Shown in pieces: positions 1 to 53,291 of a stretch of DNA of 53,291 bases. A program made the position numbers and the translations under genes. Source of the stretch: Acidobacteriota bacterium (lineage in GTDB: Bacteria; Acidobacteriota; Terriglobia; Terriglobales; Acidobacteriaceae); the NCBI GenBank assembly GCA_003225175.1, contig QIBA01000065.1, positions 1 through 53,291 of the forward strand, in the 5' to 3' direction. The notes under the pieces are model-generated. The model saw only the letters and a program-made list of their open reading frames with translations, did no database searches and was not told the origin of the DNA. The stretch's first letter is position 1, and the number at the start of each line of letters is the position of its first letter.

Positions 1-60
1 GCCCAGCCTGCCCTTTGCCGGAGCGATCTTGTCTCCGGCAGCCCTCTTGTCTTTCGCCAT
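1..60 (-). CDS. start of an off-window gene (partial, unknown)
   Basis: Only the first 20 codons are inside the window; the gene reads left off the edge. An ATG at 60-58 is preceded by AGAGGTGATC, which is almost fully complementary to the 16S rRNA 3' end, though about 13 bases separate GAGG from the ATG. The visible peptide begins MAKDKRAAGDK and is rich in Lys and Ala with no recognisable domain. It diverges from the SDR operon to its right. Function cannot be judged from this piece, and it could be a chance frame. Confidence 0.4.
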   Translation of the reverse strand, partial: MAKDKRAAGDKIAPAKGRLG

Positions 61-142
61 TCTTGGCTGATCACCTCTGATGAATTTTTCTGGATTGCGC
101 AAAACGAGTATGTTCTCGTATCGAACTCTGAATTGCAAACGG

Positions 143-253
143 GAACAGCGAACACGAAGGGCACGGAGGCGAAAGCGACGGTCCCGAAGACGAATCACGA
201 TTGCAAGCTTCGTGACCTCTTCCTTTCCTTTGTGACCTTCGTGTTCGCTGTTG
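143..253. repeat. paired inverted repeat (REPIN-like, CACGAAGG family)
   Basis: Two 27-base arms at 143-169 and 227-253 are reverse complements with four mismatches; the core is AACACGAAGGNCAC. The pair sits directly upstream of the first SDR gene. A frame could be read through it, but the repeat argues it is non-coding. A related pair built on CACGGAGGACAG lies at 12427-12488. Confidence 0.65.
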
Positions 254-276
254 GCTTTATCGCTACAATCTCGCGC

Positions 277-1134
277 ATGCCTCAAAACAAAGTTGCAGTT
301 GTTACCGGCAGCTCCAGCGGATTCGGTTTGCTCACTGTTGTCGAACTCGCCAAAGCAGGGTTCCTCGTGGTCGCAACCATGCGCGATCCTCAACGCCGGA
401 CGCGGCTGGACGCAGCCCTGGCGGCCGCCGGAAACAATCTGGTCTCGCAAATCGACGTCCGCCAACTTGACATAACAAATTTCGAAAAGATTCCTTCTGC
501 GATTTCCGAGATCGTGCGCGAACACGGCCGCATCGACGTTCTGGTGAACAACGCCGGCTTCGCCGTTGGCGGATTCGCCGAAGATGTTTTGTTGGAGGAA
601 CTGCGACTCCAGCTTGAGACTAACTTCTTTGGTCAAGTAGCGGTCACAAAAGCCGTCCTGCCGACGATGCGTGCACAGCGCTCTGGTCACGTCATCATGC
701 TTTCATCGATCCTCGGCTTGATGGGGCAGCCCGTGATCTCGAGCTATTGCGCTTCAAAGCACGCGCTCGAAGGATGGTCCGAGGCTCTACGAATCGAATT
801 GCGCTCGCTCGGAATCAAAGTGGTGCTGGTCGAGCCTGGCGCTTACAAGACCGATATTTGGACGCGTAACGTGCTGGTAAGCCGAGGCTCGACTGACGAC
901 AGTTCGCCAAACAAGGAACGGAGCCGTAGTTACGTTGCAGGAGTGAAAGAGTCGAAGCAGGAGATGGCGGACCCTGTGGAGGTCGCACATCTCATCACCC
1001 GGCTCGCGCAAGATCCTAACCCGCGGCTGCGCTATCGTGCGGGACGAGACGCCAAGATCGGCTACTTCATGCGCGCGCTGCTTCCCTGGAATATCTGGGA
1101 AGGTATGGTAGAGAAACGAACCAAAATCCGCTGA
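277..1134 (+). CDS. short-chain dehydrogenase/reductase (SDR)
   Basis: Classical SDR oxidoreductase of 285 residues, a cytosolic NAD(P)(H)-dependent enzyme of unknown substrate. Visible landmarks are the cofactor loop TGSSSGFG (10-17), the NNAG motif (91-94), Ser144 and the catalytic YCASK (Tyr157, Lys161). The TGSSSGFG loop and a long C-terminal part suit the retinol/17-beta-hydroxysteroid-like SDR group, but substrate cannot be read. The ATG at 277 is chosen because the SDR fold starts right there; a TTG at 133 would add 48 residues encoded by an inverted repeat. No good ribosome site is visible. It is followed by a second SDR whose ribosome site overlaps this stop codon, so the two are probably co-transcribed. 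Confidence 0.9.
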   Translation: MPQNKVAVVTGSSSGFGLLTVVELAKAGFLVVATMRDPQRRTRLDAALAAAGNNLVSQIDVRQLDITNFEKIPSAISEIVREHGRIDVLVNNAGFAVGGFAEDVLLEELRLQLETNFFGQVAVTKAVLPTMRAQRSGHVIMLSSILGLMGQPVISSYCASKHALEGWSEALRIELRSLGIKVVLVEPGAYKTDIWTRNVLVSRGSTDDSSPNKERSRSYVAGVKESKQEMADPVEVAHLITRLAQDPNPRLRYRAGRDAKIGYFMRALLPWNIWEGMVEKRTKIR

Positions 1135-1144
1135 GGAGATGTTT

Positions 1145-1861
1145 GTGAGCAGTCCATTGGAAGGCAAGCTTGCTGTAGTGACCGGCGGAAGCCGCGGCAT
1201 TGGGTTGGCGATAGCAGCGAAACTAGCGGAACTCGGATGCGAAGTGGTGATCACTGCGCGCAAACGTGATGAACTCGAAAAAGCTGCGCAAAGCATTCGT
1301 AAGGGCGGCGCGAAATGTGAGGGCATTCCCTGTGATGTGAGTTCACTCGCGGACGTTCAGCGACTCGCCGATAAGCTCAGCGATCGTAGGAAAAGGCTCA
1401 AGATCGTAATCAACAATGCCGGAGTCGGTGGATTCTCCGCCCCACTCCACGAAACTGATCCTGAAACATGGGACAAGATCATGAATACCAATCTGCGCGG
1501 CGTGTACCACATGATCCGTGCTTTTGCTCCGGCTCTGATCGCAAACGGCGGCGGCGACATCGTCAACATCTCTTCACTCGCAGGAAAGAATGCGCTCCCG
1601 AACGGTGCAACTTATTCGGCGTCGAAATGGGGATTGAATGGCCTGTCTTATTCCGTTGCGGAGGAGTTGCGTGGACATAACATTCGCGTAACCGTCGTCT
1701 GTCCAGGGTCCGTGAATACCGATCTCAGCCCGCACACCGGTAAGAACACGAGCAAGATGTTGCAGCCCGGAGATATTGCGCACGTGGTTGGAATGGTTGT
1801 GACACAGGCGTCGCAGTCGTTCGCTAGCGAGATACTCCTCCGACCTACACAAAAACCATGA
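1145..1861 (+). CDS. short-chain dehydrogenase/reductase (SDR), FabG-like
   Basis: A 238-residue classical SDR. It has TGGSRGIG (13-20), NNAG (90-93), Ser144 and YSASK (Tyr157, Lys161), so the catalytic set is intact. The general look is that of 3-oxoacyl-ACP reductase-type SDRs, but many acidobacterial paralogs exist and the substrate is unknown. An ATG at 1139 touches the GAGGAG ribosome site, whereas the GTG at 1145 is spaced six bases from it, so GTG is preferred. The stop overlaps the next ATG (ATGA, 1858-1861), which indicates translational coupling. Confidence 0.9.
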   Translation: MSSPLEGKLAVVTGGSRGIGLAIAAKLAELGCEVVITARKRDELEKAAQSIRKGGAKCEGIPCDVSSLADVQRLADKLSDRRKRLKIVINNAGVGGFSAPLHETDPETWDKIMNTNLRGVYHMIRAFAPALIANGGGDIVNISSLAGKNALPNGATYSASKWGLNGLSYSVAEELRGHNIRVTVVCPGSVNTDLSPHTGKNTSKMLQPGDIAHVVGMVVTQASQSFASEILLRPTQKP

Positions 1862-2400
1862 AGTTCTCCGTACTCTTGCTTTCGGCAGGCATGCTGCTGG
1901 CCGGTCACTTGAAAAATACAAGCTTCTCATTCACTGGAACAGTCAGCCACGGTGAGTCGTTTTCACACAAATTGCCGAATGGCCTGTTGTTCGAACTACA
2001 GCCCACGGACTGTGGATGGATGGTCAGCATTCATCCGCCAGGCGTTTCGAATCAAGATTACTTGTGGCCGGAAAATCCTCCGGTGCGGCAGAAGAACGAA
2101 CTCTTCCTGGACGATGAATACGATGGGGATTGGGAAGCGCCGCTGAAACACGTTCATACGATCTATTTCGCTCGGACGCGGCAGCAAGCCCAACGGAAGC
2201 TCGACTGGATTGATGCCTTCGAACATGGCGATTATCAAAGAGCCGATAAGTTAGATTTGCGGCAGTCGGCTTTGGGAGAAGCCAAGCTTTTCGTTGTTGG
2301 TTACAAGAAGACGGTCATGGAACAAAAGATCGTAGCCAACCCGAAAGACCACTGGTGCGCCGACGACTTGCGGTTCCGCGTTGTAGTATCACGATGGTGA
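1858..2400 (+). CDS. exported protein of unknown function
   Basis: A 180-residue protein with a short hydrophobic N-terminus (MKFSVLLLSAGMLLAG) that looks like a signal peptide. The rest is hydrophilic and Trp/Asp-rich, with two cysteines (near residues 52 and 167) that could form a disulfide outside the cytoplasm. I do not recognise a domain. The start overlaps the upstream SDR stop by four bases, and its stop overlaps the next gene start (ATGGTGA, 2394-2400), so it is the third member of a tightly coupled operon. Confidence 0.75.
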   Translation: MKFSVLLLSAGMLLAGHLKNTSFSFTGTVSHGESFSHKLPNGLLFELQPTDCGWMVSIHPPGVSNQDYLWPENPPVRQKNELFLDDEYDGDWEAPLKHVHTIYFARTRQQAQRKLDWIDAFEHGDYQRADKLDLRQSALGEAKLFVVGYKKTVMEQKIVANPKDHWCADDLRFRVVVSRW

Positions 2401-3119
2401 AGCTCGCATCCGACCACAACTCAACTCCGCAGACGCTGCTGATCGATGCCGATGACACGCTCTGGGAGAACAACGTCTACTTCGAGCGGGCGATCGCCGA
2501 TTTCATCTCGTTCCTGAATCATCACGAGTTCACTCCGCAGCAAGTACGCGAAAGGCTGAACGAAGTCGAGCGGGACTCAATCAAGACACACGGATACGGC
2601 GTTCACAGCTTCGCCAATGCACTGTGCAATACCTTCGAGTGCCTGAGTGTGGAGCGCCTGACGGAGGAGTTACGCGAGCGGATTCGCGCATTCGCTCTGC
2701 GCATTGCCGAGCATCCGGTGGAGATCATCGCCGGAGTTCCGGAGACGCTTCAGCACCTAGCCGGTCGTAGGCATCACTTGATCCTGATGACGAAAGGCAA
2801 TCCAGCGGAGCAAACGTCGAAAGTCGAACGATCCGGACTGAACAACTATTTCGCGGCAATCGAAGTCGTTGCGGAGAAGAACGCGAATGCGTACCAGAGC
2901 GTCGCCGAAAAATATGCGCTGGACACGGACGTCACCTGGATGGTCGGCAACAGCCCGCGCTCAGACGTGAACCCCGCGCTGGAGGCCGGACTCCATGCCG
3001 TCTTCGTGCCGCATGACATGACTTGGGTGCTCGAGCACGAGGAACTCGCGGCGCCCATGAAGGCAGGACAACGCCTGCTAAAGCTGGACCGATTTGCAGA
3101 CCTCACAGCCCATTTTTGA
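2394..3119 (+). CDS. HAD-superfamily hydrolase
   Basis: A 241-residue haloacid-dehalogenase-fold hydrolase, probably a small-molecule phosphatase. Motif I is DADDT (nucleophile Asp18, Asp20), motif II the Thr of LILMTKGNP, the conserved Lys is in VAEKN, and motif III is GNSPRSD. The helical insert after motif I marks a C1-cap member of the YjjG/haloacid dehalogenase group. The ATG at 2394 is preferred over a GTG at 2355 because motif I then lies at the usual distance from the N-terminus and the start overlaps the previous stop. Substrate unknown. Confidence 0.88.
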   Translation: MVKLASDHNSTPQTLLIDADDTLWENNVYFERAIADFISFLNHHEFTPQQVRERLNEVERDSIKTHGYGVHSFANALCNTFECLSVERLTEELRERIRAFALRIAEHPVEIIAGVPETLQHLAGRRHHLILMTKGNPAEQTSKVERSGLNNYFAAIEVVAEKNANAYQSVAEKYALDTDVTWMVGNSPRSDVNPALEAGLHAVFVPHDMTWVLEHEELAAPMKAGQRLLKLDRFADLTAHF

Positions 3120-3499
3120 AGCACCGTCCATTGGGAAACGCTGCCGCAGTCTAGTCCTCCGCTTACGAAAAGGAACATCTCCTGGTATAGGCCCTGAATT
3201 CACTGCTAATTCACTGTTATTCACTGATAAATTCGGCGAACTTTTGTGCTACCCCAGTGTTTATGCGGTCTGCGCCGGTTTTTGCTCCCCGAGCTTTTCA
3301 AAATTCACTGTTTTTTTCGCTGTTAGCAGTGAATTGGCTACTTCAGCGACTCAAACGCGGATAGCTTGATAAACTGGGATTTCCACAGGTCCCGTAGGGA
3401 CCCTGGGTTCCTTTCAAGGGTTGACTGAAGGCAACTTTCGTCCCCGCCTGGGTTTATTTCTCCTTGAGAACTGGTGTATTTTTCAGCCGGAGACAGTTT
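3120..3499. other. intergenic region with repeated TTCACTG
   Basis: No convincing gene. Three direct copies of TTCACTG begin at 3199, 3210 and 3220, roughly one helical turn apart; a fourth is at 3304-3310 and an inverted copy (CAGTGAA) at 3327-3333. The 12-base ATTCACTGCTAA near 3198 has its exact reverse complement ending at 3334. A perfect six-base stem, GGTCCC-gta-GGGACC, lies at 3388-3402. A small frame can be read at 3094-3369 but overlaps the HAD gene and has no ribosome site. Confidence 0.55.
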
Positions 3500-5548
3500 A
3501 TGCGCTTGAATCAGAGACTCTGGATTTGGCTGCTGCTGGCTATGGTTCTGCTATCCGCCCTTGGCCTCGTCGCTGAAAAGAAGAAGAGAAAATCCAAAGA
3601 TCAGGCGAACCCTTCGGCCATGCAGATGGACGAGCAGAAGCGTGCCGTCCATGTGCTGAACCGATTTACATTTGGTCCCCGCCCTGGCGATGTCCAACGA
3701 GTCGACGCGATCGGCATTGATAAATGGTTCGAACAGCAACTGTATCCAGAAAAAATCAATGACTCCGCACTGGAAGCCAGGCTGGCTCCTTTCCGCACAC
3801 TCAGGATGAAGACCGATGAGCTGGTGAGGGACTTCCCGCCGCCGCAAGTAATCAAGGCAGTTGAGAATGGTCGGGCTTCAATCCCTCGCGATCCGCAGGA
3901 GAAGGCGATCTACCAGGCTGCGATGGATCGCCAGCGACAGAAACAAGAGGCCAAGCAGGAAGCCGCCGAGTCTCAGAACAATCCGGATGCGAATGCGAAC
4001 GATCCCGGCAAGCCGCGACGCAACGGACGTGAGCTCGAAGACGGTATGTATGCCTCTCTGAGTGCCGACTCGCTCCTGAGCGAACCTCCTGATCAGCGCT
4101 TCAAAGACTTAATGAAGATGCCTCCCGATGACATGCGGGCAGTAGCCAGATCGCTGAATCAGCAGGAACGGGATCGCATGATGGATGGACTCACACCGCA
4201 GCAGAAAGAAACGCTACAGGCGCTGGTAAACCCGCAATCAGTTGTGCAGGGAGAGCTCACGCAGGCGAAGCTCCTGCGCGCTATCTACAGCGAACGCCAG
4301 CTCGACGAAGTGATGACCGACTTTTGGATGAATCACTTCAACGTCTTCATCAACAAAGGTCCTGATCGCTACATGCTCACGTCGTATGAACGCGACGTGA
4401 TTCGCCCGCATGTCCTGGGCAAATTCAAGGATCTCCTGGTCGCGACGGCGAAAAGTCCGGCCATGCTCTTTTATCTCGATAATTGGCAAAGCATCGGTCC
4501 AAATTCTGACCAGGCGCGCTTTGGTGGCCAACGGCCCGGAAAAGGCCGCTTACGGCGCGGACCGTTTGGCATGATCGTGTACCAGCCGCCGAGACCAAGA
4601 CGAGAACAGACGCCGCAACAAAAAACCAAACGTCCCAGCGGACTGAATGAAAACTACGCGCGCGAGATCATGGAGCTCCACACACTCGGCGTTGATGGCG
4701 GTTACACGCAAAAAGACGTCACAGAATTAGCCAAAATTCTCACCGGCTGGACAATCGAAAAGCCGCAGCAGGGCGGCGAGTTCAAGTTCGACGAACGCAG
4801 GCACGAGCCTGGCAAGAAGAAAGTACTAGGCAAAGAGTTTAAAGAGGGCGCTGAAGGCGAGGCCATGAAGGCGTTGGATATGCTCGCGCATCACCCTGCC
4901 ACGGCGAAGTTCATTTCGAAGAAGCTGGCGATGCGTTTCGTTTCAGACGACCCGCCGGAATCCCTTGTCCAGCGCATGGCCAAGACATTCCACGACAAAG
5001 ATGGAGACATTCGCGAAGTCCTGCGCACGATGTACAACTCGCCTGAGTTCTGGGCTCCGGAATCATATCGAGCCAAGGTGAAGACGCCGCTCGAATTCGT
5101 GGTTTCTGCAGTGCGCGCTTCGGGAGCGGATGTAGCTAACCCGCAACCGCTCGTGAACCAATTGCAGAAGCTGGGTATGCCGCTTTATGGCATGCAGCCG
5201 CCAACGGGGTATCCCATGAAGGCAGAAGCCTGGGTGAACTCGGCTGCGCTGCTGAACCGTATGAATTTTAGCCTGGCGCTCGCAAGCGGCAAGCTGCCGG
5301 GAATTCAGTGGAATCCGGCAGCGAGTGTCGATCAAAATCAGCTTCCCAGTGATCCTGCAGGAGCGCTGGCGAATTTTGAAACTGCATTCCTCGAGGGAGA
5401 TGTCTCGAAGCAGACGCACGCGACGATACTTAACCAGCTGAACGATCCGCAGGCAGCGATGCGCAACAACATTCCGGGAGCACAAGGTACAAACTTCCGG
5501 TTGATCGGCGGGTTGTTGCTCGGGTCCCCGGAGTTCCAGCGTCGCTAG
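3500..5548 (+). CDS. exported DUF1800 family protein
   Basis: A 682-residue protein with an N-terminal hydrophobic signal segment (residues 6-25) followed by a Lys-rich stretch. Family hallmarks are LNRFTFGPRPGDV, FWMNHFNVF, ENYAREIMELHTLGVDGGYT and an HHPATAKFISKKLAMRF stretch near the C-terminus. A charged Gln/Asn/Arg-rich insert occupies roughly residues 140-240. DUF1800 proteins are usually encoded beside DUF1501 proteins, as here; the biochemical role is not established. The ATG at 3500 has a GGAGA site six bases upstream, whereas a TTG at 3464 has none. The next gene starts 84 bases downstream in the same direction. Confidence 0.9.
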   Translation: MRLNQRLWIWLLLAMVLLSALGLVAEKKKRKSKDQANPSAMQMDEQKRAVHVLNRFTFGPRPGDVQRVDAIGIDKWFEQQLYPEKINDSALEARLAPFRTLRMKTDELVRDFPPPQVIKAVENGRASIPRDPQEKAIYQAAMDRQRQKQEAKQEAAESQNNPDANANDPGKPRRNGRELEDGMYASLSADSLLSEPPDQRFKDLMKMPPDDMRAVARSLNQQERDRMMDGLTPQQKETLQALVNPQSVVQGELTQAKLLRAIYSERQLDEVMTDFWMNHFNVFINKGPDRYMLTSYERDVIRPHVLGKFKDLLVATAKSPAMLFYLDNWQSIGPNSDQARFGGQRPGKGRLRRGPFGMIVYQPPRPRREQTPQQKTKRPSGLNENYAREIMELHTLGVDGGYTQKDVTELAKILTGWTIEKPQQGGEFKFDERRHEPGKKKVLGKEFKEGAEGEAMKALDMLAHHPATAKFISKKLAMRFVSDDPPESLVQRMAKTFHDKDGDIREVLRTMYNSPEFWAPESYRAKVKTPLEFVVSAVRASGADVANPQPLVNQLQKLGMPLYGMQPPTGYPMKAEAWVNSAALLNRMNFSLALASGKLPGIQWNPAASVDQNQLPSDPAGALANFETAFLEGDVSKQTHATILNQLNDPQAAMRNNIPGAQGTNFRLIGGLLLGSPEFQRR

Positions 5549-5632
5549 AGGTCCATACAGCGTTGTAGAGATGCAGTCGCCACGGCGGACGTCTCCACGA
5601 TGCGTTAAATGAGTTCGAATGTAGGAGCAGTT

Positions 5633-6889
5633 ATGGCGATCACAAGAAGAGCATTCATGAAGGGCGGCGCCGTTGCGTTAGTTGGCACCGCTGCTGTGCC
5701 GAGCTTCCTCACCCGGGCGGTGTATGGCTCAACAGCCCCCCTAGGCGGGAAGAAGCGTCTTGTTGTGCTCTTTCAACGCGGGGCTGCCGACGGTTTAAAC
5801 ATCGTCGTCCCACACGGAGCGCAGGCTTATTACGCCATGCGTCCGACGATCAACATTCCGCCTCCGTCGCGGTCACAGCTTTCGGCTATCGATCTGGATG
5901 GCTTTTTCGGACTGCATCCATCGATGGAAGCGTTCAAGCCATTATGGGACCAGGGACATCTTGCGATTATCCATGCCGCTGGCTCTCCCGATGAAACTCG
6001 TTCTCATTTCGACGCGCAGGACTTCATGGAATCTGGAACGCCGGGATTGAAGTCCACAGAAGACGGATGGCTGAATCGCGCCATGCACACCGGGGACCCG
6101 AAGCAGCATTCCCCTTTCGGGGCCGTCGCTCTGAGCACAGCGCTGCCGCGCACGCTTGCTGGCAAGTTCCCTGCCGTAGCCATCAGCAACATCAACGACT
6201 TCGGCGTGGGCGGACGAAATCCCAACGCAGCTCCGATCAGTAACACATTTGAAGCGATGTATGCGCAGTCCGTTGACAGCGTGCTTCACGGTACCGGCCA
6301 GGAAACATTCGAGGCTGTAAAGATGCTCAAGGCAGCAGACCCAGCGCGCTACACCCCCGCTCCGGGAGCAAATTATCCCCGCGGCCGCTTTGGCGACAGT
6401 CTGCGCCAGGTCGCGCAGTTGCTCAAAGCCGATCTTGGAGTAGAAGTAGCCTTCGCCGATATCGGCGGCTGGGATCACCACGTCAACGAAGGCAACACTC
6501 AAGGGCAACTTGCGAATCTTCTCCGCGAGTTTTCCCAGTCGATCGCGGCCTTTTGGAATGACGTTGGAGATCTTGGCGAGAGCACCGTGCTAGTCTCGAT
6601 GTCGGAGTTCGGGCGCACGGCACGCCAAAATGGAACCGGCGGCACCGATCATGGACACGCCAACGTGATGTTCGTTGTTGGCGGGCCAGTACGCGGTGGC
6701 AGGGTGTATGGCCGCTGGCCAGGCCTCGAGCAATCCCAGCTTTACCAGGGAAGGGATCTGGCGCTCACTACTGACTTTCGACAGGTTCTCGGCGAGATGG
6801 TGTATCACCATCTTGGGAATCGCGATCTAACAGAAGTTTTTCCTGGGTTCCAGAACAGTCCAAACCGTTTCTTAAAGATCCTTGGATAA
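5633..6889 (+). CDS. Tat-exported DUF1501 family protein
   Basis: A 418-residue protein beginning MAITRRAFMKGG, a twin-arginine signal followed by a hydrophobic stretch ending near TRAVYG. Its body is DUF1501, a sulfatase/alkaline-phosphatase-like fold: note QRGAADGLN, DIGGWDHH and SEFGRTARQN followed by GGTDHGHA. The ATG at 5633 has an AGGAG site six bases upstream and gives a proper Tat leader; the ATG at 5609 lacks a site. It almost certainly works with the DUF1800 protein encoded just upstream, outside the cytoplasm, but the reaction is unknown. Confidence 0.9.
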   Translation: MAITRRAFMKGGAVALVGTAAVPSFLTRAVYGSTAPLGGKKRLVVLFQRGAADGLNIVVPHGAQAYYAMRPTINIPPPSRSQLSAIDLDGFFGLHPSMEAFKPLWDQGHLAIIHAAGSPDETRSHFDAQDFMESGTPGLKSTEDGWLNRAMHTGDPKQHSPFGAVALSTALPRTLAGKFPAVAISNINDFGVGGRNPNAAPISNTFEAMYAQSVDSVLHGTGQETFEAVKMLKAADPARYTPAPGANYPRGRFGDSLRQVAQLLKADLGVEVAFADIGGWDHHVNEGNTQGQLANLLREFSQSIAAFWNDVGDLGESTVLVSMSEFGRTARQNGTGGTDHGHANVMFVVGGPVRGGRVYGRWPGLEQSQLYQGRDLALTTDFRQVLGEMVYHHLGNRDLTEVFPGFQNSPNRFLKILG

Positions 6890-6922
6890 GCACTAAGCGG
6901 CCTTCATTTGAATCTCAAAGAA

Positions 6923-6942
6923 CGGAGCGTCCGGGCGCTCCG
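6923..6942. terminator. hairpin between convergent genes
   Basis: CGGAGCG and CGCTCCG form a perfect seven-base stem with a six-base loop, in the short gap between the convergent DUF1501 and GDH-like genes. There is no strong T-run, so the terminator call is tentative. Confidence 0.3.
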
Positions 6943-6974
6943 GTGTGTTGCGTGAATTGTCTTCGAGTTTCCGA

Positions 6975-8231
6975 TCACGCCACGCGTAAACGCTCGCAGC
7001 GCGCCACTCGCTCGATCGCAATCGCATACGCAGCAGTACGTAAACTGATCTGGTTTCGGCGGCTGCGCTCGCCCACTTGTTCGTAGGCTCGGAGCAGGCC
7101 TGTTTCAATCTCCTGTTGAATCTTTTCTGCTTTAGGCGACGATCGCTGAACCATGCTCGACCATTCTGCATTGGCGGCCAGAACTTCGGCGACGCTGCCA
7201 ACCAGATCGGGAACAACCAATATCCCCTGCTTTGCCAAGTGATGATCGGCGTCGGGGGTGATCACCAACTCCGAGGTCTCGACTACAAGCTTCGCCTGTA
7301 ACTGAGCGGCAACTGCACAATTCAGAGTTCCCTCAGGTGCGCCAAGCGCAAGCACGTCACAATCCAACGCGTGCACGTCGATGGTTTCGGCAGCGCCCTC
7401 GAAGCCAGTCAGCGAACCGGTGCGAGACAGGTGAGCGCCAAGCGAATGCAAATGGATGCCAGTCGAACAGCGCAAGCCGCCACCCGCCTCGGAAATTGCG
7501 ACGATTACACAGCCGAGTCGGTCCAAGGCAGACGCGATATGGAACGCACTTCGATCCAGCGAAGCTACAGCGACTCGAAGGCCATTGAGAGACATGCCGC
7601 TATCCCGCGCAGCTCGGGCTATCAATGCCGCCGTGGCCGCTGCAAAGAGCTTTTCCCGCTCTGGTAAACCTCCATTTCGGAGAGGCTTTCCGAGAACGGG
7701 AACTAGAGAGTCCTTTTGCAGCGCAGAGTACTCATCTGCGATCCACGACATCGTTTCCGAGCCGGCGTTCACTCCGGGCGCACATACGTCGTGATAGATG
7801 CCAAGCATTTCCCGAAGTCGCGCTCCGTAGCGGCGTGCCAGGCGCTCGAATTCGCCATGGTTGAGTTGTGCCGGATCGCAGGCCACTCCGCCAGCAGCCC
7901 CGCCGAAGGGAATATTGGCAACGGCGCAGCGCCAGGTCATTGATTCCGCCGCTGCGCGAAGTGTCTCTAGTTCGAGACCACTTTGGAAGCGGAGTGCGCC
8001 GATTAAGGGTCCGCGTACGCCACTATGCTGTACGCGGTATCCACGGAAAAGTTGAAGTCGAGCGTCGTCGCGGCGCAAGGGCACTTCAATGGTCAATTCC
8101 CGCGATGGAACTGAAAGGAGCCAGCGCATTTCAGCGTGCAATCCGAGCCGGTCGGCAGCCATGTCGAAGTATCGGCGTATGTGCGAGGATCCGGATTCGC
8201 GCCTTCCAACTGCTGCCGTCCCCTGAGCCAT
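6975..8231 (-). CDS. glutamate-dehydrogenase-like protein, active site lost
   Basis: A 418-residue protein that follows the Glu/Leu/Phe/Val dehydrogenase layout end to end: GYRVQHSGVRGP, LRFQSGLEL, SMTWRCAVANIPFGG, APGVNAGSETMSWIADEY, GKPL. The chemistry is missing. The positions that in GDH carry the two substrate-binding lysines, the catalytic lysine and the catalytic aspartate (C. symbiosum K89, K113, K125, D165) read Ile77, Arg101, Ala113 and Gly153 by motif alignment. The Rossmann glycines (GxGxxG) are replaced by ASLDRSA (223-229). Yet the frame is open and full length. It is therefore a likely pseudoenzyme, perhaps a regulatory subunit of a true GDH elsewhere, as non-catalytic GDH subunits are known. 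ATG start at 8231. Neighbours give no further clue. Confidence 0.8.
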   Translation of the reverse strand: MAQGTAAVGRRESGSSHIRRYFDMAADRLGLHAEMRWLLSVPSRELTIEVPLRRDDARLQLFRGYRVQHSGVRGPLIGALRFQSGLELETLRAAAESMTWRCAVANIPFGGAAGGVACDPAQLNHGEFERLARRYGARLREMLGIYHDVCAPGVNAGSETMSWIADEYSALQKDSLVPVLGKPLRNGGLPEREKLFAAATAALIARAARDSGMSLNGLRVAVASLDRSAFHIASALDRLGCVIVAISEAGGGLRCSTGIHLHSLGAHLSRTGSLTGFEGAAETIDVHALDCDVLALGAPEGTLNCAVAAQLQAKLVVETSELVITPDADHHLAKQGILVVPDLVGSVAEVLAANAEWSSMVQRSSPKAEKIQQEIETGLLRAYEQVGERSRRNQISLRTAAYAIAIERVARCERLRVA

Positions 8232-8334
8232 CGATCACTCCTGAGAACCCTGAGACAGCTGCACTAATCGTGCAGCACCTCTTGACCAACCTTAGATGCA
8301 ATCCAGAGTTGCTGGAGAGAGTTGCTGAAGCGGA

Positions 8335-9708
8335 TTATTTTCGGCCGGAGCGTTTCTGAGCGATAACCATGCCCCGCGGCGTAGGCACCAGAACCACAGA
8401 GATCAGGCCCTCGTGCTCCATTTTCAACGCAGCTTCCCGCACTGTTTTAAGATGGGAGCTGGCATCGTGCATCAGGATGAGCCCGTTAGGATTCATTTGT
8501 GGCAGAAAGCGTCGCACTTCTTGTTCGCGTAGCGGAGGGTCGCTGTCGCTGAAAAGTAGGTCGATACTACCCTGAATCCTCGTTTCCAGGCTGGATTCAT
8601 TGCGATAGTCGATCCACTTTGCAAATCCTGACTTGTCGATGCGCTCTTTGGCTTTGGCGAAAACCGACGAGTCGTATTCGCAGGTGATGACCTTGCCAAA
8701 ACCATTAGCTTGAAGGCCCTCAGCGATCCAGAGAGTGCTAATGCCCATGAAAGTACCGGTTTCCACTACGGTTTGGGGCTTTAGAGTTCGCACCATGCAA
8801 CGGAGGAACTCGAGTACCTCAACCTCCGCCGTCATCGAGTCATACATGCTCCAGCACTCGGGATTGGGACACTCCGGCGTGGCGCGGTGATATTCCGGTT
8901 GGAGAACATCGCCATGCTCTTCAAAATGATGAAGAATACGGTGCTCGCCTTTGTCATTGCGAAACTTCTTGTTCACGGTCACAAGTATCGCCAGTCCCGC
9001 CACGATCGAGGCGAGGCTCGCGGCTTGCGCATTGCTGAGTCCGAAGAATGAACGCGGATTAATGCGGATGAACTCCACCAGGAAGCGCTCAACTCCCATC
9101 CAGATCAGATAGAGCGCCGCGACCTCGCCCACAGGGCGCGGCCCTCGCAGGGCCTTCGCGCCTTGCCGCCACAAGTACCAGAAGATGACCGTGGCAGCGA
9201 CAGCCTCGTAGATCGGCGTAGGATGAACTCGCTGCGTCGTCGGTACCAAACCATTGGGAAAGCTCATGCCCCATGGCAACGAGGTTGGGGTGCCGTAATC
9301 TCCGTCGCCAGAAGTGAGACATCCGATGCGTCCGACCGCATAACCCAACGCCGCAGCCGGCCCGCAAGCGTCGAGCATTTCCGGGTATGTGAGCTTGTAA
9401 CGTCGCGAGAGCAGATACAGAGCCAGCAACACGCCGATCAGTCCACCGAACCACGCAAAACCTGAGCGGCTGAATATCTCCCCTAAGGGATTCGCCAACA
9501 GATCGCTCGGCGACTCGAAAACGTGATAAAGCTTCGCGCCAGCAATTCCCAGCAGAGCGCAGATAGTAACAATGTTCTGAGCGTCGTCTTTTAGCCCGCG
9601 TCGCCGAATATCGGCCCGCAAGACGAAGTAGGCGGCGACGAATGCGAGAAGCATCAGCAAGCCGAAACTGCCGATCGTCACTGGCCCAAGGTGGATGTAG
9701 GGAATCAA
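8335..9708 (-). CDS. lgt: Lgt (prolipoprotein diacylglyceryl transferase) fused to a SAM methyltransferase
   Basis: One 457-residue frame with two parts. Residues 1-245 are Lgt, the inner-membrane enzyme that moves diacylglycerol from phosphatidylglycerol to the lipobox Cys: several membrane helices, GRIGCLTSGDGDYG (126-139, containing the key Arg), HPTPIYE (162-168), and ERFLVEFIR (207-215). Residues 260-457 form a class I SAM-dependent methyltransferase of the Methyltransf_24 type, with VVETGTFMGIST (314-325), acidic Glu344 and DLLFSDSD (383-390). The linker is about 20 residues and there is no stop or obvious start between the parts. Start is TTG at 9708. It is transcribed away from the divergent MFS gene. 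The membrane half is confident; the methyl acceptor is unknown. Confidence 0.85.
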   Translation of the reverse strand: MIPYIHLGPVTIGSFGLLMLLAFVAAYFVLRADIRRRGLKDDAQNIVTICALLGIAGAKLYHVFESPSDLLANPLGEIFSRSGFAWFGGLIGVLLALYLLSRRYKLTYPEMLDACGPAAALGYAVGRIGCLTSGDGDYGTPTSLPWGMSFPNGLVPTTQRVHPTPIYEAVAATVIFWYLWRQGAKALRGPRPVGEVAALYLIWMGVERFLVEFIRINPRSFFGLSNAQAASLASIVAGLAILVTVNKKFRNDKGEHRILHHFEEHGDVLQPEYHRATPECPNPECWSMYDSMTAEVEVLEFLRCMVRTLKPQTVVETGTFMGISTLWIAEGLQANGFGKVITCEYDSSVFAKAKERIDKSGFAKWIDYRNESSLETRIQGSIDLLFSDSDPPLREQEVRRFLPQMNPNGLILMHDASSHLKTVREAALKMEHEGLISVVLVPTPRGMVIAQKRSGRK

Positions 9709-9788
9709 TGTTCTCTAACCAACGAGTATAGCTGCGCAGCTTCGAAGCTTCGCGCTTACACAGCATAGGAATCATTTAATCTGAGTTC

Positions 9789-11072
9789 ATGCGGGCAATC
9801 TTCCGGCAGCGCGGCCTGCGCCTCATCTTCATCGCCAATCTGATCTCGATGCTGGGCAGTGGGATGAACACTGCCGCTGTGGTCTGGTACATCCTGCAGG
9901 TGACGCATTCCGAGATGGCGCTGGGCGCTGTAGTGATCCTGCAGACGTTACCGGCCTTGCTGATGCTGCCTTTTACCGGCGTGATCATCGACCGCGAAGA
10001 CCGCCGCCACGTGGTGATGTTCCTCGATGCCTCGCGCGGAATCGTGATTCTCGTCGTTGCCGCGCTTGCTCTCGCCGGCAGAGTGCGCCTGTGGGAGTTG
10101 TACTTGATGAACACCTTGGTGGCTGCTGGGTTCTGGATGTTTTGGCCATCGGTGACGGCACTCATTCAGGAGCTCACGCCGGAGTCCCAGTATGCGGAGT
10201 CGAGCAATTTCCTGATGGCAGGCGTGCAAGGCGGATGGCTGATCGCGGGCGGCATCGTGGGATTCGTCTACAACCACCTTCACCTCAGTGGAGTGCTATT
10301 GCTTGACTTCAGCACCTACGTGATCTCGATCGCCTGCTACTTATTCGTCCGTAAGGGACGCATAGTGGTCGCCAAACCGGAGTCTCTCGGTACAAACTTG
10401 GAGAATGCGCATCCCATCGATCGCTACTGGCAGGAACTGCGCGAGGGATTTGAATACCTGCGACATCGTCCTGCAGTGACGCTGGTCGGAATCAGCATGG
10501 CGCTCTTTATGGGCGCAATGCTCACCTCGGGAATCGTCGTCGCACCATTGGCCGATCGCATCCTCCACGCAGGTGCCGTTGGTTATGGATGGCTCAATAG
10601 CTCCTGGGGAACAGGTGCGTTTCTCAGTACTCTTTACACGCCGTGGGTAATCAGACGTCTGCACACGCGCGCGAGTATCCGGCTCAGCATGCTGGTACTC
10701 GGTAGTTGTGTCTTTCTGGCACCACACTCGCGCGTTCTCGCGGTGGCCGCCGCTCTGTTTTTTCTGATGGGATCGGCGCGTGGCTTGGGTGGCACTTCAC
10801 TTAATACAAGTCTGATGGAATTGGTGCCGCATCACTTGATGGGGCGTACGCAAAACACTTTTTACTTCATGGGCACGCTGCTTCAGCTCGTTCTAGCATA
10901 TGCCGTGGCGGCCTCGGCGCACCGCATCGGACTGTCGACTGCCTACGGCATCATAGCTGTCACGTATCTGTGCGCGTGTGCGTCCACGTTGCTGTCAGAA
11001 GATCAAATCACCTTCGCAAAGGCGGAAGCCGCGGCCAAGGAGTCCGCAGTTCAGGAGACACACGCATCATGA
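9789..11072 (+). CDS. major facilitator superfamily exporter (MFS_3)
   Basis: A 427-residue polytopic membrane protein with about twelve hydrophobic segments and the MFS loop signature GVIIDREDRRHV between segments 2 and 3. The N-terminal RGLRLIFIANLISMLGSGM and overall look place it with the EntS-like MFS_3 exporters, which pump out siderophores or drugs; its own substrate is unknown. The last four bases (ATGA, 11069-11072) overlap the start of the P450 gene, so export and oxidation of one compound may be linked. No clear ribosome site precedes the ATG. Confidence 0.88.
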   Translation: MRAIFRQRGLRLIFIANLISMLGSGMNTAAVVWYILQVTHSEMALGAVVILQTLPALLMLPFTGVIIDREDRRHVVMFLDASRGIVILVVAALALAGRVRLWELYLMNTLVAAGFWMFWPSVTALIQELTPESQYAESSNFLMAGVQGGWLIAGGIVGFVYNHLHLSGVLLLDFSTYVISIACYLFVRKGRIVVAKPESLGTNLENAHPIDRYWQELREGFEYLRHRPAVTLVGISMALFMGAMLTSGIVVAPLADRILHAGAVGYGWLNSSWGTGAFLSTLYTPWVIRRLHTRASIRLSMLVLGSCVFLAPHSRVLAVAAALFFLMGSARGLGGTSLNTSLMELVPHHLMGRTQNTFYFMGTLLQLVLAYAVAASAHRIGLSTAYGIIAVTYLCACASTLLSEDQITFAKAEAAAKESAVQETHAS

Positions 11073-12427
11073 GCTCTGCTGCCCAGCTGACAAGAAAAAG
11101 CGCACCCGGACCGCGCGAGTTTTTGTCCTTGTCTCCACTCTTTGCCATGCGGCGCAATCCGCTTCTTTACATGGAGGAGCTGCATCGGCGTTATGGAGAC
11201 TTGGTCAGCTATCGTCCGGCAGGACGTCAAGTCTTCATACTCTTCCATCCTGAAATGACGCAGGACATGCTGGTCACCCATGCGCGCAATCATCATCAAG
11301 GGCGCGTGATGCAGCGCTCCCGCTCCGTCCTCGGAAATGGCTTATTGACGAGCGAAGACAGCTTGCATTTGCGGCAGCGCCGACTGATGCAGCCGGCATT
11401 CCATCGGCAGCGAATCGCAGGCTACGGACGCGCCATGGTGGAATATGCCGAGCGTCACCAACAGAGATGGAAGAGTGGCGAGCTGATGGACGTTCATCAA
11501 CACATGATGCGACTCACGCTGGCTATCGTTGGCAAAACTCTTTTCGATACCGACGTTGAGCGCGACTCCCAGGAGATCGGAAGCGCTCTCAACACGTTCA
11601 TGGGCTTGTTCAAGTTCGCGGTTCTGCCATTCTCCGAAATCCTTGAGAAGCTGCCAATCCCACCGGTGCTGCGCATGAAAAAAGCACGTGCACAGATGGA
11701 TCGAATTATTTATCCCTTCATCGAGGAGAGGAGGCGAAGCGGGGAAGACCGCGGAGATCTTCTGTCAATGCTGCTCGCTGCAGAAGACAAGGAATACGGC
11801 GGCGAACGCATGGATAACGATCAGGTTCGCGATGAATGCCTAACATTGATTCTTGCCGGACACGAGACCACGGCTAACGCGCTCAGCTGGACGTTTTATT
11901 TATTGGCGCAACATCCCCAGATTGCACAGCGACTCAAGCGCGAACTCGATCACGTCCTCGGCGACCGTCCACCGACTCCGGAGGACTATCCCAATCTGAA
12001 ATATGCCGAGATGGTCCTGAGCGAGTCGATGCGGCTGTATCCGCCGGCCTGGGGCATAGCCCGCACCGTAGTCGAGCCTTACGACGCATTTGGGGTTACG
12101 TTTCCCAAAAACGCCCTGGTTCTCACCTCGCAGTGGATCACTCATCGCGACGAGCGCTGGTATCCGAATCCGCTGCATTTCGATCCTGAACGCTGGACGC
12201 CGCAAGCACGCACCAATCGCCCGAAGTTCTCCTATTTCCCATTTGGCGCCGGGCCACGCCAGTGCATCGGCGAATCATTCGCTTGGATGGAAGGCGTGCT
12301 CCTCCTGGCCAGCGTCGCCCGAAACTGGAAGTTCTCGGTGGTGAAAGAAACCCGCGTGGAACTACTCCCGGTAATCACGCTGAGGCCCAAATTTGGGATG
12401 AAGCTGCGAATCGAGAAAAGCAATTGA
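11069..12427 (+). CDS. cytochrome P450
   Basis: A 452-residue soluble P450 monooxygenase. The oxygen-activating I-helix AGHETT (263-268), the ExxR pair in ESMRLYPP (Glu319, Arg322) and the haem loop FGAGPRQCIG with proximal Cys399 are all intact. The type looks like the CYP102-haem-domain/CYP4-like bacterial group, but without a fused reductase, so it needs separate electron donors not encoded nearby. The ATG at 11069 overlaps the MFS stop and has AGGAGA upstream at a rather long spacing. Substrate unknown. Confidence 0.93.
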   Translation: MSSAAQLTRKSAPGPREFLSLSPLFAMRRNPLLYMEELHRRYGDLVSYRPAGRQVFILFHPEMTQDMLVTHARNHHQGRVMQRSRSVLGNGLLTSEDSLHLRQRRLMQPAFHRQRIAGYGRAMVEYAERHQQRWKSGELMDVHQHMMRLTLAIVGKTLFDTDVERDSQEIGSALNTFMGLFKFAVLPFSEILEKLPIPPVLRMKKARAQMDRIIYPFIEERRRSGEDRGDLLSMLLAAEDKEYGGERMDNDQVRDECLTLILAGHETTANALSWTFYLLAQHPQIAQRLKRELDHVLGDRPPTPEDYPNLKYAEMVLSESMRLYPPAWGIARTVVEPYDAFGVTFPKNALVLTSQWITHRDERWYPNPLHFDPERWTPQARTNRPKFSYFPFGAGPRQCIGESFAWMEGVLLLASVARNWKFSVVKETRVELLPVITLRPKFGMKLRIEKSN

Positions 12428-12488
12428 ACACGGAGGACAGAGGGAAACAACTCGCTTTTTTTCCTCCGTGACCTCCCTGTCCTCCGTG
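12427..12488. repeat. paired inverted repeat (CACGGAGGACAG family)
   Basis: CACGGAGGACAGAGGG (12429-12444) and CCCTGTCCTCCGTG (12475-12488) are reverse complements apart from a two-base insertion. The pair starts just after the P450 stop and encloses a T-run, so it may also end transcription. The arms resemble those at 143-253. Confidence 0.6.
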
Positions 12489-12555
12489 GTCAAAGCGTCA
12501 AGCTTGTTCTGATATACTGGCCTAGGCGAATATAAAGCGAATAAACCAGAGCTGT

Positions 12556-13563
12556 ATGGTTTCCCTACCTCTATATCCATCGCAGCCAGAGACCCATCTG
12601 ATCGGCATCGCCAAGCTGGCTAGTGAGGCCGAGCACGTCGATGGCGGGCATGAGGTTGAATTCTTCTCGCTGCCGGTGCGCTCGATCCTCAACCGCTGCG
12701 ACTCGCGTCGCAATCTTCCTTTCACGTGGACTATCAATCCCTATCGCGGTTGCGAGTTCGCCTGCAAGTACTGCTATGCGCGCTACACGCACGAGTTCAT
12801 GGAGATCCGCGATCCCAATGAGTTCGAGCACAAAATATTCATCAAGGATGAGGCCGCGTGGCTCCTGCGCCGCGATCTGAAAAAAGTTCGGAAGGGCGAA
12901 GAGATTGCCATCGGGACTGCGACCGATCCATATCAGCCTGCCGAGCGGCGGCACTGCGTAACGCGCTCCATTTTGGAGGAACTGGCCCGCCATGCCACGC
13001 TGGAGATTGGCATTGTTACCAAGTCGAATCTGGTCCTGCGCGACGTCGATGTGCTGAAGCAAGTGGCGGAGCGAAATACGATCGGGGTCCACATAACGGT
13101 TACAACTGTAAACACCGAGCTTGCTCGGATCACCGAACCTCGGGCACCGCGGCCTGATCTGCGGCTCGAGGCGGTTCGCAAGCTGAATGAGGCTGGAATC
13201 CCAGCGGGTGTTATTTGTGCTCCAGTTCTGCCGGGTATTACTGACAAGCCTAAAGACTTGGAAGGTCTAGTGAAAGCCGCGGCGGAGGCAAACGCCACAA
13301 ACATCTTCGCCAATCCACTGTTCTTGAAGCCATGCTCAAGAGCGATATTCCTTCCATTCATCAAAGAACGGTTTCCCGACCTTGTGCCGCAATATGAGCA
13401 AATGTATGGCGAGCGCGATTTCGGATCACAGGCTTACCGCAAGCATCTGACCGCGCTCATGAATAGATTCAAGAAGAAGTATGGAATTGGCGCTTCCGGG
13501 CCACGCGGAGCTATTCGTGAGTACCTTCCGCCAAGGGCGGTTGAGCAGCTGGCCTTGTTTTGA
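12556..13563 (+). CDS. radical SAM protein, SPL/Rv2578c-like
   Basis: A 335-residue protein with the radical SAM cluster motif CEFACKYC (Cys66, Cys70, Cys73) inside TINPYRGCEFACKYCYARY, typical of the spore-photoproduct-lyase-like family that includes Rv2578c. Further family stretches are GTATDPYQPAE and TKSNLVLRD. These proteins hold a 4Fe-4S cluster and cleave SAM; the substrate of this branch is not established and a DNA-repair role should not be assumed. It stands alone with its own start at ATG 12556. Confidence 0.88.
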   Translation: MVSLPLYPSQPETHLIGIAKLASEAEHVDGGHEVEFFSLPVRSILNRCDSRRNLPFTWTINPYRGCEFACKYCYARYTHEFMEIRDPNEFEHKIFIKDEAAWLLRRDLKKVRKGEEIAIGTATDPYQPAERRHCVTRSILEELARHATLEIGIVTKSNLVLRDVDVLKQVAERNTIGVHITVTTVNTELARITEPRAPRPDLRLEAVRKLNEAGIPAGVICAPVLPGITDKPKDLEGLVKAAAEANATNIFANPLFLKPCSRAIFLPFIKERFPDLVPQYEQMYGERDFGSQAYRKHLTALMNRFKKKYGIGASGPRGAIREYLPPRAVEQLALF

Positions 13564-13852
13564 ATCTCTGAGGACCAAGAAAGGAACGTTGAAGGACCGT
13601 CGCGCGTCCCGGCGCGGGTGTTTGCTTGCGACACCCAAATCTCTCGGGCCGGGTTTACTACAACCTCTTGTTTTGTTCTGCGTACCGAAAATCAGCGCGA
13701 GGACCCCCGCGGTCCGCTTCGATCAACTCTCCGATGTACCCCGTCATTCGCCGGTAAACGCCCGCCGTTCACCGAAAAGCTCGCGACTATCGCATTGGTC
13801 TCGACCTAAATTGAACCTCGTGAACAACAGTATCAATTGTGAGGAGATGTTT

Positions 13853-14059
13853 ATGAACGACAACCGTCTACCCTCCTACCCCAGCGACACCCTCATCGGG
13901 ATTGTCATTGCCACAATCGGCACCCTGGTGCTGCTCGCACGCCTGAATGTCTTCACAGTAAGCTTTAATCTTCCCGGAGACCTCGTAACATGGTGGCCGC
14001 TTCTGCTGATCTCCGCGGGCGTCGTCCTGCTATTCGTGCCCGAAAAGGCGAGGCGGTGA
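13853..14059 (+). CDS. small LiaI/LiaF-type membrane protein
   Basis: A 68-residue protein with two hydrophobic segments (about 14-31 and 45-62) and the WWPLLLISAG motif typical of the LiaI/LiaF transmembrane module. GAGGAG at 13841-13846 sets the start at ATG 13853; the ATG at 13847 would touch the site. It is the first gene of a four-gene set that continues with a LiaF-like protein, a sensor kinase and a response regulator, which suggests a membrane-stress sensing role. That function is inferred from context. Confidence 0.75.
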   Translation: MNDNRLPSYPSDTLIGIVIATIGTLVLLARLNVFTVSFNLPGDLVTWWPLLLISAGVVLLFVPEKARR

Positions 14060-14089
14060 CCCGTGAATACCCGACCGTGGGAGAACGAA

Positions 14090-14818
14090 ATGACGGCTAA
14101 TCGAAGAGCAGCAACCGGAACACTGGTTTCCGGACTCGTGGTTGCTGGCATCGGCGTTGTGCTGCTCCTCGATCGTTTCGGGATTGTTGAATCCGGCATT
14201 GTGTGGAGGTTCTGGCCGGCAATCTTCTGTGTCATCGGCCTCGTTCGCCTGATTGAAGCGAATAATACAGGTGAACAAATATGGGGTGGATTTTTCATTT
14301 CGTTGGGCACCCTGCTCATCCTGCACGAGTTCGGATATATCCGTTACGGCATCGGCCAGCTCTGGCCTCTAATCATGATCGTCGCCGGCTTGCTTCTCGC
14401 TTGGCAGGCCAAAGAGCTACGCGAAGGACGGCGAGGCTTTTGTATGTCTCGCCCGTTCGGACCACGTCCAGATGGTGGAGGACCGCTTAGCTCGGTGGCC
14501 ATCTTTGGGGGTATAGAGCGTCGGCTTGAAGGAATGATCGGTGATGGTGGGAATTTGCTCGCGTTCTTCGGGGGATTCAAGATCGATCTCTCGCGTGCTG
14601 ATATGGAAGGCGAACGCACGGTGATCGACGCGACTGCGATTTTCGGTGGCGGCGAGATCATCATCCCCGAATGGTGGAAGGTATCGGTGGAAGGACTTGG
14701 AATTTTCGGAGGTTATGTCGATAAAACGCGGCATGTTCCTCGGCCTGATCGTCCTGTAAAGACGGTTGTCGTCCGTGGCGCTGCTATCTTCGGTGGCATC
14801 GAGGTCAAGAGTTATTAG
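14090..14818 (+). CDS. LiaF-like membrane protein with repeated IFGG motif
   Basis: A 242-residue protein. The first half has four hydrophobic segments with FWPAIFCVIGL and LWPLIMIVAGLLL, a duplicated LiaF-type membrane module. The second half is a beta-rich domain in which AIFGG recurs (VAIFGGIE, TAIFGGGE, LGIFGGYV, AAIFGGIE), as in the C-terminal domain of LiaF/YvqF and DUF1707-associated proteins. In Firmicutes LiaF restrains a sensor kinase; here a kinase gene follows two bases after the stop. ATG 14090 has GGGAGA at good spacing; a GTG at 14063 would add nine residues. Confidence 0.8.
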   Translation: MTANRRAATGTLVSGLVVAGIGVVLLLDRFGIVESGIVWRFWPAIFCVIGLVRLIEANNTGEQIWGGFFISLGTLLILHEFGYIRYGIGQLWPLIMIVAGLLLAWQAKELREGRRGFCMSRPFGPRPDGGGPLSSVAIFGGIERRLEGMIGDGGNLLAFFGGFKIDLSRADMEGERTVIDATAIFGGGEIIIPEWWKVSVEGLGIFGGYVDKTRHVPRPDRPVKTVVVRGAAIFGGIEVKSY

Positions 14819-14820
14819 GC

Positions 14821-15906
14821 ATGCATCCGATCCTCGGATATCCGCGCCGGCTTGGGCTGTACCTGTTCACTTGGCTGATAGTAAGCGAGCTTCTGTTCTA
14901 TGTGGCCACTTACCACCACGGCGGCATTGATAAATTCCAGTCTGTACTGTTCTTCTTTCCGCTTTCTGTTGTATACGCATTCATGTGCCTCTCCGCTTGG
15001 TATTCCTGTCGCGGCATTCCCCTGGAGGACACGAGCTTTACTGGAATGCTTGTACCTCATCTGCTGGCGGCGCTTATCTGTGCATTCTTCTGGGCTTTAA
15101 TGGCAAAAGCGCTTGCAAGTGGCCTCTCGCGCCTGCCTCAGTTGCAAGGATTCGACGAAAAAGTCGTCAGGAGCATCCCAATTTTTCTCGCAATGGGAAT
15201 GCTCCTTTACCTGCTCGCCGTGGCGTTGTTCTATGTTTTGCTGGCCCAGGAGGCGTCACGTGAAGCCGAACAGCGCGAATCCCAAGCGCGTGTGCTGGCT
15301 CGCGATGCCGAGTTGCGTGCACTCAAAGCGCAGGTAAATCCACATTTCCTGTTCAACAGCCTGCACTCGATCAGCGCATTGACAAGCAGCGATCCTAAGC
15401 GTGCGCGCGAGATGTGTATTGCCCTTGCCGATTTTCTTCGCGCCACTTTGGGATTGGGTGAAAAAGCGCTGATCTCCCTTGAAGAAGAGTTATCGCTTAT
15501 CCATTCATTCCTTGCTGTCGAGAAGATCCGTTTCGGCACGCGCTTGCGGATGGAGGAGCAAATCGATCCGGGGACGCTCGATTGCATGGTCCCACCCTTA
15601 ATTCTTCAGCCATTGGTGGAGAACGCAGTGGTGCACGGGATCGCGAATCTCATAGAAGGTGGATGGATTCAGCTTCGGGTGGACGCCGTACGTGACGAGA
15701 ACAACACCACTGTAAGCATCGAGGTGGAGAATCGTTTCGATCCCGAAGCGCCTGCTCGACGGAAGAGTGGCGTGGGGCTTGCGAACGTGCGTCAACGTCT
15801 CAACACCCGGTATGGAAACAATGCGACTTTTTCTGTGAACAAAAACGGCGAACGCTTTCACGTGGGTCTCACCCTTCCTGCTGAGAGAAAGGCAGTGCCC
15901 GCATGA
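14821..15906 (+). CDS. LytS-family sensor histidine kinase
   Basis: A 361-residue membrane kinase. About four hydrophobic segments fill residues 10-145, followed by the His_kinase block LKAQVNPHFLFNSLHSI with phospho-acceptor His175, and an ATPase domain with the N-box LVENAVVHG (Asn268) and the glycine box GVGLANVRQRL. It should phosphorylate the LytTR regulator that follows with an ATGA overlap (15903-15906). No periplasmic sensor domain is visible, so the membrane region or the two LiaF-like partners may do the sensing. Confidence 0.92.
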   Translation: MHPILGYPRRLGLYLFTWLIVSELLFYVATYHHGGIDKFQSVLFFFPLSVVYAFMCLSAWYSCRGIPLEDTSFTGMLVPHLLAALICAFFWALMAKALASGLSRLPQLQGFDEKVVRSIPIFLAMGMLLYLLAVALFYVLLAQEASREAEQRESQARVLARDAELRALKAQVNPHFLFNSLHSISALTSSDPKRAREMCIALADFLRATLGLGEKALISLEEELSLIHSFLAVEKIRFGTRLRMEEQIDPGTLDCMVPPLILQPLVENAVVHGIANLIEGGWIQLRVDAVRDENNTTVSIEVENRFDPEAPARRKSGVGLANVRQRLNTRYGNNATFSVNKNGERFHVGLTLPAERKAVPA

Positions 15907-16664
15907 CGCAAACAGCCGAAAGAACTCGCGCCGTGATTGTCGATGACGAGGATCTCGCTCGCCAGGTAGTTCGGGAGCTGCTGCAGGCTCATCCCGAAAT
16001 AGAAATTGTCGCTGAATGTGGTAACGGGTTTGAAGCCGTAAAGGCGGTCACCGAACTCAAGCCAGATTTACTCTTTCTCGATATCCAGATGCCGAAGCTG
16101 GATGGCTTTGAAGTGCTGGAGCTAATCGGAACCGAATTGGCGGTCATCTTTGCGACGGCCTATGATCAGCACGCGCTGCGTGCCTTCGAAGTGCATGCTG
16201 TCGATTACTTGCTCAAGCCCTTCGGAGCGGAGCGTTTTGAGCAAGCGCTCGCGCGCGCACGGAAGAGAGTGAGAGAAAAGCTGCCAGCAGCAAGCGATTT
16301 GAAGGCTTCAACACGAACTCCTGGAGAATTTGCAGAGCGCATCGTTGTCCGCGACGGCACACGCGTGCATATCATTCCCATTGCAAAGCTGGATTATGCC
16401 GAGGCGCAGGATGACTACATTGCTCTCGCTAGCGAAGGCAAAAAGCACCTCAAGCAACAAACCATTTCAAGCTTGGAAAGCTCGCTGGATCCAGCGCGAT
16501 TTCTGCGAATCCATCGCTCTTACATCGTGAACCTAGAGCGAGTCACGAAGATCGAGCCGTACGGGAAAGACACACACCTGAGTACTCTCAGCGACGGGAC
16601 GCGGCTTCCAGTGAGCCGATCGGGTTATGGTCGTCTCCGGGCAGTGCTTGACCAGAAGGCTTAA
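15903..16664 (+). CDS. LytTR-family response regulator
   Basis: A 253-residue cytosolic regulator. The receiver domain has the acidic pair DDE (14-16), phospho-acceptor Asp60 in LLFLDIQMP, and the KPF motif near residue 105. The C-terminal LytTR DNA-binding domain includes RIVVRDG, YAEAQDDYIAL and FLRIHRSYIVNL. It is the output partner of the overlapping LytS gene. Its stop shares the TTAA at 16661-16664 with the stop of the convergent gene on the other strand. Confidence 0.93.
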   Translation: MTQTAERTRAVIVDDEDLARQVVRELLQAHPEIEIVAECGNGFEAVKAVTELKPDLLFLDIQMPKLDGFEVLELIGTELAVIFATAYDQHALRAFEVHAVDYLLKPFGAERFEQALARARKRVREKLPAASDLKASTRTPGEFAERIVVRDGTRVHIIPIAKLDYAEAQDDYIALASEGKKHLKQQTISSLESSLDPARFLRIHRSYIVNLERVTKIEPYGKDTHLSTLSDGTRLPVSRSGYGRLRAVLDQKA

Positions 16665-17101
16665 AGGCCAGCAGCTTTCAACTTCCTCCGGCGCTCCTGC
16701 CACTCCTCCGTAGAAAAGATTCGCGGACCCACTTCGATGAGCCGTGGCAGCATCTGGAAGACGGAGACCGGATTCCACTTGAGCCCGTGGCGGGTACGAA
16801 AACCCCGACGGTTGAGTTCATCCGCAATTCTTGAATAAGGGCCTTCCTGAACTGTCAGCTCCATCATAAGAAAAAGAGCTTCTCTTTCCGTCGGATTTAC
16901 TTCAAGCTGGTCCGAATCCTTCGAGACCTGAAGGCCAAATGGAGGCTCTTCACCCGTCGGGGGCCGCTGCGCTGCCGCTTCGGCGACCTCGCGCTCCCAC
17001 TCAATAGCAACGATCTTCCAGCCCTGCTCAGTTTGATTCCTCAATTCTTCCGCCCCAAATGGGGATGAAAGAATCTGTCGAACACGCTCAACCTTGGCCA
17101 C
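16661..17101 (-). CDS. conserved protein with a recombinase-like helical segment
   Basis: A 146-residue protein of unknown function. The C-terminal part, RIADELNRRGFRTRHG-LKW followed by NPVSVFQML, resembles the DNA-binding segment of the large serine recombinases (ELNRRG-RTRRG-W pattern), but there is no catalytic domain, so it is not a recombinase. A GTG at 17101 is preceded by GAGGAGG and is preferred to upstream codons that would add an implausible Cys-rich leader. It converges on the LytTR gene and shares the TTAA with its stop codon. Confidence 0.65.
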   Translation of the reverse strand: MAKVERVRQILSSPFGAEELRNQTEQGWKIVAIEWEREVAEAAAQRPPTGEEPPFGLQVSKDSDQLEVNPTEREALFLMMELTVQEGPYSRIADELNRRGFRTRHGLKWNPVSVFQMLPRLIEVGPRIFSTEEWQERRRKLKAAGL

Positions 17102-17325
17102 AGTGCCTCCTCGTTCGAGGGAGTCTGAGATCGCGATGCAGAGTATCAGCGCAAGTTCGATGCCACAAGCCCGGAACTCACAGTGTTCGATATTACAGCG
17201 GGTTAGGGACGGCGCTGGGAGAAGGCCTTGGGGACCGAATGTCCGCTTGAAGTACAGCATGTGCGAAATCGGTCAGCGAATAGAGACGCAGCATGGGCTG
17301 CGACTGCGTCTCCACGACTGCGGCA

Positions 17326-17751
17326 CTAGACAGCAGACTTAGAGCAATACTGATTGAAGGCCTGTGCCAGCTTGAGCGCGATCGTTTGTGGATCGCTGGT
17401 CTCAATATCGGAACGTTGCATCATGTACACGAGTTCCCCTTCGCGCAAGATTCCAATAGACGGCGATGAGGGCGGGTATCCGCTGAAGTAGGTGCGGGCG
17501 CGCTCGGTAGCTTCGCGATCCTGACCAGCAAAAACGGTGATCGCCTGATCCGGCCGCGTTGAATTTTGCAATGCCGCTCGTATAGCGGGGCGCATCTTGC
17601 CAGCTGCGCATCCGCAGATCGAGTTGACTATAACCATTGTTGTGCCCGCTTGCTTCAAGGCCTGATCTACTTCATCAGCCGTGCGCGTTTCTTTAATGCC
17701 GAGGCGGGTAAGCTCCTCGCGCATCGGCATGACCATAATCTCTGGATACAT
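17326..17751 (-). CDS. bacilliredoxin (BrxA/BrxB, YphP family)
   Basis: A 141-residue thioredoxin-fold protein with the family's CGC active site (Cys46-Gly-Cys48) in VNSICGCAAGKMRP, plus TVFAGQDREATERARTYF and PPSSPSI. Members reduce bacillithiolated proteins in Bacillus. Its presence suggests the organism makes bacillithiol or uses the protein with another low-molecular thiol; no bsh biosynthesis gene is in this window. Length is normal for the family. ATG start at 17751. Confidence 0.88.
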   Translation of the reverse strand: MYPEIMVMPMREELTRLGIKETRTADEVDQALKQAGTTMVIVNSICGCAAGKMRPAIRAALQNSTRPDQAITVFAGQDREATERARTYFSGYPPSSPSIGILREGELVYMMQRSDIETSDPQTIALKLAQAFNQYCSKSAV

Positions 17752-17784
17752 TCGTTAACCTCCAACAATCATTTTACATAGCGA

Positions 17785-17971
17785 CTGGTTTTTGATTACC
17801 TGATTCGGCCGCCCTCGGCTGGTCCACTGTTGAAGCAACAAGAACCGCATGTACCCTGCAACGTTCTGCCGAAGATTGGCCAGCTTCTCGAGATAGGTTC
17901 TTACCTCAGACCACAGGAGCCTTCATCAGTGTATCGGCCGAGGGCAGCCGGACCATGTAATCAAAAACCAG
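17785..17971. repeat. paired inverted repeat (CGGCCGCCCTCGGC family)
   Basis: The outer arms CTGGTTTTTGATTAC (17785-17799) and its exact complement (17957-17971) are 15 of 15 identical. The inner arms at 17806-17822 and 17935-17951 match the CGGCCG-CCTCGGC repeat also seen at 24906, 31339 and 48925. The element fills most of the gap between the divergent bacilliredoxin and murB genes and could form a large cruciform or RNA stem. Confidence 0.7.
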
Positions 17972-18003
17972 CTCAGCTGGCCTGATGCGGTAATCTCGCT
18001 TCA

Positions 18004-19065
18004 GTGCAAATCCTTCGAGACATTCCTATTGCCCCTTACACAACCCTCAAAGTTGGCGGCCCTGCTCGTTATTTCGTAGAAGCTCACAGTGAGACTGAAA
18101 TATTTGACGCCATCGCTTACGCCCGCGAGCACTCACTGGAATTGTTCGTGCTCGGTGGAGGAAGCAATCTTGTGGTCTCCGACGCTGGCTGGCCTGGCTT
18201 AATCCTGAAGGTTTCCATTTTAGGAATTGAAACTGCTCCTGCGGATGGAAACATCTTGTTCACTGCTGGAGCTGGAGAGGACTGGGACGGCTTGGTCGCC
18301 CAGTCCGTCGAGCAGAATTGCGCAGGTATTGAATGCATGAGCGGCATTCCTGGAACTGTGGGAGGCACGCCTGTACAAAATGTGGGTGCATACGGCCAGG
18401 AAGTAGCTGAGACGATCACAACAGTTCACACGATCGACACCAGCTCCGGTGAAATCCGGGAGCTGTCAAACGCCGAATGCGGCTTCCATTACCGCACAAG
18501 CATCTTCAATAGGTCGCAGAAAAGACGCTACATCGTTACGCGCGTCTCCTATGCCCTCTGGCCCGACAGTGCGCCTCGCGTTGAGTATGCCGACCTCAAA
18601 CGGTACTTTGCTTCGTCTTCGTCGAGCCTGACGCTCTTGCAGGTACGGAATGCAGTGCGCGAAATCCGCGCAAGCAAGGCCATGCTAATTACTCCCAATG
18701 AAGAAAATAGCCGTAGCGCCGGATCCTTTTTCAAGAATCCAATCATTTCGCCGGCGGAATACGATCGCATCGTCTCCCTTACTCAGTGTGCGGATCAAAA
18801 ACCACCTAGGTACTCTGCTCCCGAAGGACAAGTGAAGATTTCAGCAGCTTGGTTAGTGGAAAAGGCCGGCTTTCACAAAGGCTTTGCCAATGGCCGAGTG
18901 GGAATCTCTACTAAACACAGCTTGGCAATCGTGAACCGTGGAGGTGCCACCGCGGCCGAGATTGTCGAATTGAAGAACAGGGTTCAGGAAGGCGTATTCA
19001 AGACATTTGGAGTGAAACTTCATCCCGAGCCAGTATTTGTGGGCTTCGATTGGGCAGGCTCATAA
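18004..19065 (+). CDS. murB: UDP-N-acetylenolpyruvoylglucosamine reductase
   Basis: MurB reduces the enolpyruvyl group of UDP-GlcNAc-enolpyruvate to make UDP-MurNAc, a cytosolic step in peptidoglycan synthesis. The 353-residue protein has the FAD-binding stretch [12 protein letters not shown] (49-60), [25 protein letters not shown] (163-166), the proton-donor Ser241 in SAGSFFKNP, and HPEP (340-343) with the conserved Glu. It is the longer, Tyr-loop (type I) form. The start is GTG 18004. It stands outside any cell-division cluster. The following gene starts 59 bases after its stop. Confidence 0.95.
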
Positions 19066-19124
19066 TCTATGCAGCTGTCACAAGCGTACTTCTAGAGAAT
19101 CTTAGTTATTGGGACACAACAGCC

Positions 19125-20075
19125 ATGCTGATTAAGAAGTCATCAGACATACCCTCGTCGGAAATCACTCCAAAGTCGCTCTACATGGATCGCCGCAAGT
19201 TCGTGACAGAAGCCACGCTTTTCGGAGCGGCGTTGGCAACCGCAGGATGTGAGATGGTTCGACCATCCACTGTGAGCGCAAACACGAAGCTCCCAACGCA
19301 GAAAAGCCCGCTGAGCACCACTGAAACTCCGACCCCATTCAAAGACATCACCAACTACAACAACTTCTACGAGTTCAGCACCGATAAGTACGGACCGGCG
19401 AAACTCTCTCAGAACTTCCGTACCCATCCCTGGATGGTGAAAGTTAGCGGCGCAATCAAAGAGAAGAAAACCTACGACGTGGATTCACTCACGAAGCTGG
19501 CGACACTCCAAGATCGAATTTATCGACTTCGTTGCGTCGAAGGCTGGTCCATGGTGATCCCCTGGGTCGGCTACTCGCTCAGCAATCTGATCAATGAGCT
19601 ACAGCCGACATCGAAAGCAAAATACATAATGTTCACGACGCTAATGGACTTAAGTCAATTCCCGGGGCAGCGCTCCGGAGTTCTGGATTGGCCGTACACC
19701 GAAGGTCTACGCATGGACGAAGCCATGCATCCGCTGACGCTGCTGACGTTCGGCCTATATGGAGAGACTCTCCCGAATCAGGATGGAGCCCCGGTCCGCA
19801 TTATCGTGCCCTGGAAGTACGGATTCAAAAGCATCAAATCCATCGTCAAAATCGACTTTGTTGACTATGAGCCGCCTACCGCATGGAACAAGGCGGCGCC
19901 GAACGAGTACGGCTTTTTCTCGAACGTAAATCCGAATGTCGATCATCCGAGATGGAGCCAGGCAACGGAGCGCCGTATTGGCGAGTTCCGCAAACGTCCA
20001 ACGCTGATGTTCAACGGATACGGCGATCAGGTCGCGAGCCTCTACAACGGCATGGACCTGAAGAAGCACTACTGA
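19125..20075 (+). CDS. msrP: protein-methionine-sulfoxide reductase catalytic subunit
   Basis: MsrP (YedY) is a periplasmic molybdopterin enzyme that repairs oxidised methionines in exported proteins. The 316-residue protein has a twin-arginine signal ([14 protein letters not shown], Arg23-Arg24), the molybdenum ligand Cys137 in [10 protein letters not shown], and the family stretches PWVGYSL and [12 protein letters not shown]. The ATG at 19125 is used because the Tat leader then lies at the N-terminus. The gene is followed directly by its membrane partner msrQ, with the stop and next ATG adjacent. Confidence 0.95.
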
Positions 20076-20702
20076 ATGCCGCGGCGCTGGATTGTCCTGC
20101 TCAAACTGGTCGTATGGGGGCTCTGCCTATCACCAGTGGGCCTCCTTGCCTGGAAGGCGACTCATGACGGGCTTGGAGCGAATCCGCTGAGTGAAATCAC
20201 GCTCTCTACGGGCCACTGGACGCTTTACCTTCTGCTTACCACCCTCTCGATATCACCGCTGCGAAAGCTCACAGGCATTAATTGGTTAATTCGATTTCGG
20301 CGCCTGGTCGGTCTGTTCGCGTTTTTCTACGGCTGCCTTCATCTCATGACATACCTATGGTTCGACAAGTTTTTCGATGTGCAGGAGATTGTGAAGGACA
20401 TTTACAAGCGTCCGTTCATTACGGCGGGAATGACAGCGTGGACGCTCATGCTTCCTTTAGCTCTGACCTCCACCGCGGCATCGATTCGCTGGCTCGGAGG
20501 AAGGCGCTGGCAGACGCTGCACCAGCTGATATATGCAAGCGGGATCGCCGGTGTGGTGCACTTCTGGTGGCTTGTCAAACGCGATCTCACTCGCCCCGAG
20601 ATCATGGCTGTGATCCTCTCGCTGCTACTCGGTTTTCGAGTTCTCGACCGTCTGCTGTCAAATCGGACAGTAGCATCGGAAACTGTTTCTCAAGAGCGCT
20701 AA
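20076..20702 (+). CDS. msrQ: haem-binding membrane subunit of the methionine sulfoxide reductase
   Basis: MsrQ (YedZ) is an inner-membrane b-type haem protein that passes electrons from the quinone pool or a flavin reductase to MsrP. The 208-residue protein has about six hydrophobic segments, the conserved RFRRLVGLFAFFYGCLHLMTY with haem-ligand His, and LHQLIYASGIAGVVHFWW with two further His. Stop codon of msrP and ATG of msrQ abut at 20075/20076, so the two are one operon. Confidence 0.95.
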   Translation: MPRRWIVLLKLVVWGLCLSPVGLLAWKATHDGLGANPLSEITLSTGHWTLYLLLTTLSISPLRKLTGINWLIRFRRLVGLFAFFYGCLHLMTYLWFDKFFDVQEIVKDIYKRPFITAGMTAWTLMLPLALTSTAASIRWLGGRRWQTLHQLIYASGIAGVVHFWWLVKRDLTRPEIMAVILSLLLGFRVLDRLLSNRTVASETVSQER

Positions 20703-20828
20703 GTGCCGGCACGATTCATCCGGCACACGTTGGCGCTTCCACGCATTCGTGAATGAGATTATCTTCGGAACCTCAGCACGACCGAGAAAAGGAAGTTGCA
20801 TCGAATCAGAAATCCTGGGAGTGCGTCA

Positions 20829-21041
20829 ATGGTTGCGAAGTGCGCCAACCCTGCGTGCAATGGAAGATTCACCTACTTCGGCACTGGAGAATTGCTGGTA
20901 AGAACCAGTCCGATAAGCGGGCACCAGGAGCTGTTCTGGCTCTGTGAACGATGTGCCGGGGAATGGCAAGCCCCCGAAGACATGACTCCACTGAGACCTG
21001 CAATGGTATCCGCGAACAAACGAAAGAGAGCGGCGGCCTAG
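20829..21041 (+). CDS. small zinc-ribbon protein
   Basis: A 70-residue protein with two cysteine pairs, CANPAC near the N-terminus and CERC near residue 40, spaced like a treble-clef or zinc-ribbon site. The tail is basic (NKRKRAAA). GGGAG lies seven bases before ATG 20829, which is preferred over a TTG at 20796. No catalytic motif is visible; it is probably a zinc-binding adaptor or DNA/RNA-binding protein. It is followed by a repeat remnant and then a hairpin at 21139. Confidence 0.7.
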   Translation: MVAKCANPACNGRFTYFGTGELLVRTSPISGHQELFWLCERCAGEWQAPEDMTPLRPAMVSANKRKRAAA

Positions 21042-21056
21042 CTAAGGATCCTCGCC

Positions 21057-21090
21057 TTTAGGGATTTCTCGCTTTGCTTCGGAATGACAA
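21057..21090. repeat. solo repeat unit (AGGGATTTCTC...CGGAATGACA)
   Basis: A single copy of a sequence that begins AGGGATTTCTC and ends CGGAATGACAA. A diverged copy with an inverted partner is found at 23601-23710. Confidence 0.5.
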
Positions 21091-21138
21091 AGAGTAGAGA
21101 GTCCGGGGTAAGAAGAACTATGCGTTCCTAAAAACTTT

Positions 21139-21161
21139 AGGGGACGCTCTGCGCGTCCCCT
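21139..21161. terminator. bidirectional intrinsic terminator
   Basis: AGGGGACGC and GCGTCCCCT form a perfect nine-base stem with a five-base loop, followed by GTTTTG on the plus strand and AAGTTTTTAG on the minus strand. It sits between the zinc-ribbon gene (plus) and the lysine-rich peptide gene (minus) and can end both transcripts. Confidence 0.7.
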
Positions 21162-21186
21162 GTTTTGTACTTTGCCGTGTCAGCTC

Positions 21187-21237
21187 TTATTTTTTCTTCT
21201 TTGCTGACTTCTTCGCGGCTTTCTTCTTGGTTGCCAT
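21187..21237 (-). CDS. 16-residue lysine-rich basic peptide
   Basis: The frame encodes MATKKKAAKKSAKKKK and stops with TAA. AGGGAGA lies about eight bases before the ATG. It has a near-consensus promoter (21302-21330) and a terminator just downstream (21139-21161), so it forms a complete transcription unit despite its size. The sequence resembles the tail of histone H1-like or HU-extension proteins and would bind nucleic acid. It could be a real micro-protein, the remnant of a longer Lys/Ala-rich protein, or a leader peptide; the surrounding signals favour the first. Confidence 0.65.
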   Translation of the reverse strand: MATKKKAAKKSAKKKK

Positions 21238-21253
21238 TTTTCTATTCTCCCTT

Positions 21254-21269
21254 TCGATTGTTCAATCGA
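21254..21269. promoter_or_regulatory. perfect palindrome in the leader of the basic peptide gene
   Basis: TCGATTGTTCAATCGA is a perfect 16-base palindrome placed between the predicted transcription start and the ribosome site of the minus-strand peptide gene. It may be an operator or a leader hairpin. Confidence 0.4.
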
Positions 21270-21301
21270 GTTCGCAACGATCTTTTGTTGCAATTGTTGA
21301 A

Positions 21302-21330
21302 TGTATAGAGTCATTGAAAAACTATGTCAA
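21302..21330 (-). promoter_or_regulatory. near-consensus sigma-70 promoter
   Basis: Read on the minus strand, TTGACA (21330-21325) and TATACA (21307-21302) are separated by exactly 17 bases. This predicts a start near 21295 and a leader of about 58 bases for the basic peptide. No other gene lies in its path before the terminator. Confidence 0.7.
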
Positions 21331-21456
21331 GCAAAAAATGGTTGACGGAAGTTGCTCTTTGAGTTCTACGTCGCGAAAAAAAGTGCGAGATGAAGGTCGT
21401 CATGAACGATTCGCGATGCATTTGAGCGAGCACACGCAAGCCAAACAATTTTTCCA

Positions 21457-22245
21457 TCACTTGATTACCCCGCTTTTTATCAGCTTTTGCGCGATCATCA
21501 GGAAAATTCCTTGAAGGCTGTCGTGCCATGCATGAGCCATCATTCCGGCACGGAGACTCTTGCGCAGGATGGCCAACGTTCCGAACATTGCGCCATAAAT
21601 AAAAATTAGCAACATGCGTCGTCTGCCCTCATATCCGTGCGAAAGCCCGAAGACTGCGGCCGATAGCAACATGCCTAGCCAAACGTTGCGTAACAAACTA
21701 GAGAACTGTCGTTGGAAGTACCCGCGGAACACGATCTCTTCAACGAAGCCGGCGGTTGTGCTCATACAGATCCAGAGAATCAGTTCGAGCGCGTTGCGCG
21801 GAGCCAGCAATTCGATCGTCTTCTTCCCTTCATCAATCGCACCAGGACTCGCCATATGGAGGGCATAACCCAATCCGATAAGGACAGCATAGGCGAGAAT
21901 CCAAAAACCAAATGCGACGGCAACATCGAGGAAAAAATCTTCTGCTGTCTGCCAACTTCCGCCGATCACTTCGCGCAGCTTCATTCGCGCAAAACGCATT
22001 CCCAAATACGTCAACCCAAGAAGCACCAGCTCTGTAGCAATGGTTATACCGTAGAAGACAATGTGGCCGTATCGCTTTGCGAACTCACCCTGTTTGTCAG
22101 CGCCGCTGTACGACATGAACAACATCAGTCCAGCCAGCGCAATCGTGTAGCCGTATTGCCACAGCGGAGGTCGCTGAGACTCAGTTTCCAATGGCTGGCC
22201 GAGCGTTCCAGTCAGAGCTGAAGGGGAAGTCGTGAACTCGCTCAA
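21457..22245 (-). CDS. CPBP-family intramembrane metalloprotease
   Basis: A 262-residue polytopic membrane protein with the CPBP (Abi/CAAX) motifs: EEIVFRGYFQRQ with Glu169-Glu170 and Arg174, FGLSHGYEG with His203, and a final AHAWHDSLQG. These residues build an intramembrane active site in the Rce1 family. Substrates of bacterial members are mostly unknown. TTG 22245 is preceded by GAGGAG at about five bases. It is divergent from the thiolase gene, with 122 bases between the starts. Confidence 0.87.
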   Translation of the reverse strand: MSEFTTSPSALTGTLGQPLETESQRPPLWQYGYTIALAGLMLFMSYSGADKQGEFAKRYGHIVFYGITIATELVLLGLTYLGMRFARMKLREVIGGSWQTAEDFFLDVAVAFGFWILAYAVLIGLGYALHMASPGAIDEGKKTIELLAPRNALELILWICMSTTAGFVEEIVFRGYFQRQFSSLLRNVWLGMLLSAAVFGLSHGYEGRRRMLLIFIYGAMFGTLAILRKSLRAGMMAHAWHDSLQGIFLMIAQKLIKSGVIK

Positions 22246-22367
22246 TGAAGCTCCTCGTGATCAACTTGCGTGTGCAGGCCATCTTATAATGGCAGGTTTG
22301 GCTTCCCACCAATCCAGTTCCATACTCACTAATCTGTTGTGAACTGCACATCGCTTTCGAGGCCATT

Positions 22368-23552
22368 ATGGACGAAATAGTCATCGTTTCTGCGCTAAGA
22401 ACTCCCATTGGAAAGTTCCAAGGCTCTCTTTCGGACTTGACCGCGCCACAGCTTGGTGCATTGGTTGTGAGAGAAACTGTGAGCCGCGCGCATCTCGAGC
22501 CCAAACAAGTAGACGAATGCATCATGGGCAACGTGATTTCGGCAGGGTTGGGGCAAAACCCCGCGCGACAGGCCGCGCTGAACGGCGGACTACCTCCCGA
22601 AGTCGCCGCACTGACCATCAACAAGGTCTGTGGATCAGGACTGAAGGCGATCGGCCTCGCAGCCCAAGGTATTCAAACTGGGAATTCGGAAATCGTAGTA
22701 GCGGGCGGAATGGAGTCGATGACGAACGCTCCTTATCTGCTCCCACAAGCGCGCAAAGGATATCGTCTGGGCAATTCGCAAATCGTCGATTCCATGGTGA
22801 ACGATGGTCTATGGGACTTTTACAACAACTACCACATGGGAATAACCGGCGAGAACGTCGCGGAAAAGTACGGCATCACGCGCGAACAGCAGGATGAGTT
22901 TGCAATGAACTCGCATCGCAAGGCGGTTCAGGCATGGAAAGAGTGTCGCTTCAAGTCGCAAGTAATGGCCGTGGACCTCCCAGCTCGCAAGAAAGGCGAT
23001 CCGCCGGTCACTTTCGACAAGGATGAAGGTCCGCGCGAGGACGCAACTTCCGAAACGCTCAGATCGTTGAAGCCCGCTTTCAAGAAGGACGGCACGGTAA
23101 CAGCAGGCAATGCCTCAACCATCAACGACGGAGCAGCCGCAGTTGTGGTGATGTCAGCGCGAAAGGCGAAAGAACTCGGATTGCAGCCAATGGCGCGTAT
23201 TATTGCGCAATCAACCAGCGGAGTCGATCCGAAGTGGGTGATGATGGCGCCTGTCGACGGAGTTCGCAAGCTGTGGCAAAAAACAGGATGGAAACCGGAC
23301 GACGTGGATCTCTATGAATTAAATGAGGCATTTTCGGTACAGTCAATCGCACTCGTGCGCGAGCTTGGCATCGACATGAATAAAGTGAATGTCAATGGCG
23401 GAGCGGTTGCCCTCGGACACCCCATCGGTGCAAGCGGTGCGCGTGTGCTGGTGACGTTGCTTTACGAACTCATTCGCCGCAACGCGCACAAAGGGATCGC
23501 AGCGCTGTGCCTTGGCGGCGGGAATTCGGTTGCAATGGCGATTGAGCGGTAG
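22368..23552 (+). CDS. acetyl-CoA acetyltransferase (thiolase)
   Basis: A 394-residue biosynthetic-type thiolase that condenses two acetyl-CoA or cleaves 3-ketoacyl-CoA. The acyl-accepting Cys88 is in [11 protein letters not shown], His351 in [14 protein letters not shown] and the second Cys381 in [12 protein letters not shown], so the triad is complete. The usual CxGGGxG end reads CLGGGNS, a small departure. It stands alone, convergent with the SIS gene. Whether it serves acetoacetyl-CoA formation, storage polymer or fatty-acid breakdown cannot be told here. Confidence 0.94.
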
Positions 23553-23600
23553 CTTTATCTCTTTTTGTCAGTCCGACTTCCGGCGCAGTCTGCCGGAGGA

Positions 23601-23710
23601 GGAATCCCTATAGTGGTCATTCTGCATGGTGTACTGATCTCGCTTTCACGAAAACTCATGAGCGCAGTAGGGATTTCTCAATGCCAAACCACGGGGGTTC
23701 GGAATGACAA
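23601..23710. repeat. paired inverted repeat (AGGGATTTCTC / GGAATCCCTA family)
   Basis: GGAATCCCTATAGTGGTCAT with TCTGC (23601-23625) is approximately inverted in GTAGGGATTTCTC...CGGAATGACAA (23668-23710). It fills the gap between the convergent thiolase and SIS genes. A small CCGGC...GCCGG hairpin sits just before it (23580-23596). Confidence 0.5.
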
Positions 23711-23722
23711 CACTCGAAACCT

Positions 23723-24862
23723 TCACTCCACAACTACCGACTTCGACAAATGCCGCGGCTCATCCACGTCTCTGCCCTTCAGCACCGCGACGTGATACGC
23801 AAAGAGCTGCAAAGGCACAACTTCCACAATCGGCTGCAGCAACACCGGGACATCGGGCACTTCGATCACATGGGGCGTCGCCTTCGGAGTCTCGCGATCG
23901 CCTTCGCTGATCACTGCCAGTACCGGCGTACCACGCTCAACGATTTCACGGATATTTGAGATCGTCTTCTCATACCGCACACGTGAAGCCGGATCGGACT
24001 TGTCGCGCGTCGCGAGCACAACGAGAGGCAGGCTCTCGTCGATCATTGCGCTCGGGCCGTGCTTCATCTCACCTGTCGGATATCCCTCAGCATGAATGTA
24101 TGAGACCTCTTTCAGCTTGAGGGCACCTTCGAGGGCAATGGGATAATCGATATCTCGTCCCAAAAAGAGAAACGATTCGTACTGCGCAAAGACGCGGGCA
24201 AGCGCTAGGCACTGTTGATCCTGTTTCAACACACTCTGAATTTCATCAGGTAGTTTCCGCGCCTTGCGCAATGCCGCATCAACTGCGGCATCGGAGCTCC
24301 CGCGTACTCGCGCAATGTGGGCTGCCAGTAAAAATAGCGCGGTCAGCTGTGTCGTGAAACTCTTGGTGGCGGCGATTGAAGTCTCAATGCCGGCATACGT
24401 GAGCAGCATCGCATCGGCATCGCGGGTGAGTGGCGTGTCGGCAACGTTGCAGATGGCCAGCGTCTTCGCGCTTTTTTTCTTCGCGACCTGCAAAGCGGCA
24501 ACCGTATCAACCGTGGTGCCCGATTGTGAAATAAACACTGCCAGCTCATGAGGTTCAACGATGGGATCTCGATAGCAATATTGGCTGGCAAAATCCACTT
24601 CCACAGGAATGCCCGTCATGCGCTCGATCATGAACTCGCCGGCGAGCCCTGCATGTCGACTGGTTCCACTGGCAGCAATGTCAATCTTACGCAGCTTCTT
24701 CACTTCCGCGTTGGTAATATGCGATCCGGGCACCGCGATGTGGCCGGCACTGTTGACGCACGCCTCGATGGTTTCGCGCACCGCCTCGGGCTGCTCGTAG
24801 ATCTCCTTGAGCATGTAATGCGGAAAACCATTCTTGTCCGGCTTGGATTTCTGATTGTTCAT
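23723..24862 (-). CDS. GlmS-isomerase-like SIS protein (possible NagB-II deaminase)
   Basis: A 379-residue protein equivalent to the isomerase half of glucosamine-6-phosphate synthase alone. It begins with the GlmS linker-like MLKEIYEQPEAVRETI, has two SIS sugar-phosphate domains (ASGTSRHAG, SQSGTTVDT; ALEGALKLKEVSYIHAEGYP), and ends DVDEPRHLSKSVVVE, like GlmS. There is no N-terminal Cys glutaminase domain, so it cannot use glutamine. With nagA directly upstream on the same strand, the likely job is deamination of glucosamine-6-phosphate (the NagB-II type). An incomplete GlmS is the alternative. ATG start at 24862. Confidence 0.85.
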   Translation of the reverse strand: MNNQKSKPDKNGFPHYMLKEIYEQPEAVRETIEACVNSAGHIAVPGSHITNAEVKKLRKIDIAASGTSRHAGLAGEFMIERMTGIPVEVDFASQYCYRDPIVEPHELAVFISQSGTTVDTVAALQVAKKKSAKTLAICNVADTPLTRDADAMLLTYAGIETSIAATKSFTTQLTALFLLAAHIARVRGSSDAAVDAALRKARKLPDEIQSVLKQDQQCLALARVFAQYESFLFLGRDIDYPIALEGALKLKEVSYIHAEGYPTGEMKHGPSAMIDESLPLVVLATRDKSDPASRVRYEKTISNIREIVERGTPVLAVISEGDRETPKATPHVIEVPDVPVLLQPIVEVVPLQLFAYHVAVLKGRDVDEPRHLSKSVVVE

Positions 24863-24905
24863 GAATTCTCGATTCTACCGAACGCGCATGCGACCCAAGC
24901 GGCGA

Positions 24906-25047
24906 CTTGGCCGTCCTCGGCCGGTAAAATGCAAGAAATGGATTGGAAAACGATAGCCTTGTGACCAAAGAATCGCTCGGATAGCGACTTTCTCTTCCAT
25001 AGAACAACATTTAGATCTTCAGCAGTTACCGGCCGAGTACGGCCACG
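24906..25047. repeat. paired inverted repeat (GGCCGTCCTCGGCCGG family)
   Basis: CTTGGCCGTCCTCGGCCGGTA (24906-24926) is reverse-complemented at 25027-25047 with two mismatches. The pair occupies the gap between nagA and the SIS gene and could attenuate or stabilise their shared transcript. Confidence 0.65.
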
Positions 25048-25056
25048 TTAGAACCG

Positions 25057-26217
25057 CTAATCCTTTACCAACTGCCCGCCTACCATCGTATGCACGACTT
25101 CACCTTTCGCCGAGAGCAAAACGAGATCGGCGTCACTTCCAACCGCAAGCTCACCCTTCGTATCAGCTCCAATCAACTGCGCCGGGTTCCGCGTACCCAG
25201 AATCACGCTCTGTTGCAAACTCCATTTTGCGAAGCTCATCACATTTCGCACGGCACGATCTAATGTAAGAACGCTGCCCGCTAACTTTCCCTCGAATTCA
25301 GCCCGATCTCCACGAACCTGCACTGGGAAGGGACCGAGCTGGTATGTCCCATCCGGCATACCAGTCGCGCTGATTGCGTCTGTGACCAGCACGGCCCTAT
25401 CGATTCCCTTTGCTTTGAGAAATACCTGCACAACAGCAGGAGCGACATGCACGCCATCAGCGATGATGTCGGCCATGATTCGCTCATCGCTCAGGACTGC
25501 ACCCAGAATCCCGGGCTCGCGATGATCCAGCGCGCGCATTGCATTAAATGTATGTGTGGCGCTTACTGCGCCAGCGGCGATGCCCTTCGCTGCCTCCTCA
25601 AATGTCGCATTGGAATGACCGATGCTTGTGAAGACGCCTCGTTCCCGGGCATGACGAATCACCTCGTTAGCTCCGGGAACTTCAGGAGCGATGGTCATCA
25701 TCCTTAACGTGCCGCCGCTCGCGTCGAGGATCCGTTCGAAGAGATCGACAGTCGGCGAGACCAGGTACTCCGCGGGATGTACTCCACATTTCGCCGCGCT
25801 GATGAATGGACCTTCGAGGTGAATGCCGAGCGGGCGAGCACCGGCTTGGCTGACATCTTCGGCGCAGATGATATTGCCCAATCGGTCCACTGCTCCCAGA
25901 ATGCGTTCCATCGACGCGGTAACAGTGGTGGGCAAATAGCTGGTGACTCCATGCTTCGCCAATGCCTTCTCAAAGGCAATTCGGCCGGACGGGTCGTCCC
26001 GCATGACATCGTGCCCCGCTCCGCCATGCACGTGAATATCGATGAATCCCGGTGCGACAACCAAATCGGGAAAATCAAGGTGTTGAGCGTATGCCGGGAC
26101 CTCCAGGTCACTACGCGTGCCGAGATCCTGGATCGTCCCGCTGTCGATCAGAACTACCGGGTTAGCGATGACGTCGGTTGGCGTAAACAGCCGCGCGGCA
26201 GTAACGCAAGTCTTCAT
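25057..26217 (-). CDS. nagA: N-acetylglucosamine-6-phosphate deacetylase
   Basis: NagA removes the acetyl group from GlcNAc-6-P in the cytosol, a step in aminosugar recycling. The 386-residue amidohydrolase has GFIDIHVHGG (57-66), the metal-ligand Glu135 in HLEGPF, His201 in SIGHSNA, His222 in THTFNAM, and catalytic Asp280 in LVTDAISATG. Its product is the substrate expected for the SIS protein encoded next. It is divergent from comM with 61 bases between the starts. Confidence 0.95.
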   Translation of the reverse strand: MKTCVTAARLFTPTDVIANPVVLIDSGTIQDLGTRSDLEVPAYAQHLDFPDLVVAPGFIDIHVHGGAGHDVMRDDPSGRIAFEKALAKHGVTSYLPTTVTASMERILGAVDRLGNIICAEDVSQAGARPLGIHLEGPFISAAKCGVHPAEYLVSPTVDLFERILDASGGTLRMMTIAPEVPGANEVIRHARERGVFTSIGHSNATFEEAAKGIAAGAVSATHTFNAMRALDHREPGILGAVLSDERIMADIIADGVHVAPAVVQVFLKAKGIDRAVLVTDAISATGMPDGTYQLGPFPVQVRGDRAEFEGKLAGSVLTLDRAVRNVMSFAKWSLQQSVILGTRNPAQLIGADTKGELAVGSDADLVLLSAKGEVVHTMVGGQLVKD

Positions 26218-26278
26218 GTAAGTTTGTCATTGTAAAGAATCGCGTCGAATTGGACTCTGGTTTATACTCCCTGCGCCG

Positions 26279-27826
26279 ATGCTCTTTCGCACTCTCAGCG
26301 CCGCTGTCTATGGAATCGATGCCAACCTGATCGACGTCGAGGTCGATGTTGGCGAACACCGTAGCGAGAAAGAGAATTTCATGACGGTTGGACTGCCCGA
26401 TGCGGCAGTGCGCGAAAGCAAACAACGGATCCAGGCAGCCCTGAAAAATTGCGGTCGTGAAATGCCGCAGACGAAGGTGACCATCAATCTCGCTCCCGCC
26501 GATCTCAAGAAAGAAGGCTCTGGATTCGACCTGCCGATGGCTTTGGGGATCCTCGGCGCCTACAACGGACTACTCAAGCCCGACCTGCCGGACTACGTCT
26601 TTGTCGGCGAATTAATGCTTGACGGTAGCGTACGCGGCATCCGCGGAGCTCTGCCGATTGCCATCGCTGCCCGAGCCCGCAAGATTCCCAATCTAGTAGT
26701 GCCCGAAACTAATGCTCGCGAAGCCGCCGTCGTGAGCGGGATTAATGTCTATCCTGTGCGCTCACTCCTTCAGGTCATTCAACTCATCAATAACGGTAAC
26801 GGCGTTACTCCCATGCAAGTGAATACCGCTGAGCTGCTCGACCGTGCACAGCAGTTTACAGTGGATTTTAAAGATGTTCGCGGGCAGCAGTCAGCGAAGC
26901 GCGCTCTCGAGGTTGCCAGCGCGGGCGGACACAATATCCTGATGATCGGACCTCCCGGATCGGGAAAGACAATGCTGGCCAAACGTCTGCCAACTATCCT
27001 TCCGCCGCTTACTTTCGAGGAGGCGCTCGACACAACCAAAATCCACAGCGTCGCGGGAGTGCTCGATCCCGGAGCAGGACTCGTCGGTGTACGTCCCTTC
27101 CGAGCGCCCCATCACACCATTTCTGACGCTGGTCTCATCGGCGGCGGCATGATCCCCCGCCCCGGCGAAGTTTCTCTCGCCCACAATGGTGTTCTGTTCC
27201 TCGATGAACTTCCAGAGTTCCCGCGCAATGTTCTCGAAGTGATGCGGCAACCTTTAGAGGATGGACAAGTCTCGATCGCACGCGCGGCGATGTCATTAAC
27301 TTTCCCAGCCCGCTTCATGCTTGTGGCCGCTATGAACCCTTGTCCTTGTGGCTATTTCAACGATGCGAGTCGGGATTGCAAATGCAGCATTGAGATGATT
27401 CAGCGCTATGTCTCAAAGATCTCTGGCCCTCTCATGGATCGCATTGATATCCATATTGACGTCCCCGCGGTGAACTACCGAGAGCTGCGCGGCAACAGCA
27501 CCCCTGAAGATTCCGCGTCAATTCGCGAGCGCGTACTGCGTGCCCGTGAAACACAACTGAACCGCTTTGCCGCCGCCGGAGAACGCATCTACTCGAACGC
27601 GCAAATGGGGCCACGCCAGATTCGCACGTATGGCGAACTTTCCAGCGACTGCGAACGCCTGCTCGAGCGCGCCATGCAGCAACAAGGGCTGAGCGCACGC
27701 GGGCACGATCGAATATTGAAAGTAGCCCGAACCATAGCTGATCTGGATGGGACTGCCGAGATTCAGTCGAAACACATCGCCGAGGCGATTCAATACCGTA
27801 CTTTGGACCGTAGTTATTGGACATGA
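26279..27826 (+). CDS. comM: YifB/ComM family Mg-chelatase-like AAA ATPase
   Basis: A 515-residue AAA+ protein. The N-terminal ChlI-like domain (to about residue 180) is followed by the ATPase core with Walker A GPPGSGKT (224-231), Walker [11 protein letters not shown], and a cysteine cluster [15 protein letters not shown], then a C-terminal Mg-chelatase lid. ComM is a hexameric helicase that promotes branch migration during natural transformation in Vibrio; in species without known competence its role is open. Its stop overlaps the next gene start (ATGA, 27823-27826). Confidence 0.94.
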
Positions 27827-29139
27827 TAGCGTCGCATGCTGATGGACCAAGACGTAGCCGATTACTCACGAAAATGAGTCAGTTCACATCGATTCCGTTC
27901 CAAGACAAATTCGGCGGAGAAGTTCCCAAAATTGGAATTCCCGCTGCAAGTCATTTGGAGCTAAGTCGGCTTGCAGAACAATTGATGTGTGCAGTTCCCG
28001 CCGACGGAGTAGCCATTGCCCTTCAATCTGCTAGAGATCACTCCATGATGGTATGCATTGCCCGCTGTGGCGATGCGGCACCGCCTCTCAGAGCTGTGCT
28101 GGATGTCAATTCAGGAATCTCAGGCCTAGCAGTACGAGAAAACCACATTCTATACAGCTCTGATACGGGAACGGATCCGCGGGTCGACACAGAAGTATGC
28201 GAGCGGCTGAGGATACGCTCTGTTGTGGCGGTCCCTATCTCCCGCGACTCACGGTGCATCGGTGTCCTTGAGGTGTTGTCGAGCGATCCTGGAGCATTTG
28301 ATAGAGCTGCGCTGAGACGGATCAAGGCTGAGGCTGTTCGCGCGTTAGGTTTGGTCGATCAACGGCGAGCAGAACTGAATTTGCCAGATCCCGAAGATTG
28401 GGAAGGAAACAACACCGCTTTTAAGCTCAATAGCGATGGCCGCCTATCGCCCCTTACAATGCCGTCCTTCCAGCAATATGACGGAAGCCATGCAGTTCTC
28501 TCGCAGCTTAGGAATTTTGGGATCCAATCTCTGAAGCAGTGGTGGCGATGGATTGCGCTCGCATCGGTGGCTGCGTCCCTGGCGTTCTCTGCTCCTCGAT
28601 TGATTCGCCGCGCGAATGCCCCATCTCAGATCTCGGCAACGCGGTCGACTGCTGCAAACCACGTCAACATGCCATTTGTCACCGTCAGTCCTGAATCCAC
28701 GTCTGAACTGATAAGCGATGCCACTCCGGCCGTGCGAGCCTTAATGGCCATGGCTATCGGCGGAAACCATGCGGCGCAAGCCTCGCTCGCAGACCACTAC
28801 GCATCAGGTACCGGCGTAATGCGAGATCCCGTCAAGGCGGCGGTATGGGCCGTGATAGCAAGCACGAAGAGCAAGGGAAGATCGGCTGCCAACGTTACCA
28901 GTAATCTGCAGCCCTATGAATTAGGGCAGGTTGAGTTCAACTTGGGAATCATGTTCAGGGACGGTATTGGTACATCCCCAGAGTTCGTGGCTGCATACTC
29001 ATGGTTCTCCCTTTCCGAAGCGACCGGCGATGTGCGCGCAAGCGCAGCCTTGCTCAACCTGCAACAACTGATGTCGCCTGACCAGATCTTCGAGGCGCAA
29101 CACCGCGCACCAGAATTGCTCCATCAGATCAAAAAGTAA
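27823..29139 (+). CDS. GAF domain - membrane helix - Sel1-repeat protein
   Basis: A 438-residue protein of unusual build. Residues 45-180 look like a GAF small-molecule sensor ([39 protein letters not shown]). One hydrophobic helix follows (about 241-258). After a Ser/Thr-rich linker, residues 305-415 carry Sel1-like repeats ([52 protein letters not shown], written here across two repeats). The GAF part would face the cytoplasm and the Sel1 part the periplasm, or the reverse. ATG 27823 overlaps the comM stop; ATG 27874 is an alternative. Function unknown, but coupling to comM is notable. Confidence 0.8.
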
Positions 29140-29312
29140 ATTCCAAAAATCCAACGGATCGCCGCTCGCTCTGGCGTGGGCGTCTCTCTTCGGATTGCCC
29201 AGACGTAAGTTACCCAGGTATTCGGGAATTTGATCTATTCAGGTTGTCGATTCAGCGACCCAACAACCTTCTCTCGAGGGCGCGCGGCGGCCCCTCTATC
29301 CTCTCGTTGCTT

Positions 29313-31265
29313 TTATCTTCCTGTCACGACCGGCAACTCCACAAAGCTCGCTTGTCCCGCAGCGTGATATATGCGCTGGGTCGCTTTGCGATACTCTCCC
29401 GGCTTGGCCCAAAAAATATTGGACACAAACGTTTGCGGGTTGCGATCATACAGCGGGAACCAGCTTGACTGCACCTGCACCATGATCCGGTGTCCAGGCC
29501 TGAAAACATGATTTGCTGTAGGCAATGAAAATTTGTACAGCAGAGGCTTGTCAGGCGTGATGGCTTTCGGATTCTCCGGACTCTCACGATATCTGCCCCG
29601 GAAGATGTCTGCCGAAACCATCAACTGATAGCCGCCCATCGCTGGTTGCTCGGCGACTTCATCGGGATAGACATCAATCACCTTCACCACCCAATCCGAG
29701 TCGGTGCCGCTGGTAGAAGCGACTAGATTCACCATCGGCTGACCGCTGATTTTCACCGGCTCGATCAATACATCGGTCACAAACGACACAACGTCAAGCC
29801 GTCCCGAGGGTTCGCGCTGATCGTCGACTAACCACTGCGACCATGTCGATCCGGGAAAATATACCGGGACATTCGGACGAGAGCGATACGGCACAGGCTT
29901 CGCGGGATCGGAGACATATTCCTCAAACTGAGCGTCGCCAGGTTTCGGAGCGTTGAAGCTCAGCTTACGATCAGCATTGAAGTAGAGAGGCTTGGCTTGA
30001 ACTTTGCAACCATTCTCACAGCCGGCAGGCCACGCCGGCAGACGTCTCCACGCGTTTGTTCCAGTTTCGAAGGCCGAGACTGTAGGAACGTCCGCCTTCG
30101 GCGCATCGTCTTTCAAATATTGCGCAAGGAACGGACCAAGTATGTGCTGCCGAAAAAATAGCGCCGTGTCACTGCCAAACTTAATATCCCCCAGCGCGCT
30201 GCCTTCGTGTATCTCTTGGCCGTGGCTCCACGGTCCCATCACGAGAAAGACCTTGTCATTATTCGTGTCTTTGGGCTTGAGCGCTCTGTAGACCGCGGGT
30301 GCGCCGTAGATGTCTTCCTGGTCCCACAGGCTATCGACCAGCATCATGGGAATCTTGAGCGGCTGCGCGGCGAGAATCTTATCCATCGCCTGCTCACGCC
30401 AGAAGCTGTCGTAGCTGGGATGCTCGAGGATCTTGCGCCAGAATCCCACCTGCTCGAGCCCATGCTGACGTCCGAGTTCGCCTGCCGATCCTGCCTGCAT
30501 GAATTCGTCGTAGTCGTCGTAGTGGCTTCTCCACCACTTGAAGTCGTTCTTCCGCGATGCTTCCTGCTCGTAGATATAAGGCATGTTCTGTTCGCGGAAA
30601 GCCCCATTATGGAACCAGTCGTCGCCCATCCAGCCGTCGACCATCGGATTCATCGGCACGCTTACTTTTAGGGCTGGATGAGGATTCACTAGGGCCATCA
30701 ATGGAAGAAATCCGTCGTAGGAGATTCCCAGAATGCCAACTTTTCCATTTGTCTCAGGAATGTTCTTCACCAACCAGTCGATGGTGTCGTACGTGTCGGT
30801 AGAATGATCGACGGGCGTCGGGTTCAGGGGACCATGGAGTGGGCGCGTCATGACGTAATCGCCTTCCGAATCGTGCTTGCCGCGAATGTCCTGCACCACT
30901 CGGATATAGCCGCCCTCCATGATTACATCGACGGCATTGTCGTAGCCGTTCAGGATCGGTCCGAGATGCGCGCTGTAAGCATGATTCGTAAGCGCATTGG
31001 CTTCGTAAGGGGTCCGCGTCAGCAGGATCGGCGCGTGCTTGGCCCCTTTTGGGATCAAAATCACGGTGTGAAGCCGCACTCCGTCGCGCATCGGAATCAT
31101 TAGTTCGCGACGCGTGTAATCCCAGGTTGAAGTTGCGGGCTCAAAGTTGGTTGGGGTTTCACTGGGAAAATTTGGATAAGCAGGCGCGTTCTGCGCCGGG
31201 AGCGCAAGCACTCCAAACATTGGAGCACTCAGCGCAAGAGTGCGGACGACTTGAATTAATTTCAT
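29313..31265 (-). CDS. exported X-Pro dipeptidyl-peptidase / CocE-type hydrolase
   Basis: A 650-residue protein with a signal peptide (MKLIQVVRTLALSAPMFGVL). It has the CocE/NonD alpha/beta-hydrolase fold: nucleophile Ser182 in GISYDG, the probable acid in VDSLWDQED, and His in MGPWSHGQEI, followed by the C-terminal jelly-roll domain of X-Pro peptidases (DWVVKVIDVYPDE). Family members are alpha-amino-acid ester hydrolases, cocaine esterase and X-Pro dipeptidyl peptidases; substrate cannot be assigned. Start 31265 is chosen to place the signal peptide first; an ATG at 31298 adds eleven residues. No good ribosome site is seen for either. Confidence 0.88.
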   Translation of the reverse strand: MKLIQVVRTLALSAPMFGVLALPAQNAPAYPNFPSETPTNFEPATSTWDYTRRELMIPMRDGVRLHTVILIPKGAKHAPILLTRTPYEANALTNHAYSAHLGPILNGYDNAVDVIMEGGYIRVVQDIRGKHDSEGDYVMTRPLHGPLNPTPVDHSTDTYDTIDWLVKNIPETNGKVGILGISYDGFLPLMALVNPHPALKVSVPMNPMVDGWMGDDWFHNGAFREQNMPYIYEQEASRKNDFKWWRSHYDDYDEFMQAGSAGELGRQHGLEQVGFWRKILEHPSYDSFWREQAMDKILAAQPLKIPMMLVDSLWDQEDIYGAPAVYRALKPKDTNNDKVFLVMGPWSHGQEIHEGSALGDIKFGSDTALFFRQHILGPFLAQYLKDDAPKADVPTVSAFETGTNAWRRLPAWPAGCENGCKVQAKPLYFNADRKLSFNAPKPGDAQFEEYVSDPAKPVPYRSRPNVPVYFPGSTWSQWLVDDQREPSGRLDVVSFVTDVLIEPVKISGQPMVNLVASTSGTDSDWVVKVIDVYPDEVAEQPAMGGYQLMVSADIFRGRYRESPENPKAITPDKPLLYKFSLPTANHVFRPGHRIMVQVQSSWFPLYDRNPQTFVSNIFWAKPGEYRKATQRIYHAAGQASFVELPVVTGR

Positions 31266-31338
31266 GGGCGAAGGAGGTATTGAACATGCGCGAGCCATGT
31301 GAGGTCAAGACGAGATGAAGCGATGTTAGGATAGGAAG

Positions 31339-31490
31339 TCCGGCCGCCCTCGGCCGGTACAAGACTGACAATTTAATGTACTTGGTTTAGACGAGTAGCT
31401 GCCTGACTCACATTTGCTGCGAAGAGATATTGGTCTTACGAAATGCATTCCTGGGTTCCTCGACCGTGTTCCGGCCGAGGGCAGCCGGAA
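31339..31490. repeat. paired inverted repeat (CCGGCCGCCCTCGGCCGG family)
   Basis: TCCGGCCGCCCTCGGCCGG (from 31339) is reverse-complemented, with one internal change, at 31469-31490. The 110-base space between arms and the position between two same-strand genes match the elements at 17785 and 24906. Confidence 0.7.
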
Positions 31491-31515
31491 CGACGCAAGC
31501 AAGACCAACTCATCC

Positions 31516-32040
31516 CTACTTTGTAATCACTCCACAAGCGATCCGGTCACCGGCATTGCCCGAAGGATCTGTCTTCATATCATCAGCCTTCGCGTGAATC
31601 ACCAGTGCAGTACCGCCATTGCTGAACACTGAATGGCTGTCGCTGCCCAGTGTGAGGTCAGGATCGTTGACTGTCGTTTTCGCAGTGCCATTCTCGCTCA
31701 CCGTAAAGTTCTTCATATCGCCGGCATGGTGACCGTCCGGATTTCCCAAACCATGCTTCTTGTTATCGGGATTAAAATGCGCACCTGCAGACTTGAAATC
31801 CGGTCCATCGCATTTAGCACTCTGATGGATATGAATGGCGTGCTCGTCTGGCGGCAAATTCTTCGCATCGAGCTTTATGTTCGCGCCCTTTTTCCCGGCG
31901 GATGAGATTGTTGCCGTACCCACATCCTCGCCTTGGCCGTTCTTTAACTGAACCGTTGTTCCCTTAGTCTTAGCCTGAGCCGAAACAGCAAAGATGAGTA
32001 CTCCGCAAAGACAAGCGGCGAACCTTCGACGAGCATTCAT
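31516..32040 (-). CDS. sodC: periplasmic Cu/Zn superoxide dismutase
   Basis: SodC dismutates superoxide outside the cytoplasm. The 174-residue precursor has a signal peptide (to about residue 23), copper ligands His70 and His72 in HAIHIHQ, the bridging His88 in GAHFNP, zinc ligands His96, His105 and Asp108, a final copper ligand His149 in LVIHAKADD, and cysteines Cys77 and Cys169 for the usual disulfide. All metal sites are intact. AAGGAGAG precedes ATG 32040 at good spacing. It follows the M16 pair by 59 bases on the same strand. Confidence 0.94.
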
Positions 32041-32099
32041 TGGTCTCTCCTTGTGCGAACGGATTCTACTCTCCTGGATCGCGTTCTCTGGGCCTATGT

Positions 32100-33800
32100 T
32101 TAGTCCTGTCCAGCCGCTGACGCGGACTTCGCTCCAGGCGGCGCGGTGGGAATACTGATGTCCAGTTTCGTCACTTGACCAAACTCAGCCAGCGACTTAT
32201 CGAACTCTTTGGGATTTCCGACTACAAGTACAGCCAGCTTCCGTTTATCGATGTACTTTCGAGCGACGCGGTGAACGTCGGCACTGGTCACCTTCTCGAC
32301 CGCGCCGCGAAAACGTTCGAGAAAATCCTTCGGATATCCGTACAACTCATACGTAAGCTGTTCGCTAAGAACTTTGTCCGGCGAATCGTACGCAAAGATA
32401 AAACCGTTGAGAATCGAATCCCGTGCCTGTTTGAGTTCCTCTTCGGTCGGAGGATTATTGAGCAGATCATCGATCTGCTCATAGAGAGCTGCCACCGCCT
32501 TCGCGGTCGAAGCGCTCTTTGTCCCCATGCTGATATCGATCAGCCCGGGATGGTTGTAGCCGGCACCGATTCCTCCGCCGACTGAATACGCGAGTGCCTG
32601 TTTGGAGCGCAGGTTCTTGAACAGGCGTGATGAGAATCCGCCCCCGAATATCTCATTCATGACGCGCACAGCAAAATAATCGGGATTATCGCGGCGAATT
32701 CCAACGCCGAGCATCGCGATCTCACTTTGATTCACATCCGTCTTCTCGGCCAGATATACACCTGACTTGGGTCCCGGAACGGGAATCTGAGGTAGATTAT
32801 AAGGCGTTCCTTTCGCTTCGGAGCCGAAGGCTGCGCGCAGACGGCTCTCCATCTGCTTGGAATCGAAGTCGCCGACGATACCGAAAATGACGTTGTTGGG
32901 AGAGAGGTGACGCTTGTGCCAGTCGAGCAGGTCCTGACGGGTAACTGCAGCAACAGTCCAGTACTCCGCCTCGCGGCCATAAGGGCTATCTTTCCCGTAA
33001 CCGAGCTTGGCCGCCTCGCGGCCGGCAATGCTGTCAATTTCGTCGTTCCGGCGAGAGATCGCAGTGGCAAGACGGCGCTTTGCCAGAGCGATCTTGTCCT
33101 CACGGAACACGGGATGCTCGAGCACATCGAGGAAGTCGGCAAATACCTGGTCGAAGTTTTCCTTGAGACAATTGAAGCTTGCGGATGTTGTATCCACGCC
33201 TCCGCCGGTTTCAACCTTTGCGCCGATTGCCTCGAGTTCATCGTCGAGCTGGTCCCCGGTCTTCTTCTCCGTCCCGCTGGTGCGCCAACTGGCGGTGTAG
33301 ATGGACATCATGCCTGTCTTGGCCGCAGGCTCAGAACTCGACCCGCCTTTGATCAACGCTGTCCCGCTGATCAACGGCAATTCGTGGTCTTCCTGAAGAA
33401 AAATCACCATGCCGTTGGGCAGTTGAATGCGGTTTGGTTCCTGGGGTGTGAACTTGGCTAGGGGTGGAATTGGGACTTGCTGCCAAGATTGCTGCGCTAA
33501 GGCGAGAGAACCAATGGAAAGGACAGTGCAAAGCAGCAAGAAACACCCCGCTGCAAGCTCCGCAGGTTTCCTTTTGGGAATTGCTATCCTGAGCCTTGCC
33601 TTTGGGCGCAGGATCTCCGGGAATGTCGAAGATTTAATGGCTCTTTCCCGGCACTTAGGCCAGTACTTTTTGATTTCTGGCCGAAGCGCCGCACCGGCCG
33701 CATTTACATCTGATGCATCGCGGGAGATCCTTCGCCAAAAGGCAGGGCTCAGAATGATAGATTTTAAGAGCTTCCTTTGAAGAAGGGACATTCCGGTCAT
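32100..33800 (-). CDS. M16 peptidase family protein, non-catalytic type
   Basis: A 566-residue frame whose part from about residue 110 is an M16B insulinase-like protein ([34 protein letters not shown]-like and [18 protein letters not shown]). The zinc motif HxxEH of the active subunit is replaced by [11 protein letters not shown], so it is the partner subunit of the upstream M16 protein. ATG 33800 overlaps that gene's stop (ATGA). Residues 1-80 look unlike any M16 protein and are encoded across an inverted repeat (33585-33759); a signal-like stretch, [20 protein letters not shown], follows. The true start may lie nearer that stretch, but no standard start codon is there. Confidence 0.85.
33585..33759. 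repeat. paired inverted repeat inside a reading frame
   Basis: The left arm (33585-33625, starting TATCCTGAGCCTTGCC) and the right arm (33716-33759, ending GGCAGGGCTCAGAATGATA) are reverse complements with small gaps; both share a GCGNAGGATCTCC core in opposite orientation. The whole element lies within the first 75 codons of the second M16 gene. Confidence 0.65.
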
Positions 33801-35332
33801 CGTCCACCTCCCGGTCCATTCGGACTAGCTGGCGCCGGCGGGGCGACGGTTTCGACCACAGCCACCGTCCGATTGGTCGCCGTGAATGTCTTATTCGCCA
33901 CGCGACGAATATCCTCTTTCGTGACCTTCTGCAAACGATCGATGTTGTAGAACAACTCGCGCCAATCTCCGTACCGAGCCTGGGCCAATGCGAGCTGAGC
34001 CGCCAGACCGCTATTCTCGCCAAGACCTCGTATCAAGTTAGCCTTTGCTCGCGTCTTCACCATCTGTAATTCGGCGTCACTTACGTCCTGCGTCTTCATT
34101 CGTTCCATCTCTTCACGACAAGCAGTCTGAAGTTCCGCAGGCTTGTGCCCCTGAATGGGAACTGCATAAAAACCGAACAGACTCGGATATTTCACTCCCG
34201 GAAAGTCAGTAAATCCTACTGCGGCGGCAGCAATCTTCTTGTCGCGAACGAGCGAGCGGTACAAACGCGAGGTCCTGCCTTCGGAAAGTAAGTCGGCGAT
34301 GGCGTCATACACCGCATCATCTGGATCACGAAAGTCAGGACGGTGATAGCCCTCGAGGTAGATCGGCTGCGACGGCTCGGGAATGGTGATACTGCGCTCA
34401 TCCACCTGTTCGGGCTCTGCAGTGTGGAGGTCCTCCGGTCTGGGCTTAGCGGGCAGGCGGCCAAAGTATTTCTCGGTAAGCGCGAAAACCTCGTCCGGCT
34501 TCACGTCTCCCACAACCGCAATCGTCATGTTCGACGCGACATAATAGGTGTCAAAGAACCTCTGCGCGTCCGTTCGCGTCAGGCTGGCGAGGTCTGAGGG
34601 CCATCCCACATTGGGATTGCGATACGGATGTGCCGAGTAAGCGGTAGCCAGGAATTGCTCGATCATGCGCCCGATCGGACTTGAATCTGTGCGCATGCGG
34701 CGCTCCTCAAATACGACATCGCGCTCCTGGTAAAACTCGCGCAGCACTGGGTGGAGGAAGCGCTCAGACTCAAGATAGGCCCACAGCTCCAGCCGGTTCG
34801 CAGGCATAGAGTAAAAGTAGGAAGTCTCGTCTTCCCCCGTGGCCGCATTCAGGTCCTGCCCGCCCTGTGCTTCGATGATTTCGCTAAATTCATTCTTCTT
34901 TACATATTTGTCAGCCTCTTCTTGCGCCTGAAGAAACTCTTTCTCCAGCTGCTCTAGCTTCTTTGGATCGTTGCCGACGCGCTTTAAGCGCTCATGCTGC
35001 AGCGCAAGATATGCCTCCTCCTCCTTTTGCATTGCCGGCTTTTCGGCAGCGTAGTTCGCGGTGCCTATGGTTGGCGTGCCTTTGAAGGCCATGTGTTCGA
35101 ACATATGTGCCATGCCCGTCTCGCCCTTCGGATCCTGAGCGGAGCCGGCATCAACATGCGCATAAAACGAGAAGACTGGTGCTTCATGCCGCTCAGAGAC
35201 GACAAGGGTCAGTCCATTAGCCAGTGTCTTAACCTGAGTCTTCTTCTCAAACGACGCAACATCCTGGGCGGCAACCAACGTGGAAAGAACGGCGGTAAGC
35301 AGAGACAAATAAAGACGAACAGCTCGGGACAT
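33797..35332 (-). CDS. M16 family zinc peptidase, catalytic subunit
   Basis: A 511-residue exported insulinase-like peptidase with a signal peptide (MSRAVRLYLSLLTAVLSTLVAAQ). The inverted zinc motif is His76-Met-Phe-Glu79-His80, followed by the usual downstream acidic stretch (FEERRMRTDSSP). The N- and C-terminal M16 domains are both present. It probably pairs with the catalytically empty M16 protein encoded downstream, as in two-subunit bacterial M16B enzymes, and degrades peptides in the periplasm. The downstream gene overlaps by four bases. Confidence 0.93.
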   Translation of the reverse strand: MSRAVRLYLSLLTAVLSTLVAAQDVASFEKKTQVKTLANGLTLVVSERHEAPVFSFYAHVDAGSAQDPKGETGMAHMFEHMAFKGTPTIGTANYAAEKPAMQKEEEAYLALQHERLKRVGNDPKKLEQLEKEFLQAQEEADKYVKKNEFSEIIEAQGGQDLNAATGEDETSYFYSMPANRLELWAYLESERFLHPVLREFYQERDVVFEERRMRTDSSPIGRMIEQFLATAYSAHPYRNPNVGWPSDLASLTRTDAQRFFDTYYVASNMTIAVVGDVKPDEVFALTEKYFGRLPAKPRPEDLHTAEPEQVDERSITIPEPSQPIYLEGYHRPDFRDPDDAVYDAIADLLSEGRTSRLYRSLVRDKKIAAAAVGFTDFPGVKYPSLFGFYAVPIQGHKPAELQTACREEMERMKTQDVSDAELQMVKTRAKANLIRGLGENSGLAAQLALAQARYGDWRELFYNIDRLQKVTKEDIRRVANKTFTATNRTVAVVETVAPPAPASPNGPGGGR

Positions 35333-35389
35333 GGTGTCTCCTTCCGAACTACCTGCGAAGCTAAATGCTCGCTAAAAGCCCTGTCAAAC

Positions 35390-35492
35390 GAGGCAGGTAA
35401 TCGGCAGTCGGCATTCAACCACTATGCCCGTTGGTGAATTACCCACCTAGATCGACTGGCCGAATGCCCACAGCCGAATGCCGATTGCCTCC
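35390..35492. repeat. imperfect paired repeat (CGGCATTCGGC family)
   Basis: GAGGCAGGTAATCGGCAGTC and following CGGCATTC (from 35390) are imperfectly inverted in GCCGAATGCC-type units at 35461-35492. It lies between the divergent M16 and pseudokinase genes. Confidence 0.4.
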
Positions 35493-35592
35493 TCGTTCTT
35501 TCCCTTTCGTGCTGGCAACTCTACTCCCAGACAAGGCATAATTGCCCGAGCGCTGCCGTCCTGAACGAAAAACTCCCAAGGAGCAGATTTCC

Positions 35593-36951
35593 ATGCTCGA
35601 AGCGACCCAAACAGCGAGCGGCGACATTGTGTTTGAACAAAGCAAGCGGTGGGAAGGAAAGGTCGTAGACGGTAAGTACCCTCTGCGCCAATACATCGGC
35701 GGCTCCGATCACAGCGCCGTGTTCCTCACAGAAATTCCCGGAGAGATTCCAAAGCAAGCAGCGATTAAGCTGATCGCAGCAGACGAAGGCAGCGCCGACG
35801 TTCAGCTCGGGCGCCTCCAGCTCGCGGCCAAGCTTTCGCATCCTCACCTGCTTCAGACCTTCGATATAGGAAGGTGGCAACTCGAGCACCATCAACTGCT
35901 ATTTGTAGCAATGGAGTACGCGGACGAGACGCTCTCGCAGATACTTCCGCAGCGTCCCTTGACGCGAGAAGAAACGCATGCCCTGCTCACGCCCACTCTG
36001 GAAGGGCTAACATTCATTCACAACAATGGATTCGCTCACGGACATCTGCAGCCCGCAAACATTCTGGTTGCCGGTGAACAGATAAAACTCTCAAGCGACC
36101 GACTCTGCCGATCTGGCAATCCTGTTCCTGGCAAGCGCACAGCTTACGATGCACCAGAAACTTCAAATGAAGGATTCACTCCCGCAGGTGACGTCTGGTC
36201 ACTGGGAATGACTTTGTCCGAGGCTCTCACGCAGCGTCTACCAACCTGGACTGATCGGCTGCAAGGCGAACCTATGCTCCCGACCAGAATGCCGGAACCT
36301 TTTGCTGAGATCGCCAGGCAATGTGTCGTACGCGATCCCCGCAGCCGATGGAAGATAACGGAGATCGTGGCACGACTCAACGCTCCGGGAAGGTCTGCCG
36401 CCGTCAGGGAGTCTTCCCTGGAGATAAACGAGCAATCTAAGGTTAAGCCTGTGGCTGAGCCTTGGAAACAGCAACAAGCCATCAGCAATAAGTGGCTCTA
36501 TGCGATCCCGATCGCGGCGATGATCGGGATCATCTTGCTCCTTGCGGCCTTACCACACCGTGGCCCGAGCCAACAGCGTAAGTCTGCAGCGAACACGGCA
36601 TCGCCTCAAGCATTGCCACGCACCTCCGCCCGTCCACAAGCATCGACCGCGACACCGGAAACGGACGCTAGCAATCAAGTGGTCCGTCAGGTAGTTCCCG
36701 ATGTCCCGCAGAAAGCTCTCAGAACCATTCGGGGAAAGCTGAAAGTATCGGTACGCGCGCACGTCGATGGACGCGGCAATGTTGAAAGGGCAGAATTCAC
36801 ATCTACCGGACCAAGCCGCTACTTTGCGAATCTCGCAATGCAATCCGCCCAGGAGTGGACGTTCGCCTCTACACAGACTCCCAAGACATGGCTGTTGCAA
36901 TTCACCTTTACTCGAAATGGCGTGACAGTCCAGCCGAGACAGATCGGCTGA
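35593..36951 (+). CDS. pseudokinase - membrane helix - TonB C-terminal domain protein
   Basis: A 452-residue protein. Residues 25-265 follow the Hanks-type protein kinase fold: VAIK-type Lys59 (AAIKLI), VAMEYADETL, APE (187-189) and DVWSLG (200-205). The catalytic HRD loop reads HGHLQPAN (149-156), keeping Asn156 but lacking the Asp, and DFG is replaced by SDR (168-170). It should not phosphorylate normally. A membrane helix (301-320) and Pro/Ser/Thr-rich linker lead to a TonB C-terminal-like domain (about 360-452: VSVRAHVDGRGNVERAEF, AQEWTF). ATG 35593 has AAGGAG upstream. It may link a cytoplasmic ligand to an envelope partner; that is inference. Confidence 0.82.
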   Translation: MLEATQTASGDIVFEQSKRWEGKVVDGKYPLRQYIGGSDHSAVFLTEIPGEIPKQAAIKLIAADEGSADVQLGRLQLAAKLSHPHLLQTFDIGRWQLEHHQLLFVAMEYADETLSQILPQRPLTREETHALLTPTLEGLTFIHNNGFAHGHLQPANILVAGEQIKLSSDRLCRSGNPVPGKRTAYDAPETSNEGFTPAGDVWSLGMTLSEALTQRLPTWTDRLQGEPMLPTRMPEPFAEIARQCVVRDPRSRWKITEIVARLNAPGRSAAVRESSLEINEQSKVKPVAEPWKQQQAISNKWLYAIPIAAMIGIILLLAALPHRGPSQQRKSAANTASPQALPRTSARPQASTATPETDASNQVVRQVVPDVPQKALRTIRGKLKVSVRAHVDGRGNVERAEFTSTGPSRYFANLAMQSAQEWTFASTQTPKTWLLQFTFTRNGVTVQPRQIG

Positions 36952-36975
36952 ACTGCCGCAGTTTTTCATAACGGA

Positions 36976-37075
36976 GGCGCCGGGCGCCCGCGCCCGGCAT
37001 AGGAGAATCCCGCAAACTGGCGCAATTCTTATAGTTGAAACCTCACAGTCACCGGGCGAGAGCGCCCGGCCGGTC
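36976..37075. repeat. paired inverted repeat (CGGGCGCC family)
   Basis: GGCGCCGGGCGCCCGCGCCC (from 36976) and CCGGGCGAGAGCGCCCGGCC (within 37051-37075) are GC-rich palindromic units facing each other after the pseudokinase gene. The order resembles the CGGCCG family but with CGGGCG cores. Confidence 0.55.
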
Positions 37076-37225
37076 AATTCCATTTAGCTCGGCAGTGCAT
37101 TGGACCTAACGAGTAACCCCCGCAAGTTCCCTTGCTTCCAATGATCTCGCGCGTTGTTACCAAAGGCCCTATCCCAGACGCATCTAGGGCGCACACCATA
37201 GATTTAGGTACTCTTGCGCGCAGCT

Positions 37226-37852
37226 ATGTCCTGGCTTGGCGACCACAGCGGTTTAGTAACAACCCTGATCAACTACGTGCCGATAGTTGCCACTATCATC
37301 ACGTGTATTTTCAGTTTGGTGCTCGCGCGCGCAACGCTTCGCCAGGTAGAAGCCACCGATAAGGGACTTGCCCTCGCACGCGAAGAGTTCGAGCGCGAAT
37401 GGGCGCCCGAGCTGCACATTAAGTTGCGCCGCCTGTCCGCCACGGAGTTGGAAATTTACGTCACCAACCTCGCCAAAGCTTCGGTCCTGCTCGAAGTGTT
37501 GCAATTCCGTAATCTCACTGGTGCCAGGCCATTCGAGAAATGCACTCTAAACGATCCACTGATCGGAGGCATGACCTGGACCGAGAGCATTGGCGAGCGC
37601 CTTACTGGGATGACAGGCAAGGACTTTGATGGCATTGTCGACATCTCAATCACCTTCTTCGCCGCAGGCCGCATGTTCCGGACTGATTGGTTCCGATTCC
37701 ATGTACTCATTCATAACGGTCACTTCATGCGCGCCGATGCGATTACGCTGCCTGCACGTCGTGTAAAGGTTGCTCACGTGCATGAGCAGCCGGCAGAACT
37801 CGAACTAGTGAAAGATGTCGTCTCAGCCGAGAACAAGCTCGACGAGGAATAG
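37226..37852 (+). CDS. membrane-anchored protein of unknown function
   Basis: A 208-residue protein with one N-terminal hydrophobic helix (LINYVPIVATIITCIFSLVL) followed by a short coiled-coil-like stretch (VEATDKGLALAREEFEREW) and a soluble domain with several beta-like segments. No known motif. The ATG at 37226 is the most sensible start; no ribosome site is obvious. It precedes, by 34 bases, another unknown gene on the same strand, and the two may form an operon. Confidence 0.65.
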   Translation: MSWLGDHSGLVTTLINYVPIVATIITCIFSLVLARATLRQVEATDKGLALAREEFEREWAPELHIKLRRLSATELEIYVTNLAKASVLLEVLQFRNLTGARPFEKCTLNDPLIGGMTWTESIGERLTGMTGKDFDGIVDISITFFAAGRMFRTDWFRFHVLIHNGHFMRADAITLPARRVKVAHVHEQPAELELVKDVVSAENKLDEE

Positions 37853-37886
37853 CACTTGATCGGTATTGGAAGTGGAGAACTGCCCG

Positions 37887-38507
37887 ATGGTCCATAAGAA
37901 CAAAATGATCACCTGCACATGCGGGAACACCGATCTGGAAAAGATTAGCGTGCGTCTGCAATCGACCGAGGATGGAAAGACGCTTTCGCTGTTCGCGCTG
38001 ATATGCCGTGGCGACGGTTGCGGACGAGTGACGTTTCGCCCGCAGGAGACCTCGAAGTCGGAAAGTGCCCAAGCGAGCAAACCGGTGAACGGCAACTTCA
38101 CGGAGTCAGCCAAAGTGATTGAAGGCGCCAGATTACTGGAGAGCACGAGGTTAGTAGATGGGGCCAAGATAGAGGAGGGAGTACGGCTGATTGAGAGCCC
38201 CAGGGTGGTCGAAGGCGCAAGGCTCATGGAGATTCCGCAGAAAACAGACGTGGCGCGAGAAAACGGCAGAAATGGCGGATCAAAGAGCGTAGCTGAACTG
38301 TTCGAACGCGTATACACCGAGCGCCTAGTGTATAAGGCGATTGCGGAACGCGATCCCAACTGTCCTGACTTGTTCGAGGCTTTAAGAAAGAATGAGCAAA
38401 TCTGCTCTGGGATTAGCGCGGCGTTTGGCCAGGTAAATAAACGCCTCGACGCAAACGAGGATTTGCTGACCGCGCTTCAGTCCCTACCCTCATTGTCGGC
38501 GCGATAG
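37887..38507 (+). CDS. unknown protein with Cys motif and tandem hexapeptide repeat
   Basis: A 206-residue protein in three parts. Residues 8-48 hold four conserved-looking cysteines (CTC and CRGDGC), suggesting a zinc ribbon. Residues 75-116 are seven tandem hexapeptides of the form x-[KR]-hydrophobic-x-[ED]-[GS], running AKVIEG, ARLLES, TRLVDG, AKIEEG, VRLIES, PRVVEG, ARLMEI. Six-residue periods with a fixed aliphatic position are typical of left-handed beta-helices, though seven repeats make barely two turns. The C-terminal 70 residues look helical. ATG 37887 chosen over TTG 37866. Function unknown. Confidence 0.65.
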   Translation: MVHKNKMITCTCGNTDLEKISVRLQSTEDGKTLSLFALICRGDGCGRVTFRPQETSKSESAQASKPVNGNFTESAKVIEGARLLESTRLVDGAKIEEGVRLIESPRVVEGARLMEIPQKTDVARENGRNGGSKSVAELFERVYTERLVYKAIAERDPNCPDLFEALRKNEQICSGISAAFGQVNKRLDANEDLLTALQSLPSLSAR

Positions 38508-38548
38508 GCACGGTTGCCTCTCACCCTCGAGCGTTGACAGGGTGATGC

Positions 38549-39256
38549 CTAAAGATCAAACAGCCGATAAGGGGCCGCGGGCGTTCTCGCCATTAACAAC
38601 GGCAGAGCCACGTTATAGACGGGAACTCCGCCCGTCGTCTTTCCTTCGAGTGCTCCATGATGTGCGTGGCCATGTATGGCCAGAACAGCCTGATGACGAT
38701 CGATCACCTCTGCCAACCGACTGCTGCCCAAATAAGGAAATATCTGCTCAGGCTCACCTCTCACGGTATCGACAACCGGTGAATAGTGCGTTACCACAAT
38801 GCGCTTTTCTGTGCGCAGCATCGACAATGCTCGCTCGAGCTTAAGAGTCTCGTTGATTGCACTCTGGACAAAGGCTTTCACTTCGGGCTCTCCAAAAGCG
38901 GTCAGGACGCCACGCCCAAAGCCGCCAATAAACCCTTTAGTTCCGGCAAAACCGACGCCATCGCGCTCATACCCGCTGCCGTCGAGAACCTTCACGCCTT
39001 CGGCGGCCATCATTTTGGCCAGTTCCTCGTGTCTGCCGCACTCGAAGTCGTGATTCCCGAGCACCGCCACAATCGGGACGCGCAGCCGCATAAACGTCGC
39101 CAGCATCGACTCCATCTCTTCAGGCTTTCCCAGATTGGTAATATCTCCAGCAAGAATCAGCAGATCAGCTTCGTCCCGAAGCCGGTTCATGGCTTCGCGA
39201 ATGCGGTCATAGCTCTGGGGTGAGAAGTGCAGGTCACCTAGCGCGGCGATACGCAT
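38549..39256 (-). CDS. calcineurin-like metallophosphoesterase
   Basis: A 235-residue protein with the full dimetal set: GDLH (Asp8, His10), GDI (Asp38), GNHD (68-70), THYSP, and GHAHHG near the end. It hydrolyses a phosphoester of unknown kind in the cytosol. The start at 39256 puts the first beta strand (MRIAALGDLH) at the N-terminus as in the family; an ATG at 39280 would add eight residues. It follows the nucleotidyltransferase gene closely on the same strand. Confidence 0.88.
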   Translation of the reverse strand: MRIAALGDLHFSPQSYDRIREAMNRLRDEADLLILAGDITNLGKPEEMESMLATFMRLRVPIVAVLGNHDFECGRHEELAKMMAAEGVKVLDGSGYERDGVGFAGTKGFIGGFGRGVLTAFGEPEVKAFVQSAINETLKLERALSMLRTEKRIVVTHYSPVVDTVRGEPEQIFPYLGSSRLAEVIDRHQAVLAIHGHAHHGALEGKTTGGVPVYNVALPLLMARTPAAPYRLFDL

Positions 39257-39304
39257 GATTCTTACTCTTGCTTGGGCCATTCCACTGCGGCATGGGAAAG
39301 CGTT

Positions 39305-40132
39305 TCATGCCGCCGGCTCCGCCACTTCATTGATCTTCGGCTCCTCGATTTTTGGCTCAGCTTGCGCTCGATACTTCTCGATCAGATTTTCCAGATTCCA
39401 TTCGGAGACATCAATGGCAAACATTCTTTCATCGATCAGGCTGCCACGGAATTGTGCCTTAGGTTCAGAGCCTCCCAGTTCCCGGATGAACTTACCCAGC
39501 AATTCGCTCCAAACCCATTTTGGCACTGCATCTGAGCTCGCATAAACGTAGTGAAACAAGACCAGAGACCACAGCAGCACACCCCAATGTTCCCCAGCCA
39601 GATGTAGAAGGCGTTGCCAATCCATCCTCTTGCCGGCGGCATATAAGACATGCGCAATATCCGAGCCATCGAATCGCTCGCGGAACGCAACAAAGAGCTT
39701 GGAAGCGACTAACTCCTCAGGTGCAAGCACCTTTACCGGAATTCCGAATGCTTCCGATCGGCTCGCACGATCAATCCACGACTGGTCCACTCGAATTACC
39801 CCGTTGCTCATCCCGGAGATGAGATCGACGAAATACCCTGCCTGCCGCGCTTTGCACAACCATACCGGATCGCAAATCTCCGTTTCTAACCCGAGCTCGT
39901 TAAGTGCTTGCATGATTAGCGAGACCTGGTCCGCCGCTAGAAACACATCGAGGTCCTTGGTATCGCGCCAGATGCCAGTATGTTCATGTAGCGCAAATGC
40001 TCCTGAGATCGCGTAGGGGAGGCGGTTCGCGTTCAGAAGCTTGAGCACCTCGCGAAATAGATGCTCCTGTTCTGGCGCGAATTGCGGGGGTCGCGAAGAG
40101 CTCACCGGCAATGGCTTTTGAGTGTCTGGCAC
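39305..40132 (-). CDS. nucleotidyltransferase-fold protein
   Basis: A 275-residue protein with the polymerase-beta-like nucleotidyltransferase core: SGAFALHEHTGIWRDTKDLDVFL gives the SG pair (43-44) and Asp60/Asp62, and YFVDLISG gives the third Asp103. The C-terminal half is helical and ends in an acidic/Pro tail. Similar proteins are annotated as nucleotidyl transferase AbiEii/AbiGii or MNT-like, but no toxin-antitoxin partner is visible here. Start is GTG 40132. It lies 48 bases upstream of the phosphoesterase gene, and the two may act on the same nucleotide-modified substrate (inference). Confidence 0.75.
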   Translation of the reverse strand: MPDTQKPLPVSSSRPPQFAPEQEHLFREVLKLLNANRLPYAISGAFALHEHTGIWRDTKDLDVFLAADQVSLIMQALNELGLETEICDPVWLCKARQAGYFVDLISGMSNGVIRVDQSWIDRASRSEAFGIPVKVLAPEELVASKLFVAFRERFDGSDIAHVLYAAGKRMDWQRLLHLAGEHWGVLLWSLVLFHYVYASSDAVPKWVWSELLGKFIRELGGSEPKAQFRGSLIDERMFAIDVSEWNLENLIEKYRAQAEPKIEEPKINEVAEPAA

Positions 40133-40392
40133 GGCTTAGGCTTAGATGGCAATTCATAAGCCCTATGTTGCGGTCTTGTATGGGAAAATCGTGAGGCAGC
40201 AGCTTAGGATTTCTGGACTTTCGTCCGTGGAAACCAAACAGCACGGCTGGAATTGAAACTACCGCTCCACTTCGTATTAGCTTGTGTATTAACTTTTATG
40301 GGAAATCACGAGGTGGCGCTGTTCCCGGCATGGAATGGTACATTGCTCCACCTGCATCGAACCATGCACAGCACATAGAAAGGAATCGGATC

Positions 40393-41457
40393 GTGGCGAA
40401 GAAGGAAACGGTCATTCAGATCGAGGGAAAGACCCTGAAGCTATCGAATCTCGAAAAAGTTCTCTACCCGGCGGTCGGATTCACGAAAGGACAGGTAATC
40501 GACTATTTTGTACGCATCGCTCCGGTACTGCTCCCACATCTCAAGGACCGCCCTCTCACCCTGAAGCGGTATCCCGAAGGCGTGAATGGCATGTTTTTTT
40601 ACGAAAAGAACTGTCCCAAGCATCGGCCGGACTGGGTGCAGACCGCGTCCATTTACAGCCATGGACGCAACGACTATATGCAGTACTGCCTGGCGCAGGA
40701 TCTCCCCACATTGGTCTGGGCGGCAAACCTCGCAGATCTCGAGCTGCACACCTCACTTTCGTACGGTAACAAGATCGAGCAGCCCACGATGATGGTTTTC
40801 GACCTTGATCCTGGTCCTCCAGCCGACATTGTCCTCTGTTGCCAAGTGGCTTTCTGGCTGAAGGCTATTTTTGATCGTTTCGGTCTGCACTCCTTCCCCA
40901 AGACATCAGGTTCAAAAGGGCTACAAATGTACGTTCCTCTAAATACCCCAATCACCTATAACGAGACGAAAGGTTTCTCCCATGCGCTTGCTCGCCTGCT
41001 GGAGCAGGAACACCCAGATTTGATTGTTTCCGATATGAAGAAAGCGTTGCGGACGGGCAAAGTGTTTGTCGACTGGAGTCAAAATGACGAACACAAGACC
41101 ACCATCAACGTCTACTCACTCCGTGCCAAGGAGCGGCCCACGGTATCGACTCCGGTAACCTGGGAAGAAGTTGAGAAATGCCTGAGGAAAAAAAACGCCA
41201 ATCTGCTTGTCTTCGATTCCAAGCAAGTGTTGGCTCGAGTTGAGAAGATGGGTGACATCTTCTCAACTGTACTCACGCTCAAACAGCACCTGCCCAAGGT
41301 AGGAGAGTTGGCAGCTGGGGCAGATGCGAAGCCGCAATCGGCTCGCGGCGTTCGGACCAGCCGGCAGTCGACGACCAAATCGGGACAAAGTAAGAAACAA
41401 GCAGGGAAAGAGGCGCGGTCGTCGGCTCGCTCGAAAAAAGCGAAGCTTGTTGGGTAG
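40393..41457 (+). CDS. LigD-type polymerase/primase domain protein
   Basis: A 354-residue protein matching the polymerase domain of LigD: KTLKLSNLEKVLYP, LTLKRYPEGVNG, MVFDLDPGPP with the catalytic Asp-x-Asp, and SGSKGLQMYVPL. It lacks the ligase and nuclease domains of full LigD. The C-terminus is a basic, Ser/Lys/Arg-rich tail. Such stand-alone polymerases fill ends in Ku-dependent non-homologous end joining; no ku gene is in this window. GTG 40393 has AGGAA upstream; an upstream ATG at 40282 would add 37 residues unlike the family. Confidence 0.88.
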   Translation: MAKKETVIQIEGKTLKLSNLEKVLYPAVGFTKGQVIDYFVRIAPVLLPHLKDRPLTLKRYPEGVNGMFFYEKNCPKHRPDWVQTASIYSHGRNDYMQYCLAQDLPTLVWAANLADLELHTSLSYGNKIEQPTMMVFDLDPGPPADIVLCCQVAFWLKAIFDRFGLHSFPKTSGSKGLQMYVPLNTPITYNETKGFSHALARLLEQEHPDLIVSDMKKALRTGKVFVDWSQNDEHKTTINVYSLRAKERPTVSTPVTWEEVEKCLRKKNANLLVFDSKQVLARVEKMGDIFSTVLTLKQHLPKVGELAAGADAKPQSARGVRTSRQSTTKSGQSKKQAGKEARSSARSKKAKLVG

Positions 41458-41461
41458 CCGA

Positions 41462-41854
41462 GTGAGAGTAGAGACTCAGCTGGGCTGCGCCTCTATCGTA
41501 ATCAGATCAGAATCGTATCTTCGCAGCGAACTGGAAGATTCTCGGGTCTGGGAGATCTCTGCTAACGAACACCTGAGCGCCGCCCTCGATCGCATCACAT
41601 GCGCGTTGTTCGCATGCGTCCTGCTGAAGTATCACGACGTAATGGACGGATACGGTGCAGCCGTCAAGCAACACCAGCAGATTCTGGATGCACTGGCCAC
41701 GAAGAATCCCGCTGAAGCCAGCCGCACATTTCAAGAAGTTACCGTCGGCTACTGGCGCAACTACTGCCACCTGCGAGTCGAAGCGGCGAATTCTGGCCAA
41801 GCGAACGGCGCAGGTTCGCGTGCTTCCAAAAGACGAGCTGTCCGCGTCCGATAA
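41462..41854 (+). pseudogene. remnant of a GntR-family (FCD) regulator
   Basis: The translated C-terminal part contains HQQILDALATKNPAEASRTF, the characteristic last helices of the FCD ligand-binding domain of FadR-type GntR regulators. The winged-helix DNA-binding domain and the first half of the FCD are absent, and the frame begins within the end of the LigD-like gene without a ribosome site. It is read as a degraded gene; a small functional fragment cannot be excluded. Confidence 0.5.
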
Positions 41855-41884
41855 TTTGTGGCTGGATTGCTAGCGCCTTCTAAT

Positions 41885-42154
41885 TCATGCTCCGAATCGC
41901 TCGACAGCACGAGCCTTGGCCTTGGCAGCCTCTTCCTCGCGATTCTTCGGCGGAGCTGTCGTCTCAAGTGAGCGCAAGAAACGCGCAGAGACAGCCGCGA
42001 CTTCATCGACAGCTTTGTGAAATGCAGCCTCGTTGCCCCTTGAGGGCTTGTTGAATCCGCTGATCTTCCGCACAAACTGCAACGAAGCTGCTCGCACTTC
42101 ATCGTTAGTGACTGGCGGATCAAAATTGAAAAGAGTCTTAATATTTCTGCACAT
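41885..42154 (-). CDS. DUF2277 family protein
   Basis: An 89-residue protein opening MCRNIKTLFNFDPPVT and continuing SLQFVRKISGFNKPS, which is the DUF2277 signature almost letter for letter. Members are small helical cytosolic proteins of unknown function, common in Actinobacteria and Acidobacteria. ATG 42154 is used; the same frame can be read upstream but the family starts at MCRN. Confidence 0.9.
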   Translation of the reverse strand: MCRNIKTLFNFDPPVTNDEVRAASLQFVRKISGFNKPSRGNEAAFHKAVDEVAAVSARFLRSLETTAPPKNREEEAAKAKARAVERFGA

Positions 42155-42303
42155 GGAAAGCGACCTGAAGAATCCTAAGAACAGTCCTGAAAGGAAATTA
42201 TTCTCGAACAAGATTATCTAACACTTACCAATCGGGGTCGATCCTGCGCCTTCCCGGCGCCTTGGTTTTCTGGTCACCTTCGCACGTCGAATCTCGTTCC
42301 GTC

Positions 42304-42822
42304 TCAGCGAGCTGAGTCTCTCATTTCGCAATCGGCGCCAAGTTCGCCTTGGTAGAGAGTCCAAGTGACGGTTTCGCTCCACCATGAGAAGTGAACAAGC
42401 GAGCCCCGAAGGCGCATCTCTCCCGGCCGGTCTACGGTCAATCGGCCTTCATATTCTTTGCCGTTTTCGGCGTCGTAGAGCCTCCCAGCCCAGTTGGACC
42501 GTTGGTCATTCCACTGCAGATTCCTAAAGACCATACTGCCGCAAACTGGCCGATTGCGCGCTTCGGGATCGGAACTGTATCCATCCCGCCACGGCACCCC
42601 ATTCCCGTCCCGATTGCGCCGGAGACCGACCACCCGACCGCATAGTGTGCCGCCACACTCATAAATCTCCACTACGCCCTGTTTGCTCGACGTGAGCCAT
42701 CTCCCAACAAAGGCACCAATGTGCACGCTCCCGTCCTGCCCGAACAGATCAGTCGATGCAAACAACAGCAGCCCTGAAACTACAATCGATGGATTCAAAA
42801 ATCTGCGAATCGATAAAAACAT
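42304..42822 (-). CDS. exported DUF2147-like protein
   Basis: A 172-residue protein with a signal peptide (to about DLFGQ) and the DUF2147 pattern GRWLTSSKQGVVEIYECGGTLC split by a short loop, then CGSMVFRNL. The paired cysteines would be oxidised in the periplasm. DUF2147 proteins are small beta-barrel-like periplasmic proteins of unknown role. It stands alone; the next gene on the same strand is 231 bases upstream. Confidence 0.8.
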   Translation of the reverse strand: MFLSIRRFLNPSIVVSGLLLFASTDLFGQDGSVHIGAFVGRWLTSSKQGVVEIYECGGTLCGRVVGLRRNRDGNGVPWRDGYSSDPEARNRPVCGSMVFRNLQWNDQRSNWAGRLYDAENGKEYEGRLTVDRPGEMRLRGSLVHFSWWSETVTWTLYQGELGADCEMRDSAR

Positions 42823-43053
42823 AGTTGAATTCAGCGGAAGTTCAGATCAAGGGCAACGCGCCGGAAGGGAGCGACCGCGCGGCGCCCGTCATACTCAAAG
42901 CATTGATTTTCCATAGCCGCAGCCAGGGCTCAAATGGCAATTTGTCGTACTGGAACTCTTAAGTAACTTGAATAATTTGACAACCCGCGGGAACGAAATT
43001 GGCAAGGCACGGTTCAGACGTCGCTCTGTAGACATGTCCGGTGGCTTCCCGCG

Positions 43054-43716
43054 CTATTTTTCCACGCGTACGAACTGATTCGTAGTCGCGTCTACCACGA
43101 CGTCGAGGTCAGGAGAGCTGGTACTTCGGCCGTAGAGAACATGCCACACCAGCATGGATTTTCGTGCCTCCCATCCCAAGGTGTAGTTCACAGGAAGGTC
43201 CGCTTCTTTCTTGAGTAGGGCGGCTCCTCCGTGCTTTCGCGCGGTTTCGAAGGCCTGATCGCTGTCGAATTTCAGGTACACGAGTTGGAATGGCTGCGTA
43301 GAGGTATTGGTCGCGCTCCAAGCATCTTCGGTTCCGGGAGTAATGCCAGGATTGGGCGCGTCTGGACCAGTCAGGCCCGACCACATGTAGGTCTTCATCG
43401 AACGACGTGAGGCTGAGGCGAAGAGTCCGCGCCAGATTGCTGATTTACCGTCATGTCCAAGCGGCGCATCTGGATTGCCGCCGGCATGCTTGTAGTTCTG
43501 TGACTGCAGGCTGACCGGCTGCGTGTCGCCGGCCCAACCGCGTGAAGTGGTGTAGAGCCGCTGAAAGACAACGCGACCGCTCTCCGACTCGCTCGGCTTT
43601 GGCGGAGCGGGTTTTGATGGGGCAGAGGCCGCTTCTCCCCCAGTCGGAGATGAAGAGCAAGCGATCATCGCGAACGCCACGCACAGCGCTAGAAACACCT
43701 TCCAAATCGTCGTCAT
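43054..43716 (-). CDS. putative lipoprotein of unknown function
   Basis: A 220-residue protein with a lipoprotein-type signal (ALCVAFAMIAC followed by SSSPTGG), so Cys20 would be lipid-modified by Lgt. A Pro/Ser-rich linker leads to a soluble domain (WRGLFASASRRSMKTYMWSG; YTLGWEARKSMLVWHVLYG) that I do not recognise. It is divergent from the DinB-like gene. Confidence 0.75.
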   Translation of the reverse strand: MTTIWKVFLALCVAFAMIACSSSPTGGEAASAPSKPAPPKPSESESGRVVFQRLYTTSRGWAGDTQPVSLQSQNYKHAGGNPDAPLGHDGKSAIWRGLFASASRRSMKTYMWSGLTGPDAPNPGITPGTEDAWSATNTSTQPFQLVYLKFDSDQAFETARKHGGAALLKKEADLPVNYTLGWEARKSMLVWHVLYGRSTSSPDLDVVVDATTNQFVRVEK

Positions 43717-43937
43717 CGGAGGTAATAATACAGTCAGTTGTAGTCACATACGTGATTGCTGTGCTTGGGAATCAAGCTGACAACGTCGAAAGGAGCGTCG
43801 CGATGTGGCGCAGATTTCCACGCAAAGAAAGTTCAACCCTTTTCGTTCCAGTGGCATCGATAGCAAAGATTCCGCTACTGATTGCAACCGACAGGGTTTA
43901 TAGAAACGAAAGTCTTAACACTCTCGGAGTAAGGGAC

Positions 43938-44474
43938 GTGCATCCGACCACCAAGCAGATTCGAGACGCAGTGGCCAACTCAACCGACGGCCTCTCTGAA
44001 CAACAGTTCCGGCTGCATCCCGACGGCAAATGGGATTCCGCGGCCATCCTCGAGCACCTGGCTCTCACCTTCGGCACGACCGCGAGCCTCTTTCAGAAAA
44101 TGTTGAGAGAAGGACGTCCGCTCGCCACTTCGCCAACTCTGAGGCATCGCGCCGCACAACTCTGCGTCCTGACATTCGGCTACATCCCGTATGGCAGGAA
44201 ATCTCCTAAGCGGGTTGAACCAACAGGAATTACGGGCCGCGAGGCCAGGGAATTGATCTTCGCGAATCTGGAAAAAATGGATCTGGCGTTTGCGGAATGC
44301 GAAAAGCGTTTTGGGGAAAAAATGAAGGTCGCCGATCATCCTGTTTTGGGACCAATTCGCCTAAGCGGATGGCGCAAATTTCATCTGCTGCACACCCGCC
44401 ATCACATGAAGCAGATCGACGCGCTGGCGGCTAGCTATGCGGCCGTGAATCGCGACGTCGCCGCTGCCAGCTAA
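43938..44474 (+). CDS. DinB/DUF1569-like protein
   Basis: A 178-residue four-helix protein of the DinB superfamily. Histidines that can bind metal are visible in WDSAAILEHLALTF and in WRKFHLLHTRHHMKQID, the latter typical of DUF1569. The family includes thiol-dependent transferases and hydrolases, some using bacillithiol, which fits the bacilliredoxin elsewhere in the window. Start GTG 43938 gives MHPTTKQIRDAV, the usual family beginning; an ATG at 43803 would add 45 residues with no likeness. Confidence 0.75.
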   Translation: MHPTTKQIRDAVANSTDGLSEQQFRLHPDGKWDSAAILEHLALTFGTTASLFQKMLREGRPLATSPTLRHRAAQLCVLTFGYIPYGRKSPKRVEPTGITGREARELIFANLEKMDLAFAECEKRFGEKMKVADHPVLGPIRLSGWRKFHLLHTRHHMKQIDALAASYAAVNRDVAAAS

Positions 44475-44794
44475 AGCTCCTTGACCTCCTACTGGCACAC
44501 CGTCTGGGTGCGCCTCTCAACTCCGTGATTCGAACCAGCGGGATGGGTGCGTTCTGGCTGAATGGCCTTTCAAGTGATATGCGCCACCATGTCGCGATTC
44601 CCAGATGTGTCTCCCTAAACGAACGAATGAATAGGACCTCCGGCCCTGTCCATCAGCTCCCGCGTCACATTAACAGCGGTTTACATAGGTCTGCCAGACC
44701 ATCGTTGATGCAACCGTAAGTAATCTTGCTCTTCATTTCCATTTAGGGCATGGTTGCCGTAGCTTTTTCGAATTATTGCCTGAGGATTGTGCCG
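44475..44794. other. 320-base gap, nothing clear
   Basis: No gene with a ribosome site and no repeat of the window's families. An imperfect GGCACACC-gtct-GGGTGCGCC hairpin near 44500 may close the DinB-like transcript. Confidence 0.4.
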
Positions 44795-45331
44795 ATGCTC
44801 CGCAGATGTTTTTTCTCTGCCACCATTCTTGCAATCGTGACATTCTCACTGGCAAGCCATGCGCAATCGCTGGGCGCCCTCGCCCGCCAGCAAAAAGAGA
44901 GCAAAAGTCAGAAATCCGAATCACAACCCTCTTCGACAACCAAGAAGGTTTACACCGACGAAAATATCCGTAAGTCCGAATCAACGGATGACAGGAAAGC
45001 TGCCGTCACGGCCAAACGCCCAGGCTTCGCGCCCGACAAAGAGAAGGCTCAACCAGCTAGCCCAGCCGATCAATTGCGGGCAAAGATTCAGAAGCAGAAG
45101 GACCTGATCGCCGCTCTTCAGGAACGGATCGACAAGCTTCAGGCCTCCGTAAACTACGTTCAAAACAACCGCAACATCTACACCAACGCTCCCGAGTACA
45201 ACCAGCGCCAGCATCAAAAAGAGCTGTTGGCAGAGCGGTTGAAAGCAGAGTTGGAGCAGCAGAAAGCCGAACTCAACGATCTTCAGGACACAGCCCGTCA
45301 GCAGGGCTTCGGTAATTCGGTCTATCAGTAA
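44795..45331 (+). CDS. exported coiled-coil protein
   Basis: A 178-residue protein with a signal peptide (MLRRCFFSATILAIVTFSLASHAQ), a Lys/Ser/Gln-rich middle, and a long heptad-patterned coiled coil from about residue 95 (QLRAKIQKQKDLIAALQERI; LAERLKAELEQQKAELNDL). ATG 44795 is chosen over an ATG at 44750 to put the signal first. A similar exported coiled-coil type is common in Acidobacteria, and no function is known. Confidence 0.75.
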   Translation: MLRRCFFSATILAIVTFSLASHAQSLGALARQQKESKSQKSESQPSSTTKKVYTDENIRKSESTDDRKAAVTAKRPGFAPDKEKAQPASPADQLRAKIQKQKDLIAALQERIDKLQASVNYVQNNRNIYTNAPEYNQRQHQKELLAERLKAELEQQKAELNDLQDTARQQGFGNSVYQ

Positions 45332-45387
45332 GGCTAAAGTATTGCTTTTTTCAGCTAATCGAACTTCCTATCCCTTAGTCTCGTATC

Positions 45388-46347
45388 ATGAGCATGCGTC
45401 TCCTGCGCCGGATTTTGATTGCGACGGCCACCGCGTATCTGTTCTTCTCCATCGCGGGAGGCATCACGCTCGCCGAACTCCAGCTTCATCCCTGGAGACG
45501 TGCGATCCCGCAAAATGAACAGGCGGCGACAGCCGCTTTCGTCTATGCCCGTTATGGCACCGAACTTCAGAATGTAGAGATTACCGCGCAAGACGGCATC
45601 ATTCTGAGGGCCTGGTACGCACGTCCTCGCCTAGCGAATGGACGCGATGTCCTCATGCTGCACGGCGTCGCCGACAATCGCGAAGGTATTGCCGATTTCG
45701 CAGCCATGTTTCTGAACCGTGGATACGGCGTGTTGCTCCCCGACTCCCGCGCTCACGGCGAGAGCGGAGGCGCACTCGCAACCTACGGACTACGCGAGAG
45801 TGATGATATCCATCGCTGGGTCGACTGGCTCTACACTGGCCGGCAATCAAAGTGCGTCTACGGATTCGGCGAGTCCATGGGCGCCGCAATCGTCCTCGAC
45901 AGCCTCACCGCCGAAGATCGTTTTTGCGCCATAGTCGCCGAGTCGCCATTCTCGACATTCCGGTCCGTTGCGTATGAACGCGCTGCATTCTACGTGAGAG
46001 CTCCGACCTGGATCGGACGCACGCTGCTGCGACTGCCGGTCGAAGTGGGAATCGACTACGCCAAGCTCCGCTACGGCCTCGACTTCGACCGGGATAGCCC
46101 CGTAGAAGCTGTTGGCCACTCCTCAACTCCCATTCTGTTAATCCACGGCTCCGACGACATCAACATTCTCCCTCACCATTCTGAGCTGATCGCCGCAAAA
46201 CATCCTGCGTATGTATCGCTCTGGAAGGTCCCAGGAGCCGCGCACTGCGGCGCATCCGCCATTCAACCCGAGATCTTCTGGAACAAAGTCCTAACCTGGT
46301 TCAGCACCTATCCGCAAAGGCCATCGAATAAAGCGACAACGGCCTGA
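45388..46347 (+). CDS. membrane-anchored alpha/beta hydrolase
   Basis: A 319-residue protein with an N-terminal membrane helix (9-29) and an alpha/beta-hydrolase domain: HGVADNREG, nucleophile Ser163 in GFGESMGA, HGSDDINI for the acid, and AAHCG for His. This set is that of serine esterases/acyl hydrolases of the BAAT/YfhR (ABHD13-like) type. The catalytic domain probably faces the periplasm or the membrane surface. Substrate unknown. Confidence 0.85.
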   Translation: MSMRLLRRILIATATAYLFFSIAGGITLAELQLHPWRRAIPQNEQAATAAFVYARYGTELQNVEITAQDGIILRAWYARPRLANGRDVLMLHGVADNREGIADFAAMFLNRGYGVLLPDSRAHGESGGALATYGLRESDDIHRWVDWLYTGRQSKCVYGFGESMGAAIVLDSLTAEDRFCAIVAESPFSTFRSVAYERAAFYVRAPTWIGRTLLRLPVEVGIDYAKLRYGLDFDRDSPVEAVGHSSTPILLIHGSDDINILPHHSELIAAKHPAYVSLWKVPGAAHCGASAIQPEIFWNKVLTWFSTYPQRPSNKATTA

Positions 46348-46441
46348 CACGCCGGTTGATTACACACAAGACAGTTCCCTTTCGATACTTTCCCCAGTCT
46401 GAAGACCGCCGTAGACTGCGGCGAAACTTCAGGAGACTCTG

Positions 46442-46975
46442 ATGGCGAAGTGCGACTACTGTGGTTCGACGATCATCTTTGGCGGCAAACGGGATGCCAA
46501 TGGACGCTTCTGTAATCAGAAGTGCCAAGGTCGCGGAGGGCTACTGGCGTTCTCTCGTCAAATTCCCGAAGGGACCGTCACGGAGCAGGTGTGGAAATTC
46601 CATCAGGGACCGTGCCCAAAATGCAACGGCTCCGGACCCGTGGACGTCCACGTCAATCACAAAGTATGGTCCGCCATAGCTCTTACGCAATGCAGCAGCA
46701 CACCGCAAATCTCATGCCGTAGTTGCGGAGTGAAAAGCCAATTGGGAGGAACAGCCTTCAGCCTGTTTCTCGGGTGGTGGGGATTTCCATGGGGACTGCT
46801 GCTAACGCCAATTCAGATAGGACGCAACCTGATCGCGATGGCCAGTCCACCGGAGCCCTCCAAACCCTCGCCACAGCTTGAAAAAGCAGTGCGTATGACT
46901 ATCGCAAGCCGGGCCGTGCAACAGCAACAGGCGGCGCGACAACAATCCGCGCAGACAGTGCCCGCCAAAGCCTAA
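46442..46975 (+). CDS. zinc-ribbon protein with hydrophobic hairpin
   Basis: A 177-residue protein. Three cysteine clusters are visible: CDYC with CNQKC, CPKC and CRSC, indicating one or two zinc-ribbon sites. A hydrophobic segment (FSLFLGWWGFPWGLLLTPIQ) follows, and the C-terminus is Gln/Ala-rich. AGGAG precedes the ATG. Resembles the cysteine-rich membrane-associated proteins near proteolysis or secretion genes; role unknown. Confidence 0.72.
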   Translation: MAKCDYCGSTIIFGGKRDANGRFCNQKCQGRGGLLAFSRQIPEGTVTEQVWKFHQGPCPKCNGSGPVDVHVNHKVWSAIALTQCSSTPQISCRSCGVKSQLGGTAFSLFLGWWGFPWGLLLTPIQIGRNLIAMASPPEPSKPSPQLEKAVRMTIASRAVQQQQAARQQSAQTVPAKA

Positions 46976-47211
46976 GAGTCCACCAATACTTGCAAGAGTG
47001 CGGACATATCGCAGGTGTCCGCAGCCAGAGACACAACGCTCTCTGACCAGCCGGGGTGTGCCCTTTCAACCATTCCCAACATCCTCGAATTCCCGAATCC
47101 TGTGCTGTGAAATAGCTCCACAGCATGTTTTCACTTATTACTGCTACTATTCCCCGGCACAAACATCAAATCGGCGGGATCTGAGTGGATTAAGGACGAC
47201 GGAAATATTTC

Positions 47212-48867
47212 ATGGAATTTGGGCCTGACAAGGTATTCGTAGTCGAAGTTGACGCCACCGCGCGCGAGCACGTCACCAAAATTCTGACTGACGCGGGCTA
47301 TCAGGTCGCCGGTCAGATCGCTGCTACCCTAAAGATGGTACTGGCGTCCATGCCGGACGTGATTGTTATGGGCGCGAGTCCTCCCGATCTGGACTGCTGT
47401 GATCTCCTGGCTGAGGTTAAGCGATCGGAACAGGCGCGGCATATTCGCGTCATCATGATGGCCGACGGCGGACCTGCAGAAAGAATTCGAGGCCTCGACC
47501 TCGGTGCCGACGAGGTGCTTTCTGTTCCCTTCGACGATCGCGAGTTATTGGCTCGAGTGCGCGCTCAACTTCGCGAGAAGCGTCCTGAGGATGAGCTGCG
47601 CGCCACCGTACGCGATGGCAGGAATTCGCGTCGGGAAGCTCGCCGCGTTCTGCGTGCACTCAATCAAGGCAAACGAACACTGCGTCTTGGAGTCGCGCTG
47701 CTGATCGTGGTTGCGGCGCTCGTCACTGGAGGTCTTGGCTTCCTCTACTGGGGTTCGCAACGGCAAAACGTTCGCGTGTACACCGCGCTGGCGAAGTTGC
47801 AAACTGGTATCGCAAGCGAACGCGAACTGCTCGAGCTGGCGCGCAAGGCCAGAGCCCAGGCGGAACAGAACGCGATCGATTCGACGGAAGCACAGCGCCA
47901 GGACCTCAAGCGCCAGAACAAAGAACTGCGCGACAAGATCGCCGGCGCCGATCCATCCCAAGTGGCAGAACTTGAGCGTCAGCTTCGCACTTCGAACGAA
48001 CGCCTGCAGAAGCTCGAAACCGAACGCACGGTTGCGCAGGACGTAATCCGCTCGTACTCGTCGAGTGTGTGCTTACTGCATGTTGTGGTTGGTTTTCGCG
48101 ACAAAGGCTCTGGTCTGATTCTCCGCTACTCCACAATGACTCCCAACGGCTCGCCGCTCGCGGATGCAAATGGGCAAACACAGGTACAACTCGGTGGAAT
48201 AGGTCCCGAAGTGCATATGGACGCCTTCGGAACCGGATTCCTCGTTTCAGCCGATGGCCGTATCGTAACAAATCATCATGTGGTCGAGCCCTGGTGGAAG
48301 AACGACGACATCGCGGAACTACTGAAGCAGGCCGTCGACTTAGAGCCGAGAATTGTCGAGACCACCGCATACTTTCCCGGCCTCTCCAATGGCATTCCCG
48401 TAAGCCTGCAGAAAATTTCTTCCGACGCTGACCTGGCGGTGGTCGCAGGCAACATCTCCGGACTGAAGCTCAAGCTGCTGTCGATGGATGACAGTCCGAA
48501 AGCCGCCGTGAGCGGACAGCCAGTTGTCCTGATCGGCTATCCCACGGGTGTAGATGCAATCCTCGCACGAACCAGCGAAGATGCTGTGCGCGCCATCGCC
48601 CAGAATACGAATGGCGACGCAAAGAGCCTGGTGAACGAACTCGCGCATCGCAACCTCATCCGGCCAACCAATACGCAAGGACACATCGGCGATGTCCTGG
48701 CAGACAAGATCATCTATGACGCGCAAACCACCTCCGGCGGATCAGGCGGCCCACTATTCAATGCCGAAGGAAGAGTGATCGCCGTAAACGTAGCCATGCT
48801 CCGCGACTTCGGCGGCTCGAACTTCGCGATTCCCGTGCGCTACGCCAAGCCATTGCTATCGCGGTAA
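47212..48867 (+). CDS. degenerate receiver - membrane helix - coiled coil - trypsin-like protease
   Basis: A 551-residue chimera. Residues 1-120 have the receiver fold, but the phospho-acceptor Asp position reads Gly54 (VIVMGASPP), the KP lysine reads Val105 (SVPF), and the switch Thr is lost. A membrane helix (158-180) and a coiled coil (185-280) follow. Residues 290-551 are a chymotrypsin-fold protease with His356 (TNHHVV), Asp407 (DADLAVV) and Ser511 (TTSGGSGGPL), so the triad is complete; no PDZ domain is present. The receiver would be cytoplasmic and the protease periplasmic, an HtrA-like arrangement joined to an inside sensor. Function inferred only. Confidence 0.85.
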   Translation: MEFGPDKVFVVEVDATAREHVTKILTDAGYQVAGQIAATLKMVLASMPDVIVMGASPPDLDCCDLLAEVKRSEQARHIRVIMMADGGPAERIRGLDLGADEVLSVPFDDRELLARVRAQLREKRPEDELRATVRDGRNSRREARRVLRALNQGKRTLRLGVALLIVVAALVTGGLGFLYWGSQRQNVRVYTALAKLQTGIASERELLELARKARAQAEQNAIDSTEAQRQDLKRQNKELRDKIAGADPSQVAELERQLRTSNERLQKLETERTVAQDVIRSYSSSVCLLHVVVGFRDKGSGLILRYSTMTPNGSPLADANGQTQVQLGGIGPEVHMDAFGTGFLVSADGRIVTNHHVVEPWWKNDDIAELLKQAVDLEPRIVETTAYFPGLSNGIPVSLQKISSDADLAVVAGNISGLKLKLLSMDDSPKAAVSGQPVVLIGYPTGVDAILARTSEDAVRAIAQNTNGDAKSLVNELAHRNLIRPTNTQGHIGDVLADKIIYDAQTTSGGSGGPLFNAEGRVIAVNVAMLRDFGGSNFAIPVRYAKPLLSR

Positions 48868-49240
48868 TCTCCTGCGAGGAGTAGGTCGGCAGTGCGCTTA
48901 TTGCACGCGCGGCTGTGATGAAGGTTCCGGCCGCTCTCGGCCGGTACCAGGCATGCGACACCATACTGCTGAGTGTTCCACGAAGTACACAGCTATAAAG
49001 ACCACCATCCTTTTCTCCACATTCACCTCCCCACCTTTTCAAGCTTCCTGCCGTTCGGCTGAGCTGTTAAAGGAAGCGAGTAACTAGCACGTAACCGGCA
49101 CCCAGTGAAAAAGGATGGAAATTGATCCATCTTTCCATCGCTCCTGCGGATGAAGATTCATCCGCAGCACGTGTGTCAGAACTGAAGACTATCCAGACAC
49201 TTCTTACAAAACCAAACTGGGAAACGTCTGCGTTCTTCGA
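48868..49240. other. gap with one solo repeat
   Basis: No gene is supported. It holds a single TTCCGGCCGCTCTCGGCCGG palindrome (48925-48948) without its partner, and a purine-rich stretch near 49100. The promoter of the next operon begins at 49241. Confidence 0.45.
48925..48948. repeat. solo palindrome (CCGGCCGCTCTCGGCCGG family)
   Basis: The same core as the paired elements at 17806, 24906 and 31339, here alone. Confidence 0.6.
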
Positions 49241-49269
49241 TTGACGTCAGCTGACGGCAAGTGTATGGT
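49241..49269 (+). promoter_or_regulatory. promoter of the sorting-substrate operon with overlapping palindromes
   Basis: TTGACG (49241-49246) and TATGGT (49264-49269) are 17 bases apart, a good sigma-70 layout with a leader of about 35 bases. Two perfect palindromes overlap the -35 region: TGACGTCA (49242-49249) and GTCAGCTGAC (49246-49255), likely operator candidates. Confidence 0.45.
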
Positions 49270-49310
49270 TGTCGGCACATCCGCCTTCCCAGTCCCAAAA
49301 GGAGCCTTTT

Positions 49311-49856
49311 ATGAAGCGAATGTTCTGGGGCCCCTTCTGTTTGTTGCTGTTCGTTGCCGTTGTCTTTCCGGGAATGTGTATTGCTCAGGCGTCCGGCTAT
49401 CTCGTCATGTTGACTCCGCCGACGCCACCTACCATTTCCGCTCCGGCCGGAGGCACGTCTCTGGCGATTATCATCGTCATCCCACTGAATGGCTTTACCG
49501 GCCGCGTAACTTTTACTTGTGCTGTTTCGGGAGGAACACCACCACCGCCAACCTGTTCCACGCCTACACCCGTGACGGTCACCAGTAACCCAACTGCCGA
49601 AAGTTTGAAGACGGTCGCCACACTTACGAGCGACCGCACTACCGGCAGCGCTACCTTCAACTTCAGCGTGACCGCAACCAGTGATCGCGGCACAGCGCCG
49701 GTTAATGGACCGCAGACAATGCCCATAACGGTCGAGCACAGGTATGGTATTGGGAACGAAGGAGGAGGAGGGTCCGTGGCCCTCTTGACGCTCGCCGCGT
49801 TGGTGGCTTTTTGGAGCCTGACACGCGTTCGCCGCAAGAAAGCTGCTTTACAGTGA
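49311..49856 (+). CDS. exported protein with C-terminal sorting-type tail
   Basis: A 181-residue protein with a signal peptide (MKRMFWGPFCLLLFVAVVF, cleavage probably near CIAQA). The mature part is Thr/Pro/Ser-rich with beta-sandwich-like strands (GFTGRVTFTCAVSGG; TGSATFNFSVTATSD) and two cysteines (Cys70, Cys82). It ends with Gly-rich EGGGG (150-154), a hydrophobic stretch SVALLTLAALVAFWSL (155-170) and a basic tail TRVRRKKA, the three-part plan of CTERM sorting signals, though not the PEP motif itself. GGAG precedes ATG 49311. The stop overlaps the next gene start, which encodes an exosortase-like protein. Confidence 0.8.
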   Translation: MKRMFWGPFCLLLFVAVVFPGMCIAQASGYLVMLTPPTPPTISAPAGGTSLAIIIVIPLNGFTGRVTFTCAVSGGTPPPPTCSTPTPVTVTSNPTAESLKTVATLTSDRTTGSATFNFSVTATSDRGTAPVNGPQTMPITVEHRYGIGNEGGGGSVALLTLAALVAFWSLTRVRRKKAALQ

Positions 49857-50365
49857 CTGGAACGCCACTAGCGAAGATTGCCGTCGGCCCGTCAGCCGTC
49901 CCACTCCCGCGTTTAAATCGCGACTTTTTGTGTCGCCTAGCGATGGTGGCAATCTTCGTACTGGTTGCTCATCAGTTTGCGTGGAATTGGCTGTGTTTTC
50001 TGACCTCTGAAGCGCTCCTTCGTATTTCTGCATTCTTGGGACTGGCGGTAGCGAGAGTCTCATTCGATACGCTCAGCGTGAACGGCCAACTCGTGCAATA
50101 CGTAACCTCTTGCACATTCATCGATGTCTATCTTGGATCCGTGCCTCTTCTCTGGAATCTCAGGAACACGTCACTCCAGAATTTTTCCTTTCTCTCGGCG
50201 ACTGCCATAATTTTCGCCGCTCTTAACATTGTGCGGCTCGAAACCGCCCTCGTGATGTTCGCCGACGGCATTTCATGGACCGTCGCAGATGGCCTCCTCG
50301 GAGGTTTAGCGTACTTTGCCATTTGGCGATTCATTTGGCGGCAGCGAAGCTGGCGGTTGATGTAG
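49853..50365 (+). CDS. small exosortase/archaeosortase-like membrane protein
   Basis: A 170-residue integral membrane protein. GTG 49853 overlaps the preceding stop (GTGA, 49853-49856). Features match the exosortase/archaeosortase core: an extracytoplasmic segment (RVSFDTLSVNGQLVQYV) leading to Cys87 (TSCTFIDVY) at a membrane edge, then a NIVR motif (Asn125-Arg128) at the end of another helix. The third expected residue, usually His in an HD-like motif before the last helix, reads Ala145-Asp146 (TVADG). It is shorter than typical exosortases (about 280 residues). Together with the upstream protein it looks like a dedicated sortase-substrate pair. The call rests on motif pattern alone. Confidence 0.6.
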   Translation: MTGTPLAKIAVGPSAVPLPRLNRDFLCRLAMVAIFVLVAHQFAWNWLCFLTSEALLRISAFLGLAVARVSFDTLSVNGQLVQYVTSCTFIDVYLGSVPLLWNLRNTSLQNFSFLSATAIIFAALNIVRLETALVMFADGISWTVADGLLGGLAYFAIWRFIWRQRSWRLM

Positions 50366-50439
50366 CAGACAGGCTGCCCATCTCTTCTCATTCAATTTTG
50401 AGCGGGTGAAGCTTCTTATTCCTGATACAAGTGCTCGCG

Positions 50440-51285
50440 TCAGCTTCCGGCAGTGCGGTTCATTTTTCCAACCAGCACGACCTCCGGATCGCTCACAGTC
50501 ATGACTTTTACTCCGGCCTCTTCGGTGAAACGAATGCGGACCGCCGGCGCGCCGCCAGGGTAGAACACCTGCTCGCCTAAGTGGAATAGAACCCGACCGA
50601 TAGTGCCCCTGCGCGTCCAAGTGAGTTTTCCTTTTTCAACGGACACATCGACTTGTTGGGTGAGACCTTGTCCAAAGACGTAGGTTCCGAGAATGGCGGA
50701 GAGGTCATGGTCTGGGAGCGGGGCTTCGGGGGAGCCGCCTGCATCTCCGAGTGACTGCAGAAATTCAAAAACCGGGCGCGCTGCTTCGCCGCCGGCTTTG
50801 GCGTGCGCGAGCAGGCTGATGCTGTGCGGACCTGAAGTTCGCTGGATGCCTGGGTGGGCCGCGACGAATGCCTTCACCACATCCAGTTGCCCGAGCATGC
50901 TTGCAGAGAAAATGGAAGGATGCGCACCATTCGCCAGCAGAAGCTCGGCGATCGGGCGATTCCCCATATGGGATGCGGCTCCGAGCGCGCTCTCCCAGTC
51001 ACCAAACCCCCAATCCCAGGTAGCCTTTGCCAAGGACGGACGCGCGGCTACCAACTCTTTCACGCGCGCCAAGCTGAAATGGGAAACCAGCACCATCTCC
51101 CGCGCCAGTTCCGGTGGCTCTGCCGGGTAGAGATCCCCCGGGGCAGGTACGCTCGACCAACTCTTCGCGCTCGCTGTCGAGTCAGATTTCGGCGGTGAAA
51201 ACTGCGAATGCAAGTCCATCGTCCACAGCGGCATCGTTAACGTGGTAACCGTCAGGAATCGCCTTCGCGATAACCTCTCAGACAT
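50440..51285 (-). CDS. Tat-exported ankyrin-like protein
   Basis: A 281-residue protein with a twin-arginine leader (MSERLSRRRFLTVTTL). Residues 60-170 look like ankyrin repeats (VKELVAARPSLAKA; GNRPIAELLLANGAHPS; GQLDVVKAFVAAHPG). The C-terminal third is a beta-rich domain (LSAILGTYVFGQGL; VRIRFTEEAGVKV) resembling the DUF3471-type tail. ATG 51285 has GGAGG upstream at a good distance; a GTG at 51297 touches the same site. Function unknown. Confidence 0.8.
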   Translation of the reverse strand: MSERLSRRRFLTVTTLTMPLWTMDLHSQFSPPKSDSTASAKSWSSVPAPGDLYPAEPPELAREMVLVSHFSLARVKELVAARPSLAKATWDWGFGDWESALGAASHMGNRPIAELLLANGAHPSIFSASMLGQLDVVKAFVAAHPGIQRTSGPHSISLLAHAKAGGEAARPVFEFLQSLGDAGGSPEAPLPDHDLSAILGTYVFGQGLTQQVDVSVEKGKLTWTRRGTIGRVLFHLGEQVFYPGGAPAVRIRFTEEAGVKVMTVSDPEVVLVGKMNRTAGS

Positions 51286-51395
51286 GGGCTCCTCCACTTA
51301 TTACTTCCGCAGATTTGGCCCGTACTAGCGCGAATTGCAAGCGATTTCCCCACGAAAGAGCACCAGAAAAATGTGAGGAGAGAAATCTCTCGGTT

Positions 51396-52304
51396 TCAGA
51401 GACTTGCGCGCGGACGTGAGGCGAATGGAATGAAGGTGGGGCGTATCTTTGGGGAAAACTGGTTGGCGACGGTTTGCGCCACCTGCGACTCGAGCGTCAA
51501 CTCGTCGTCGCGAACGCGATCGATGCGCGTGACCCACACGTGAGTCTGATCGGGCACATGAATCAGGTGGGCGAGAATCCGGGTTTCGTCCCCGCTACGC
51601 TGCACCTGTCCCAGAACGGCGTACGAGGCGCCTAGAGAGGAAGCCACGGCATTGAGATCGCGCTGGTCGCGTGCGACTCGCAGCACACGAGCGTTACCGA
51701 TTACGCGATAATGACCGTCGCTTCTGGCTGTGAGTTCGACTACCAACATGTCGGTTACAGCGTCGCTGAAGCGCGTCATGTTGGGATCGCCGGTCTCGTT
51801 GTCAAAACGCAGTACAGCGACAATCGGAGTCTTGTCCCCTGCAGACCGCGTCTTCGCCCAATGACCTGCTGCGAATGAAGCCGCGATTAGCAAGCACGCG
51901 CCGATGAGGCTTGCCGCCGTTTGCACTCGCAGCCGCTTCCTATTTGTGGCGGTGCGTGGGGGCGGTAGATCACCAGGAGCCGCTTTGCTAACTGGAGCGA
52001 TGAACTGATATCCGCGTTTGGGAATCGTGCGGATGAAACGCGGCTCGATGGCACTATCGTTCAGAGCAGCCCGGATTTGCGCAATACAGAAATTCAGGCC
52101 ACGTTCGAAATCGACAAACGTGTCGTCGTGCCATACGGCCTGTCGCAGTTCTTCCCTCGACACAACCTGTCCCGCGGCTTCAAGCAGGCAATCCAGCACC
52201 TGAGCCGGCTGCGACTGCAGACGAACCAGCACTCGGTCCCGGCGTAGCTCGCGCGAGGCTCGGTCAAATTCAAAGATGCCGAAGCGAAATTGATCCAATG
52301 CCAT
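51396..52304 (-). CDS. CadC-like winged-helix membrane regulator
   Basis: A 302-residue protein. Residues 1-105 are an OmpR/PhoB-type winged helix (RFGIFEFD, LLEAAGQVVSREELRQAVW, LNFCIAQIRAAL, FIRTIPKRGYQF). A membrane helix (about 128-148) follows, and the outer part has a TolB-N/FlgO-like domain (VAVLRFDNETGDPNMTRFSDAVTD). This build is common in Acidobacteria; such proteins bind DNA while anchored in the membrane. It may control a neighbour such as the M61-like gene, whose stop lies 71 bases upstream; that is inference. ATG 52304 chosen. Confidence 0.87.
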   Translation of the reverse strand: MALDQFRFGIFEFDRASRELRRDRVLVRLQSQPAQVLDCLLEAAGQVVSREELRQAVWHDDTFVDFERGLNFCIAQIRAALNDSAIEPRFIRTIPKRGYQFIAPVSKAAPGDLPPPRTATNRKRLRVQTAASLIGACLLIAASFAAGHWAKTRSAGDKTPIVAVLRFDNETGDPNMTRFSDAVTDMLVVELTARSDGHYRVIGNARVLRVARDQRDLNAVASSLGASYAVLGQVQRSGDETRILAHLIHVPDQTHVWVTRIDRVRDDELTLESQVAQTVANQFSPKIRPTFIPFASRPRASL

Positions 52305-52375
52305 GTGCCGCGATGATTCTCGCATATCGGCTTTGGGAAAGAACGAACGTTGTGGCCCAATAGCCTAGGGGTCAC

Positions 52376-53291
52376 TTAATCCAGCGGCCTGGGATTAGCT
52401 TTCATCCAGCGTGCAAGAATGTCTTGCACATCCACGCCCGCGGATTGTGAAAGCAATCTTCCAAGCTCCTGGGTTTCGAACGCCCGTTGATTCCTCTCGG
52501 TCCAGTCAAGCAGGAAGCGCAGACTGTCACGCAGCGAGCGCTTTCCGGATGTGCGTGAACGGATGCGATCGTCCATTTCTGCGGCCATAAGCCCGCCCCG
52601 CGAATAAATATTCTTGCCCATGCGAAAGTCGAGTGCATACATGAACGAGGCCTCACGTGAGAGCTCCAGCAGTGGCATCTCGCGGATGAAGGTTGGGGCT
52701 TCATCGAGAACGTGGCGGAGACGCTGCAGCTGTCGTTCGCGAAATTCTGTTCCCTGCGCTGCCGGCATCGCCTCGGCAAGAGCCGCAATGGCCGCATATC
52801 GAGCGAAACCCTCGTTAAACCATATCGTGTCTATCAGCGGCGGCATCTCCCATGTGAACGGCAGGTAGCCTGTGCCGTACGAACGTTTGGGAATCCAGCA
52901 ATGGGCCATGTGGTGGGCATAATTGAGGAGCGTGACTTGCTTGTCTTCGACACTGGATCGATTAGTAATCGCCTCCGCCGTGGGGAGAGTGAATGTGCCG
53001 CTGTTTATGTGTTCCTGGCTGAAGCCATATTTGTGACCTGCCAGAGGACGCAGCAGTTCGAGCTGTACGGTGTAGACTGGAAAGGGCGCATTCCCGAAAT
53101 AGGCTTGGACATTGTCCAATGCCTCGCGAGCGAGTTGGCCTTGGGCCGATAAGTCCGCCTCTCCTTCGCTATAGACCGCCATTACGATTGAAATTTTTCC
53201 TTTAAGCAATTCGAAGTGAAGCTTCGGACCCATGAGGATCTGTGAATCCGCCAGCGTATAGTAATCGCGAGTCTCGGCGGACGCATTGCCA
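52376..53291 (-). CDS. M61-like peptidase, partial, altered zinc motif
   Basis: The C-terminal 304 residues of a larger protein whose start is beyond the right edge. It resembles glycyl-aminopeptidase M61 (YYTLADSQILMGP; PFPVYTVQLELL; TIWFNEGFARY with the third-ligand Glu). The zinc motif, encoded at 52915-52901, reads His-His-Met-Ala-His: both zinc histidines are kept but the catalytic Glu of HExxH is His. It may be inactive or have another role. A frame reading continues without a stop to the window edge. Confidence 0.75.
   Translation of the reverse strand, partial: GNASAETRDYYTLADSQILMGPKLHFELLKGKISIVMAVYSEGEADLSAQGQLAREALDNVQAYFGNAPFPVYTVQLELLRPLAGHKYGFSQEHINSGTFTLPTAEAITNRSSVEDKQVTLLNYAHHMAHCWIPKRSYGTGYLPFTWEMPPLIDTIWFNEGFARYAAIAALAEAMPAAQGTEFRERQLQRLRHVLDEAPTFIREMPLLELSREASFMYALDFRMGKNIYSRGGLMAAEMDDRIRSRTSGKRSLRDSLRFLLDWTERNQRAFETQELGRLLSQSAGVDVQDILARWMKANPRPLD

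Follow-up and report, generated by a model that had tools for sequence, protein, structure and literature searches.

Two genes on the forward strand overlap by four nucleotides in the window, that is, the whole stretch of 53,291 nucleotides that was analysed. The first encodes a predicted exported protein and the second a small membrane protein, and we refer to them as the substrate and the enzyme in keeping with the interpretation developed below. The features of the region are as follows.

49241..49269, + strand: sigma-70-like promoter, TTGACG (49241-49246) and TATGGT (49264-49269) with a 17-nt spacer, 9/12 in a consensus scan
49241..49260, no strand assigned: imperfect palindrome TTGACGTCAG/CTGACGGCAA over the -35 hexamer, 9 of 10 positions pairing
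49300..49304, + strand: AGGAG, ribosome-binding-like site 5' of the substrate gene, from reading the sequence
49311..49856, + strand: substrate gene, predicted exported protein of 181 aa (ORF translation; homologues at loci L019 and L054)
49311..49388, + strand: signal-peptide-like stretch, about residues 1-26, boundary set by eye from the translation
49758..49853, + strand: tripartite C-terminal signal of the substrate, with E150, GGGG (49761-49772), a hydrophobic stretch at about residues 155-171 (49773-49823) and basic RVRRKK (49824-49841)
49853..49856, + strand: GTGA, 4-nt overlap of the substrate stop and enzyme start, from reading the sequence
49853..50365, + strand: compact exosortase-like membrane protein of 170 aa, GTG start (ORF translation, relatives, structural model)
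50111..50113, + strand: Cys87, candidate nucleophile, present in 8/8 enzymes and in the TIGR04178 register of relatives
50234..50236, + strand: Arg128 of N125-I-V-R128, present in 8/8 enzymes
50288..50290, + strand: Asp146, in the alignment column of the usual His (His 5/8, Asp 3/8)

The translated substrate has a Thr/Pro-rich body and ends in EGGGG-SVALLTLAALVAFWSL-TRVRRKKAALQ, the hydrophobic stretch being 16-17 residues in length. An initial annotation of this DNA had described an exported protein with an EGGGG/hydrophobic/RVRRKK tail, followed through a GTGA overlap by a 170-residue membrane protein carrying Cys87 and NIVR; the 181-aa translation confirms the former and the reading frame the latter. 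Nothing in NCBIfam or Pfam matches the substrate above the cut-offs, with no match to the PEP-CTERM model TIGR02595 in NCBIfam and none of the tail to GlyGly-CTERM in NCBIfam or Pfam (the GlyGly-CTERM model was presumably included in the NCBIfam version searched), whilst against the IPTL-CTERM model TIGR04174 of NCBIfam the tail scored 12.4 bits, under the cut-off of 20.5. The region from 48860 to 50480 had no match in Rfam.

The initial annotation also proposed that the pair has its own operator-like promoter; for a dedicated operator we find no support. The promoter-like site, which ends 41 bp before the substrate start codon, is at chance level (one found, with a shuffle mean of 0.8); TTGACG/TATGGT recurs upstream of the pair at L019 and TTGACG/TATCGT precedes an unpaired substrate in L086, thus in two of the four related upstream regions. 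The palindrome is unusual in that arms as good as those found here arose only 7 times when the 124-bp region was shuffled 500 times, but no second copy of the palindrome exists in the same genome at up to two mismatches, and it was not seen by eye in any of the four related upstream regions (L019, L054, L085 and L086). As the palindrome is not conserved, a dedicated operator was dropped from consideration.

A further repeat, a perfect 11-bp inverted repeat with a 2-nt gap (CTGCGGATGAA/TTCATCCGCAG, window 49144-49167), lies between the pair and a protease gene upstream; of 500 shuffled versions of the upstream region, 1 had ten paired arm positions. The protease gene (window 47212-48867, + strand) encodes 551 aa, in which a response-regulator receiver (4.5e-10) and a trypsin-like peptidase (3.6e-19) were identified as domains and a probable membrane helix by eye, the receiver apparently being fused to an extracytoplasmic protease.

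Homologues of the enzyme were found in 3 of 100 related genomes, own genome included. A profile of three enzymes matched 5 of the 398 genomes of the taxonomic family, again counting its own, and among 396 genomes sampled from the phylum its own was the sole match; a four-row profile matched 3/299 genomes of the class, own included, and a scan of genome contigs with five sequences returned four loci. No enzyme relative was found by a single-sequence pattern search of genome contigs, nor was any relative found in the viral contigs searched. Eight distinct loci are considered here, namely the window, L009 (in genome G035), L008 (G020), L010/L022 (G155), L011/L021 (G194), L019/L053 (G885), L020 and L054 (G879), with enzymes that span 148-179 aa, a size range that supports the separate short clade suspected when the protein was first noted as unusually short.

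At all eight of these close-family loci the gene directly upstream encodes a protein whose tail consists of Gly-Gly or a longer glycine run, a hydrophobic stretch and a basic end, and the distance between the two genes ranges from the 4-nt overlap up to ~65 nt. The order of motif, helix and basic tail seen in targets of the exosortase type is thus present in 8/8 pairs, and the co-occurrence of the enzyme with neighbours bearing Gly-rich/hydrophobic/basic tails, which the initial annotation had proposed to look for, is borne out. The eight do not include a paralogue on contig C6 of G020 (L006/L012/L017), with which the pairing becomes 8/9; this XrtX-like protein is hit by the family profile at 1.7e-10 and shares 26% identity with the window protein, and the gene directly upstream of it lacks a Gly/hydrophobic/basic tail. 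The paralogue (L006 1393-2016, - strand) is a second short XrtX-like enzyme in a pair-bearing genome, and the gene two upstream of it ends in a hydrophobic stretch and RVRRRK.

The substrate bodies are Ser/Gly/Thr-rich in four cases, made of NHL repeats in one, and of a shared Cys-containing type in the window, L019 and L054; as far as can be read from the sequences, what is common to the pairs is the tail and the enzyme and not the body of the substrate. The pair substrate with NHL repeats (L021 4503-5963, + strand) resembles the cyanobacterial ScyF-type NHL PEP-CTERM proteins in these repeats and in its match to NF035926 (2.1e-12), but differs from them in scoring 46.9 bits against a cut-off of 350 and in having a GGP-type tail. 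The substrate of L020 scored 10.1 bits against the PEP-CTERM model TIGR02595, for which the cut-off is 16.

A profile made from seven tails, which could miss divergent targets, was searched in seven pair-bearing genomes, those of all the loci but L020. In 7/7 it gave one significant match per genome, always the neighbour of the enzyme and at an E-value of 2.6e-6 or better, with the next-best match anywhere among the seven genomes at E 0.027. The profile had been built in part from the genomes searched, six of the seven being represented in it by their own tail; the exception was G879, the tail of which, absent from the profile, was still top-ranked in that genome. Six of the 21 weaker matches were inspected and five of them were not C-terminal; the sixth, at L064 (G885, E 0.31), covers the final helix of a membrane protein of 477 aa, after which comes RARR, and has no glycine motif.

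Genomes with a substrate and no enzyme provide a natural comparison. The substrate search matched 25 of the 299 class genomes at 1e-6, with five strong matches (1.8e-69 or better), three of them in genomes with the enzyme and two in genomes without it (G959 and G811), and with weaker, mostly partial matches (E 1e-6 to 1e-19) in the other 20. The genus of G959 and G811 comprises 36 genomes, of which four have the substrate and two the enzyme; in these two drafts, both ~95% complete, no enzyme match was found up to E 0.1. The substrates of G959 and G811 share 63-69% identity with the G885 and G879 substrates and retain both helix and basic end, with the run of three glycines broken, the aligned columns reading G-S-A in G959 and L-A-G in G811. 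This breakage is suggestive of a link between glycine run and enzyme, although not cleanly so, because the G811 tail retains a Gly-Gly adjoining the helix and Gly-Gly is likewise all that the paired L021 tail contains, so that the paired and unpaired states overlap. The gene found after the pair in L019 has an 84% identical counterpart in G811, where it comes after the substrate with no enzyme between. The two unpaired tails have a small insertion in common and therefore G811 and G959 probably reflect one event, for which these sequences fit enzyme loss and late gain equally. The pairing at eight of eight loci, the single significant tail match in each of seven genomes and the broken glycine run in two genomes without the enzyme support the initial proposal of a one-substrate system with a non-PEP signal.

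Aligning the eight enzymes reveals that Cys87, Thr88, Asp91, Asn125 and Arg128 are identical in all of them, so that the N..R pair which is invariant in the exosortase model TIGR04178 is present as N125 and R128 in 8/8. The column of the third residue is ungapped and reads W142-x-[VLM]-[AG]-[H/D], with Asp in the window, L019 and L054 and His in the remaining five. The initial annotation had placed Ala145 at the position of the usual His, which is incorrect, as it is Asp146 that holds this column and Ala145 lies one residue before. The conserved His of TIGR04178 is absent from all three Asp proteins, the window enzyme included. For the two Asp sisters, the points at which their TIGR04178 matches end (162 to 89 and 157 to 89) place the Asp at profile position 73, by arithmetic that assumes no gap near the end, and at the same position the canonical exosortases L001 and L031 have His.

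The window enzyme shares its Asp with two homologues at 53-54% identity (L019 and L054), and the three form one side of a branch in the tree with support of 98/97. Between the L019 and L054 enzymes dN is 0.25 and dS 1.06, whilst the dS values of the window enzyme with these two are 2.6 and 3.2, silent sites being near saturation. From these comparisons the Asp form is judged to be a stable, monophyletic variant under purifying selection. That the missing His might be a sign of gene decay was considered and dropped, given the conservation of the Asp in a monophyletic, constrained subclade.

We regard it as possible, and put it forward tentatively, that the proteins of the Asp clade are functional sorting transpeptidases built around a Cys-Arg-Asp centre on a minimal 170-aa scaffold, acting on a single GGGG-type signal. 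A conserved exosortase set of Cys, Arg and His is named in one paper (PMC4343526). For ArtA, Cys173, Arg214 and Arg253 are given as critical in a second paper (PMC9263693), and the spacing of 41 between Cys87 and Arg128 equals that between ArtA Cys173 and Arg214; Arg253 of ArtA follows Arg214 by 39 residues, compared with 18 for the third residue of the window enzyme, a comparison that does not establish equivalence of place. The Asp-clade proteins could instead be devoid of catalysis, serving in the membrane to escort, anchor or protect the neighbour, to which they would be dedicated, by binding its tail without cutting it, as an Asp would be unable to do all that a catalytic His does, it is fixed in a monophyletic clade of three, and the constraint on this clade is equally to be expected of a binding partner. 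We consider this unlikely, although it deserves to be taken seriously, since neither the Asp clade nor the His clade varies at Cys87, Thr88, Asn125 or Arg128, and the critical residues given for ArtA suggest that the His may be dispensable.

Searched on its own, the window enzyme has no match in NCBIfam or Pfam, rhomboid models included, where the HMMER filters drop most weak matches, and its one match in PHROGs is weak and unnamed (E 0.016); the profile search proposed in the initial annotation thus yields no exosortase or archaeosortase model for the window protein itself. No curated NCBIfam cut-off is reached by any of the eight enzymes, the best of them against TIGR04178 being L019 with 15.8 bits where 23 are required. 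Below the cut-offs, L054 matches archaeosortase A at 4.7e-4, and L019 matches ArtH at 0.0011 and TIGR04178 at 0.013, with the Cys of L019 and L054 falling, by arithmetic from the match ends, at TIGR04178 position 7, the same as in L001 and L031. Nine of the 11 weak NCBIfam matches of the eight members are to exosortase/archaeosortase models, the other two being SbmA and TorS, and none of the eight reversed sequences matches any model. Furthermore the L006 paralogue matches XrtX at 9.5e-6 and so forms a bridge from the family profile to XrtX. When seven members were compared by hhalign with 30 exosortase segments of acidobacterial origin (from a set of 31 loci, L032 being excluded as a fragment), the probability was 2% and the register wrong, so that support for the family link comes from short archaeosortase-type models and from one paralogue.

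The predicted structure of the enzyme, of medium confidence (pLDDT 69, pTM 0.55), has five helices; the Cys, preceded by three short strands, begins one helix, the following helix carries N..R and the third residue starts the last. A fold search with this model found no match at E 0.001 in the PDB or BFVD, which weighs little because the model is of medium confidence and one full exosortase, searched by sequence against the PDB, likewise retrieved only an unrelated chain (E 0.4); a solved exosortase relative may be absent from the PDB.

These results would also bear on the idea that the 170-aa protein is unrelated to exosortases, being a small membrane thiol enzyme or a membrane protein with a similar layout of Cys and Arg. 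The lack of a curated match, the failed hhalign comparison, the five helices of the model and the CTF in place of CSG are what one would expect of such a protein, yet the predominance of exosortase/archaeosortase models among the weak matches and their absence from the reversed controls, the Cys in the TIGR04178 register and the bridging paralogue all argue for common descent, and we hold an unrelated protein to be improbable. The family is not an exosortase by curated criteria, with scores below the cut-offs, no His in the window protein and CTF for CSG, and is probably a distant cousin of the exosortases and archaeosortases by descent. Of the kinship originally claimed, the relationship itself survives as probable through the sub-threshold matches of relatives, whilst the window protein itself matches no model and the hhalign comparison failed.

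In comparison with the exosortase/archaeosortase family (TIGR04178; ArtA, ArtH, ArtE and the short XrtX/XrtY models), the enzyme is alike in being polytopic, in having in the model a Cys that starts a helix behind three short strands, N..R in the helix after it and the third residue where the last helix begins, and in a predicted target with motif, helix and basic tail. It differs from TIGR04178 in its sub-cut-off scores, its length of 148-179 aa, CTF rather than CSG and the Asp for His in one subclade, and its Cys-Arg spacing of 41 compares with 45 in 28 of 30 acidobacterial exosortase segments. Dedicated sorting by one enzyme of one neighbour has been described (PMC3237569) for rhombosortase and GlyGly-CTERM, a system that the pair resembles in its apparent single target, adjacent gene, Gly-rich motif, helix and basic end, and from which it differs in that the enzyme has no rhomboid match and the tail no GlyGly-CTERM match. 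Cutting of the tail by some other cellular enzyme, either one of two full exosortases or a rhomboid-type protease, with the small neighbour as an accessory, is very improbable, for although two exosortases of this genome pass the TIGR04178 cut-off while only two PEP-CTERM matches pass theirs, and the Gly-rich tail is superficially GlyGly-CTERM-like, this tail matches neither PEP-CTERM nor GlyGly-CTERM and IPTL-CTERM only below its cut-off, and the pair is present in only 3/37 relatives with a full exosortase. The two exosortases of this genome, G000, are L001 and L002 on contigs C116 and C40, and one of its PEP-CTERM matches lies in a 25-aa frame.

Our preferred reading, to which we give a probability of roughly 0.6, is that the gene pair is a dedicated, compact exosortase-like sorting pair with a GG(GG)-type signal, the window enzyme belonging to a Cys-Arg-Asp subclade. 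The C-terminal helix and basic end would hold the exported protein in the inner membrane, where the 170-aa protein would recognise the glycine motif just outside the membrane. Cys87 would then attack the chain at this motif, aided by Arg128 and by the third residue, which is a His for the majority of members and Asp146 for the window enzyme, and the freed body of the substrate would pass to an acceptor, either a lipid or a polysaccharide, or be released. Cleavage, its site, the acceptor and the activity of the Asp form are in this scheme what we infer from the genes.

To our knowledge little is understood of target recognition and cleavage by exosortases, and many exosortases serve many proteins. 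A search of the open literature by title found nothing on acidobacterial exosortases, a GGGG-type exosortase signal or the Asp variant, whilst a mention in closed papers is possible. An enzyme of 150-180 aa with a single neighbouring target would be a convenient minimal system, for which related genomes with the target but without the enzyme offer a comparison. If the Asp clade is indeed active, it would be a case in which nature has exchanged the third catalytic residue of an exosortase-like enzyme, and as His and Asp forms occur naturally in one family, the role of this residue would be directly testable.
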